A DNA stretch of 64,000 nt from Antedon mediterranea (Eukaryota; Echinodermata; Crinoidea; Comatulida; Antedonidae), in NCBI RefSeq assembly GCF_964355755.1, contig NC_092679.1:20698932-20762931 (forward strand), given 5' to 3'. Below the pieces are notes generated by a model, which was given only the letters and a program-made list of their open reading frames with translations, was not told where the DNA came from and did no database searches. Position 1 is the stretch's first letter. Each line of letters opens with the position of its first letter. Positions 1-64,000 of this stretch are shown piece by piece. The translations under genes were made by a program, and so were the position numbers.

Positions 1-130
1 ACATCGACGCAATTTTCATCGACGCAATGTTCATCACATCATTACATCAATACTATATTCATCGACGCAATTTTCATCACATCGACGCAATTTTCATTGC
101 ATCATCGACGCGATTTTATCATCGCCTAAA
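1..130. repeat. Short tandem repeat, ~15-bp catcgacgcaatttt unit
   Basis: Imperfect repeats of a catcgacgcaattttcat-like unit, interrupted by short catcacatcattaca spacers, run from the window edge to about 130. The array is probably longer to the left. No coding potential is seen. Confidence 0.8.
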
Positions 131-469
131 CTGGCATTCCATACTAATTGCGTGTGATCTGATTGGTGTATTATAAATAAATTCATCGCGATGAATTTTT
201 CAGTAGATGTAATGAGACAGTTCAGTAGATGTAATGACAGTTAATTTAATTGTTCTGCTCTTTTTGTACAAATCTATACTACTTTATATTATGGATTTTG
301 TAGTACTGTTAAAATTATTAAATCTCTGGAAGTGTGTTTTACGAGTATGTCCGCAAATTTATGCGTTTACGGTTTTAAAATGTGAGTTTTAAATAGCGAA
401 CATGATCTTGTTAGGTGCACTACGCACGCAGTATTCCAAAATGTCTTACTAATTGGGAGAAAATCATAT

Positions 470-1905
470 TGTATCATATCATATTATATCCATTCTTTAA
501 ATTCATATTCTTTATCCAAAACTAAATTGGTATAGTAAAACACAGTGCTAGCAATTTATCATATTATTAAATGTTTCATATTCTTTATCATTGTGTTTTA
601 CTCTAATCAAATTGGTATAGTAAAACACAGTGCTGCTAAATTGCTATGTGAATGTCATTTATCATATTTTTAAATGTTTCCTATTCTTTATCATTGTGCT
701 TTACCATAACCAAATTGGTTATAGTAAAACACAGTGCTAAATTGCTATGTAAATGTTATTATCATATTATTAAATTCCTATTCTTTATCATTGTGTTTTA
801 CTCTAACCAAATTGGTTATAGTAAAACACAGTGATAAATTGCTATGTAAATGTAATTTATCATATTATTAAATGTTTCCTATTCTTTATCATTGTGTTTT
901 ACTCTAACCAAATTGGTTATAGTAAAACACAGTGATAAATTGCTATTTAAATGTAATTTATCATGTTATTAAATGTTTCCTATTCTTTATCGTTGAGTTT
1001 TACTCTAATCAAATTGGTTATAGTAAAACACAGTGCTAAATTGCTATGTAAATGTTATATATCATATTATTAAATGTTTCCTATTCTTTATCATTGTGTT
1101 TTACTCTAATCTGATTGGTTATAGTAAAACACAGTGCTAAATTGCTATGTGAATGTCATTTATCATGTTATTAAATGTTTCCTATTCTTTATCATTGTGC
1201 TTTACTCTAACCAAATTGGTTATAGTAAAACACAGTGCTAAATTGCTATGTAAATGTCATTTATCATGTTATTAAATGTTTCTTATTATTTATCATTGTG
1301 TTTTACTCTAACCAAATTGGTTATAGTAAAACACAGTGATAAATTGCTATGTAAATGTAATTTATCATGTTATTAAATGTTTCCTATTCTTTATCGTTGT
1401 GTTTTACTCTAATCAAATTGGTTATAGTAAAACACAGTGCTAAATTGCTATGTAAATGTTATATATCATATTATTAAATGTTTCCTATTCTTTATCATTG
1501 TGTTTTACTCTAATCTGATTGGTTATAGTAAAACACAGTGCTAAATTGCTATGTGAATGTCATTTATCATGTTATTAAATGTTTCCTATTCTTTATCATT
1601 GTGCTTTACTCTAACCAAATTGGTTATAGTAAAACACAGTGCTAAATTGCTAAATGTCATTTATCATGTTATTAAATGTTTCTTATTCTTTATCATTGTG
1701 TTTTACTCTAACCAAATTGGTTATAGTAAAACACAGTGCTAAATTGCTATGTAAATGTAATTTATCATATTATTAAATGTTTCCTATTCTTTATCATTGT
1801 GTTTTACTCTAACCAAATTGGTTATAATTTATTTAATTTCATTTCAAAAGACATTTACCTAAATTGCTATTTAATTATAGTAAAACACTGTGCTAAATTG
1901 CTATT
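470..1905. repeat. ~101-bp tandem satellite, about 13 units
   Basis: The motif agtaaaacacagtg recurs about every 101 bp (near 620, 723, 822, 922, 1024, 1125, 1226, 1327, 1428, 1529, 1630, 1728), with shorter diverged units at both ends. Each unit holds an inverted repeat: gtgttttactctaacc facing ggttatagtaaaacac around a short AATT-rich centre. Sequence variants (for example tctaatctgattgg at about 1108 and 1512) recur every four units, so the array has a ~404-bp higher-order period. Two 60-residue open frames inside it are by-products of the repeat. Confidence 0.92.
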
Positions 1906-2554
1906 GTATTAAGGACGAGTTCCGAGAAGATGTATTCAAAGCTACAACCAATCAGAACAGTGTTAATCAATATAGTCCATGGCTACAGCCAATCAGAAAC
2001 GTCCAAATCGCAATAACCCCTAGGCTAATAGAAATTATTGGTCCGAGTAGCCTTTTCAACCAGACGTTGCGAGGTTTAAAAAGTAAAACATGATTTACTC
2101 GCCAGTTTGGTATAGTTTATATACCTGATAGAGGGTAGGAAATCGACATTCGCGCGTGAGATTTTCATTTGTAATTCTGAATTTTTAGACCTTTTGAGCC
2201 AATAGAGGTTGTTTCATTGTACGTCAACTACATTCCCATAAATCAAAGTCTTTGTGGTTTGTTAGATTACATTATATCACGCTTTATTTAATGTTTTAAC
2301 CTGTTGTCAAAAATTGTGTTCGGATTCAGAGGTACACTTTCCACGCAAGGTTTCGACATCCTGTTTTCTGTTTTCAGCTGATCCAACGAGACTCCAAAAG
2401 GGAGACTCTTCAGCCTGGGTAAATTTTTTACTGCTTTCTAAATTCATTATATTTCGTTTCCCTATTACAGTAATATGTTGATTATACAATCAAGATTTAA
2501 TTATTTGTTGTTTGTTTTTTCAGTGAAACAGATTAGAAAAGAGCAAGAAAGAAA
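1906..2554 (+). promoter_or_regulatory. YPEL5 upstream region and 5' UTR
   Basis: Unique sequence follows the satellite. A polypyrimidine tract ending in an AG at 2522-2523 looks like a 3' splice site, so a non-coding 5' exon probably lies upstream; a possible donor follows cagcctgg near 2418. CCAAT-type boxes (accaatcag, agccaatcag) sit at about 1945 and 1987. No start site can be fixed from sequence alone. Confidence 0.4.
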
Positions 2555-2917
2555 ATGGGGAGGATTTTTCTTGACCATATTGGGGGATCCAGGTTGTTTT
2601 CCTGTGCAAATTGCGACACAATTTTAACAAACAGATCAGAATTAATATCTACTCGTTTCACGGGAGCAACAGGAAGAGCATTTCTTTTTAATAAAGTAGT
2701 GAATCTTGGCTTCAGCGAGGTACAAGATCGCGTCATGTTAACCGGACGTCACATGGTACGAGACGTATCATGTAAAAAATGTGAATCAAAGTTGGGATGG
2801 ATTTACGAATTTGCGACAGAAGAAAACCAGCGTTACAAAGAAGGACGAGTTATTCTCGAAAGGGCGTTAATAACGGAAAGTGAAGGCATGGAGGAACACT
2901 CAAATTCAGACAGTTAA
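2555..2917 (+). CDS. YPEL5: Yippee-like protein 5
   Basis: A 120-residue protein in one coding exon, near-identical in the core to vertebrate YPEL5. It begins [11 protein letters not shown], which fixes the start. It has the yippee zinc-binding fold: CANC (Cys17, Cys20) and CKKC (Cys73, Cys76) are the two CxxC pairs, with the conserved blocks [16 protein letters not shown] and [11 protein letters not shown] between them. The acidic, Ser-rich tail after residue 105 is the variable part. Family knowledge: yippee proteins are small zinc proteins, and YPEL5 is reported to associate with the CTLH/GID E3 ligase and to localise to centrosome and spindle. Length matches the family (about 121). The next gene starts 2.0 kb downstream on the same strand. 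Confidence 0.97.
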
Positions 2918-4135
2918 ATATTTCAGATATTAAATTTCCCAAAGACAATTTGCATTTCTTCAAACATATATGTCTTCTATTACCACAGCTCTGGTTTCCT
3001 GAAGAACATTGAATATTTAACTGTAAAAAATGGACAATTCTCAACTTTGTCTGTAAATTAAAATAACACATGAAAGTGGTCGAAAGGGGTAGCATTTGTG
3101 GTCAGACTTAAGCCCCATTGATACTTCCACAAATGTTGGTCCACAAAGTTTCACATTCAATGCATGTAGTGATTGTGCGTCGCAAAAATGACATGAATTG
3201 ATTGTAGAACAATCTGGATCAAAATGCATGCTAGTGTCAATGCGGAATTACACCAATTGTGGTATACAATATTTGAATTCTCTTATAGAATAACAGTAGA
3301 TGTAGTACATTACTTGCTTTTTGACATGGTAATTTGTTGTGTAAAGTGAAAGTTTAAATAATAGGAATTATTTTAATCTAAAAATTAATTTTATATTTTT
3401 CTTCTTAGGAGAGCTATTTTAATTTGTATTTAACTTGCAATTTAGTATTACTATTAGTTGGAATGTGATTTGTGAAAGGCTATAGAGATGGTTGAAGTTG
3501 GGAAACAAAATTTAGTTTTTGCCATAGCTTTTGTTTTAATTTTAAAATATACAGTTTAGAAGACATTTGAGTAATTATAAATTTGCCAAAGTTTGACCAT
3601 GGACGTATAAATTAATTATTATTATTAATCAATTTATAGGTCCAAGGTTTGACTGTCTCAAAAGAAATCTTTATCCGAGATTTTTCTTTACAATTATATT
3701 TGCTTTGATTTCTTGAAAATTACAATTTGTTCAAGCCAGTAGCTACATGGTGAGGATAGGGGTATCAAAGGTCAAACAAACATCTTTTTTCCCCGAGTGC
3801 CCTTTTCACCACCAGTGGACTGAAAGTGATGATAGTAAATATGCTTAGCTAATTACTCTAGTCTAGCTAATATTTGTGGATCCTGCTGTAAATATCCTTC
3901 CTAAGGGATTGTTATGTAATTTAATTATGCCTTAAATTAAAAGCAGTTATTTCTATCATGATGTAATGCACAAAAATGTATTTAATATTGAATAGAACTT
4001 TTGTCTAAAAGAAACTGACATGGAATGGTCTGTGATGTTTTTCTAAAGTAGGCATTTTAGTTTTCACGTAATGTACTAATTATAATTCATTGTACAATAC
4101 AATTTTCTTGAATAAATAGTTACATAGTCTGTGCA
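2918..4135 (+). other. YPEL5 3' UTR with polyadenylation signal
   Basis: AT-rich non-coding sequence follows the stop. The first strong AATAAA with T-rich sequence after it is at 4111-4116, giving a 3' UTR of about 1.2 kb. The extent is inferred; there is no transcript evidence here. Confidence 0.5.
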
Positions 4136-4916
4136 AAAATTGCCTTATTTGTTGTGTATATCGTTTTAAAAAATTCGTTTGTAAAAAGTCTAATTAGGGG
4201 TGGCATTATTATCTGTGTTACCTTGTTTTAAATGTATTTCGATTTTAAAGGCTAAAGAATGAATGAATGAAAATGCTAATTTTCAACCCGGAGCTCCCCT
4301 TTAAAAAAATACTCTGATTGTAATTACCAAATTACGACTGGACTGTAATCATAGAAGACTAATGATGATAGCCTGCCCTCTATATAATATTTATCTCGGT
4401 ACTTTTTTTCGCTAGGCCTAGCTAGCTGCAGTTGGTAAGCTAGAATTTCTCATATACTTCTGTTTTATATATTGACGATCACGACAAAACAAATGGTAAA
4501 TGTGGTTTACTGTTCAAGTATACGATAACGTTGATTGTTAATATTATATGATTATGTAATCACTTATATTTACAAATTTGTAGTATAGATAATTATGCGG
4601 ACGAAGGCCATCTCGGTCGTCAGCGGCGTTTGCCTCACTCTTTCGGGTGTCATCCAAGCTGCACGGCTTGTTTGTGCAGGCCTAGGAAAAATACCTTTCA
4701 ATCATCTTCATATCAAATGACGTTTTTAAAAGGTGGTTTTCATTAAGAATTATCATTACCCATAAACAATCTTACTTATTCTTTTTTTAAACATTTATTT
4801 ATTTTTTCTATTTTTTTTCAACAATATTTTACTAATAGTAAATAATACGAGCATGATCCATTCCGGGCATTAGGCCTATAAAAAGTTATTATTTTTCAGA
4901 ATTCTAAGTCAACATT
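4136..4916. other. YPEL5-AP4B1 spacer and AP4B1 5' region
   Basis: Mostly AT-rich. A short GC-richer island at about 4595-4690 (cggacgaaggccatctcgg...) may be the AP4B1 promoter or first non-coding exon. A splice acceptor (tatttttcag) ends at 4899 and begins the exon that holds the AP4B1 start codon. TAGGCCTA octamers recur here. Confidence 0.4.
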
Positions 4917-7900
4917 ATGACGTTTCCACTAGGCGTAGACATTATATCTAAAGATGACCTGCACAAATACAAGTAAGTTTTTTATTTTATTCATTTTTAA
5001 AATTAACTTTCATTCAATAGAGTAGGCCTACTAATAATTGATAGGCTTATCCTTTTTATATAACATAATAAACATACTGTAATAAATGTTTTTAAATTAT
5101 ATTTTTCTTTCGAATTTAGTGAACTTCTCAATGATCCGGAGGTGATAGCAGATCCTAACCAACTGCAGCAGTTACTTCAAAACTTGTTGATGAAGATGAC
5201 CTCTGGGATGGACGTTTCACAAGTGTTTATTAGTGTCATCAAGGTGATCTTGTACCCATTTATACTCCTGTGTTGTGTGGGAATTTCCCAGTTGCCATCA
5301 AACCTTATGATGGAATGGTGATGTTTCTAATGAGAACTTGAAACCATTTACACTCCTGAATTAGTGAATAAGACAAGCAATGTATGGTCAAAAAGTCACC
5401 TAAAACACACACGCTTATGGCTTATAATGCAGGTGTCATATGTGTCACAGAATTTGGCCATGAATCTGGATATTATAGATGCAGTACTGAGAATCAGCAA
5501 GAGTATTTTTTGTTAACTTCTTGTTTATGCATATCCATTATTAGTTTTGGCTTTGATATTAGTAAAAAGATAAATATTTTGGCACATTGGCATTTCATAC
5601 GTAAACTAATTGAGCTTGTAAACATCGAAAAGCCTCGAAATAACTACAGACTTAGGGCAAGTCTAATCCATTATATATTTTCAGGTCTGTGGAAGTTCCA
5701 ATATGGTCATCAAAAAACTAGCCTATCTCTACCTAAGCCATTACGCTGAGGAGAAATCAGACCTAGCCCTGTTGGTGGTGAACACTTTACTGCGAGACTG
5801 CAAACATCCGAATCCAATGATAAGAGGCTTAGCTTTAAGGACATTTTCCTCTATAAGGTAAAATAAGGCAATCTAACAACAGGACGTTGAGATCTGGAGA
5901 TCAAAGGTTTTATCTGTGGCTGCGACACGATCAGCTCCACGTCCCTTAACAGACACTGCGCACTACAGAGACTACCTACATTATACAGTATTTTTGTTAT
6001 TTATCGCAGCCAGACATAAGATCAAAGGACTGTTATAAGTTCCTATCATGACTTGGCGAGCTTAGTGTCCTGTTAAATTGCCTTGGAAAAACTGTTTTTA
6101 AATTAACCAATATGGTGGCACAATTGTTTTCCTTTTTACCTTGTATTAAAATTACATATGAATAACTCTTTCAATGTTTGTTTTTTTAGCGTGGTAGAAT
6201 TCCTGGAGTACTCCATGCAACCATGTTTGGATGGTCTCACCGATAAAAGCGCTTACGTACGGCGAGTCGCTGTTAACACTTGTGTTAAGCTACACAGACA
6301 GCACCCACAATTCACCCAAGGTATCTATCTCAGTGCCTGCAATAACATTAGTCAGTCAGTAGTATGTCCTGAAAAAAAAATTTTGTTGTATGTTTTTTCT
6401 AGTAATTAATAAGACAATAGCCTAGAGGAAAAGGTCAAGAAACTACCCTGCTTCAATTTTTTTAACTTTTTATTTTTTTTCAGATAACGGTATAGTTGAT
6501 ACGTTATACGCTATGATACGCGATAAGGATTCCATTGTGGTTATCAATTGCCTTATGGGATTGGAAGAAATATTGAGAATGGAAGGAGGAATAGTCATCA
6601 ATAAGAAAATTGCTTATTTCTTACTAAACAGGTTGGTGTAATATTTTCTACTAAAAGAAGAAGAAAATAAAAAAAACACTTACAGACAGACCTCTTTTTC
6701 AAGCTTTCCCTCCAATTTTCTGAAGCTCTATCTGCAATATCAAACTAGTGTGATGTGCCCAAATATGGTAGTAATATGCCCAAATATGGTAGTGATATGA
6801 CATCATGATGTCCATATATACACTACCATATTTGGGCACAATTTTATCACATAAAGTTTGATAGTGTAGACAGAGTCTAACATCCTGCCTGTGTGAAGCA
6901 ATACAGCATTAATACTAAATACAGATAGATAACATTTAAAACATTAACTTTATTAGGTTGAAAGAGTTCTCGGAATGGGGTCAAAGCCTCTTATTTAACC
7001 TTCTCCTGAAATACAAAGTGGAAAATGAAGATGAAATCATAGATATTTTAGTAAGTATTTAGTTTTATATATTTGTTGACCTAAATATGCAGTTTTCATC
7101 TAGTTTTGTTCTTTGGCATTATCTGGTATTAACTCTATCCAAAGTTCACAATTTCTTGATAACTCTTTTCAATGCTGGCATTGTTTTACCCTTTTTTAAT
7201 ATCTGCCTTCTCATTTTGTCCTCTGACGGCGCCATTTTTTCACTCCTTATTCTCTGTTTTTCCACTAATATTTTTCAGAATCTGAGTGACTCATACTTAA
7301 AACATCCCAATTCTGCAGTCAGTCTGGCAGCGGTTAACCTGATGCTACAAATGACCTCTGACCTGCATCTCAGAGAAGATGTCTACAAGAGAGTAAGAGG
7401 TACAAATGTCTTTATTCCAAATTAGGAGCTTTTGATTTGCGATGTTAAGCTCGGTCTACACTATCAAAAAGGTGTGATGTGCCCAAATATGGTAGTGATA
7501 TGACATCATCATGTCCATATATGGGCACACCACATTTGTTACATAAAATTTGATAGTGTAGACAGAGCTTTAGGGATCTAGAAACTTTTTAAGTTAATTT
7601 ATTGGAAATGCTTCCTCACTCACAATTCCTTGACACAGTTATGGAATATGGTCATAGGTCAATATGGTCATAGGTCATTGCAAATCGAAAGCTCTCTTGT
7701 AAACAAATATGACAGTGACCTTAATTCAGATTTTTGATTTTATATTATTATTTTGTTTATTCCAGGTCCACTGTTAAATGTATTAACAAATGGTAGTTCG
7801 CATGAGCTGGTTTTTGCTGCCCTCTGTCACATTCAGTGGATTCTGACATTTTCTCCAAAACTTTTTACGAAACACTACAAAAAGTTCTATTGTAGGTTAG

Positions 7901-10900
7901 CATTGCTCTTGCTTGTTACCTGATATAATTAGACTAAAAAAAACGTTTTGGCTTACCAATACCAAGTTGACATTCATAAAAATGTATCAAAAAGTAAATT
8001 TGTTTTAATTGTTTGTTTCACTCAGACTGTGGAGTAGCTTTGCGTCAGGGTGTTGAGTAATTGGTCAGATTTTTGCCCTACATTGAGAATACTTACTTAA
8101 TTTTTGGGTGGTACTCGAACCCATGACCTTATAAATAAACTATTTAATAATTACAAATTTTCAGATACCAAGAACCAGAGTATATAAAAACTAAGAAGTT
8201 AGATCTACTAAGAAGTCTTGTCACACCTGATAATCTTCAAGATATCGTTGATGAAATAAGGTACATTATGGTACATGTATCATGTATGGTGATATTTGAA
8301 ACATAGGCATGTGTGGAGTGGGGTTCCAGCTTACCCGGACCGTCCCCTCCCGCATCCTAAATGTTTAAAATTACAATGAAAAAGATATAGCATACAAATT
8401 AAAAGACAGTTGTTAGTTAATTTTAAAATATTTAAAGCATAAACCTGTATATGTTTTCAGCGTTTATTGTAATGATATGTCAACAACATTCGCCACATGT
8501 GCTGTTCAGACTATTGGCAAAATAGCTAAGGAGAAACCATTGTTTACAAACCTCTGTATTACCTGCCTACTGAGCATGCTCAAATTACAACTTGGTCATG
8601 TGGTATCAGAGGTACTAACAGCCTTTCAAGGTGAGTGAGAACAAGTAATGCCTGACTGCTCACAAGCAAAGATGATTGTCCATTTGCAGCTGCTCCAATA
8701 GGGAATCAGCATTGTCAATTCTAAAGGCCAATTTACACAGACGAATGGTAACAGAATTAAAAATATAGAATCTATGTTATTCCTTAAGACCATTTACACA
8801 AAACGTGAAGCGGACGGGTGATTTCTGCTCAGGATAGATAGAGATTCTATGTGGGACAAGCTACGTGGTTAATGCTTACCATTACTACTCGTGTAAATTT
8901 GCCTTAAACATTATACAAGGAATAAAATTAAGACCTAAAGAGAAATATAGATATTTTTTTAACCTTGTTGTACACCACATAAAACTTAAGCAACTCACTC
9001 TTTTAGTTTTCAGTAATTGGATTCAAATCTTATCTTAATTTCATAGATTTGTTAAGTTACAAGGCAAATGGTAAATATGTGGACACAGTAATGGAACATC
9101 TACCAGACTGTGCTTCTAGTGTGTCCGATGATAAGGGCAAAACCGCCCTCTTGTGGCTGGTTGGACACTACGGCCAGGTATGCACTTTGATTGTGGTACT
9201 TAAAACACTTCGAAATATACACTTGGAAAAATCAGGAGACTTTACAAAAGCGTGGCAAAACAATAGATGGCGCTGTTTAAAAATCTCGGGCATTAACATT
9301 ATTGGGTAAACAATGCCAAATGTGGCATATGGGAATGTGCAAAAAGGGACCCAAGCTAAATGGTACATTTATGCACTAGGGGGTCTGAATATACATTTGA
9401 ATGACCAGCCTAAGCCAGCTTGCAAATTTTTGTACTACTATATAATAATATGCATTTCCGTAAATCCAATGATCATTGTTTTATTCTTTTCATACAGAAA
9501 TTGCCCGATGCACCATACTTACTTGAAGACTATATAGATGACTATGAACAAGAGAGGTCGGCAGAGGTCAAAATAGCTCTTCTTACATCGACTACTAAAC
9601 TGTTTTTCTTTAGGCCTGCAGAATGTCAGTCGATGCTGGGGAAGCTGCTGGATAGTGCAATAGGTGTGAGAATATATTCTTTGTAAATACAGTATCTAAA
9701 GAAGAAAATAAAACATACTAATTACACATTGTAGATATTTATTCATAATAAAGATAATGAATGTGTAAATGATTTTTAAAATTAAAATTTCAGCAACGGA
9801 AAATGATATTGAAGTAAAAGAAAAAGCTGTGATGTATTACATGTTACTACAAGCAGATGTCCACAAGGTAAAACTACAATTTTATTGTGCGGTTCTGTTC
9901 TGTATTTCACTTTTCTGCTATTTAAAACATTCAAGACATTTTTCCCCAGCGCAAGGGTATAGAGTTGTTGATTGTTGATTGTTTTTTTTTTTTTTTTTTT
10001 TATCTAAAGGCTAAACAAGTTATTTGCGCGTCTATGCAACCAATTCCAGAGAACTCGCATTTGTCAACGAACCAATCACAGCCAAAGGGAAAGTTCAACA
10101 CACTATCACTGCTTCTAGGTAATATTTATTTACATCTTAAGTTACTTAAGGCATGTGATGGAAAGAATCTTTTCTAGTCGTCTCTGGATTTAAATAAAGT
10201 TTTGAAATATTATTTCTGTTTAACTTAGGAAAGGATAGTTTTAAAACAACTAGCAAAACCAAGAAATTTTCAACAGAAATTGGTGAAAAAGACTCACGAG
10301 AAGACGTCGTTGGAGAAACTCTTGTTGACAACACATCCATCGACAAAGATGAACTGGATAGTCCTGGTGAAGCAGTTGAAGGAACTCTGGTTGATTTAGA
10401 TATTTTCTCAGATCCCCAAAATGCAGGTGCTGTAGTCAACACTGAAACTGTGATATCAAAGTATATAAAAGATGTGGCCATGACACCAAACGAATTTGAA
10501 GAAAAATGGAACCAATGGGATACTAGGTTCGTTATTTGATTGTGTCCAAATCTTGTCACAGTCCAGGAGCATCATGAATACAAAACTAAACACAACCATT
10601 AGATTAAAACATAGTTAGATAGTATCTGTTAGCATTATGGTAGAAAAGTGTTTGGTGCCACTGCTCTTGTGGCTGCCGTGGATAGTGTAATATACCAACA
10701 GTTTGGACTTTTTATTACTTTTACCTCAATAATTTAATTTCGTAAGCTCTGTCTACACTATCAAAGTAGTTTTACAAAAAAGTGTGATGTGCACAAATAT
10801 GGTAGTGATATGACATCATAGTTTAGTGATAAGGGTAAGGATGTGTGGCGCAGTGTGTTGGACGTTAGACTACTGGTCGCAAGATCGCGGTTCGAATCCA

Positions 10901-11945
10901 ACTCTGCCGCATTGCTTGTATCCTTAGGCAAGATACTTTACTTACGTTTGCCTCTCTCCACCCAGGTGTATAAATGGGTACCTGGCTAGATCATTATGGG
11001 AGTATGTTTCCATACGTGTTTGATGCAAAAAATGACCGGGGTAATAATGTTCAGCGCTTAGAGGTTTCACAACATTAAGAGCTATATAAATCCAGAATAT
11101 TATATTATATTATTATTATATAGACACATCACAGTTTTTTGTCACATAAATTTTGACAGTACTTGTAGACAAAGCTTTAGTTTAATAGGTAATTTATTTT
11201 CCTCACTTGTTTTATTATTAAACTTACTTGTGTTTGTAGGGTGGATGTGGAGATGCCTCTACTTGAATGTCCGTCAACCTCTTCAATTCTAGAAGCTTTA
11301 TCTGCCAATTTCATCAAGACATTAGCCACATCAGATGAAGATACAAAGCCATGGAAAGCATTCTGTTTTGCTCAGGTATAAAGCTCTGTCTACACTATCA
11401 AACTTTATGTGACAAAAAATGTGATGTGCCCATATATGGACATGATGATGTCATATCACTACCATATTTGGTCACATCATGATTAACAGTAGAACTCTTC
11501 CTTTGGGACACAAATATTTAGGGGAAATCAAGAATTTGTAATCTAACAACAGGAAACTGTGCTTGCCTTACAAAGATAGGAACTTGTAACAGTCATTTGA
11601 TCTTATGTCTGGCTGCAACAAATACCAACAGTACTGTAGTATGTACATATTCCTTGTGGCGCAAGGTGTCTGTTAATGGGCGTGGAACTGATCATGTCGC
11701 AGCCACAGATAAACCCTTTGATTTTGGAGCTAAGCATCCTGTTAGATTACCTTGGGTTTACTATAATATGTATAAAAAAATGTGGTTTTTTTTGTACATT
11801 TCAGGAGTCGTCTGGTTGTGTTTACCTTGTGGAACTTCACTACCATCAAGATAATGAGATGATAGCCTACAAGATAAAGTGTCAAGAAAAACATAACACT
11901 GAAATTGAAACATTAGTAACAATTTTAAAGACTTGCTTTACATGA
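4917..11945 (+). CDS. AP4B1: AP-4 adaptor complex subunit beta
   Basis: Seventeen coding exons: 4917-4972, 5120-5243, 5685-5857, 6190-6320, 6484-6631, 6957-7050, 7279-7399, 7766-7895, 8165-8260, 8461-8630, 9047-9177, 9498-9663, 9794-9867, 10010-10118, 10229-10526, 11240-11375, 11805-11945. All have GT-AG ends and compatible phases; they sum to 2,298 nt, 765 residues plus stop. The N-terminal two-thirds is an adaptin-type helical solenoid ([32 protein letters not shown]). A less conserved acidic hinge fills exon 15, and the last two exons form a beta-adaptin appendage-like domain. AP-4 is the clathrin-independent trans-Golgi coat that sorts cargo such as ATG9. Absence of a clathrin-box-rich hinge and overall similarity favour AP-4 over AP-1/2 beta. 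Human AP4B1 is 739 residues. The start is the first ATG after the 3' splice site. Confidence 0.93.
5540..5670 (+). repeat. Dispersed repeat in AP4B1 intron 2, also at 18540
   Basis: The tract around tattagtaaaaagataaatattttggcaca...cagacttagggcaagt matches 18540-18665 over about 125 bp with scattered changes. The flanking tct-atgatacaggcgtcacatatg words also occur near both. The family is unidentified. Confidence 0.6.
5865..6084 (+). repeat. MITE family B copy 1 (~220 bp)
   Basis: Terminal inverted repeats: aaggcaatctaacaacaggac on the left and gtcctgttaaattgcctt on the right. The internal tract atcaaaggttttatctgtggctgcga is shared with copies at 11540 and 12649. The left end lies only 7 bp past the exon 3 donor of AP4B1. 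Confidence 0.85.
6723..6879 (+). repeat. MITE family A copy 1
   Basis: Degraded left end (gctctatctgcaatatcaaac) and clear right end (tttgatagtgtagacagag). The core cccaaatatggtagt is internally duplicated. In AP4B1 intron 5. Confidence 0.8.
7446..7573 (+). repeat. MITE family A copy 2
   Basis: Complete, ~127 bp, from aagctcggtctacactatc to gatagtgtagacagagctt. In AP4B1 intron 7. Confidence 0.88.
8724..8908. repeat. Inverted-repeat MITE, family C
   Basis: aggccaatttacacagacg on the left faces actcgtgtaaatttgcctt on the right, with further complementarity inside (aatggtaa / ttaccatt). About 185 bp, in AP4B1 intron 10. Only one copy is seen in this window. Confidence 0.7.
10744..11180 (+). 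repeat. MITE family A copy 3, split by a SINE
   Basis: The left half (taagctctgtctacactatc to gatatgacatcata, about 10744-10832) and right half (gacacatcacag to gtagacaaagcttta, about 11121-11180) are one element. They are separated by the tRNA-headed SINE at about 10833-11110. Confidence 0.85.
10833..11110 (+). mobile_element. tRNA-derived SINE
   Basis: The head ggatgtgtggcgcagtgtgt...cgcggttcgaatccaactct has pol III A- and B-box-like words (tggcgcagtg, ggttcgaatcc). The body holds the invertebrate SINE words cctctctccacccaggtgta and taaatgggtacctggct, and the tail is TTATATTA-rich. It is nested in a family A MITE in AP4B1 intron 15. I cannot assign a named family from memory with certainty. 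Confidence 0.8.
11380..11495 (+). repeat. MITE family A copy 4, right end lost
   Basis: The left terminal repeat aaagctctgtctacactatc starts about 4 bp after the AP4B1 exon 16 donor. The element ends around ggtcacatcatgatt without a matching right end. Confidence 0.82.
11540..11755 (-). repeat. MITE family B copy 2, reverse orientation
   Basis: Begins atctaacaacagga and ends tcctgttagattacctt; the interior is the reverse complement of copies 1 and 3. It lies in the last AP4B1 intron, just before the acceptor of the final exon. Confidence 0.85.
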
Positions 11946-12200
11946 CGTCACTATTGCCAACATAGTTACAAATATTCTGTCCCATTAATAGGGTTTGGCT
12001 GTAGTGTGTCTCCTTGTTCGTTTCATAAGAGTGTACCCTGAATAGGGGCTGGCTGTAGTGTTAAAACATACACTTTAGTTTATTTCACTGGAAAGTGTCC
12101 CCATAATAGTGTCCTGTAATAGAAGATTGAAAATATTTAAATTTATTTATGTCATAAAACAACTGAAAAATAAAGTATATGCCTGAAACAAATTATTGAA
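11946..12200 (+). other. AP4B1 3' UTR with polyadenylation signal
   Basis: Non-coding tail after the TGA. AATAAA at 12169-12174 followed by T-rich sequence is the likely 3' end. It contains one copy of a degenerate repeat with 'cccattaatagggtttggctg', also seen near 29070, 30130, 37400, 44530 and 58865. Confidence 0.5.
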
Positions 12201-13267
12201 TTGTTTGCAGTTTCGTTTCTCATTAATATATTCCAAGATCCGTAAGTGTGTTTATATTCTGTGAGGTTGATCAGCTTGTGGAATAAATAATTTTAGTTGA
12301 CAATATGGAACGCTTATCTAAACAATATAAAATTATTGTTTAATTAGCTCTAATTAGGAATATTGTTTTTTCTTGTTGATTTATTGCCTAGTACATAACA
12401 CATGCTTGTAGGGGCAAGTCTAGAAATCACAGACAAAATAAACTGGTAGGCCTACTAGAAACCACAGACAAAATATAAATTATGTATGTATTAAATTGTG
12501 TATTTGTACTGGTAGTGGGAATTTGGATGTAGTTCATCTTGACATATAAATCCGAGGGCAATTATTGAAGAAAATAATACAATAGTATAATATAGTTATG
12601 TGAAATTGGAAATGAAGAGATGGCACCTTTGGGTGGGGCCGGTTGAAACAAGGCAGTCTAACAACAGGAGACTGAGCTTCGGAGATCAAAGGGTTTATCT
12701 GTGGCTGCAACACGATCAGTTCCACGCCCCCAAAATAGACACCGCGCTGCCGAGAATATGTACAGGGTTGATATTTGTCGCAGCCAGACATAAGATCAAA
12801 GGACTGTTACGAGTTCCTATCTTGGCAAGGCGAGCTCAGCGTCATGTTGTTAGATTGCCTTGGTTGAACAGGAATTGCGGTTATAGTGTAGGATCGAGTT
12901 CTATATAAAAAGATTGATTGAGGCCAAACTACCAGCGGTTTTACATTCCCCGCCTAAAACACGATTATACCATTGATTCCCAATAAAATAACTTATTACA
13001 AATTTGTAAAATTTATTCACATAAAATATAAACAATATTTAAATATATTTGAATAACATAACATATACTACATCTAATTTTCTACATCTATCACAATTAA
13101 ATAATTATAAATAAAAATTATACAAGACCATAAGTACTAATTTACTTTACAACAATTAAATATTACATTTAACATAATAAAAGTAGATAAAACAAAACAA
13201 ATATATATTTATAAATGTATTTGTATTAATGTACATATATCTTTAAGATAAAACTTTTATATAATTC
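12200..13267. other. Convergent intergenic region
   Basis: Apart from the family B MITE, this is very AT-rich with no coding signal. The reverse-strand polyadenylation signal for the downstream gene is probably the tttatt at about 13013-13018. Confidence 0.5.
12649..12862 (+). repeat. MITE family B copy 3
   Basis: Begins aaggcagtctaacaacagga and ends tgttgttagattgcctt. It lies in the intergenic space between AP4B1 and the convergent unknown gene, and is the best-preserved of the three. Confidence 0.88.
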
Positions 13268-16200
13268 TCATATTGTAAAATCCATCAAATAAAATATAGA
13301 GATTAAACCGATCCAACAGCTTACCAAATTCGTCACTGCTTTGTTTTCCATATTGTCGATTTCTGGTGAAAAACTGGGGCGATGCTATAAAATAAGTAAT
13401 AGGCATGATGATCTTGTATAGCGCTTAAGCTCTCTACGGTATCAAACTTTTTATGTGACAACAAAGTGTGATGTGCCCATATATGGACATGATCACTACC
13501 ATATTTGGGCATATCCCTACCACATTAGGGCACATCACTTTTTTGTCAAACTAGTTTGATACCATAGACAGAACTTTACATTATTACACCGGCCAATGGA
13601 TCAATTAATAGTGGAGTCTTATATCACGCCATTACAAGACAAGTGAAGTTTACCTATAGCCTGTATACCGATTTTCAATAGTTTATAAGTGTTAATTGAA
13701 TTGTTTGACTTTTAAAAAATATCCTTTTTTTTTGGTCAGTTTATCATATTAAATGGATTATATTGTAAATGGACATTCCTCGCATGAAGTTATAAAATAA
13801 CTCGGAAGAAATGTACAGTATCATTTCAATTCATCCCGCGGTTTCAAAACGATTGGTAGGCCTAAAGTTTTGAAGAAATAATAGTGCCTACCTGATTTGC
13901 TAATATGGTCGTATGGTCTGCACTGTCCATCGCGACTGTACATGCCCTCTGTGTCGAATCAAATACCATACCGTGACCACAGCCCTCCGCGTAGTATGTG
14001 AAACTAGTGACGTGCGCCTTACCATACATGTTTCTGTTCATCTGAAGGGCGCGAGGATTTCTTTTTCGCCTGTACCGGACCACAGGCGGTGAACCCATTT
14101 GCTGTTTTTCAACAAGTCTAAAAAATTGATAACAATATTTGTTTTAAATACCGTGTAACCAGGGAGCAACTCCCTGGTGTAACATTATTTTTGTTTAATA
14201 TACTGTACAGTGTATAACAAGCTACACATTACAAAGGAGGCTACCGGTGAAGTGTTCAATTCAAAGAACGCTATTATCAACAATATGAGCAATATTGAGG
14301 ACATAATAAGTACAAATAGTTAATATAAAAATGCAAATATTTATTTAGATAAATATAAATCGTACCTGTATATTGCCGTGACAGTATACAAAACGCGATC
14401 AGCAGTCAGTGTGACGTGATTGAATTTAGAAATATGCAAATTAGTTTCGTCGTCATAGACGCGATTCAAACTTGAAAGAACTCCTGCCTCCTCGTGAAGC
14501 CTATAGCTGTCGTAATTCCCGCCAACAAACAACTGAAAGTTTGGATCGATGTAGTGGACCTTGCGATGATCAGGCTGCGCTGCTACACATCCCTAACATA
14601 TTCAGTACAAAAGAACATTGTAGTTCCACAATGTAAAGCGATATATTAAGTTTTGTAAAGTCAACCCTCCTAATTTCAAGTGATTTATACTTAAAAGTAA
14701 TGTTTAAGATATACTGAACTAATCGAGGGACTAAGAGCAAGAGGTGAATTTATTACGATAATTTCCGACCAAATGGAGAGGAACAGAAAAGTGTGTAGGG
14801 AAGTTAGGGTGGGTTGGAAGATCATTTATCGCAAAGTACATTATCAGTAGGTCTTATTGCGCTTCAATTTAATTGTCACTTTATTAATTCAGAGTTGCAG
14901 AGCTGAAGGAAGGGATGGAGCCCACCATATTATAGGCCTACTAACGATTGATAACACCTCATTACCATTTTATCGCTTTCTTGACCAAAGCAGGTCAACA
15001 GTAACATCAATTGAAGGTAGTACATTGTACGTAACCATATTGGAGAATACTGGACCTGAAATGAGATGCGGTCACCCTCTGCCACTCTAACCCTCTCTGT
15101 GTATCGTGTACCTACGACAAGAACAACGATTACATTTAGAACATTTTGATGAAAGTTCTGGTGAGACCTATTACGTAATTAATTAGACTTAATCCATACG
15201 AACTTGAAACACCTTATAGTAGAACTCCTTCACTAGTGGGAACTAAGCTTTAATAGATATGTCCGTGAAAAGGGGTTGGCCATAAACGTGCTAAAACAAC
15301 TCACTCTTGTTCATTTCGCAAAGGAGAGGTTGTACTTGATTCATTAATTAAAATGACATTGTAACAAATATACACACAAACATAGTAATGATCTAAAGCT
15401 ATTTCTACACTATCAAACTAGTTTGACAAAAAAAATGTGATGTACCCAAATATGGTAGTGATATGCCCAAATATGGTAGTGATATGAAATCATCATGTCC
15501 ATATATGAGCACATCACATGTTTGTGTCACATAAAGTTTGATAGTGTAGACAGGGCTTAATTGTATCATGATTCAATACAAGAGACTTACCATGTGGGTA
15601 GAACGGAATTGGTTGATGACCACTGTGTATTGCGACGACATTAAGGGTTACTTCGTCGTACCTTTCGTCTGTCAACGTCAGAGCAGACTGCAGAACAAGA
15701 CTGATGGTGACGTTGCACTTGGCTGTGGCATTCCTCTTGCACGTAGAGACGTCTTCGATGTCTGCACATTCGTGGATGGTGAACGTTGCCACAAGATCAC
15801 CTAGAAACATCAAAACATAAATTGATACCTATAATATAAATGTCAAATTTAGAAATAGATTACTCACACTGCCGTTTCATGGAACAGTCGACGACGGCAT
15901 TCCGTTTAATTTAAAAATGCAGCTTAAAAGGTGAAACATGGATTCTCGACTGCATGTAATAAAAGTTATTGTCTTATCACATCAATATATTTACTGAACC
16001 ATGTTATATGGTAAATGTGAGATTAGGGAAACATTGGGTACAAAATATGTAACTGTTCTTTAACATGAGTTGTCTTATCATAGTTGAAATTTATACATTA
16101 TTGGAAAGAGAGAATGTGTTGACAGTGTGTGGAAAAAGAAGACCACAACTAAGCTTGGTTTCCACTAAGACGCAACGCAAAGCTATCATAAGAGCGATAG

Positions 16201-18376
16201 ATTATTCCAACTTATGATTGGTCAATTCGCTTACGTCTTTGCGTTGCGTTCTAGTAGGAACCAAGCTTGAAACATAATCTGTTACCTAAGTACGTCTTCT
16301 TTTCATGGCTCTGAATATCATTTAGCTGCAAAACAATTTTAGAGTACCAACTTTGAAGACACTTCCCGTGATCTGCATGAACGCACAAAGGTGATATCTG
16401 CAACTTATTTCTTGGTTCTTTTATCACCGCTAGCAATTGATGTCCATCGTCTTCTGCAGGTGTATATCCAAGACTAGCCTCTTCATAAATCAAGATATGA
16501 TTGGTTAACGGAGAAACTGTGCTGAATTTTATATCAACGGTCATCTGGTCCACAACCGGCATGAGTGTTCTATCAACTGGCGTGGAAACGATTGCGGAAT
16601 CCAGATACACTCTTGGACCTTGTACAACCGGCAGCGTAGGTGACAAATCTGTTGCAAATACTGTGTTAACTATGGCGTTCCTGCACAGTCTCCAGATAAG
16701 TACAACGTGGGTTTGAACGTACGAGACGGCTTGGGTACGGTGGTGAATGGGCTTTGGACGAACGTTCGTTAAGTATAACGTTGCTCTGTACTCTATCTCA
16801 GATTTGGTGACGTCAGTGGTGGTCCAAGCAGACGATCCATCTGATCTCATACAATCCATTAGAGCTCTTGCACTGCCTTTATGAATGAGCTTATTTCTTC
16901 TGAATAAAAACTCTGAAGAACCGGAAAATCATCAAATTGAATAAAAGTAAAAACACATTTCTATAATAAGTATGATAATAAAATAAAAATCAATGTAAGT
17001 TATCTTGGCTGGTGCTTATATTTGTTACACAATCAAGAATGGTATATTCAACATTTATCATTTTTCGAAATATGTTCGAAATAATAATGTAATCGAATCG
17101 GAGCATGTGCAATCAATTTGTATGTAATTATCATTACGTATATTTTTCATTTTTTATGACGTCAATACGGAGGTTACCTCTTTTAGTGTTATTTTCTATA
17201 GACCCTATACTACTGGTGTTGAATAGTCTGGAATTAGACGGTGGCGTAATCACGTTGTAGTTGTCGGTGAAGTAAGCTGGATACCTCGAATCTGTAAATA
17301 CGTTACTGCACGATCCCGTCCTTGATGACGTCAGTGTTCCTATATTATGATTTATATTATCGGTTTAATTTATTCAGGAGCAACGTTTAGTTTTAAACTA
17401 GTTAAACTAACTAAGGATACGTCTACACTATCAAACTAGTTTGACAAAAAAATTGTGATGTGCCCAAATATTGTGATATGACATCATCATGTCCATATAT
17501 GGGCATCTAAAGTTTCAGAGTGCAGACAGAGCTTAATACGGTAAGCAGTGCAGAGAGTTAATTATGCGGAGATCATGCGCAATAAACGAATGATGACGTA
17601 TGAATTGTAGATGACGTATGAATTGTAGATGACGTAATGATTATGTTAATAAGCATACAATACATGCTGTCAAAATGCCACGAAAGACTAAAATGTGTAT
17701 TAACATGTAAAACGTAACATACCGTCCTTATCAACAGCAGAAAGACCGTTAAATGTAAATGGTTGAAAGTCGACCAACCAGAATTCTTTAACACGAACTA
17801 CGTCATCGATCAATATCGACAGTGATAGTAACCCATTTTCAATTTCAAATTCATCTGTGTATATTAAACATTTTTAATTACATTATATAACTTAATATCG
17901 TTGCGTCAATTAAAATTCGTTATGTCTAGAGATACAGTTTCTATACTTCTTCACAATACCGTACCTTTAGCAACCAGCGAAAAAGATAAACGGTACCGTG
18001 TCCCTAGCCACGGCGATTAAAAATAGCACACGCTAACGAAGGCACACTACACCAGTACACCTTTTTAATTTGAATTCAGTGCTGCTGAGTTTAATATAAA
18101 AAACACTCTAATAATGTAGGCTTAAGGTTTGATAATTATTAATAGCAATCATACTAACTTTACATTTGTACCGTGGGCCACTCTCGAATACAAATTCAAT
18201 TTGTCCTCTTAATTTTACTTACCTACAACGGCCATACCCATTTTCTCAAACCTATCATCGGTAAAAGTATTCGAAACGTCCACTCCAAATTGTAAATCAC
18301 ATTTTGATTCAGGAATAATACAGTTAAAAACAAACAAAAATACATATAAAAACTGATTTAAAATTACTATACACAT
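13268..18376 (-). CDS. Unrecognised secreted or surface-anchored protein
   Basis: Eight exons on the minus strand: 18223-18376, 17723-17854, 17178-17291, 16286-16912, 15591-15800, 14366-14592, 13892-14117, 13268-13384. All junctions close in phase except exon 5 to 6 (phase 1 into phase 0), where a small exon or a different splice site is missing from my model. The product is about 600 residues. Residues 1-25 (MCIVILNQFLYVFLFVFNC) form a strong signal peptide. The body has spaced cysteines (CKRNATAKC, SPLCVHADHGKC, EGCGHGMVFDSTQRAC) and N-glycosylation sequons. A short hydrophobic tail (LVSCWIGLISIFYLMDF) just before the stop suggests a GPI-anchor signal or terminal membrane helix. YRRKRNPR in exon 7 resembles a furin-type site. 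I do not recognise the family. It is transcribed in the same direction as the NXPE gene upstream. Confidence 0.65.
13427..13577 (+). repeat. MITE family A copy 5
   Basis: Diverged ends (ttaagctctctacggtatc, gataccatagacagaacttt). The mutations are matched on both arms (ggtatc / gatacc). It lies in the last intron of the unknown gene. Confidence 0.85.
15396..15560 (+). repeat. MITE family A copy 6
   Basis: Runs from aaagctatttctacactatc to gatagtgtagacagggctta, with the internal catatggtagtgata segment repeated. It ends 31 bp from the exon 5 donor of the unknown gene (minus strand). Confidence 0.85.
16150..16268. repeat. Inverted-repeat MITE, family D
   Basis: aagcttggtttccactaaga (continuing cgcaacgcaaag) faces ctttgcgttgcgttctagta (continuing ggaaccaagctt): arms of ~32 bp with two or three mismatches. 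It lies in an intron of the unknown gene about 16 bp past the exon 4 donor. Related ends (tagtgggaaccaagctt) recur near 46305 and 46400. Confidence 0.85.
17412..17536 (+). repeat. MITE family A copy 7
   Basis: Begins gatacgtctacactatcaaac and ends agtgcagacagagctta; the right arm is more diverged than the left. In intron 2 of the unknown gene. Confidence 0.82.
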
Positions 18377-18539
18377 AGTTGTATCTTTACATTTAAAATT
18401 GCGTCTTGCTTATATGAAGCGTGTAAGCTAATTAGTTTTTTTTTTGTTCGTTTGGTCTGTAAGATTATCACGTGTATGCAAATTCAGGTTAATTTATATG
18501 CAAATGGTATGTTTTGTTGTACTACCTGTTTAAGTTTTG

Positions 18540-18665
18540 ACTTAATATTAGTAAAAAGAATAATATTTTGGCACATATGGCGTGTCATACGTATACTACT
18601 TGAACTTTTATTTTCAGACAAAAATCGAAAAGACAATAAATACAGACTTGGAGCAAGTTATACCT
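18540..18665 (+). repeat. Second copy of the 5540 dispersed repeat
   Basis: This copy lies between the unknown secreted gene and the NXPE gene and shares ttagtaaaaagaataatattttggcacat and cagacttggagcaagt with the AP4B1 intron 2 copy. Confidence 0.6.
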
Positions 18666-18834
18666 GTACATGCATACATGTACATACATACAGTGTTTCA
18701 TATAAAATAGGCGAAGTTAACGGTTAGGGTCTATGATACAGGCGTCACATATGTTTCATGTAATCTTGTATCTAGGACTTGCCTATGTTACTGGACGAAA
18801 TTAGATACAGTAACGATAATCGGCCACACGCATG

Positions 18835-21800
18835 TCATCGACATATATGACACCCAAATAATAGATTCATTTCTTGACGAATCACATCACGCGGCATATG
18901 TAACTTATTTGGCGTATAAAATGATAAGTTCATGTCCCAGACATCTAGAAAGACTGCACCCGATCCCTCAAAAACCTTATATAAAAGTATATTATATTCA
19001 CTAAATATATAATCATTTCCGAACATGTAAAAATATATGCTTTTATGATTGCGAGGGTGGGATCCCTTTACGGCGACAGTTGCCTCAGGGCACCGTTTTA
19101 GAAAATCTACGACGGCGTGTTTGATTCCGTAAAGACGGTCGAGGTAGCTTTGCTCTGTCCATTGGCCGTAATGCGCCCAAGGGCCGACTACTATGACACG
19201 GTTACAGTCCGACATTTCTCTGATAAGGTCGCCTTCAAACTGCATGTTTGCGAATGGGATGATACGTTGTTCTGAAAGGATGCAAAGTGGATGGAAATTA
19301 AAAGTGATATCAATGTCATAGTCCTCTACACGATGAAACATCTGAAGAGCGTTTTCATATCTGTCGCCGTTGTATATATTAACAAGTTCATGAAACCACT
19401 GTCGAAAAGTTGAATCACCCAACAAGGATATGTTTGTGTGCCGCATACAGGATTTTAAATCTTGGTTGATATTTTTAAACGAGTTGTTGCATTGATATGA
19501 TTTCCATTCGTTGTTCATCCAAACCCCATCAGACTGCACGTCTTCAGAATCAATAACGCGCTCTTGCATCGTTTCGTGTCCTGGATCTGAAACAGTCAAC
19601 ATGATTTTATATTAGTTTCGAAATATTAGCATTGCCTATTCAACTATTATAACGAACGTCGCACATTTGAAATATTATAGGTGTATTGTCCACCAAAAAA
19701 TGAAGATTAATAAAATCAGACTTTGAATATGCCATTTTATAGTTTTAATAGAATAGAAATAGAAAAAACTATCGAAAAAAATAATGATTTTACTTATAAA
19801 ATTAAAAAATAGACGGTTAAATTCAATTAAAAACCCATTGGCAGCCAATTTGCTTTAAATTACTGGGTTTTTTTTCAGATAGATAATTTTGTTTTCGATA
19901 AAAATTTTGGTCAAAGTGATTAACTATTATGCGACATTAAAATGGAATTTCAACAATTTTTTTAATGATTTTTTCAGGTGACAATAGGCCTATATCTTTT
20001 ATTTTTTATAGAAAAAAGAACACTAATACATCTGATTGAACGTACCTCCTAAATATATTTCATAATCTTTGACTACATAAAACTCCAGATTTTTTCTAAA
20101 AAATGTAACAAAAACTTATTATTATTTTGGTGGATTAAACATTGTGTTGTATTGTGGATATGGCTGACTGGATAAATACAATTGAGCAGATTATTGGATG
20201 TATCCATAAGATCAATAAATAAGAGAATTATATAAATGTGCATATATACATATATTATTATATTTATAGAACTATAATAAAAGTGGGACGAACCCACACA
20301 AGACAAAAAAAAAGATGTATCCATAAGATTCCGGGTTCGAATCTTGGTTAGGGCGACTTTTGTGTTTAAGTTCTTCCTAATTTTCACCATTTAAAAACTA
20401 TAAATGTATCACTGGGCTGTTTGGAATTTCTCCTATATACTTTCAAATATCATATATACAGTACCTAGGCCTATATATAAATAAGAAATCCTGTGACGTT
20501 TTGCATAGGTTAAATTAAAAAACGTATAAGGTCTTTTGTATATTGGATAATTATGTAGGCCCAGATATAGGCTACTATTTAAACAAAAGTAAGAATTGCA
20601 ATATGAATATTAACGAATATTAATATTTTCATGAGAATAAATAAACCATTATATTATTACCCTTTGAATAGTTCAGTATTGTTTCCTAACAAAAGATTTG
20701 CTTCGTTTAGAATGTCTTCACCAGAACCACGGTATGAAACTAAATTATTACATAAACAAGTTTTCGGTTTTTCACAGGTTAACGTTGTGTTACCAAGCGC
20801 TTCGACATTTGTATATAAACACACATTATAAATATTCTCTCTATTACTATGTTTTTCTATGTAACATAACGTATATTCTTCAGAATCTGTGTTACATTCG
20901 TAAATTCCGCTCCAAAATATCCTCTTTTCTTTTTTCCACATCTTTTCCCGTATCCACGTTACTGTATCAGAATGATGTACTCTTAAGATAGAGAGGTTAG
21001 CTGGGCCAGCCCACGCATGCGCAAAATGAAACGAGTATGTGCCATTGTCGTGGTCTATCACTTTACCCGCGGTGCTAAAATTTATGTTATCAACATTCAC
21101 GCTACTTAAAGTTGGATAAAAGAAGTCTCCTCCGTCCGAATATTTAATTATTTTCTCAGAAACGTAAGTGTCTAGTCGGATTGATATAACATTTCCAGAT
21201 TGCAAAGACTTTTTTAAATACGATACATAAAATAATTCGTTTTCCAGTGTTTGGAATATTCCTGTTCTTTCGTCGTCTGATTCAAAACAATTTACAGTTG
21301 ATCTTGTCTGATTGTCTTCTAGTTTCCACTCAGTACAGTTTTCTATCCACGTTGAATAAATTAGGTTTTCATCCGGGACATACACGTATGATCTAAATAT
21401 AGAGTATTTAGTTTTCTACAAAATAAAAGCAAATTAAGTGAAAGTTTACCGACAGAACTTAGAAATAACAGTTATTCTTCCTGGTATGTTTGCTAAATAC
21501 AACTAAACGAAAAATATACATGTATATATATATATATATAAATCAAAGAGCTGCATAGGCAGGATATAGAAAAAAATCAAGATCAAATAAGTTAAAACTG
21601 CCTCAATATAGATTTATTTTAACGACATGTTTCGGGCATAGCCCATCATCAGGTGAAAAGAATTGTAACAAAGGATAACATATATAAGTCACAAAATTAA
21701 AGATGTTAACAAACAAAAGGCATAGTTATAAAGGCACGCCTCCAAAAGCTATGGTGTACAAAGCAGGAATGGTTGCTTATAAAGCAGGAAATTTAAAACA

Positions 21801-24800
21801 AAGACAAAAGCTTCAAGTGTAAATAATTGTTAATATGTGTACAGCCACATCAAAACCAGGCGCTTGTCGCTAGATAGGGATTTGTGTAAAATGCATTTGA
21901 ATGTGTGAAACTCATATTTTGACCATTTTGTTTTTTTACCATTATCTGATAGGAAATTTACCGTAGATTTCAAAAATATATATCTTATTAACTAATTCAA
22001 ATGGAAAGGTGGTAAAAATTACATAAATCTGAGCCTCTATCCTCGTGTTTCGATTGAAAGAACGTGGTAATTCGTTATAAAAAAGCAGTTATTTTTGTCA
22101 TTCCTACGCCGTAATTTTGTAGATAACCCCTGAAAGCTTGGTATCATTCGATAGGTATTTTGTTCATGAATCTAAAAATAAATGAGTGATGTCACAGATT
22201 GTACGATATAGACCAATAAAAACCGATTTTATAGAACCCTTTAGTGTAAACAAAAACGGCCTTGTTGCTACGAACACGCTGAAAGAAGCGATGTGATTGG
22301 TTTAATTTTGTCACATGACCCATCCAGCATGGAAAATTCCAGGTCAACAAAATCTTATCGCTAGTACACGCTTGTCGAGAAAAATATATTTTTTATAGTT
22401 CATCTAAGTACTGTACACAGTAATACTAAAGTGACGTGTACTGACTCAGACTTGATAACAATAAGTTATAACATACTAAAGTAAAGGGCCTAGCTAAGTT
22501 ATTTATCGTAAGAGTTGATATTAGCAATGTAACTCTCAATCCACTGGCACTAGGCCTAGGCCTAGCTAGGTTCAGTAGGCTAGACCTGGCTCTACTAGCC
22601 TAGGCCTAGTACTATAAGCCTAGACTAGGCGGAGATCCGCCTAGGCCTACTACTACGCTGGGCTACTAGCCTAGATAGGCTGCATGGCATAGTAGGCCTA
22701 GCTAGCTAGTAATAATAATAGTAATAACAACAACAAGGCCTAGCCCAATTAAAATAAGATAGAGTTTTCCTCTCTATAGTATAATAAGCCGGGTCCTCCT
22801 GGAAGGCTTTACTTTACTTACTAGGCCTACTGCTGGGCTATTTTATTTATTTCAATTTGGTTAAATTTCATTATGCTTAAAAATTGCCAATGATGGGTTG
22901 GGTGTGTGGGGAGTGTGTGCAAAACATAAACCGTAAAAACCAGTACAATACAAATCCCTCACAAATAAAATACTGGTACCTTGGCTAAATTTCACGTTAT
23001 TCATCATGTTTAAAAACATTGTTCAAGCTAACAGGTGTGTCTATCTGTCATGATCAGACCAGGTGCTGGTTCAACAATAGACGTATTACATAACATTAAC
23101 AACAGTAAAATCCAGTACAATACAAATCCCTCACAAATAAAATACTGGTACCTTGGCTAAATTTCACGTTATTCATCATGCTTAAAAACATTGTTCAAGC
23201 TAACGGGTGTAGCTATCTGTTATGGTGCTGGTTCAACAATAGAATACATAACATTTTTTGAAGGTTTGCATGGCGAAATCAAATGTTGATATAAAGTTTG
23301 CGGTACACCACGTATATTAAGTCTGAAAAGAACTGTTGAGTTTCTCTTACATACATAACATTAACACTAAAAACCAGTACAATACAAATCACTCACAAAT
23401 AAAATACTGGTAATTGAATTTTGCCGACCAGAAACGAGGGACATTGTGTGCCCTGCGCCATTTTGAACAAAAAGCAGATAAAATAAAGTAAAAAGAGAAA
23501 TAAAATTGAATAAAGTTCATTAATAAAATGTTTGCTGTTTTTTTAAAATTTGTTTAGAACTAATAATAAGCTAAGGCAATCTTCCTGAATACCTACTAGT
23601 AGGCCTACTGTTTTATTCTTACACTACACTATTATAAATGAATTTGACAGATTTTACGTAAATTAGTGGTACTTTGTAATCGTCATAATTAACTATGATA
23701 ACCACCTCGGATTTTGATGATATTTTCATGAATATCAGAAAACACTATATTGAATAAGTGTGCCAAATTTCAGAATGATTGTTTATCTAGAAAGTAGTGT
23801 TGCTAAGGTGTTAATTGTTCAAACTGTAACAGCATGGGGCAACTTCCTGCCTGATTTGTCATTAAACTTTGACTGTTAATTACTCAGTAATTACAAATAA
23901 ATTGTTGTATAAATGCTATATACATTTATTGCCATAACTCTGGGAATATTTGCTTGATTTAAATGATCCAAACACCATTTTGAAGGATATATTGTGAGGA
24001 ATACCATTATAGTATCAACTAAAAAAATATATATTTCACCAAGTGCCTGGTTTTGATGTGGCTGTACACATATGTGAATGTCTCTGGCAAAATTAATGTT
24101 TAAAGGATCTAAATTGTACATTTATGCCGGTAGGGGCAAGAGTGCCAAGCTTTACAATTATTCTTTCTTCTATAATTCTACGAGATGTCTCAGAACCATT
24201 ACATACTTTAACACCAGAAATAGTAATATCCGAAAGGGAATGCTCATTATTACAAAAATGGGTGGCTACAGGTAATCCGGGAGTTTATATATATATATAT
24301 TTTGTAAACAAATAATTATATAGATACAAAATATAGTGTAAAATTATAAATATTTTAACAATAAGATATTTATAATTTTCGTCACTATATTTCAAGTCTT
24401 GAATGAATAGTATACAACACAACATAGCCTTGATAAGTCAATCAAGACAATTATAGAAAAGAGCTAGTGTGATATTAGTGAACAAAACAATGATAAATAA
24501 CACAAACAGTATACACAGGGCAGTTAATTTATATATGAAAATTGTAATATATTAAAATTCGTTTGTTATTTAAAGATTCCCATATAGGTTCATTATCTCT
24601 TTTGTTTTTCTCAATATTGTTACTATCGAAAATCACTTGCACTGATGAAGTGTTGCCAGAAAGCTCTTTTTGTATCGCTTTAATTTAGCTTTTTGCTTTT
24701 TTAAAATGTTGTAACTCTATTGAGATCCAGCCACTGATACCCACAGCATTGTCATTTTTTCAGTGCTTTGCCTTTGAATTTATATACTTACATATAGACA

Positions 24801-24863
24801 GGTTCCTGCTAGCAAAATACACGTTATTGATATGAAAAGCAGCCTTCTTGAAGTGGTGGACAT
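18835..24863 (-). CDS. NXPE-family protein (neurexophilin/PC-esterase)
   Basis: Four coding exons on the minus strand: 24792-24863, 20661-21415, 20046-20095, 18835-19586. Phases 0, 2, 1 close exactly; 1,629 nt, 542 residues plus stop. Exon 1 encodes a short basic N-terminus and one hydrophobic stretch (LLFISITCILLAGTCLY), a signal anchor or signal peptide. Exon 2 holds the neurexophilin-like domain (HDNGTYSFHFAHAWAGPANLSI is typical), followed by a Cys-rich stretch (ECNTD, CEKPKTCLCNN). The last exon is the PC-esterase domain, with the GDS nucleophile motif (SLLGDSTFRQW) near its start and an LHMP histidine near its end, matching the Asp...His pair of that fold. Family members are Golgi or secreted glycan-acting candidates. 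Length agrees with vertebrate NXPE1-4 (about 550). The 50-nt exon 3 is short but needed for frame. The particular paralogue cannot be named. Confidence 0.9.
19676..19992. repeat. MITE family E copy 1 (~315 bp)
   Basis: In the last NXPE intron. The ends aggtgtattgtccacc and aggtgacaataggcct are imperfect inverted repeats. The interior (atgaagattaataaaatcag...aaaacccattggcagc) matches 25912-26242. Confidence 0.78.
20195..20350 (+). repeat. SINE-like fragment with internal duplication
   Basis: The word gatgtatccataagat occurs at 20196 and again at 20311, flanking an AT-rich insert. It is followed by a B-box-like ccgggttcgaatcttgg. This suggests a small retroposed insertion into a tRNA-type SINE. 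Short and degraded. Confidence 0.35.
21613..21663 (-). ncRNA. Hammerhead-ribozyme-like motif
   Basis: Read on the minus strand: CTGATGA (21646-21652), then one extra T, then stem II GGGC-TAT-GCCC (21634-21644), then GAAAC (21629-21633), AT, GTC, with the predicted cleavage after C at 21624. Stem I forms between bases before CTGATGA (caattcttttcac) and bases after GTC (gttaaaataaat), with 8 Watson-Crick pairs in the first 10 positions. Stem III (ACATGT) is only 2-3 bp and self-complementary, as in mobile-element hammerheads that act as dimers. The extra base between core and stem II is atypical, so activity is uncertain. It lies in NXPE intron 1. Confidence 0.5.
22540..22705. repeat. TAGGCCTA-rich palindromic cluster
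   Basis: A dense run of aggcct, tagcctag and tagctagg words, including nested taggcctaggcctagctagg. Low complexity; no gene. Confidence 0.7.
22938..23415. repeat. Tandem repeat inside the 2.24-kb element
   Basis: A unit beginning cagtacaatacaaatccctc and running through aaaatactggtaccttggct to attgttcaagctaac is at 22938-23050 and 23112-23225, nearly identical. A third truncated copy lies at about 23376-23412. Confidence 0.8.
23255..23335 (+). repeat. Dispersed repeat copy 1 (ttgaaggtttgcatggcgaa)
   Basis: About 75 bp matching 26727-26805 with few changes, including gatataaagtttgcggtaca. Unidentified. Confidence 0.7.
24637..24780 (+). repeat. Family F dispersed repeat copy 1
   Basis: gcactgatgaagtgttgcca, then gaaagctc, then the shared body gagatccagccactgatacc and cagcattgtcattttttcag. 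It lies just 3' (in NXPE orientation) of NXPE exon 1. The 5' stem is decayed here. Confidence 0.8.
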
Positions 24864-24967
24864 TACGATTGCTGTAAAAAAAATGTAATACCAAGTATCA
24901 AGTATAATCTTTATTCGTTCCCACAAGGAGAAAATTTACCAAATGATACCGAACGATTTAAAACAAC

Positions 24968-25033
24968 AGTATAATCTTTTTCAAAAAAAAAAAATGTGAT
25001 GTGCCTAAATATGGTAGTGATATGACATCATTC
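24968..25033 (+). repeat. MITE family A copy 8, core only
   Basis: aaaaatgtgatgtgcctaaa through atggtagtgatatgacatca; both terminal repeats are missing. It lies upstream of the NXPE first exon. Confidence 0.7.
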
Positions 25034-25799
25034 TCAAGCAGAAATTGTAAGACCATGGCCTAAAGATTTCTTTAGTCCATGGTCAGACTAGACAAATAGT
25101 TTTTGGTTAAATTTAACCGTTATTACAACTGTGAAATGGTCTATTCGAAGACTTATTTGATTAATCTGTTTTGGAGTGCAATATATATTTCAATTTTCAT
25201 TATAAACAATTATTATACCAAATTATTAATTATGACATAAGCTTAAACAATATTGTTCTAATCTTGTGTTCAATATAAGGGCGTATTATAGTGATCACAT
25301 TGAGGTGTCAGTAATACATAGGCCTATTTAAAAACCACTAAATGAATAATGCAAGTCCTACCTGTCAAAATCAAACTTCAGTTCAAAAACGTTTCCATTT
25401 AAAAGGTATCTGTTCAGTTGAAATCATAAATACCTGTTTTGTCGCTGCGTTGAAGAGCATAACCGCACTATATACATGATGCTTTTAGTATATATGCACA
25501 CACAGTATTGCCAGTATTTACTATCAGACGATAACACATAGGCTAACCAACCTTTAGTATTGTTGCTGGTCGTGACAACGATACGTTGTAGACCTGTACA
25601 TTTAAAACTCATTGACGTAAATACGGTATTGCATGTACGTAACTTTGATATGAAATGATGAATGAATAGCTTAAAACAATGATTTAATCAATCTGTAATA
25701 TTTAAAGAATTAACCAGCGATCTTCTATTAGAGATCCTAAATTTAAAAATGTGGTTGTTGAACTTTGTACGAATTGTTTGCGAATAGCACACAACATCA

Positions 25800-25867
25800 A
25801 GTATCTGATACAAAGATACATTAGTATGTTGCGATTAGAATCCAACGTAAATATTGGTAAACATTGT
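25800..25867 (+). repeat. Direct repeat copy 1 (gatacattagtatgttgcga)
   Basis: aagtatctgatacaaagata through gtaaacatt is repeated at 26670-26738 with about 90% identity, 870 bp apart. Together they bracket the family E MITE and the LINE fragment. Confidence 0.75.
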
Positions 25868-25911
25868 TGTTTGAAAGAATGAATCAATAAACATTAAGTG
25901 TGTTACTTAAA

Positions 25912-26242
25912 GATGTATTTTCCCTCAAAAACATGAAAAATGAAGATTAATTAAATCAGATTTTGAATATGTTATTTTGTAGTTTTAATAAAGTTTAATA
26001 AAGAAAAAAACATTTAAAAAAATAATGTTTTCACTGATAAAATGACAAAATAAATGGTAAAATCAATCAAAAACCCACTGGCTGGCAGCAAATTTGAACA
26101 TTTTTTGCTTTAAATTACAGTTTTTTCAAGTAAAAACATTTTTTTTAGACCCAATTTGTGGTGAAAGTTGATAACTATTATGTTGTACTAAAATGGCAAA
26201 TTCAACAAAAACTTTTGTTAAGAATTATTTTTTCAGGGGGAC
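25912..26242. repeat. MITE family E copy 2
   Basis: gatgtattttccctcaaaaa on the left faces tttttcagggggacaaacatc on the right. The interior aligns with 19676-19992 along its length. It abuts a LINE reverse-transcriptase fragment. Confidence 0.78.
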
Positions 26243-26590
26243 AAACATCAATACACAAAAACATATACCAATTATCCGAGACAAAAATAATTATGTGTTA
26301 ACAAAACAAGAAGAATGGATTAAAAGAATTAAACGAGGGAGACTAAAATGGTATGGACACATAATTAGATTACCGGATGATACCCCAATCAACCAAATAA
26401 TGAAGGAAACGCATAGGAAAGTAAAACGACCCGTAGGAAAACCAAGAAATAACTGGATGAACCAAATAAAGAAAGACTTACAAGGACACTAACACAATAA
26501 CAAACCATTCTGCCATAAACAGACAAAAATGGAAACAAATTGTGGAAAGCGTAATGTCGGAGGACGAAAACCGTTAAGAAGAACGTGATC
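26240..26590 (+). pseudogene. LINE reverse-transcriptase C-terminal fragment
   Basis: The open frame encodes IKRGRLKWYGHIIRLPDD and VGKPRNNWMNQIKKDL, the conserved tail of many non-LTR retrotransposon ORF2 proteins. It stops soon after and is followed by the 3' segment (caaaccattctgccataaac, acaaattgtggaaagcgta). No upstream catalytic domain is present; the frame opens inside a MITE. A second PIIRDK word occurs near 27015. Confidence 0.8.
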
Positions 26591-26669
26591 TTGTTTATCA
26601 CTGTTCTGTGATAGTAGCAAAGAATTATCAAATCTTCGTACAAATTTCAAACAACCAAATTTTTAAATT

Positions 26670-26738
26670 GAGTATCTGATAAAAGATACATTAGTATGTT
26701 GCGATCAGAATCCAACGTAAACATTAGTAAACATTTTT
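26670..26738 (+). repeat. Direct repeat copy 2 (gatacattagtatgttgcga)
   Basis: Partner of 25800-25867. The pair could be remnant long terminal repeats, but they are too short and too close to say so. Confidence 0.75.
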
Positions 26739-26805
26739 TGAAGGTTTGCATGACGAAATCATTAGTTTTGATATAAAGTTTGCGGTACAACACGTATATA
26801 TAGTT
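26727..26805 (+). repeat. Dispersed repeat copy 2 (ttgaaggtttgcatgacgaa)
   Basis: Second copy of the 23255 repeat. It follows directly on the gatacattagtatgttgcga repeat at 26670. Confidence 0.7.
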
Positions 26806-26821
26806 CTGTTATATATTACTC

Positions 26822-26985
26822 CAAAGGCAAATTACTGAAAAAAATGACAATGCTGTGGGTATCAGTGGCTGGATCTCAATGGAGATACAAAATAAAAGCG
26901 AAAAGCTAAATCAAAACGAGAAAATAAAACAGGCAGAAAAGTTAGCAGAGCTTTCGGGCAAGACTAGCCCTTATTACTGTTATAT
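26822..26985 (-). repeat. Family F dispersed repeat copy 2
   Basis: Reverse orientation. Read on the minus strand it ends aagggctagtcttgcccgaa followed by agctctgc, preserving a GGGC/GCCC stem next to GAAAGC. The body matches 24637-24780. Confidence 0.8.
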
Positions 26986-28412
26986 ATTAGATGTGTTACT
27001 TAATCAAAAACGTATACCAATTATCCGAGACAAAATAATTAAAATTTTAATATATAAAAACGATCTCACATCATGAATAAATTATTAGAAAACTGTATTA
27101 CACTATAAATTGCATCAATAACAATCCGAAACTATCAATATTAGATATATTAACTAATAACAAGTATTAATTTAATAATGTGTACACTTCAATCAGGTGT
27201 CTTATTCTCTATACAAAATGTGTTGTAAAATCACATTTGAAAAAAAAATCTTACTTAAATATGATGACGTCAGACTACACGCAATGATACGTCATTCTTG
27301 ATACCAGTATTTGAACAAAATATTATAACACATATAAACATGGACGAATTATTGTCCATGATATAAACAATTAAATCAAAGGCATAATACACTTTATAGA
27401 TAATTTTTGATTCAAGAAAAATAATTACATATTTGGCATTCAGATCATTAAATCTGTTTGAAATTTAAAAAAAAAATAAAGAAATAAAAAAATAATTTAG
27501 ATCCTGGACGGAATATAAAACCGATGCTTTTTACACAAGTTAACGTAAACGTAACGTTTTATATTATAAAACTAACTCTTAAAAATAAATATTGCATTCA
27601 TTGTTAATAAAATTTATTTATAACTAATGTTGTTGATAATATGCTATATAGCGTTATTTCGTGACGATCAAAAATAGTTTGCTCAGATGGACTGTTCCAT
27701 TTTTTTTAAAGACATGGCTGATTTATGTGAACATGGCAATGGTTTATCCAGGTAAGTATTATTTTTATGATACTGAAAAACGATTTGTAACACATAATAA
27801 ATATTATCTGATTCAATTAATATCGATAAATACCTTATTTAATTAATTTTCAATTTTTATATATTTTTATTGAATTTTTTGGCAATTTATTTATCTAACT
27901 CTACTGCACCATAATACCAACTTCTTTGGCTTGAAAAAAATAATAAAAATAGTTTATTTTACTGTTAAAGACACAAACCAAAATATAGTCTTTTTTATCA
28001 AGTTGTTACAAAATCTATTCACTCTGAAAAGTAAATATATCATCTGTAAAAACTAAAAAAAGAAATCAAATATAGAAATAATATTAAATTATTCTTAGAT
28101 CGCCAATAGAAGATCCTATACCAAATTTGAACTATGGTTGACAGGTTCACAGATTTACTAAATAGTTAATATCTAAAATAAATGCTCTGAAATTATCAAA
28201 CTATCACACTCTCCTCAATTCAACATTTTTTAGACTTTCCAACCAATAACTAAACTATAATCATTTATTAGTAATTAGGTAATCAACACTGATGGGTGGA
28301 TTGTGATTATCAAGGATATTTATATTTTTTGTACATTTCATTTGCAGCAATGTTTTTAATAACTCTATATTTCTTATTTATCTTTTTAATCTTTCCTTCG
28401 TTTCATTCATTT

Positions 28413-31400
28413 TCATTGTAATTCATCTTCATATTGTTTCCTAAAGCAGTCACCAACTGGGAAGAAATCCCAGCAACGTTCCTGGTACAACTGCCAGACA
28501 TACGATTCCTGAAAAAATAAATAGCAGAGGAATTATGTACGAGGTTGAAAAACATTGTACTTCTTATCAATATTTAAATCAAAGTTGAAGATTAAATTTA
28601 AAAAAGGTCTAACCTGGCCAGTGTGTTCCGTCTCGTCTTTATTAATCAAATACATTAGGAAAAACCTGTAAAAAAAAACAAACAAATATTTATAATTATT
28701 TATAAACTTGTAGAATACATTGAGTTTATATGTACATAATATTTACTTTACTTATTATATTTCCTTTGACCTTTAGAAAATGTATAAATTTTGTAGTAAT
28801 AAATAATTTCCTTACAAATTCTAACAAATCTCAGAATTCAATCTGAGTTCAATCTCAGAGTTCAATCTCAGAATTCAATCTAAGAATTCAATTTCAGAGT
28901 TCAATCTCAAAGTTCAATCTCAGATTTCAATCTCAAAAAGAAGTTTGAACAATCTGGAGATCACCAATGTTATATTTTTCTTTGCATTTCATAATACTAG
29001 CATATTTTAGAATATATATCTATGAAATAGTCTTTGCAAAATATGCAGTCGCATCTCCTCCTTTCGGACAACCCTATTAGGGTGGAGACACTTTGTTGTG
29101 GCCTCGAAAGTGTCCACTTAACAGGGGTTCGTCCCCTGTACTTACATGTAGTTTGAGAAGTCATGCTCTTTAAGAGTGTGCTCATCAAAGCCATGTGGTA
29201 CTTTATCAAAATACTCTTTTCCTATCCCACATATAAAACATTTTGTCTGAGAAAGAAAATAAATAATTAAAAATATGTTAAATATGTATTAATATACATA
29301 TATATCTATACTATTTTTACTTGCATGGAGGAAGGGTTAGTATTACCCAAAAGCTCTGCAAATTCTTTCTGGCTGTTTTACTTTGTTTTATTTATCTTTT
29401 TGCTTATTTTATTTCTTCACAGCTACTGATACCCAAAGCATTGTCATTTTTCAGTAATTTGCCTGATTATATATAACAACAATTTCAGAAAATGTGTTTA
29501 TAGAGTATTTAAATATTTTATTTTCAATACGCAAAATATGAGAAAACCATATTGAGGGAAAGGATGGTAGTAATGAGAGGAGCTAAGATTTGGACCAAGG
29601 ACTCTGGGATTTGTAAGCAAGCATGTACCTCCATGTCATTTTTTACTTGCTCTAGTTGATCTCTCAATTCACCAAATGCATCGATGATTAAACCTGCAAT
29701 TAGACAAATACATAAGATTAATAATAAGAACTAACATATATCTATCCTATATTATATTAATTAATTAACATTAGTTCAAAATCTGTTAAAAGACTGTTAG
29801 AAGTGTTTGAAGTTTTACAATGGGTGCAAAACCAATGTAAGTAAACCAGTGAAATTTGTTTATTTTTTTTGTTTTTTTATTTTTATAAGATTTAAATTAC
29901 CAATTTGTTTTACTAATTGTTTTTGTTTTAGATTTTTTTTACATATCAGTAAATGTTTTCAATGCAACCTTACAGACTTGATGAACTGTATTGATGACAA
30001 ATTTTAAGATTAGATTAGATTAGATTACTAGGATGATTTTCTGTTTGTAAATGGGGTTTCACTAGAAGTCACCAATGGCTCACAAGCCTTCTTATTACTA
30101 CAGTGGTAACAAGGGAACATCAGGTCCACAAAAGTGTCCCCCTAATAGGAGTGTCCCAAAGGAGTGGTTCTATTGTATATAGCTTCCATGCAGTATGTTT
30201 AGTCACAAACCCTGAATAATAGCAAGTAAGATGACAATAACGAAGAAGAAGAACGTGATGTCGAAGATAATACGGTACATCTCGTTATCGTCTCCATCGG
30301 GTGGCTCGATTTCATCAGCTGTCGGTGAACAAATATTTAAAAAATCGATAAAAAATGTAATTATTATCAATATTTTTTTTTCACACAAGATGTGATCATT
30401 ATATTAAAAATTATTATTTATAAAGTTTTATAATTGTTTTACACAATACGCAGTGTATAATGTATATTTATAATTAAATATTTAGTCACTTACCAATACC
30501 ACCCCCGGAGCGAAGTCCAGTATGCAAGTGGAAGACAAAGCACTACAAAATAAAAAAATATAGTGAATAATTAATAATCTGTAAAAGATGATGTCGATGT
30601 TTAAACCAGAAACTGAATTCTACATTATATCTATAGCATGACGAGTTAGAAGTAGAATTGTGGTTTGAACATTGTGTGAAGATGCCAAAACAACTTTCTA
30701 AAGCTCTGTCTATAATAACTAACTGTGACAAAAAATATGTCATGTGCCCATAATGGATACAATGATGTCATATCACTACCCTATTTGGGCAAATCGCACT
30801 TTTTTTGTCAAACTATATAGTTAGTGTTGACAGCACTTATTGAAGTAATGCATCATTGCGTGCATACTTGTAACAAACAAACTGGTATTTATTTGAATTC
30901 ACTAGTATTAAATAAAATAAATACTAATAATTCTGCACTTACAGTAAGCATGTCATGACATTTGAGGTCAACTTCATCCCCTTCTTCGTTTTTGTAAAAC
31001 TTACGAAAGAAGTTGAAGGCAATGACGGTGTAAAGGTAGATGATAACGGAGGTCATCAGTAAGGTCAACACAAGCTGAGAAAACAAATCGCAAAAACAAA
31101 GATATTTAGTTGTTTTCTCCATAAGTTCTCTACCAGTATGGGTATGGGTTACATACAGTGGTAAGTAATGATTTACTAGTCTCAGTTGAGCACAAGGCCT
31201 ACCTGTTTGCCATTGTGAGTGACGGATTGAAGAACCGTTCGTAAAGTCTTGAATCCCATTGCCACATCCAACAAATGAGCGGCAAAGAAAAAGTAATTAA
31301 CGTGTCCGAGTATTGACAGCAGGAGATACGCAGCAATATACAGGAATGACTACAAAAATTAAACACATACAAATAGCTTTATTTTATTCCATTTCACTAA

Positions 31401-34400
31401 AAACGGTTGTAATTGATTAAAATATTCACTCTTCTGTTAACTAAAGTCAAAGTTTAGTAATGTCTTAAGTACCAGATAGACTTTCGTCATCAGTGCTTCT
31501 ATGAATGGATGACTAGTTGGGAGCAGGAACGCTAGTTGGTCATACCAGGTAGCGTTTTGATTTTACGATCATTGCTTTAATTATCAAACACAGTCAATTA
31601 ATTTTAACTTACATTATCTGTACAGATGACCCCACATTTCCATATTATATATTTAAAGTCAACTGATTTCATTCTAATGAAGAAAAACAAATAAATATTA
31701 AATAATTTGCTTTACACCACTTTGAAAAGAACGCAATTAGGAAGGCTGTAGTAGTTATTGGTTTGTTGTTACATCTGCCAAGGAGGTAATATGTTTTCAT
31801 GCGCGTGTGTTTGTTTCTTTCTTGCTTTATTTGTTAGCAGGATTACTCAAAAAATTATTCCTTAATTTTCATAAGATTTTAAAAGATGGTGTCATAGCTG
31901 TATGGGAACACTTACAATGAAGCCAAAAAGCCATCCTTATCCGATTGTTTATCTTCTTCTAATCCCAGCACAGATTTTAATTTGTCCTCACCAACACTGT
32001 CTGCATACTTCTTTAAAACCTAACAAATAAAGAAAAATAAACATAAAATACCAAAAATACATGTTAAGTTTACGTTACTGTATATGCCATTATTTTTTGC
32101 ATACAGAATTTGTCTCGATTTACCACTTACTTGACCTTTTTCGCGTGTTGATATTTTCGTGGACGCCATTTTGATATATAAACCAAGTGATACCCACCTT
32201 TCTCTTGACAAACTTATCCCAGTAGTTTTCCGGGAATGATGGCGCACTGATGGCTAATTTATCCCAGTGGCCCATGATGTCATCCGTTGACGGCTGCTCT
32301 ACTATCCACATTCCATCAAATTCCAGCTTCCTTGCTACTTCTTTCTCTCTCTTAAAAATTGCTAGAGGCATCTACAAATATAATAATTGATAGATCTTAT
32401 TTTAATAATTTGATATTAAAAATATTTCAGTGTGCTTATTATACCAGCTATACTGCGTTGAAACACCGATCATTGAAGTTAAGTAACGTTGAGCCCGGTT
32501 GCGTTCTGGATTGGAGACCGTCTAGAAATAGTGGTGGGTGCTGTATATACACCAGAGAGTGATGATGTAATGATGTCGGACTAGCATGTGATAGGCATGA
32601 GTTCCAGAATAATACATTTAACATTTTTATTACCTCTTCCTGTTTGTTTGTCAGTGTACAAATTAAATATATTAATCATAAACATATGAAAGATTGAAAA
32701 ACAATAATTTGAATAAAATACCTTTAGAGCACAGTATGCCAGCAACATTGACAACGATGCTAGCGTGTGTAAAATACAAATCATCTGCAGGAAGGGATCA
32801 ACATACCACCATCCTTCAGCTATTGTTATCACCTCTGGTAGTTCAACGTCTTCTTCAAGGCTTTCTGTGGTGCCATTGGTGAGGGTACCATTGACATCAA
32901 CTTCACTAGTGCCTTCAAGGCCATCATCTTCCCCTACTTCGATGTTTGTAGCCTAGAAATGAAAGTAAATGTAAAATATGTCTAAAAAGAGTTGGTGTAA
33001 ACTAAAACAATGCTGAAACGAAAATACAAACAAACTTGACACACTTACTCTGAACAGCAGCAATAAAAAGTTGATTGTGAAGGCTAACGTCAGGGAAATG
33101 TATTTTAAGTTGTAGAAGTTACGGGCAAAGAAACTCTGAGAAGATAATAATTAAAAATAATGAAAGATGGCAGTTCAAAATATATAATATTCATCCTTAA
33201 GCTCTGTCTACACTATCAAACTTTAATGTAAACAAAAAAGTGTTGTGCCAATATTTGGACATGATGATGTCATATCATGACCACACTAGGCCATATCACT
33301 ACCATATTTGGGCACATCACACTTTTTTTGTCAAACTAGTTTGATAGTGTAGACAGAGCTTTACAAAACCTGTATATGATTTCTAAAAATCTCCAAATAA
33401 GTAAACTTACCAAAACAGTTTGTTTGATGTTTGACAATCCTGGTCTAATTTCTTCTTCCTCTTCCTCATCCTCCATATTTTGACCTTGTTCTGCTGCCAT
33501 AAAGTAACTGAAAGAGATAAGAAATAATAAATAAAAGAGGAATCCAAAAAAGGATATGAGATTGATGATGTGTCACAACATTTTTCATAACACAAGACTG
33601 TATTAGTCTGCAACTAGCAGTTTCGCAGATTCAAACCACCACCAGACCACTTTATGTTTTATTTCACTTAAGCATTCCTATCTTGACTTAAGCAAAAAGA
33701 TTGATAAATTCAAGCCCTGATGAGTACCTTGGAAAGACTGTACTGCCTCTTCTGTCTAATCCATTACCCATCTGTGTACCATGACCATTCTATGAATATA
33801 ACAAATAAAACTCCATTGTTGATGATTAAAAGACAAAAAAGTGAATATATACTGTACTGTATTGTAACAGACTATTCCATTATATAATATGGGTAATTTC
33901 AAGTTACAGTGGAATACAATATTTTATCCATGTAACTAAAAAACAACAAAAGTCTCGACTTGATTTACCTGTATTGGTGGTGCATCAGTAGCATCCGGTG
34001 TCGTTGGTGGCGATTCTGTTTTACTAAAATCAAAGCTCGGGCTAGATGAAGCTTTTCGTTTTTTGCCACGGAAATGAAGCATGGTTTGACCAGATTCGCT
34101 TTCCTTACGTCGTCCAATATCTATACCAAATGCCGACAAGTTGGAGTTTCTATAATAGATAAGAAAATAATTTTAAAAATTTACTTGTCTGTAAAATGTA
34201 GACCCCATAGTTAAATGAAACAGCCCAATCACAAGCCTACTGTCATATGGCAGAAAATACATTATACTATTATTATTAATACAATACACCCCTATTTTTA
34301 CAAATGAAATAACCCATTAGAAAGTCTGGCGCCAAATGGCACACAATCCAGACTGTAAAAAAATGTGACTTGAATGCGAATTTTACATTGCCATATTTGG

Positions 34401-37400
34401 AAGTTAAAAACATCCTTACGCATTTGCCGCAGGAGACGGTGCTGATGCCATGCCTAGGGCTTGTTGTCGTGCCAGTGTCGGGACTTTCAGCCGATCAACT
34501 TGTATTAAGGGAACAGCAAGTGATGCTTGTTCTGTTTTGTTGCCTACTACGAGCTGAAATATTGATCTGAAAAACACATTAAAAACATAGTTTGTAATGT
34601 TACAACGCAAAAAAGGGGCGTTGGACCAACAATAAGATATAGTATACTATATAATAATAAAAAATGCAATAAAAAAAAACAAAAAACATTTCCAAGACAT
34701 CATCAAATTAGTATAGTAAAATCATCCTTTATTTCAAATGAAAAAACATTCCAGGTCACAGCTTGGAAGACCAAGCATATGCAGGGCAAAATAAGACAAC
34801 AAATACAAAACACTAAATAAAAAAACTAAGTAGAAATAGTAGAAAACACATCCAAAAGGCATAAAATTAAGATTGCTATAAAAAAAAAGTTATCCTTTAA
34901 TCGAGATTATCATTATTACTATAGTAATAACTATTTCGTCCAGAGAGGAAACCCGGCCCAGGGTCCTCATTTGTATGGATGCATGTAATAGCAAAACTTT
35001 TGTACAAAGAATAAACGTTTAAAAGCTAGCCTTTAATAGACTACATTATATTATTATGGTAAAATAAAGTAACAATAGGTATGCTTACAATCCCAGTCGA
35101 AGTCCGATAGAACCCAATTTCCACAACAAGTAGAAAACGACCTTAAACAAAGTCTTGGCAATTCCAAACAAGGTAATAGTTCGTAGGTTCTTAATGTCAT
35201 ATTCAGAATTCTGCCATGTCTCCTTAATATTGCCGATCAGATTTGATGGTGACAAATTACGTAATACTGTGCCAACAACTCCTCTGCAAAATAAAATCAA
35301 AACAAATAATTTACAGTTTTTCTACACAGTAAAGTTAATGTTAATATATTTAACACTGTGGACTTATGTCAAAACTTTTCAACTACATGTTTCTCTCCTA
35401 AGGGTCATGTGATGTCGGTACTGCCAACTACGACCCCATTTCTACAATCACTTATCCAGGTATAAGTAACATAAGTGTACACTTATCACAGTAGAATAAA
35501 TTACAATAATTTTATAATTTAGAACTATACACTTACTGGGACTCTTTCCCTCGTGCAAATAACTTGCCAAGACTTTCGGTCAAGCCTTCGCTATCATCAC
35601 TAATGCTTGCTGCATGTTGCATCTAAAAAATTTAAAAAAAGTTCAAATAAAAAATGTGGTAAAACTGAAGATTCGGATATGCTTGTGAGGAAAAACATTT
35701 CATTGTTTATATAGAAAATATTTCCATTTAGGTTTACAACAAAAGAAACGTTTTGAACCTCAAAAATTGTTTCTTCACAGAAATTGACAAAATCTTCCAG
35801 TTTTTCTTTTTCACCTCCTTCATTCACTACATCATGCAAGAATTGACGTTTAGATTCCTGAGATAAAAATAAAATAACAAATAATTACTTTGGTGTAAAA
35901 GGTGAATAAGAATACTACACTATACACTTTTTATTTTTATTATTGTTATTTGTTGTTGTATTGTTTTTATATACCTTGATTTGTGGTTTTTCCCACTGTT
36001 CCTTGTAAGAGTCCTTTATTTCAAAATAGACACGTTCAATTCTCCTGCTGCTCCCTGCAGACATCAATTGGAAACAGACGAATATTAGGAATACAAAATT
36101 AAAGATTGATTGATATAATATCAAACCTGTGTATAAAATTCTTTATATCAAACCAATGGTAACCAATACGAAAATAGATGGCAAATACCTTGTTGGTTTT
36201 GTTATTCCTTACACAAACAACTTCTTTAGAAGGTTTTTTTTTTCCAACTCAACATTTCAAAGATAGTTTATTTACTTGTTTACTACTGTATATAGTTTTA
36301 ATGTATTGTATTGATATTTTTAATGTTTTATATATTGTATGTGTTTTTAAGCATCTAAGGAAAACCAATTTCATGTTCGCCTGGTTGTGTTCATGACAAT
36401 AAAGATTTATCTTAAATTATCTTATCTTAATTGGTTTGATATAAAGAATTTTATAAATTTATTTGTAATTACAAACCAGACAAACATTTAATCAAAGATC
36501 AAACCTGTCCAGAAAAAGTTAATCCTTTTGCATACGTACCCATGATTTCAATACGTCCTAGGCAGGGTTCAAAGTGCGTGAGCACGCTCTCTGCTACCTG
36601 CATGAATCGCTGTAGTCTGGTGTCACTCGGCATGTGCTCAGATAAATTGGTCAACAAAACAGCAAGATTAAAACCTTAAATAAAGTAGAAAGCTTAAACA
36701 TTGCAGACATTTAAAGAGTCTTAAAACTACTATCAATAATGCTTGTAATGAAGAAGGGTTATTTACCCAAAAGCTCTGCAACTTCTTTCTGGCTGTTTTA
36801 CTTAATCGTTTTGATTTAGCTTTTTGCTTATTTTATTTTGTATCTCCATTGAGATCCAGCCACTGATACTCACTCATTTTTTCAGTAATTTGCCTTTTGA
36901 TTTACAAAACACAGCTTTTAAGGCTATTGTTTTGAGACAAGGTGCTCAAATGAATTGGACAAATTCAGAGATTTACATGTGTGAAAAACATGAGTATAGT
37001 ACAAATGTTTATTATTTACCAATGTCTTTTGCTGGGCCGTGGAATCGCTCTGTGAATTCCTTAAAGTCAATTTTACCGTCATTGTTAGTGTCTGCACACT
37101 TCAGTAGATAGGATATCTCCTCCCTATAAAAATTATTTTGATTTTCATTAGTATTACATAAAACAATTATTACACAAGCAACTTCATAAATCCCATCAAA
37201 TACAATTTGACAATAAATAAGAATTACTTACGATGTGTACATTTTCTGAGATTCCATCGCTTTCTGAAATTCTTTCTGAGAAATCCATCCATCTCCATTA
37301 ATATCATATTCCTGCAAAAACCATGTTTTTATTTATTTTATCCTTTTTATTATTCTTATTTATACACAAGCCTTCAGGATGTGAAAAAATAGAAGTGTCC

Positions 37401-40400
37401 CTTTAATAGAGGTTTCCCCTGAAAAGGATTTGGTCATTGTGGTAAAACATATAGCCTCTTGTTTGTTTCTCTTAATAAGTGTGTTCAAAGAATGCTTCTT
37501 TTAAGTTATATCTAATCATTTATAAAACACACAATTGAACTTACAGCAAATGCATCTGCAGCTTCTACATCTTTCAATTTCAAGAACATGTCAAAGAATT
37601 TCAGTAGCATCTAAAGACAAAAAAATGGTTATGCAAGACTATACAAAACTATAAAATCATACTTTTTCTTGTATAAAAATTAGAAAATAGACCTCTATTG
37701 CATTGCTGTAGGTCTATAGTATGAACAAACTGAAACCTAACACAGTTGGGTATTACAATACAATATTGTACCACCAGAATTAAAACAAGGTTGACATTTT
37801 TACCTCCACATTCTGTGACGAATCCACAAGAGTATCAACCATCTGTTTTCCAGTTGTTCCATTCATAACATTACCTATAAAATTGGAGTAACAGTGGGGA
37901 TGTAACAATTGTAACAATAGAAGCAGCTTTTTAGTTTGGACCTTTTTACCTATTATTTGCTCGAGGTAAAGCATGTAACTTTTGGCAAAAAATTAATATT
38001 CTAATATTCAATTACTGTCATACTGTGAAGCTAAGATTTACTTCTAAGCTAAAAAGTAGTAGAAGTACAGTAGTGTAGTACTAATAATGTACAGATCTCT
38101 TAAAACATTTATTTTTTTTCCTACCTTCCAGCATACTGAGCAGCAAGACCACCATCTCCTTCTGCAAGTTCAGCAGCTCACGTAGCAACTCCAACTGACT
38201 GGCATCTTGAGATAGCTTCTTCTGCAGATGCGCGAACACATGAAGAAACCCTCCAATGGCATCCCAAAGACGACTATGTGCTAAGGCTAGTTGATTTCCC
38301 GAGCACGGACCCTTAAAGAATGAATTGTTTCTGAATTTGTTATGTGTTTCCATAATTATTTATAGGAACAGATTACAAAATTGAAATTTAGAAAAATATG
38401 TCATACCTGTATATATTCAGTTAGTGTTCTGAAAACTTGTTTGGCGACTCGAATGGCGCGTGAGAAGTTTTCTCGTCCCTTAAAAGACAAAAAATAGTAT
38501 TAAATTTGTTTTTGTTTTACTTGGACTTAATTTTCTACAAAGATAAGGAAACAATTTTTAAAATAAAATTTTCTATATCAAGATTTAACATGCAAGGTAA
38601 TTTGATGAACAAATGTAATACCTGAATATCAACAACTTCTTTCCTTGAATAATGCCAATAAAAGTCACTGATAGACTCCTAAATGGAAACAAAATATAAT
38701 TAAAAACTTGTTTAAAAACTAAAATACATAACAAAAATGTGAATTCTCCTTTCAAGTAATGTCAAAAACAGTAAGCATAACCAATTCGTCCAAACTTATA
38801 AATTATATTAATACATGATTACAAGACCTAACCTGTAGCCGAAGTAGATAGTCTACAGTGCAAATGATGATGTTTACAGTTGTATGATTTCCAGATTGGG
38901 TTCGCAGATAATTCTGAAAAGCTGTAAAAGAATGATAATAGTCATGCTTTTTATGCTTAAATAAGATTACAATGAATCTTATTTACTACCCAGGCATGAG
39001 TGAAAGGAACAATAATCTTTTCTTGGGGGAAGTGGGGAGGGATGAATCATGCATAAAAGAGGGCACTCAGGCTAAAAAACTTGAGAAACTTTAGGTAAGG
39101 AATTAGAGTATGATCTTTACTTACCAGCATTATGGCCTTCACAAAGCAGTTGGAGAAATCGGAATAAAGCACATGTAATGGGCGCATCATGTAGTGCTTG
39201 CTCTCCTAAAAACATATCATTAAATAAGGACGTATGAACAAGTGATATTTAATAACAAATTAAGATATGTGGACAAAACAACAGCATGAGGTGAAAGAAA
39301 AGTAGACAAACCTGGCACAAGGTCTTTCTTCAAAATTTACAATGTATCTACGTTCTTTTAATTTAATTGTGTACACACATATATATTTAATTGCATACTT
39401 AATTACCGTTTTGATTACGATCAATCGGGAAATTACCTCACGACGTTATAAAATGATAATAGCATACATAAGCACAAGACTTCTTTAAGCAGCAAATACA
39501 TACATTCAATGTATATTTAAAGTATAGCACAGAGTGTACAAATGTTATAGCTTATAGTACATGAAGAAGATTAAACATATACAAAGTGAATGCTTTTCTA
39601 TTCCTTAATTCATGACATGATATATTTTTAGCAATAGCAATGTGAAAATGGTATGATGTGGCTAGGCTGCTATGCAGTGTGACTGTGATACCAATTTATG
39701 TTGACATTACATAGAAAAATATCTATAAACTCATTTCTGAAAACAAGAGAGTATATTGTGATAGTACAAAGAATGCTTTGAAGGTAAAAAAGAATGTAAA
39801 GAATTAGTGTAGAAAAATTAATAGAAAAAAACATAAAAGCGAGTTGCTATAGAAATTCATGCATTTTATTAATTTTCATAGTGTTAAAAGAGTGAACATT
39901 TTATCAAAGTTAACCCCTACCTGCTATAGGACCATTTTCATCTGTGTTGAAGGGAGAAAATAAAAAAAATCATGCAGGTTATAATTTCATGCTTCACTGA
40001 ACACACTGAATGCACTACTTAAACACACAAAATAAAATTTGCATAATCATTTTAATATTTACATCATGGTACAGTAGTTTGTGCATTTTCATACATTTAT
40101 TTTATAGTAGCACATAAGCAGCACATTTTTTTCCCTCCAAAAACAAAAACGACTGTACACACTAAAAGTTTGTGTTTCAGAAAAACAAAAATTCAGTTGA
40201 ATTTATTTGGATTCAACGTGAACGTGCACAATTTCCAGAAATGTTTCAATTTACATAAAAAAGTAAAAGATGATTGTGTATTACAATAATAATATATAAT
40301 AATAATAATAATTTTCTCATAATCCAAGGAATGTGACACATGTCATAGGTCAATATGACAAATGCCAAAATAGGTAAAAAAAAAAATACTTTCTAAACAA

Positions 40401-43400
40401 AAATAATACTTCATGAAAATGTGACAGACAAAGTTTTTCACAACAACAATGTTTTACCCAAAAAAATGCGATCAATAAAAAAAAACACTAAAGTAATTTA
40501 AAAAAATGATAAAATGTCAGACCTATTTACTAACAATTTTCACATCAAATTTTAAAATGGGAATCCGCAAACAAAACTACTGCAAGGAAAGGTCAAAGGT
40601 GATCGGGTAAAAAAGTTATTGTTCTAAGAATGTAAACTAATTGTCTATGAGAGGACAAATGTCGGAAAAAATAAACTATATTAAAAGTAATTTCGGTTGT
40701 GTAAAAACTTGGTTTATATACTGTATTTGATGTTTATTGATGTTAACGATTTAAACATCCTTACCCGATTATTTTTTATTAAAGAATATTTATTGGGTAT
40801 CTTAGAGGTTCTCAATCATATGATAAATGTATATTTAATTTTAAATACATATTATTATAGGCCAACTCACCAGCACTATCACCGAATCCACCACCTAAAC
40901 TCTTGGCCTTGTTATATCGTTCATAGGCCTCTAAATCCAACACACTAAAACAAAAAAAAATCAAGTTAATATGTTGCACTTAATATACAGTAGTAATCGT
41001 AACGTAACCAGACAACCAGGAAGACTGGATAAACCAAATAAAAAAAGATTTAAAAGACAACAAATGTAAATTTAGCACAATAACAAACCATCCTGCCCAA
41101 AACAGAAAAATATGGAAACAAATCGTGGAAAGTGTAATTTTGTAATGACAGAAACGTTTTAAGAGAGGAGTTGTAGTTTTAGCCTCTTGAATTGTGAGGT
41201 TGCCACTCCAATCTCATGCTGGACACTTGTGGCTTGACTGGGCAAACATTTGCACAGCTTCTCTTTCACCACAGTATGTTAAAAATGTTACCTGGAAGAC
41301 TCCATAATTCCTGCCAAACTAGTGAAAAATCCAACATCCATCTTGTCTTGTAAATGAGCCAACATATTCTAATAGAAATACAAAAATACATTATTATACA
41401 TTACTACCAGAAAAATAGTTCATCATCATTTGCAGGTTCATCTTTGTCAACATAGCGCTCTCAATTATTTGTCTCACTTGTCAATGTCAGTGTAGTTGAT
41501 ATTCAACTCATTTAATTGTTGTTGAATCAGTTTCAACCATGTAAGCAGGGCCGTAGCCAGGATCTGTCAAGGGGGGGTTCGCACACACAAGTATTTGGGT
41601 CACCCCCACCCCCATACCCCTGGGGTGGGGTCTGAGGCGAAGCAAATTTTGTTAAATGACACCCCTAGATGGCCGGAAAAGACACTCTCATGCAGCATGC
41701 TACCAATGAGCAAAACGATCGTACTTGGACTTGTGGACTATTTAAACGATAACATTTGTTGCCGTATGTTAGATGCGCGTGCTCTGTGCGGAACCGCCGA
41801 TTGTTTGATCATTTACTCGATATTTTGTTTTGCGTTCAAGTTCAATGCGAACGTACATCTAGGAGAAGCCCCGAAAAAAGCACACTGGGTGAAGGCAAAT
41901 GCAATTCTTATTATAGCTCTATCTATAATATTTATTTACAGCAATTTGTTGAGGAAATTAAATATGCCAATGTAAATAGGTGATATTGATACATTTGAGT
42001 ACGTATCGGCTGGTGGTCTAGAAAAAAATAATCGGATGCCATAATGTGAACTACAGTACATACCATAGATATTATAGTGTAAAATATTAATATTCACTAT
42101 AATCTTCTATGATACATTATACTTCATAGCCACACATAAATACTGATGTATGTCAGAAGCCTATATACTTTATGCATGCTGCCTGACTGCCAGTGATCTA
42201 AACAATTGGTACGCAGTTGTCTGGCGGTGTCCTTTGTACGAATCGTTCGTCCCCCAGCTCGCTGTGAGACACGTCAATATCATGTTACATGCAGGGACCA
42301 AACATTTATTTTTCAGGTGAAAATCGGCAATTCATTTGCAACTCTGTACTGTACTGTATGAGTTATTCCGAACAAGTTTACGAATTTTTTAATTTACGAA
42401 CAACTTTTTGTACTGTGGGGCACGTATTTGGACGATTTTCGGAGATGAGGGTGAGGTATTGGGCATGTCGGGGATGGGGGTTTGCAGTCGGTTAAGGGGG
42501 ATTCGCTGTAAAGGGGGGGTTCGCCCGAACCATAAAAACCCCCCTGGCTACGGGCCTGGTAAGGTTGGGCCTTTCCCTAGCGAGTTATGCATTACCATAA
42601 ACAGTTTGAAAATAAGCGAACAACGTGTGCTTACCTCCTGAACGGTTACGTTTCCTCCACGTAAAAGTGAGATGCCAAGATTCAACGTTTCTCTTACTCT
42701 CGAACATGCATTGCCTTGGCTAGCAGTGATATTGAGCAAGACCATTTCCGAGACTTGTCTGTCGGCCAGACGACCCTGTTCTGATAACAGTTTTTGTTTT
42801 GCTGTTTCTTGTTCCTAAAAAGCATGAAATAATGTTGTTTTAAATGTGTTTAATAAAGTAACTAATTGTTAGTGGAATGAAGAAATATAAAATCTAAGAT
42901 GATGAAATAAACCTCACCTGAAAAGACACCCCTGGTCCGTCATCTTCATCATCATCATCCTCATCATCGCCACTACAACTCTAAAAAACAAAATATATAA
43001 GCCATATCTTATTATACTGACATAAATTCAGATATCTATTTTAAAAATTGATGAATATAAAATATTAAGTACATTTTAAAACACACTCACCTTGCTCATT
43101 ATCTCAGCATATGCCAGGTAAAGATCATCTTCTTCTAGAGCACTATGGACAGAAAGATACAAACTTTTATTTATTATTTTATGTATTATTAAATTTTTAA
43201 TTACAAATCACAATATCAATTATAATAGACACGAACACATATTTGTATACAATCTCAACATTTTGTAATATTTCACTATTTTTTTAAAACTTACTCTTGG
43301 TGGAGGCTAGCAGCCCGGCAGAAGGTCATCACCAACTGCTGCAAAGGATCTCGAAAGTTTTCTTCTTCTAAGTCATCTAGTTCCTCTTTCTGCAAACACA

Positions 43401-46400
43401 ATGAAATAAATGTATTACAATCTCTCTCTAGAATAACCAAAGTAGATTAAAAAATTAGGAGGAACACGCTCAGTCTCCTAATGGAATCCCAGAATTATAT
43501 CTGTGAGGCAGTCAATGTACTCACAGTGATGTCATCAATCAGTAAATGTCTAGCTGACTCTTCAACTCCTAACCACTTCTCTTTGTAGACCCGCAAGAAA
43601 AAGTTGATGGCTCGATGTCTGCAAGGAAAAAATTACTGCCTTATCAAGACTAATCCTTTAAAAAATCTTGAATACTGAGTAAAAATTAAAGAATCTTCTA
43701 TAGATTTATTATTTTAAAAGATCTAGTTTAATCCAGACAAAAGAGAAAAAAAATTTAATTGACATACCTTGGAAGTGCACGCAAAGGAACCATCCTAAAA
43801 CAAGCCATGATAGCACGGCGTCTTTGACCAGAGATCAACCGACGCCAGGCACTCTTTTTTGATACTGGAGGATGTTCAGTCTAAAGGAATGAAAAGTATA
43901 CTTAATAAAGTGTTGCTGTGGAACACACAAAAGAGATTGTTCAGTGTTATTGGATAGAAATAAGTAATAGTACAAAACCCATGTGTAGTGGTTAACTTAC
44001 AATATGAAGTCTGTGTAGAACGATAGCCATACTGAGAACTCTCTGAATGATCTCATCGTTAGAAAGACTGATGCTGGATAAATTATTGGAAGACATCTTG
44101 GAATAGAGGCGTCGTTGCCAACTGGATATCTGTGGACCCTATAAAAGATAAACTAATAAATGAGAAAAACCTCAAAAAAATTATCTGTGAAATGTGAAAT
44201 TCATATCAAAATAGTCATACTGTTCAATAGAACTGCTAGTAGAACCTGAGAAAGTGTGCCCTGCATAAAGGGCCTTTCACACCTGTTCCGGCACGGTTCC
44301 GGTCCGGCGAATCGAACGCCAATCTTTCGTTTTCACGACGCTCCACGCGGCCAAGCACCAATCGATATGCGCGTAGCCGCGTAAAAACGAAACATTGACG
44401 TTCGATTGGATTTGCCGTCGCCGGACCGGAACCGTGCCGGAGCAGGTGTGAAAGGCCCTTAAGGATAGGCCGTGCAGTAGTATTGAAATGGATATTGACT
44501 CTTGTTCATTTCACAGATAAGGGCCCCTTTAAGAGGAGTGCCCCCTGAAATAGGGTGTCCCAAACAAGATGTTATACTGTATTTGAATATCATTAAATTA
44601 AAATATTAATAATATAACGTTTCATCATTTAGAATAAATGTGTTTAAATGATGTGAATTATGGTAATGAAATAACATGTACTTTTTGGAAAATCATAAAT
44701 ACATTGGATGGAGAGTAAGTATAAAAATAATGACTAAATGAAGCTAAAAAAAACTATTTGAGGGAAGGATAGGAAAGACATAGTTATAGCAGAGACAAAT
44801 ACCATGATAAAAAGAAATATAAAATAGTAGATATACTGTACATAGAATGCTACAACTAGAAAAACTATTTCTAATTAACTACTACTAATAGAAGATGACA
44901 AAGACAGTGTTCTCATATGTACTTAACATTTTGACTTTTTTGTTTTTATTTATTGAATGGTCATTTTCAAATAATTGTAATCCTATTTTTAAATTTGGAT
45001 ATATTTTTTTAACTGTAAAGTTCTGTCTACACTATCAACATTTATGTAACAAAATGTGATGTGGTCATATATGGACACGATGACATCATATCACTACCAT
45101 ATTTTGGCACATTACACTTCTTTTGTCAAACTAGTTTTATAGTGTAGATAGAGCATTAGAAATGTTATCATTAAATAATTATTTGTTTAAAAGTAACAAA
45201 AAAGCCTCTTTGAATAAAACTTTAAATTAAAACTTCATAAATGAATTCCAAATCAATCCCTTTTATGCATTTTCAGTTTTTCGTTTATGAGAACAATTAA
45301 AAGAAAAGGAAGAACAAAGGATAGAATGAAACTTGCTTGTGAAACAGAATGAGAGGAAGAGGAAGAGTGAGAATTTCTATTGGGTTCTAAATCCGATGAG
45401 TCATCGTTATCGTCATCCACCTTTTTATCCTGTTGCAGAGTGCTGAGTAAAAATTCACGAACATCCTTCTCTGTGTCACGCTGTAAGAAAATGTGTACAA
45501 AGTTACAATATTTTTAAAATTTGATTTCATTCACATCCAACAGCGGGAAGAACGTCACTTACAGAATGGAAAAATAATAAATATTATGGTAATGCTATAA
45601 GGATATAATTATTGTTCAATTAGGACATTCAAGACACATGTAGTCCACTTCTTCTGCATGCACAAGAGGCAGATGTTTGATAGGTAAATTACTTATTTAC
45701 TCCACTGCATGATTGAGGGCAGCACATAACTAACCTCAAGAAATCTCTGCTTTGCTTGTTGCACCAATTCCTGTTCCATTGCACCATAGAGATTCATTCC
45801 TATTGGTAACAGACGTTTAAGGCAGGATACAATCTTGCTGGATGAATAACTGTTTTTATCTCGACCATTATTGCTTTGAGGCTCATTCTGAGCTATATAG
45901 TTCTGCTCTTCCCTTTTGAAATTCTGATAAAAAGAGAATTCAGTCAATTTCTGAGTCTTTGGTGGGCATATTCAATGTTTTGTTACTATATTTATGTTAG
46001 GCTTAAATCTCTGTCTACATCAGGGAAGACTACTTTTTGCTGGTCAACACTATCAAACTAGTTGGACAAAAAAAGTGTGATGTGCCCAAATATGGTGGTG
46101 ACATGCATAAATCTGGTAGTGATATGACATCATATATAGGCACATCACATTTTTGTCACATAAAGTTTACAGAGGTTAAGAAACAGAATTTGACCAGACC
46201 ATATTTCATTTAGCTGTTAATACAGTCATAGCTTGCAACGCAAGTGACTTGACCAATTTCTTAATGTTTTGATAATTAATCGCTTGTGATACGCCCTTGG
46301 GTTTTATCCTAGTGGGAACCAAGCTTTAGACCCAACACGAATTAGTTGACCATTAATAATTGATAGATCCATTGATTGATCAAATTGCTTTTGTTGCACT

Positions 46401-49400
46401 CTAGTGGGAACCAAGCTTAATGAAAACTAGTGCCAATGACAGAATTGAATAGTTGATCCACTTACTGATGACTGTGCCCACCAGTTGAAGATATCAGCTA
46501 CATGTTTGTAAAGCGTCTCAGAGTACACACTACCAGATTGTAACCACTTTGATCTGTTAATGAAATACTACCAATTATTTGATTTCTATATACACTGTTA
46601 ATTTGTTAATAAAAATAAAATAGGTGATATTAAATTATTGTTTATGCCATGTAAGAATATGAAGGGAAGCTGATTTTTACCTGTGGTGGTCCACAAACTT
46701 AATGAGAAGAGGGTAGAATGCAAAGACATCTCTCACCAATAAACCATAATGCTATAAGAATGGAAAGTGTAAGAAATATGCAATCGAGATTGATATTAAA
46801 AGAAACTGTGCTTGATTTAAAAATGCACGTTTTAAGAGCTAAAAGATAAAGAAAGATAATTTGAAAAAGATAAAGTTGTAAACAGTGTAAAAAAAAGACA
46901 CCAAACCCAATGTCAACATGATTGTCGAAGCATTTGGTGGACAAATGGAATTAGGCATATTAACATACGGTAGACCATCACCTGATAGACAAAACAGCAA
47001 AATCGTTTGGAAAGGTATGTATAATTTTAAGATACAATTTATAGTTACCTCAAGGAGTTCAAGCTCTACTTCCTCCATCTCAGTTCCACCTCCTGGGAAG
47101 TTTCTCTTGAGGTCCTCTTCACTCTGGAACACTGTCTCAGCACGTTTGCGGAGAACCTCTGCGACCGGTAGAAAGTGTGAGCAGAGCATGCTCTCATCTG
47201 CATTGCTCAAGATTGGTAGAGATATTGCTGGAAATTGTACATTAAACAAATTGAATATAAGACATCAATAATAATATTAAAGTCTGCATAACATTCTCTA
47301 ACTTCACTAAATGTACCACATAGACTTTTTTTAAGATGTCCAGAGCCTCCTACCAAAATCGTGACTTATGTATATGCTAATTGAAACAACACTATGCGAG
47401 GGCAAAGAGATTTGATATCTATTAATTACTTACCTGCTATCCTACTCATCCAAGGGGCATTCTCTGATCCTAGGTTGTTCTTTATGAGAGTCAGAACATT
47501 TCCCAATGTAGTGTTCATATTTCTGGAACTAACCATTGTCCAGTAATTGCTGCAAAAAAAAATCATATATTCTATTTTATAGAAATACTTAGATATCTAT
47601 AAAATACACATTTGAAACATTTAAAAGTATTTATTGAAGTTCTTTTGTTTATGTTACTTTGGACATTATCTAATACACATACCCTTGTCTTCTGTTGATA
47701 CTGTCTGGTCCTTCTTGCCACCAAAATGGTAAATAGCTGCAAAATGTAACAAAAGTATACATTTATCAGTATAGGCTTGGGGTAAGATTTTTCAAATTTG
47801 ATTAGCAAAAAAAAAACTTTGTTTTAACTCAATTATTTTGAATAATAAACAAATACTTTCTATTTACTTCATATTACTAAAACTTCACATTTTTTTCACT
47901 TAAGCATTAACTATCTTTACTTTAGTAAAATGGTAAACATACCTGCACAACGTAGGCAGTATCACCTCAATAACATGAGGAGCTTCATAGTATTTAGCAC
48001 CAGATTCAGCCATTTCATCAACCTCACGGATCATGGCATCTAATGTTGGAATTCCAGAGGAAGAACTCACAACTTCTGAAACAAAAATGAAAGTAAGCAT
48101 TAATATAAGATAGATACTTGATATACAACATAATACATGTACAGAAAAAATACTTAAAATGGACTTGAAATGGATTTTCTATTTTTTTTTTCATTTTACA
48201 ATGATGTAGTAGAGAAATAGCTGAAATTTGCAAATTTAATTGTACATTAAACAAAACTTTAAGAGGTATATTCTTAAAAATACAATTAAAGAATCCTTTG
48301 GGATAAGCCCCTTTTGAAAATCCCAAAATTTGTCGGGTATCACTATATTCCTATTCCTCCCTGTTACAAAATGCTGTTTTTTGAAATATTTTTTAGAAAA
48401 TGCATGTAATATTGCTAAAATGTATTTTTGTTTACCTGGCTCAGCAACACCCTTAGCGATGGCTCTCATCTCCTGTTGTCCTAGCACAGAGTTCCTATTA
48501 TTCTTGTTCAGCTGTGGCTCAAGGAACGCTACTGGAAATGAACCAGCAATTGCTGCCAACAATTCTCCAATAGCAGGTCGATGACTGTAAAATAAAGTAA
48601 ATAATTGAAACAATAATATAAACTTAATGTCAAAAGGAATTATGAGTATATTGAACTATATTATATTCTACATTCATTCTAGAATACTGCAAATATGGCT
48701 ATGAAACAAGGACTTCTTCAGACTACAACAGCAGACTAGATGTTGGTAACTCAAACTACAGGGAATGTTATAGAAATAATAGAAAAGAAAAACTAATAAA
48801 AATGAAATAGATAATGAATACAATTCTATTACTGGATATATTACATTTAGATGGCTTTGTTTCTCAAACAGAGCATCAGAAGATCCATCCTGAACTACAG
48901 GAAGAATAAAGTGGTTTAGGTATTAGGAATTGAGAATGGAATGGCAACCTGAAAGTAATTATGAAGATATTTCATGGGCAGGGGTATGATTACTGATATA
49001 ATGTAAGTTCTATCAGGGAAGATTGTAACTTCACTCTTCCTCCTGGTTCTGTACAGTTAATGTAAGATATCCAAAACATTTTGATTTTTGAAGGGTATAT
49101 ATTAAATTCTAAACAAACTATGAAATATCATGGCAACCCGTTTCAGCATATTTGTCATTAATACATTCACCTAATAAACTTTTCTAGAAATAATGACTAA
49201 ATTAGGTAATCTATCCACACAACAAAAATCAGTAAAAATTCTATGCACTAGTGAATATAGTTAGTTTGGTCAGCTAAATGAAAGCTGTATTTTTTATTTA
49301 TACCATTTATTTGATGTTGTTACCTTTTTATGCACATTCTTTCCTTCTCACTGTGGAACAATGATGCAAAAAAGCTTATATAATAATTGCAATTTATATT

Positions 49401-52400
49401 ACTATATTTATCCTATCTATCTATATGTACTTTATGTTATACTTTAACTCCTCAATGAGACTTATGGGGCATAAGGCTGTGGTTCTCCAGTCTCCATACA
49501 TCTATTGTCTGTGTCCAGTAAATGTGTCAGGCAAACCACTAACATGGTTAAATATCAATATTAAAGTAAGAAATTATATTGCTATACTATATCTACTGTA
49601 CTGATGTATTCCATGTTTCCATGGTGACTACTACGGCATCATCTCTGCCTCTTGCTAGCATCCAAGTCTTTACAAACACTAACATGGTGTGGATATATTT
49701 ATATGCATTTGTACGATTAATAAATAAATATAATTGGAAATAAACTAACTTGTTGGCAGCGGGATGTTTGGCTGCTCCAATAACAAATAGTGTCTTTATA
49801 ACTTTGTAGCAAGCAACTTGTACTTGGTCAACTGAAGTCAAATAAAAAGAAAATGTCATACTTTTATTATTATCAAAGAGGTACACATAGATAGGTAGGA
49901 AATATTTAGATGTTGAATAGAAAAAGTAATTTAAATTCATCATTTGGTTTGAAATATTTTAGAGAGATACACTAATTTTCTTTCTTAAGTGCTAAATTAC
50001 CAAAACTGGTCATATTGAGAGCTAAAGCTCTGTCTACACTATCAAACTTTATGTGAAAAAAATTTGATGAGCCCATATATGGACATGATGATGTCATATC
50101 ACTACTATATTTAAGCATATCACTACTATATTTGGGCACATCACACTTTTTCACTAGTTTGATAGTGTAGACAGGCTTTACAAACACTATGTTTAACAGC
50201 AGTGTTTAATTAAAAGTTTAATATTTGCCCAGATGCAGAATTATACATAAATAACACATACGTAGTAACTCTTCACCAAACTTGAATTTCCCAATATGTT
50301 TGAAGAGACTTGTCAACATGGGCAGCAGTACCCCGGGCACGTACTTCATTATCAACCCTTCTTTGAAGTCTGGTGGTTTCACATGACTAAAGTAACCAGA
50401 TTTAACATTCGCTTGTGTACTTTCTAAGTCGTCCGCCGCGTTGCAGAAGAAAACAAGAAGTGCGTTCTTTACTGAACCAGATCCATGCTTGGTGATTGAT
50501 CTATAAAACAAATTTAATTATTAAACAGTCATTCATTTTATTTTCGAACAGAAATTTAATGTCAAATTAGCATAATGTAATCAGTAAGATTTAGAACTAC
50601 TGTAATACCTTCCATCTATGGCAGTGGCTATCACTTCCAAACAACAGACTGTACAGTTTAGGTCTTGAGCTAAAAATAATTTACAAATAAAAAATGAAAA
50701 AATTAGGTAAGGTATTAAAAGAAGGCATTAATTTTGGTAAATAAAAGTGTTCAAGATTTACGTTTTTTTTTATTTCAACAGAAAATGAATTACCTTGAAA
50801 GAGGTTTATCTTCTGACGAACAAGATGAGATAATTTGCAGAACAAGCTGAAAAGAATTAAAAAGAAAGAGTAACAACAAAAACTGAAAATGTTTCAAAAC
50901 TGATCAACTAAAACAACCAACTTAAAATATGTGAATTTAACTGAATTTATTTTCTATATTTTTTGTTCTCACAGCTTTCAATCAAATTTGCAAGATTACC
51001 TGGCAACCATTTCCTTTTCTCTGTGCGATGCACTTCCAAATCGACTTGCTTGCAATGAACTTGGACTGGATACAAAATAACAACAGTAGGCCTCAAAGTA
51101 TTTCTCAATCAACGGAAGGACAACCTATGATAAAAACAAACATAAAAATAGATGGAAATTATGGTTTGGGGTGAAAGATTGCTTTAGGAAAATACTGTCG
51201 AGGAGAGTAACACAAACTTGTCTGCTAACCATTAATATGAAGAACAAAGATGATGCTAAAAAAATGATAATGATGATGGTAATTCTACAGTAATACAATT
51301 AGATAAACAATATATAATATTAAAAACATACCCTAACAAAAAATTTGTAACTTCTTTCTTCCATTTCTCGTTTCTTAAAACCTGAGAAAAAAATCAATTT
51401 TCAAGTCAACTTTAACTCGACATCTAAAAGGATTATTTCAATGTATTTCTTAGTCACAGTGTACACACTTCTCCATAATAAGTAATGATAAAATGGTGGA
51501 TACTGACAAATGGTAGTCTTACCTGGTCGAAGGTTAGCCTGGGCCTTGTCAACATAGTGAATTAACTTCTCCAGAAGATTAAAAGCAAAGCGTTTCTCAA
51601 TGGTGTTGCTGACATGCGACAGTCTGTCTTGTGAGTCCCCAGTGCCATTCCTAACAAAATAGTAAGTACACAGTAATCTACTACTCTACTGTAAAGCTCT
51701 GTCTACACTATCAAACTAGTGTGATGTGCCCAAATATGGCAGTGATATGACATCATCATGTCCATATATGGGCACATTTTTTTGTCACAAAAAGTTTGAT
51801 AGTGTGGACAGAGCTTTAGAAAGGCTTGAATAGAGAAATAAAAGCAAACAATTCATAGTTAATCAAACTAGAAAATGTATCTAAATATAAGTCTATAACT
51901 TTCCATGACATTATTAGTGGTACTTTTCCATGCAATTCTTGAACATAAACATTACATTTCAGTTCTGAGTGTTCTACACTTAAGAGGTGCTGCTGTATCT
52001 CATTGTTAGCAAGATAAATATTCCACAAAAAAATAAGCACATTTATATAATAATCACAAGGATACAAAAACAAAACTAAATTGGAAATATAAAAATGGAA
52101 AACAGTGCAGGACAAGGTAGAGGATTTGGTTTATTAGTAAAGAACAACCAAACAAACACAAAGAAAAAGGAACGATTTTCAAAATTCAAGGAAGATATAA
52201 TTGTCAAACATCTAGGGTGCAGAACTATAAAGTGTTAATGATCAGAAGTTGTTAATTGGTAATTATGTGCTGGTCTTTTAATTACCTCTCATTTTCATCT
52301 GCTTCTTTGCTACAGTAACAAAAAAGTGTTAAATTATAGTCATTTTGTATTAAAACATACTATATTTGGACAAATATCAACTGATATCGGTGTAATTAAA

Positions 52401-55400
52401 TTATTTGAAAGGGGTTGGGTAGTCTAAGGAGGCATTTAATTCAATTTATTTCACATCTGTCATAGAGACATACAATCAAAATAGGAAAGGAAAATTAGGA
52501 CACCTAGCGATCATAAAAAAAAGCTGGGTTCAATTCCCGATAAGAACACTTTCCAGTTCACTCAGCTGTAAAAGGACACCTGGTTGAAAAATACTATGGA
52601 GGACAACGCATCATGGAAAGGAACCGGTTATCTTACCACATAATACCGAGGCTTAGTAGAATAGGCTCCTAACACCTACTGTACGTACAGAACGAATACA
52701 AGATTTAGCTTTAAGGTAATGTACACTTTATGAAATGAGATAAATTTAAATATAATATTTCAATATTTATTACTTCATCAATATTATTTAATATACCTTT
52801 GTAATCTGTATCCATTCACTTGAAGAAATTTCAGAAGAGCTTGAGTCATTTGACGATCCTTCTTCTTCTCTGCATCTGTCAGAATGTCATACGGCACCAA
52901 AAGAGGATGGCAATCCCCACCTAAAACAAACAGTTTTAAATTAAAATTCTATCACAGATTTTAGTCATATTTGTTATTTAAAAAAATCACTCACTTTTAT
53001 TTTACACAAATGCAAAAAAAAAATAGCTTATTCGTCTGTATAACAAAACAAACAAAAAAAGATCAAACATGTTTTATAAAATTTAATTTTTTTGGATTAA
53101 TTGTTTTTAAATTAATTATCAGTTATTACCGGTTTTGTCCAGCGTCGATTTCGTCTTCTTTGCCCACAGATCATGAGCATTCTCTGCTAGTCTCTCAGCC
53201 ATGTTCTGCAAAATAAAAAGAGGTGAAACGTTCACAATATTTCCAAAAAAACACAAGACGAAAAATAGATCAGAATAAAAAAGAATTACTTAAGTAAGGT
53301 GTTTATTTATTTCAGAGTTAAATTACTCTTTAAAAATAAGGTTAAATTTAAAAACTACTGTAAATCCTCACCTGCATATCCCTCGTCAGTGTGATGTTAT
53401 TCATATCAATTGGCCGAGGATTATAGCCATGTGGAGATTCAACTACACCCTAGAGTAGAAGAATACATTATTTATATATTATTACACACCTGAATAGATT
53501 CTTTGATTGGAGGATTGTGGGTCACATGATATTCAATAGACATATCTATGTCTCCACCTCTTTAAATAGAGCAGTCAATCTTTCAAATATTCCCCACCAT
53601 CCAACTCATAAACATTCATTATTTGTACATTATTTGTTCTGCTAGTTTTATATCAATTTAGCACATAGAAAACTTAAATCAATAATTCAAAATTACCAGA
53701 CTTGTCTTGGAGAGCCTTCGTCGTAGTTGTGGATTCTGGTCGGAGCTGCTTCGTTCAATCGTCCAACCCCAAGCATGGATGGCCTTTAAGCTTTCCTTGA
53801 TGGAACTCCTGTACAAGTCTTTCTCCTGAAATCAATTCAAGATTATTTTTAAAAGGTCACTCAAGATGTTTTTACTTACAATTAAACTAACTGGTCATAT
53901 ATTGTAGATTGGTTATATTTCAATTGTATTTTTACCAAGGAGGTAAAATTTCTTCAACTAATGTTTTACATTTTGTCTGAGTAGTTTTTTACTACCATAT
54001 ATCCTCTGGTATAACCATCGCCTTAAAACACAAAATTTCGGAGGTGGGGCTATACCCGGGAAAAAATGATTGGTATGCATTTCTTGTAAAAACTCATCTG
54101 AACTGGCTGGACATCCAGACCAAATGTCAATATTGAGACTATACCCTGGATTATATGTCGGTTTGTGAAATCAGACATAAAATAGGGGGTGGGATTAGAA
54201 ATATTATGTTAACATATTTATTACAGTAATTTACCTGTGTAGTAAGATTGCGGTATGGTCTAAGCAAGGAATGATGTCGCATTGCAGGACTGTCTGTTTC
54301 ATCATAAGTCCATCCATGTTCAAACTAAATTAAGAAAAAATAATTACCATCAATTGTTTTTTTTTTACTTCTAAAACTGTGCTACACTTAGGTAACTGGA
54401 GGTTATAGGTTTCTATGTACTGAGAATTTGGTATTGTGAAAGTATTTATGTATTTATTTATACTATCTATACAGCTGATATCTTTGTTATATCAATGTTG
54501 GCAAAAACAATGTTAAAATAGGTAAACAGTCAAACCTGTTCCAACGCCCATGTATCATGTAGGAATTCTGCAAATCTATCACGAAAGGATAGTAAACTTT
54601 CATTCAGATGAATTCTGAAAATGCAATAAAATAAAGATATATTTAAAATAATAATAAAATGGACAATCATCATGCATTTAGGACAAATACGGTCTTAATA
54701 CAAAAATATATTAGAAAAATATTTGATTTGACAATAGAGAGCTTTTGACTGCGACGACCATAGGTTATGTTAATACCATTTGCACATGCAGGGACACAAA
54801 CTCAGCTTTGACAGTTTTAGCAGATTCTAGGTCCACACAATACACAATGAATATGCAAAGGTTCTAGATCATCATAAATTGCAAGCTGTTATTCTTGTCT
54901 ATTTTACTCACTTTGACGTGTCTACAGGGCAAGGCTGGTAAACCCCTTCAGCATCGATGTTTGATTCTCGTATCATGCTTTCGTCATGGTATGCCATTGA
55001 ATAATCTGGTGGAAGAGCACTACCAATTGCAGTCAAGCATGGTAGTGCCTTATTGAACAACTCTGCATCATACTCCTGGAGAATAAGAACCAATAGCGCA
55101 TGTTATTTAACTGCTAATACATCATATAAAACATATGGGTCCTCCTCATAGAGATCACATTATCTACTAGAGAAAATACTCATACATTAAAACAGGTCAA
55201 AAGTGCCCCCTCTAGTGGTCATGCACCACTACACATCTCTTTTGTTGTCTCCTAGTTGACTCTCTAGTAGTTTATTAGTATCTCTATGGACATTCTGAAA
55301 GTTGACATTTTTAAAGGGACGTAAACCGAAAAAAAATTTCTATGTATATATTGTATGCAAATGAAAATAAATGGAAATAATTTTCCACTGATAAATTAAT

Positions 55401-58400
55401 GAATAAACCATCACCTATCACACACATATTAGCGTTAATTTTATCTGAGTACACATTAAAAGGACTACATCAAAAAAACATAAAGTACTGCATCATTTAT
55501 TATTTGGGATCTTATTTTTGAATAACTAATAAAATTCCTGTAATTTACCCTATCTGCAAGGGCATCAAACAAGCCTGTGAATAACATCATAGTGAGCCGT
55601 TTCTCTTCATCATTGGCGGCGCCGTAACTACCCCAACCACCATGACTTCCATAGTAGTCAACACAGCGCTCATAATGCAACGTTAAAATCTACAAGACAA
55701 AGATATTTAGAATGGAGAATTGTTTTCTATTTCCACAACCAACTGATATTCTGCTAATAAATTAGTTAAAATAAAGTATGTAAATCTATGTAAACCGACA
55801 TTGGAGTTTTCAATTTGTGACAAACTTGATTATAGAAATTACTGTAGTTACACCAACTAAATTTGCTAATATGGAAGCATTGAAATGTACTTTCTCACTC
55901 ATTTGTTTAACAGTTCTAGTGGATTCTAGGATCAACAAGTGACACATGTGTAGGTTCTACATCTTTGCAATTTGAAAGCTCTCTATTCTGATACCAAGGC
56001 TGGATAAACAAGTTTATCTTACCTTCAAGGCAACATATGTATGTTCTAGTAATAATGGAACATCAACTGTCAGCTTTCGGAGTAGTCGCTGCATCATGGA
56101 TGGCCGCAGACTCCTAAAAAAAAATAATTTATATATATACTTTTTATTGCTCTAGAGAAAGCAATTAATAAGCTAATACCCAAGGATGAAATATATTCCT
56201 AATAGTATGAAAGGGAAATGTACTTACCCTGTGAGAGCTACTAGAAAATCTGCAATGGTATCTCTCTGGCCTTTTGTGAGTGACCGACATTTGGACAGAC
56301 GATAGACTGTGTTCATGGTGGAGTCCAGTAGCGAGATGTTGTGACCTGCATTCTCAAACATGTGAGCATGTCGGGTCAGCAGTGGTAGGACAGAGTTGCA
56401 CAGGTAGCGGTTCAAGGCTAGAGCCATGTCATGGTCGTGAGTATTAGGCTAGCAACATAAATCAAAAATATAATGTAAAATTGACACACAAAAGCTTATA
56501 CATTACATATATTACTAAGAGGAAGTGCACCTGATATAGTATGCAAATTAGAATATCATTTTCAGCACTATAGCTGTTTCCTGTTGTTGGTATGCTTTGA
56601 ATGAAGTAGTACCCTACCATTTTATTCTTTATCATGACAATAGCAATTTATTGCTGTTTTACTTTATCGTTTTGATTTAGCTTTTTGCTTATTTTATTTT
56701 GCATAAGATCTCCATTGAGATCCAGCCACTGATACCCACAGCATTGATCTATGAAGTAGTAATAATTGTTATATACTGTTTAGAAATCCTTTATGATAAA
56801 GTTATTATTGTTGATACTTACAGTGTCCATAGTCATGGCAGCTCTTAAGTCTGGTAGAAAACCTACTTCAAGAAGTCTAAAGAACATCTCCTGGTCACTG
56901 ATGCCATACACCCTCTCCATGAAAAGCAACATTGCTTCCTTGTGGGTTGGTGTCAAGCCTTTTAAATCTGCTCCTAATGGCTTTCCAAGTGTCTCTGAAA
57001 AAGTGGATTAACACAAAGCTGTAGTTTTAATAGTGGAGTAGTAGAGCTGTAGCTTGGTGGTTCTTGTCAAATGTGCTTGACTTCCAATCCCAAGATCTAG
57101 TGTTGTCATAGTGACAGGGTTGTCTCAAATAAAACTTACTGTTAGATGACTGTGTATGGTACAATATAATAGATAGAGTATGGTGCTTTACTTAATTACT
57201 TTTGGTTGCAATACAAAAAGCATAACATGGCAAACTTACCATCTTTCTTCTCATATACTTTGCTTGGTGATGGTAGATTGAACTTTAGTGAAAGAACGCC
57301 CTCTAGATCGTCAAGAGCGACTAAGCTTCTAAGGATGGCTCTCATTCTCTGTGACTCTGACTTGCCGTGGCTCAAGACCTGTTTATCTGGAGCACACCTT
57401 CCAAGGAGATCAATCAACATGGCGTAGAACGTTAGCACTGCACCGCCCATGTCAACGTCATCTTCATCTTCTGGCCTAAGAAAAATATAAAAAGTTTAAT
57501 ATAAATTTGATTGTATTGACTAGGGTAAAAACATGTTCACCGTTAATTCAAAACCAGGTCAACATGAGCCTAAATCAGAGAAACAAAATAATTGCCTAAT
57601 ATGTAGTGGAGCTGTAGCTTGGTGCAATTAAACACATCATACAACTTACACTGGTTCTGGGTTTTCCTCAGTAACAATCTTAGGCAGGCTCTGAACTCCT
57701 GGTGGGAAGGCCTCATCTAAATTCTCAGACATCTCAATAGCATCCTTCATAGCTGCTAGCAACCCTTTGCCTTCAGATCGTAAAGCTGGGCCTAGACATT
57801 CTGGATGGCGGATTAGTAGGCGCACCACAAGGTTGGCATTCTCTTCAACAGTTTCGCCTGTTTTCAAATTAACATCACAGCATTAGAACATGTATTACAT
57901 TATTAAAGTTTTTGAATGGATAATGTAGATGTAGATGCTTCTAAGTCGGATCAAACCATAGTTTTTGCTAAGGTGAACATTTACTTACCACAGCCAAAAC
58001 ATTTAGGTCATTGCTATAAAATATACAAATCTTAAAAAACTACAATTTAAACAAGAAATAGAATCATACCATTAACCCATACAGCATGCTTCATAAAATC
58101 AAGATACCGTTCACCATCTAACGGATCCCATCCAATGTTCGGTTTCCCCAGTGACATCATTCTAGCGTTGTTCTTCACACCACACTTTGATAGATATTTG
58201 ATGACTTTCTCTAAATGTTGTCCTCGCAAGGCGAGTGCAAGTTCATTGTTGTCCATCAGTGACGCAGCAGCTACATCAAGAGGACATGAACCTCTTAGGG
58301 ATGGTAGAGCTTTAAAAGAAAAACAAAGTTTTAGAAAATGGACATTCATACAAGTTATAACTACAGTACATTAATACATTTTTTTTTCCAACAAAAATGT

Positions 58401-61400
58401 CCGGGTACTATATTATTCCTGTCCAAATAGTGTCTAATTTTTAACCGTTAATTATTTTTATCAAATTATAAAATTTACTATCTTATTAAATTTAAGAGAA
58501 GAAAATGAATACAAATCTTTATGTAATCTATCTGGAAAATTACCTGGTCTGTAGTTTTTTGGATACTGTGTATGTATTTTTAAACAATTATAATAATAAT
58601 GAATTGCTTGTTTTCTTAATTATCTGTTTCATAATTCATAATAAATGGTATATAATTATTACTCTACCTTCATTCTACAACACTTCATGCACAATTTAAT
58701 TTCATTATCATAAATATACATGCATAACATATCACTAGTTATGTCATAACTAACTATAACTTTTTGTCACAATTTATAACAAAAATGGGTAAGTATAAAA
58801 ACATTCAAAACCTCAACAAATGCTTGTTTTTGCATTTTGTTTAATTTTTTTAGAACCCTAACCCCATGTTTAGGGGACACTTTCCAGTAAAATAAACGAG
58901 GGGAAATATAATGTTTTGATACTTGGGTATTGAAGGTGTCCCTTTATCAGGTGTTCGACTGTATCTAAATCATTTTACTATGGTTTTATATGTGATTTTC
59001 ATACTTACAAAGGCCCATGTAACCGTGAGATAGAAGGTAGCCGAGGTTATCAAACATAGATTTCTGGTTCTGCGTGCTAGTACGACAAAAATAGCAGAGG
59101 AATCTACAACAGCCAGCAGTCAGATCACGAGAAAACCCGACCTAAGACACATCAAACGCATGCAAACAAAAAGGCAAAAAAGGTTAAAGGTCATGCTCTA
59201 AGGTTAAAGGAATACAGTATTCATATTAAAATGTAAATTTTGAATAGACAAGGAAAAGTGGTAGGTGTTTTATATTTTAAATTATGCTTCATAATAGTAT
59301 TTGATTACCGATACAATAATATATATGCGAACCCTAACCCCATGGGAATCAATGGCTTATACATTTATTTTAAAACTTGTCATCGACCTTAAATTCAGTA
59401 AACCCACTTTAAAACACTCCCTAACTTGTTGAAATAAAGAAAGAGAAGACACAGTTTGTTTTTAAACAAACTCACATGTTAAAAGAATACTATAAATAAC
59501 TTGATTAAAAAAAGTTTTATAAAATAAAATATACTGTACTAATAGAAATAATACTAAACATTGTTAATAAAAACGGGTACCAAAGTTAATTTAAACACTG
59601 CACTTGTAAAAACAAAATACTGTATCCAAAACCGTAAGATTATTCTGCAATATTTACTGTACACTCAGTAAGAGACTGTAATCTTGATATTAACCAAGCA
59701 AAACTATTTACGCCTGTCTTAATTGTACTTTACCAAAGTAACTGTTTAACAGAACCAATTTTAAACTAAAAAGCACACACTCTATAAATTTAGTAATAAA
59801 AACACTCCTCAGAAATCAATCACACTGTAATAAGGATATAGCAAGTGCATTATGGCTGTGCATTAGCAGCCGTGTGACCACTTACAAAGTCCAATATAAC
59901 TAATGTCAAGAAGATAGTCTAGGCCCCCAAACAGAGCAATCTGGCACTGCATCGCTATGCGGCAGAAGTAGCTTAGGAACCTGGAACAGGCAGCTATAAC
60001 CTCATGGTTAAAATTCATGTCCTTTTGAAAAAATCATTCAAATTTTATATATTAATATTTTCTTTTTTTTAGAAATCAATATGGCACTTTAAAGATTACT
60101 TTAATTAAATTTAATTAAGAACTTAGGGTCTCATTGCATAGAACAAATATTACCTGTGATTTTGTGGTGCTGGCCATACCACTTAGCTGGTTGCCTTGGT
60201 TGGACGTGTTCATGTCACCACTACTTAGTTGGACAGAAGTCTGGTGCTTCTCCAAAACATTCACCATAACGTTCATGACTGTCTCGTGTACGGACAGCGC
60301 CCTCATTAAATCAGGATGTTGGTAGAATACTTTATTGTCGGTCATCTCCCTAAAAGTACAACAAAATTGATCCAATTAAGCAAACCTAAGAGAATCAAGG
60401 GTATGATAAATAGTTATGGTTTTATAGGTCTCCAGAATGAGACGCCATGAGTTTGCCAGATAATCTTATGCCTTGTACTTCAGATGGGACATTAAGTTGG
60501 TGATCAAATACAGTTAGAGAACAATATCTAGTGCTTGAGATACATGATTGTTTAGGAGTCTCCATACGGCATATGTTTGCAATGCTATCTTCTATGTCTT
60601 TACTATTAGCCACTACTTGCCTTGTCCTTCAAATGGGACATTAAGCTGCTGGTACAAATTAGAACTAAATATTAAACAAACCATAAATGTTTAATGAGAG
60701 CCTCTTCCTCTACTTGTCCCATCTGAATGGTCAGCAATGACCGAATGTGACCTAATGATGTCAAGAGGCTTACAATGCCATCCCTCTGATCACTACTCAC
60801 AACATATGTCTTGTACAAAGCTTTACACAACTGCAAAAGAAAACAATATAAGAATAATTATTGTACAGGCAACTCTTCTCAAGCCAATATTTTAAATCGT
60901 TTAAAAGTTGATTTACTATTCAAAACGCAATTTCAAAACCATGCTTTGTGAAACAGCAAAATAGTGTCTAAAAAAGTTATGGCAGATCCTGTACAACTAT
61001 GACTCATCCTAAAAAACTAAATCCAACAAATATGGTAGCCTGGAAAAGATTTGGTAGACTCTAAACAACTATGAATTACCCCAAACAACTATGGCTGGCA
61101 TTGGCAAACTTTGAAAGAATCAGAATAACATTTAATAAAATTAAATTGCAATCACTTAGTTACCTCTCCGACTCCATCATATTGCCGATACATCAGTCTG
61201 AACATTTCTCTGACAAGAATTGGATCTTCTATATGCTGCTCTTGGGCCCAGTTGACCATAGTTCCAGAGATTAAGAATGATAGCGAGTCTTTAAAAAATA
61301 TTAATAGTATTACAGACAAAAGAATGAAATAAAATGATATTTCAAATCAATAGGTCAAATAAAGCTCCTTCGACACTATCAAACTTTATGTGACAAAAAA

Positions 61401-64000
61401 AATGTGATGTGCCCATATATGGGTATGATGATGTCATATTTAGGGATATCACTACCATAATTGGACACATCACACTAGTTTGACAGTGTAGACAGAGCTT
61501 AAGAATACATACAAATAATAGAAAGAGAGAACTTGACTAACCTCCAGAGAATTTGTCTGTTTGTTTATCTTCTGCCTCTTTCTTAGTTCCTTTCAACCAC
61601 TGCAGGAATTGGCCAATCCATGAGATCTCATCACTGTCTGCTTCTTTCTCCTCGTGCACTCCACAATGTGAAATCAAGTTGTCATGGAACGCTGTCAGAA
61701 CCTCTCGGAGGTCATCCCGACACGGGCATATGCTAAGTTCTTCTTCAGTTTTAAAGCTCAGAAGCATTCTCATCTGTGAAAATAAAAATATAAAAGAGGT
61801 TAGTACTAACAGGCACGAATGTGCGATACTCGGGTACAGCAAAAGAAGCTGTAATGACGTCATAAGTTTTTTTTAGTTTTTTTAGTTATATTACAGTGTA
61901 AAATAAGTCAAGCAGTTTGAGGATTTCAAATATTTAATCAACCAGTGGTATGGCATTATGGTAAGAAAATAGGTCTAGTATGCAAGAGGAATGGGTTCGT
62001 TTAACTGTATTGCCTCATTCTTCAGATGAAACGTAAAGCCATTGGTCCAGTACAATGCACATATGAAAGGTGAAGAGCTTGGTACTAACAGGCACGAATG
62101 TGCGATACTCGGGTACAGCAAAAGAAGCTGTAATGACGTCATAAGACGGGATGTGACTCCACATACACATCAATCACCTCGCTACCAAATACGGCTATAC
62201 GGTACCATCTTTGAGACGTCATATGGCTGCATCCAGTTTGAAATTAAAAAATCAGGCTCTATAGCTTTGAGGTAGTATAGTGTAGTATATTCATGCAAAA
62301 TAAGGGAGGAGTAGTACTTTATAAATCGCACTTTTTACTCAATAGTGTCGAATGGAAGAGGAGAAGATAAGAGAGTCCTAGACTTGGGGTACCCCAAGTA
62401 AAAAGTAGGGGATCATCTCTCAGTGTGCTTATTATAGTAAGAGCTGCACGGTGACATCCTTAGTCTTTAGAATGTCATATGTTCAAATCAATTGATATAT
62501 ACTCACTTGCTCAATTGGAGTTGATCTGAATTCTTTGGTTTTCTTTGCTGTAACGATGGGAGGTAGGTCAGCTGACTGCACTTCTTCGAACCTCCTCTCT
62601 TGATCCTGAAAACAATTTTATAGTTAGTAATACATATAATGAAAAATTAAACTAAATAATTCACAAGAAAGAACACCTCTAAATAATAATGATATTTATT
62701 TGTCCACCTATTAATTTTATTGAAACAGGAGTTTTCAAATTGAATATACACTCACACATATACATAAATTAAAAAAACAAAAAAATTCAAAATTACTTAC
62801 TGCCTGACATTCCGCAACAAAGTCGTCAGAAAAGTTTACGATGGCTTCAACCCGGTGGCGCAACTGACTGTCGCACAGGTGTTGCAAGAGATAGCACATC
62901 TCCAGCTTCACTGGTTCATCAAGATGCATCTGAAGAAGACCAATGTGTGTGCTGACACCTGTAGGAAACATGCATATTAGAAATATAAATGTTTTAATAT
63001 AGTACTAGTACCTGAATGTATGAGCTAAACATGCATGATAGATATTGGTAGGCCTGCAGGGGGACATAATTCTGCAAATGTAAAACATGTACTATAACCT
63101 TATACTACATGTATCGTTGTGACCAAGAATATGCGAATATGAGACGTTGGTCTTACCTTGCATATAAGAATCATCAAAGGTCGTGGGATCAATCAAGATA
63201 AGTAACTGCTTCAAATCGTCATCATCAATCTCTCCCATTACCAGTAAACCATCACATAGCCTTAACAATGGCCTAAAATAAATGTGTCACTAAAAAATTG
63301 GCAAAAGTTTTCAGAATAAAAATGAATGAATTCATAAATCTAAAAGATAAGGGTCTAGGATATTGATAATGGGTTTGTAATACCTGCTTTTGAAATGGAT
63401 TACTGAAATCTTTCCTGTGTTAAGTCTTGTTATTTGTTATTGGAGTGAGTGAGTGGCCGAGCGGTTAAGACAGTGGAACCGTAATTACGTAGCCATAACA
63501 TCGGCAGGGGTTCGAGGCTCACTCACTCCATGGTTCTGGTGGTAGAACGAGTCTTCTCGGATAAGGACTATAAACCGTAGGTCCAGTGTACACATCTAGC
63601 TCGTGTGCACTTTAAAGAACCTAGTACATCTTTCGAGACGAGTAGGGGGTTACCCCGGTGTATTAGTACATCATAGCCACTAATCACCAACTGGGCCCTC
63701 TGGGAGACCCAGAGGTTACCCAGTATAAATATAAATTTCAATTCAATTTCAATCAACAATTCAGACAATATTTCTATAGGTATAGCACTGTATAGTTATC
63801 TTTGATCACCTGAAATTCTATATTCAGAAATTGTTCATTTGAGAGGTTAAAAACAAAAGGTTAAAATATGTACTTACACAAACAGATTATTATAGCTGCC
63901 ACCAATAGGGTCCCTAGATTGCGCAGTACCATGTGAGACCGACTCGGTGAGGCATTGTATAACGTGCTTCTTTAGCAAAGATCTGTTGAATTGTGGTGGA
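28413..64000 (-). CDS. RYR: Ryanodine receptor, C-terminal ~3,127 residues (5' part outside window)
   Basis: Minus-strand gene whose last ~60% is in the window; the start lies beyond 64000. About 82 exons were traced, all GT-AG. Using one of the two alternative exons, their lengths sum to a whole number of codons ending in TGA at 28413-28415. The order matches vertebrate RyR: central helical region, RyR repeats 3 and 4 (52797-55075), core solenoid, RIH-associated domain, EF-hand pair, divergent cytosolic linker, six membrane helices and C-terminal zinc domain. The product is the homotetrameric Ca2+-release channel of endoplasmic/sarcoplasmic reticulum. The filter is GGGIG, flanked by ADEIE. 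Only one RyR is expected in most invertebrates, so no paralogue number is given. Exon coordinates are in the segment entries. Confidence 0.97.
28830..28938. repeat. ~15-bp minisatellite in a RyR intron
   Basis: About seven imperfect units of ttcaatctcagag / attcaatctcaga between exons 28614-28665 and 29146-29246. Confidence 0.85.
29333..29466 (+). repeat. Family F dispersed repeat copy 3
   Basis: Begins gaagggttagtattacccaa with aagctctgc after it: the stem is GGGT/ACCC in place of GGGC/GCCC. In a RyR intron. Confidence 0.8.
30699..30838 (+). repeat. MITE family A copy 9
   Basis: Diverged ends (aaagctctgtctataataac, agttagtgttgacagcactt) in the intron just before the RyR filter exon. Confidence 0.8.
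32434..32550 (+). repeat. 5S rRNA-derived fragment (SINE3-like)
   Basis: ataccagctatactgcgttg, then aaacaccgatcattgaagtt, aagtaacgttgagcccggtt, attggagaccgtctagaaat and gtggtgggtgctgtatat follow 5S rRNA in order. There are a deletion in the ccggttctcgtccgatc part and many substitutions. It is antisense to RyR in the intron between 32371 and 32722. It is not a functional 5S gene; 5S-headed SINEs are the likeliest source. Confidence 0.8.
33198..33362 (+). repeat. MITE family A copy 10
   Basis: Complete, with clean ends taagctctgtctacactatc and gatagtgtagacagagcttt; one of the longest copies because the catatcactaccata core is duplicated. In a RyR intron. Confidence 0.9.
33411..36674 (-). other. 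RyR segment 7: U-motif and divergent linker
   Basis: Exons 36540-36674, 35975-36054, 35759-35857, 35537-35622, 35089-35283, 34420-34566, 33969-34149, 33728-33789, 33411-33507. The first three are conserved ([60 protein letters not shown]). From 35622 to 33411 the sequence is the divergent region: low-complexity, basic/Ser/Pro-rich ([27 protein letters not shown]), ending in an acidic run ([10 protein letters not shown]) just before the first membrane helix. Confidence 0.93.
36132..36455. repeat. Element bounded by a perfect 26-bp inverted repeat
   Basis: tataaaattctttatatcaa (36132-36157, ending accaat) is exactly the reverse complement of 36430-36455. The interior contains gacaataaagatttatctta, a tail typical of retroposed elements. 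In the RyR intron between 36540 and 36054. Confidence 0.75.
36752..36905 (+). repeat. Family F dispersed repeat copy 4
   Basis: Begins aatgaagaagggttatttac with ccaaaagctctgc after it, then the full body to cagtaatttgcctt. In the RyR intron between exons 37020-37123 and 36540-36674. Confidence 0.8.
37020..37311 (-). other. RyR EF-hand pair
   Basis: Two exons, 37232-37311 and 37020-37123. Loop 1 is [12 protein letters not shown] and loop 2 is [12 protein letters not shown]. Both have acidic or Asn residues at positions 1, 3 and 5, Gly at 6, a hydrophobic residue at 8 and Glu at 12. Vertebrate RyR loops at this site are degenerate. The domain follows the [10 protein letters not shown] helix and precedes [14 protein letters not shown]. 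Confidence 0.92.
39921..39941 (-). other. RyR 21-nt microexon
   Basis: atgaaaatggtcctatagca plus g, between tcaacacag and gtaggg. Phase 1 in and phase 1 out, encoding (G/D)ENGPIA. Skipping keeps the frame between 40871-40944 and 39125-39205. It lies just before the RIH-associated domain and is probably alternatively used. Confidence 0.68.
41005..41165 (+). pseudogene. LINE 3' fragment in a RyR intron
   Basis: gactggataaaccaaataaa, acaataacaaaccatcctgc and ggaaacaaatcgtggaaagt match the fragment at 26455-26560. Very short and frame-broken. Confidence 0.7.
41546..42558. mobile_element. Non-autonomous DNA transposon, 1,013 bp
   Basis: cagggccgtagccagg at 41546 faces cctggctacgggcctg ending at 42558 (15 of 16 paired). 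The word gtaag directly flanks both ends (41541-41545, 42559-42563), a 5-bp target-site duplication. Subterminal G- and C-rich runs (ggggggttcg, cccccctgg) are also inverted. A 126-codon open frame inside has no transposase features. It sits in the RyR intron between 42635 and 41368. Confidence 0.88.
44268..44461. repeat. GC-rich palindromic MITE
   Basis: aagggcctttcacacctg faces caggtgtgaaaggccctt exactly, and the complementarity continues inward (cggcacggttccggtccggc / gccggaccggaaccgtgccg). The GC content contrasts sharply with the AT-rich intron. It splits a copy of the gtgtccc repeat (44230-44575). Confidence 0.9.
45018..45156 (+). repeat. MITE family A copy 11
   Basis: Begins taaagttctgtctacactatc and ends atagtgtagatagagcatta. 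In the intron before RyR exon 44001-44138. Confidence 0.85.
46003..46172 (+). repeat. MITE family A copy 12, with insertion
   Basis: The left end ctaaatctctgtctacatca is followed by a short foreign tract (gggaagactactttttgctg) before aacactatcaaactagttgg. The right end (cacataaagtttacag) is truncated. Confidence 0.75.
46196..46420. repeat. MITE family D-like remnant
   Basis: Two copies of ctagtgggaaccaagctt (46304 and 46401) with acgcaagtgac and ttgataattaatcgctt between them, related to 16150-16268. Degraded. Confidence 0.55.
48585..49749. other. RyR intron without recognised content
   Basis: 1.16 kb between exons 49750-49831 and 48436-48584. AT-rich, with no repeat family I recognise and no candidate exon. 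Confidence 0.4.
50025..50180 (+). repeat. MITE family A copy 13
   Basis: taaagctctgtctacactatc to gatagtgtagacaggcttta, with the catatcactactata core duplicated. In a RyR intron. Confidence 0.88.
51693..51815 (+). repeat. MITE family A copy 14
   Basis: aaagctctgtctacactatc to gatagtgtggacagagcttt; the inner gacaaaaaa segment of the left arm is deleted. In the intron after the 24-nt microexon region. Confidence 0.88.
52286..52309 (-). other. RyR 24-nt microexon
   Basis: caaagaagcagatgaaaatg plus agag, flanked by tgttactgtag and gtaatt. Phase 2 in and phase 2 out: it adds eight residues (SKEADENE, the first codon shared) without changing frame. Skipping joins AG to the next exon at 51650 in frame. 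Probably a cassette exon. Confidence 0.75.
52500..52690 (+). repeat. SINE fragment
   Basis: gctgggttcaattcccgata (B-box-like) and actcagctgtaaaaggacac with ctggttgaaaaatac are typical tRNA-SINE body words. Degraded; in a RyR intron. Confidence 0.55.
52797..55075 (-). other. RyR segment 3: RyR repeats 3 and 4
   Basis: Exons 54912-55075, 54536-54614, 54235-54324, 53697-53825 (repeat 3) and 53372-53449, 53130-53205, 52797-52920 (repeat 4). Repeat 3 has [18 protein letters not shown] and LLRPYRNL; repeat 4 has [14 protein letters not shown] and [10 protein letters not shown]. The linker between them contains RRRLSKTS, at the position of the vertebrate RyR2 phosphorylation loop (Ser2808 region), and fits a PKA-type RRxS consensus. 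The two domains share the W...K fold of the family. Confidence 0.94.
54720..54895. repeat. Dispersed repeat, partner at 55905
   Basis: gttttagcagattctaggtc and aggttctagatcatcataaa plus ttgcaagctgttattctt align with 55905-55990. A third diverged copy may be at 7615-7700. Unidentified. Confidence 0.5.
55905..55995. repeat. Dispersed repeat, partner of 54720
   Basis: gttctagtggattctaggat and aggttctacatctttgcaat plus ttgaaagctctctattct. Same family as 54720-54895, direct orientation. Confidence 0.5.
56648..56748 (+). repeat. Family F dispersed repeat copy 5, 5' truncated
   Basis: Only the body is present (tgctgttttactttatcgtt to gatacccacagcattg). In a RyR intron. Confidence 0.75.
59009..59141 (-). 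other. RyR alternative exon b (proximal/3' copy)
   Basis: 133 nt, phase 0 in and phase 1 out, the same phases as the 59886-60021 exon. It encodes [20 protein letters not shown] then [20 protein letters not shown] and YMGL, closer to vertebrate RyR. The intron between the two copies is ~744 bp. Using both or neither shifts the frame of the following exon (58070-58309), so exactly one must be chosen per transcript. Confidence 0.9.
59886..60021 (-). other. RyR alternative exon a (distal/5' copy)
   Basis: 136 nt, phase 0 in and phase 1 out. It encodes [20 protein letters not shown] followed by [20 protein letters not shown] and SYIGL. It is homologous to the exon at 59009-59141, with 18 identities in 35 aligned residues by eye. 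Clean acceptor (ttttcaaaag) and donor (tttgtaag). It is the more diverged of the two relative to vertebrate RyR, where this position reads [10 protein letters not shown]. Confidence 0.88.
60420..60660. repeat. Duplicated SINE-like 3' segment
   Basis: cttgtacttcagatgggaca with ttaagttgg (60472) and cttgtccttcaaatgggaca with ttaagctgc (60618) are two copies of a word common in invertebrate SINE/LINE bodies. A diverged third copy is near 62015 (cattcttcagatgaaacgta). Confidence 0.6.
61362..61501 (+). repeat. MITE family A copy 15
   Basis: aaagctccttcgacactatc to gacagtgtagacagagctta. In the intron between RyR exons 61542-61773 and 61164-61288. Confidence 0.88.
61798..62152 (+). repeat. Near-perfect ~62-bp direct duplication
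   Basis: The tract tactaacaggcacgaatgtg through ctgtaatgacgtcataag occurs at about 61804-61866 and again at about 62084-62146, essentially identical. SINE-like sequence lies between. In a RyR intron. Confidence 0.85.
63445..63770 (+). mobile_element. tRNA-headed SINE (Ser/Leu-type head)
   Basis: gagtgagtggccgagcggtt with aagaca is an A box and aggggttcgaggctcac a B box. gagtgag and ctcactc can pair like an acceptor stem. The anticodon arm is broken, so it is not a live tRNA gene. The body ctttaaagaacctagtacat with cttcgagacgagtaggggg and ttaccccggtgtatt is a conserved SINE domain in marine invertebrates. In the RyR intron before the window edge. Confidence 0.85.

Follow-up and report, generated by a model that had tools for sequence, protein, structure and literature searches.

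Probably mutually exclusive tandem exons encode one stretch of the bridging solenoid in the ryanodine receptor gene of the crinoid Antedon mediterranea

The Ryanodine Receptor Locus and Its Surroundings

The window analyzed here, i.e., the whole stretch of 64,000 nucleotides from the genome of Antedon mediterranea (contig NC_092679.1, positions 20,698,932 to 20,762,931), contains a large part of a ryanodine receptor (RyR) gene, which is encoded on the minus strand, entering the window from beyond position 64000 and continuing to 31 kb or further. Ten open frames were scanned for protein families, and five of them gave RyR-type matches (E ≤ 0.01) while the other five remained without match. These matches include RYDR_Jsol at 62.7-63.0 kb (minus strand, E 1.9e-22), the Pfam family RYDR_ITPR in the frame at 58050-58370 (minus strand, E 7.9e-10) and RR_TM4-6 at 32.6-33.0 kb (minus strand, E 2.6e-8). 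Further frames could be placed by alignment to the vertebrate protein, the one at 48 kb at RyR1 3185-3222 and the one at 31 kb at RyR1 4835-4882; a comparison of the frame at 32.6 kb with solved protein chains returned no match. The order of the RyR exons in the window fits a single gene. When the 354-Mb genome was searched for the RyR repeat family (PF02026), four matches were obtained, all at the present locus, and the frames 73488-73177 and 74357-74145, which form the RyR repeat pair, coincide with PF02026 matches. Judged from the matches of this family, one RyR locus is seen in the genome.

Neighboring genes in the window include one for a Yippee-family protein at 2537-2914 on the plus strand (PF03226, E 2.5e-12), while an NXPE-type protein is represented by frames at 18838-21415 on the minus strand (PF24536, E 2.3e-42; PF06312, Neurexophilin, E 3.2e-15). 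In the genome, the families COX1, GH6, and chitin_bind_4 returned no match; of 14 control genomes, 8 matched COX1 and none matched the other two families, whose absence is therefore a weak hint at most. Repeats are found in several parts of the region. A tandem array with a unit of approximately 100 bp occupies about 550-1900 of the window and contains many near-identical frames on both strands, and a dispersed repeat with similar frames is present in many copies, also on both strands (e.g., 7448-7588, 15408-15572, and 49975-50205). Upstream of the window, tandem arrays lie at region positions 104756-105374 and 106461-107114, one built around TGTACCCCATGGGCAA with a period of 20 nt, the other built around TATGTCTATGGACAGC. 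Within the RyR gene, an exact local repeat of 64 nt occurs at 61803 and 62082, 279 nt apart and next to the RyR exon at 61.5-61.9 kb, and another repeat, at 57044 and 57609, falls outside the RyR exon situated between its copies.

Two Homologous Exons in Tandem

Between two constant exons of the RyR gene, two homologous exons are located side by side on the minus strand. The upstream constant exon (60154-60349, minus strand, 196 nt), delimited by its splice sites and frame, ends in phase 0. It is followed by exon A, the more divergent copy (59886-60021, minus strand, 136 nt), and, after an intron of 744 nt with GT-AG borders (59142-59885, minus strand), by exon B, the copy closer to vertebrate RyRs (59009-59141, minus strand, 133 nt); according to their translations, both copies are entered in phase 0 and left in phase 1. 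The downstream constant exon (58070-58309, minus strand) begins in phase 1, and its donor, GTATGA after 58070, was read from the sequence. All three introns around the pair start with GT and end with AG, the donors being GTAATA, GTAAGT, and GTAAGT, and exons A and B both end in a T followed by GTAAGT. The lengths, phases, splice sites, and coordinates that an initial sequence-only reading had given for this pair were thereby confirmed.

The same reading had described the copies as about half identical, which agrees with 20 of 44 identical amino acids and 78 of 132 identical nucleotides. By codon position, identical nucleotides amount to 31, 28, and 19 of 44 for the first, second and third position, respectively. 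BLASTP of A against B gave an E-value of 5e-14, which applies to that single comparison, while in a search of the 354-Mb genome (E ≤ 10) each copy found two matches only, namely itself and its twin, the latter with E 2.5e-6 and 2.4e-6. As the genome holds no matches beyond self and twin at this threshold, a similarity of A and B arising by chance or from a dispersed repeat was rejected.

To widen the control, all minus-strand frames of at least 25 amino acids from a region of 114 kb (1296 frames) were compared with one another, yielding 134 frame pairs within 6 kb of each other at E ≤ 1. Eight pairs score above the A/B pair, and these, judged by eye, resemble dispersed or tandem repeats. With respect to further exon pairs in the RyR gene, the RyR repeat pair is the only other one recognizable as RyR coding sequence among the best 60 of the 134 frame pairs, a comparison that weak or short pairs would escape.

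Splicing in silico revealed that the RyR frame stays open with exon A alone or with exon B alone. If A and B are spliced together a stop follows after CRVFS, and if neither is included a stop follows after LYHP, so that the proposed breakage of the frame by joint use or joint loss of the copies holds. (The final codon of the computed isoforms takes two intron bases, since the downstream exon ends at 58070.)

Position in the Channel Protein

Exon A aligns to RyR1 2227-2265 (best E 3.8e-6) and exon B to RyR2 2191-2228 (E 2.4e-12) as well as to RyR1 2228-2265. When spliced to their neighboring exons, both isoforms align colinearly to solved RyRs, the one containing B with E 3.6e-57 and the one containing A with E 2.2e-52: residues 3-33 of the spliced query, which belong to the upstream constant exon, align to RyR2 2149-2179, and the downstream constant exon is colinear with RyR2 up to 2309. 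The pair thus corresponds to residues 2227-2265 of RyR1 (rabbit) and 2190-2228 of RyR2 in the solved structures, which replaces the position of about residue 2480 given in the sequence-only reading.

The bridging solenoid comprises residues 2145-3613, and two variants of human RYR1, p.Cys2233Arg and p.Arg2241*, are listed within it and within MH/CCD hotspot 2 in the table of the cited study (PMC6182665). By alignment, both sites fall within the segment exchanged between A and B. Cysteines are present at 2233 and 2237 in vertebrates and in B, while copy A has serine. In AlphaFold2 models, each isolated exon forms one long helix (mean pLDDT 87.6 for A and 81.2 for B); such models fit a helical segment, but they are hardly informative about this segment within the channel and show nothing on differences between the isoforms.

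Both Copies Are Constrained

Between A and B we calculated a dN of 0.42 and a dS of 2.51, a dS near saturation that makes dN/dS a rough measure. Copy A matches RyR1 at 20 and copy B at 24 of 38 residues. Among 32 sites at which RyR1 and RyR2 are identical, the vertebrate residue is found in B alone at six and in A alone at two, and on these comparisons A is the faster-evolving copy. It could accordingly be asked whether A represents a relic, i.e., a duplicate that is dead or seldom used but still resembles an exon, and both the higher divergence of A and its lack, at the six sites, of a residue common to B and vertebrates would be expected of such a copy. Against this stands a neutral simulation in which B was allowed to decay to the nucleotide divergence between A and B (5000 runs). 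The frame remained open in 849 of the 5000 runs, at least 20 matches to B were kept in only 23, and the 20 matches to RyR1 that are seen in A were reached in none, the neutral mean being 8.4. Furthermore, copy A is roughly as conserved as the neighboring downstream exon when matches to RyR2 are counted (20 of 35 for A and 49 of 81 for the downstream exon; 24 of 35 for B), and it has retained both splice sites, including the GTAAGT donor. On the basis of these selection tests, i.e., the simulation and the conservation relative to the neighboring exon, a dead exon was discarded as the main reading, and we consider it very unlikely that A is a relic. By these sequence comparisons, both copies are under constraint at the protein level as coding sequence.

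Constraint on both copies also bears on another explanation, according to which the pair would serve to switch the gene down, with inclusion of both or neither copy as a regulated route to message decay and not as a source of two proteins. The stops that follow within a few codons in both abnormal forms would suit such a switch, but it would need no second conserved coding copy, and the constraint on A and B argues for functional translation; we regard this explanation as extremely improbable.

Mutually Exclusive Use as the Best Explanation

Exons A and B are very probably tandem-duplicated exons in mutually exclusive use that encode one and the same stretch of the bridging solenoid. This interpretation, already put forward in the sequence-only reading, is well supported by the sequence, because only the use of exactly one copy keeps the frame and because both copies are constrained. 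Depending on the cell or stage, the spliceosome would include either A or B, and messages with both or neither copy would hit an early stop and probably be destroyed. The two resulting channel forms might differ in the packing of the solenoid or in contacts between domains, and hence in gating.

Vertebrates have three RyR genes; in Antedon, with the single RyR locus seen, splicing would be the route to more than one RyR. The segment that would be exchanged belongs to the bridging solenoid and, in human RYR1, to hotspot 2, where disease mutations are placed by the table mentioned above. If both forms are made, splicing would constitute a natural experiment with a portion of the channel that is prone to disease mutations, and the way in which this portion tunes gating would become testable.

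Age of the Duplication

Apart from the six sites and the two sites at which only B or only A has the vertebrate residue, the 32 sites common to RyR1 and RyR2 comprise 17 that are the same in all and seven at which A and B both differ from vertebrates and from each other. A derived residue common to A and B was found at none of the 32 sites. In a simple model, zero shared sites have a probability of p = 0.04 if half of the nine changes in B predate the duplication, and of p = 0.24 if a quarter of them do. In addition, A is no closer to B (20 of 44 identical) than it is to RyR1 (20 of 38). The sites lean toward an old duplication, within a small sample that has vertebrates as its only comparators. 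That the duplication dates back to the split from vertebrates or even further, with an ancestral RyR that had both copies and vertebrates that kept the B type, is a more far-reaching scenario that we consider rather unlikely.

How the Choice Between A and B Might Be Made

Among the mechanisms known to enforce exclusive use, exclusion through a too-short intron is unlikely with 744 nt between A and B. An incompatibility of U2 and U12 splice sites was discarded as well, as none of the donors around the pair (given above), with their AG acceptors, appears U12-like by eye.

Competing RNA pairing between the introns had been suggested earlier as the device that decides between A and B, a proposal that concerns the regulation and leaves the exon pair itself untouched. 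A 16-mer, CATGGGGTTAGGGTTC, is present at 59344-59329 in the intron after A and at 58868-58853 in the intron after B (both on the minus strand), and an exact search of the 354-Mb genome found it in these two places only. A helix of 8 bp can form between UUAGGGUU inside this twin element and GACCCUAA of the upstream intron. However, this helix was equalled or beaten in 59 of 100 and 58 of 100 shuffled introns, and for the two longer introns all 20 of 20 shuffles equalled or beat the best helix; these tests considered ungapped helices and mononucleotide shuffles only. Within those terms, the best helices are no better than those of shuffled sequence, and the suggestion did not gain support. Moreover, local exact repeats of at least 16 nt are found elsewhere in the region, often within tandem arrays, and the copy of the element after B adjoins a dispersed repeat; the surroundings of the copy after A gave no other match. 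Given the frequency of local repeats and the adjoining dispersed repeat, we set the twin element aside as regulatory evidence, and RNA pairing as the deciding mechanism seems very improbable to us. As a separate observation, the 16-mer contains the telomere-like TTAGGG.

RNA-binding proteins that act at one of the copies would be a more probable basis for the choice than RNA pairing. As a lead only, we note an RBFOX-type motif, TGCATG, at 59159-59164 on the minus strand, 17 nt before exon B. TGTGT is located close to it at 59151 and a bare GCAUG begins at 59196; two more TGCATG lie in the intron after B (58724-58719 and 58691-58686, minus strand). The window shows no enrichment of UGCAUG, with 41 occurrences on both strands vs a shuffle mean of 36.6, and of 561 stretches of the same size in the 114-kb region, 27 contain at least three TGCATG on the minus strand. 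Tentatively, an RBFOX protein might repress B through the UGCAUG that precedes it.

Comparison with Known Systems

The architecture of the exon pair seen here is the classical one of mutually exclusive exons, for which muscle myosin heavy chain genes, with their tandem-duplicated exons, are an example. As is general in such systems, the copies are adjacent homologues with equal phases, and their joint use or loss breaks the frame. The pair differs from the myosin heavy chain examples in that it concerns another gene and another protein segment, and in that exclusive use is here predicted from sequence.

With respect to regulation, a parallel is offered by egl-15 of Caenorhabditis elegans, in which RBFOX proteins, together with their partner SUP-12, are reported to repress exon 5B via a UGCAUG situated in the intron upstream of it (PMC3585155; PMC2880598); the wording in PMC3585155 varies, the muscle exon being 5B in one passage and 5A in others. 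As in egl-15 5A/5B, a UGCAUG is found in the intron directly ahead of one member of the pair, close to a GU stretch. Unlike in egl-15, where the repressed acceptor belongs to the upstream exon of the pair, the motif here precedes the downstream exon, and it is the motif itself that suggests the likeness.

An exon pair within a RyR gene has been described in insects, where it is located in the SPRY2 domain, at residues 1135-1165 in Bactrocera dorsalis (PMC3989282) and 1136-1168 in Cnaphalocrocis medinalis (PMC3342285), and is reported for 21 of 26 species (PMC6026295). The insect exons a and b are reported to be used according to stage and body part (PMC3989282; PMC3342285). The statement of the sequence-only reading that the insect alternative exons lie elsewhere was thus borne out by these three papers (SPRY2, approximately 1135-1168). 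The site had also been thought to be possibly undescribed, and among the open full-text papers listed by the searches, no report of a RyR exon pair at RyR1 2227-2265 was found; the pair may be on record elsewhere. Like the insect a/b exons (ASI/IASI), for which either/or use is described, the pair of Antedon consists of two homologous coding exons in one RyR gene, but unlike these it is located at RyR1 2227-2265, and would hence exchange a segment of the bridging solenoid instead of one in SPRY2.
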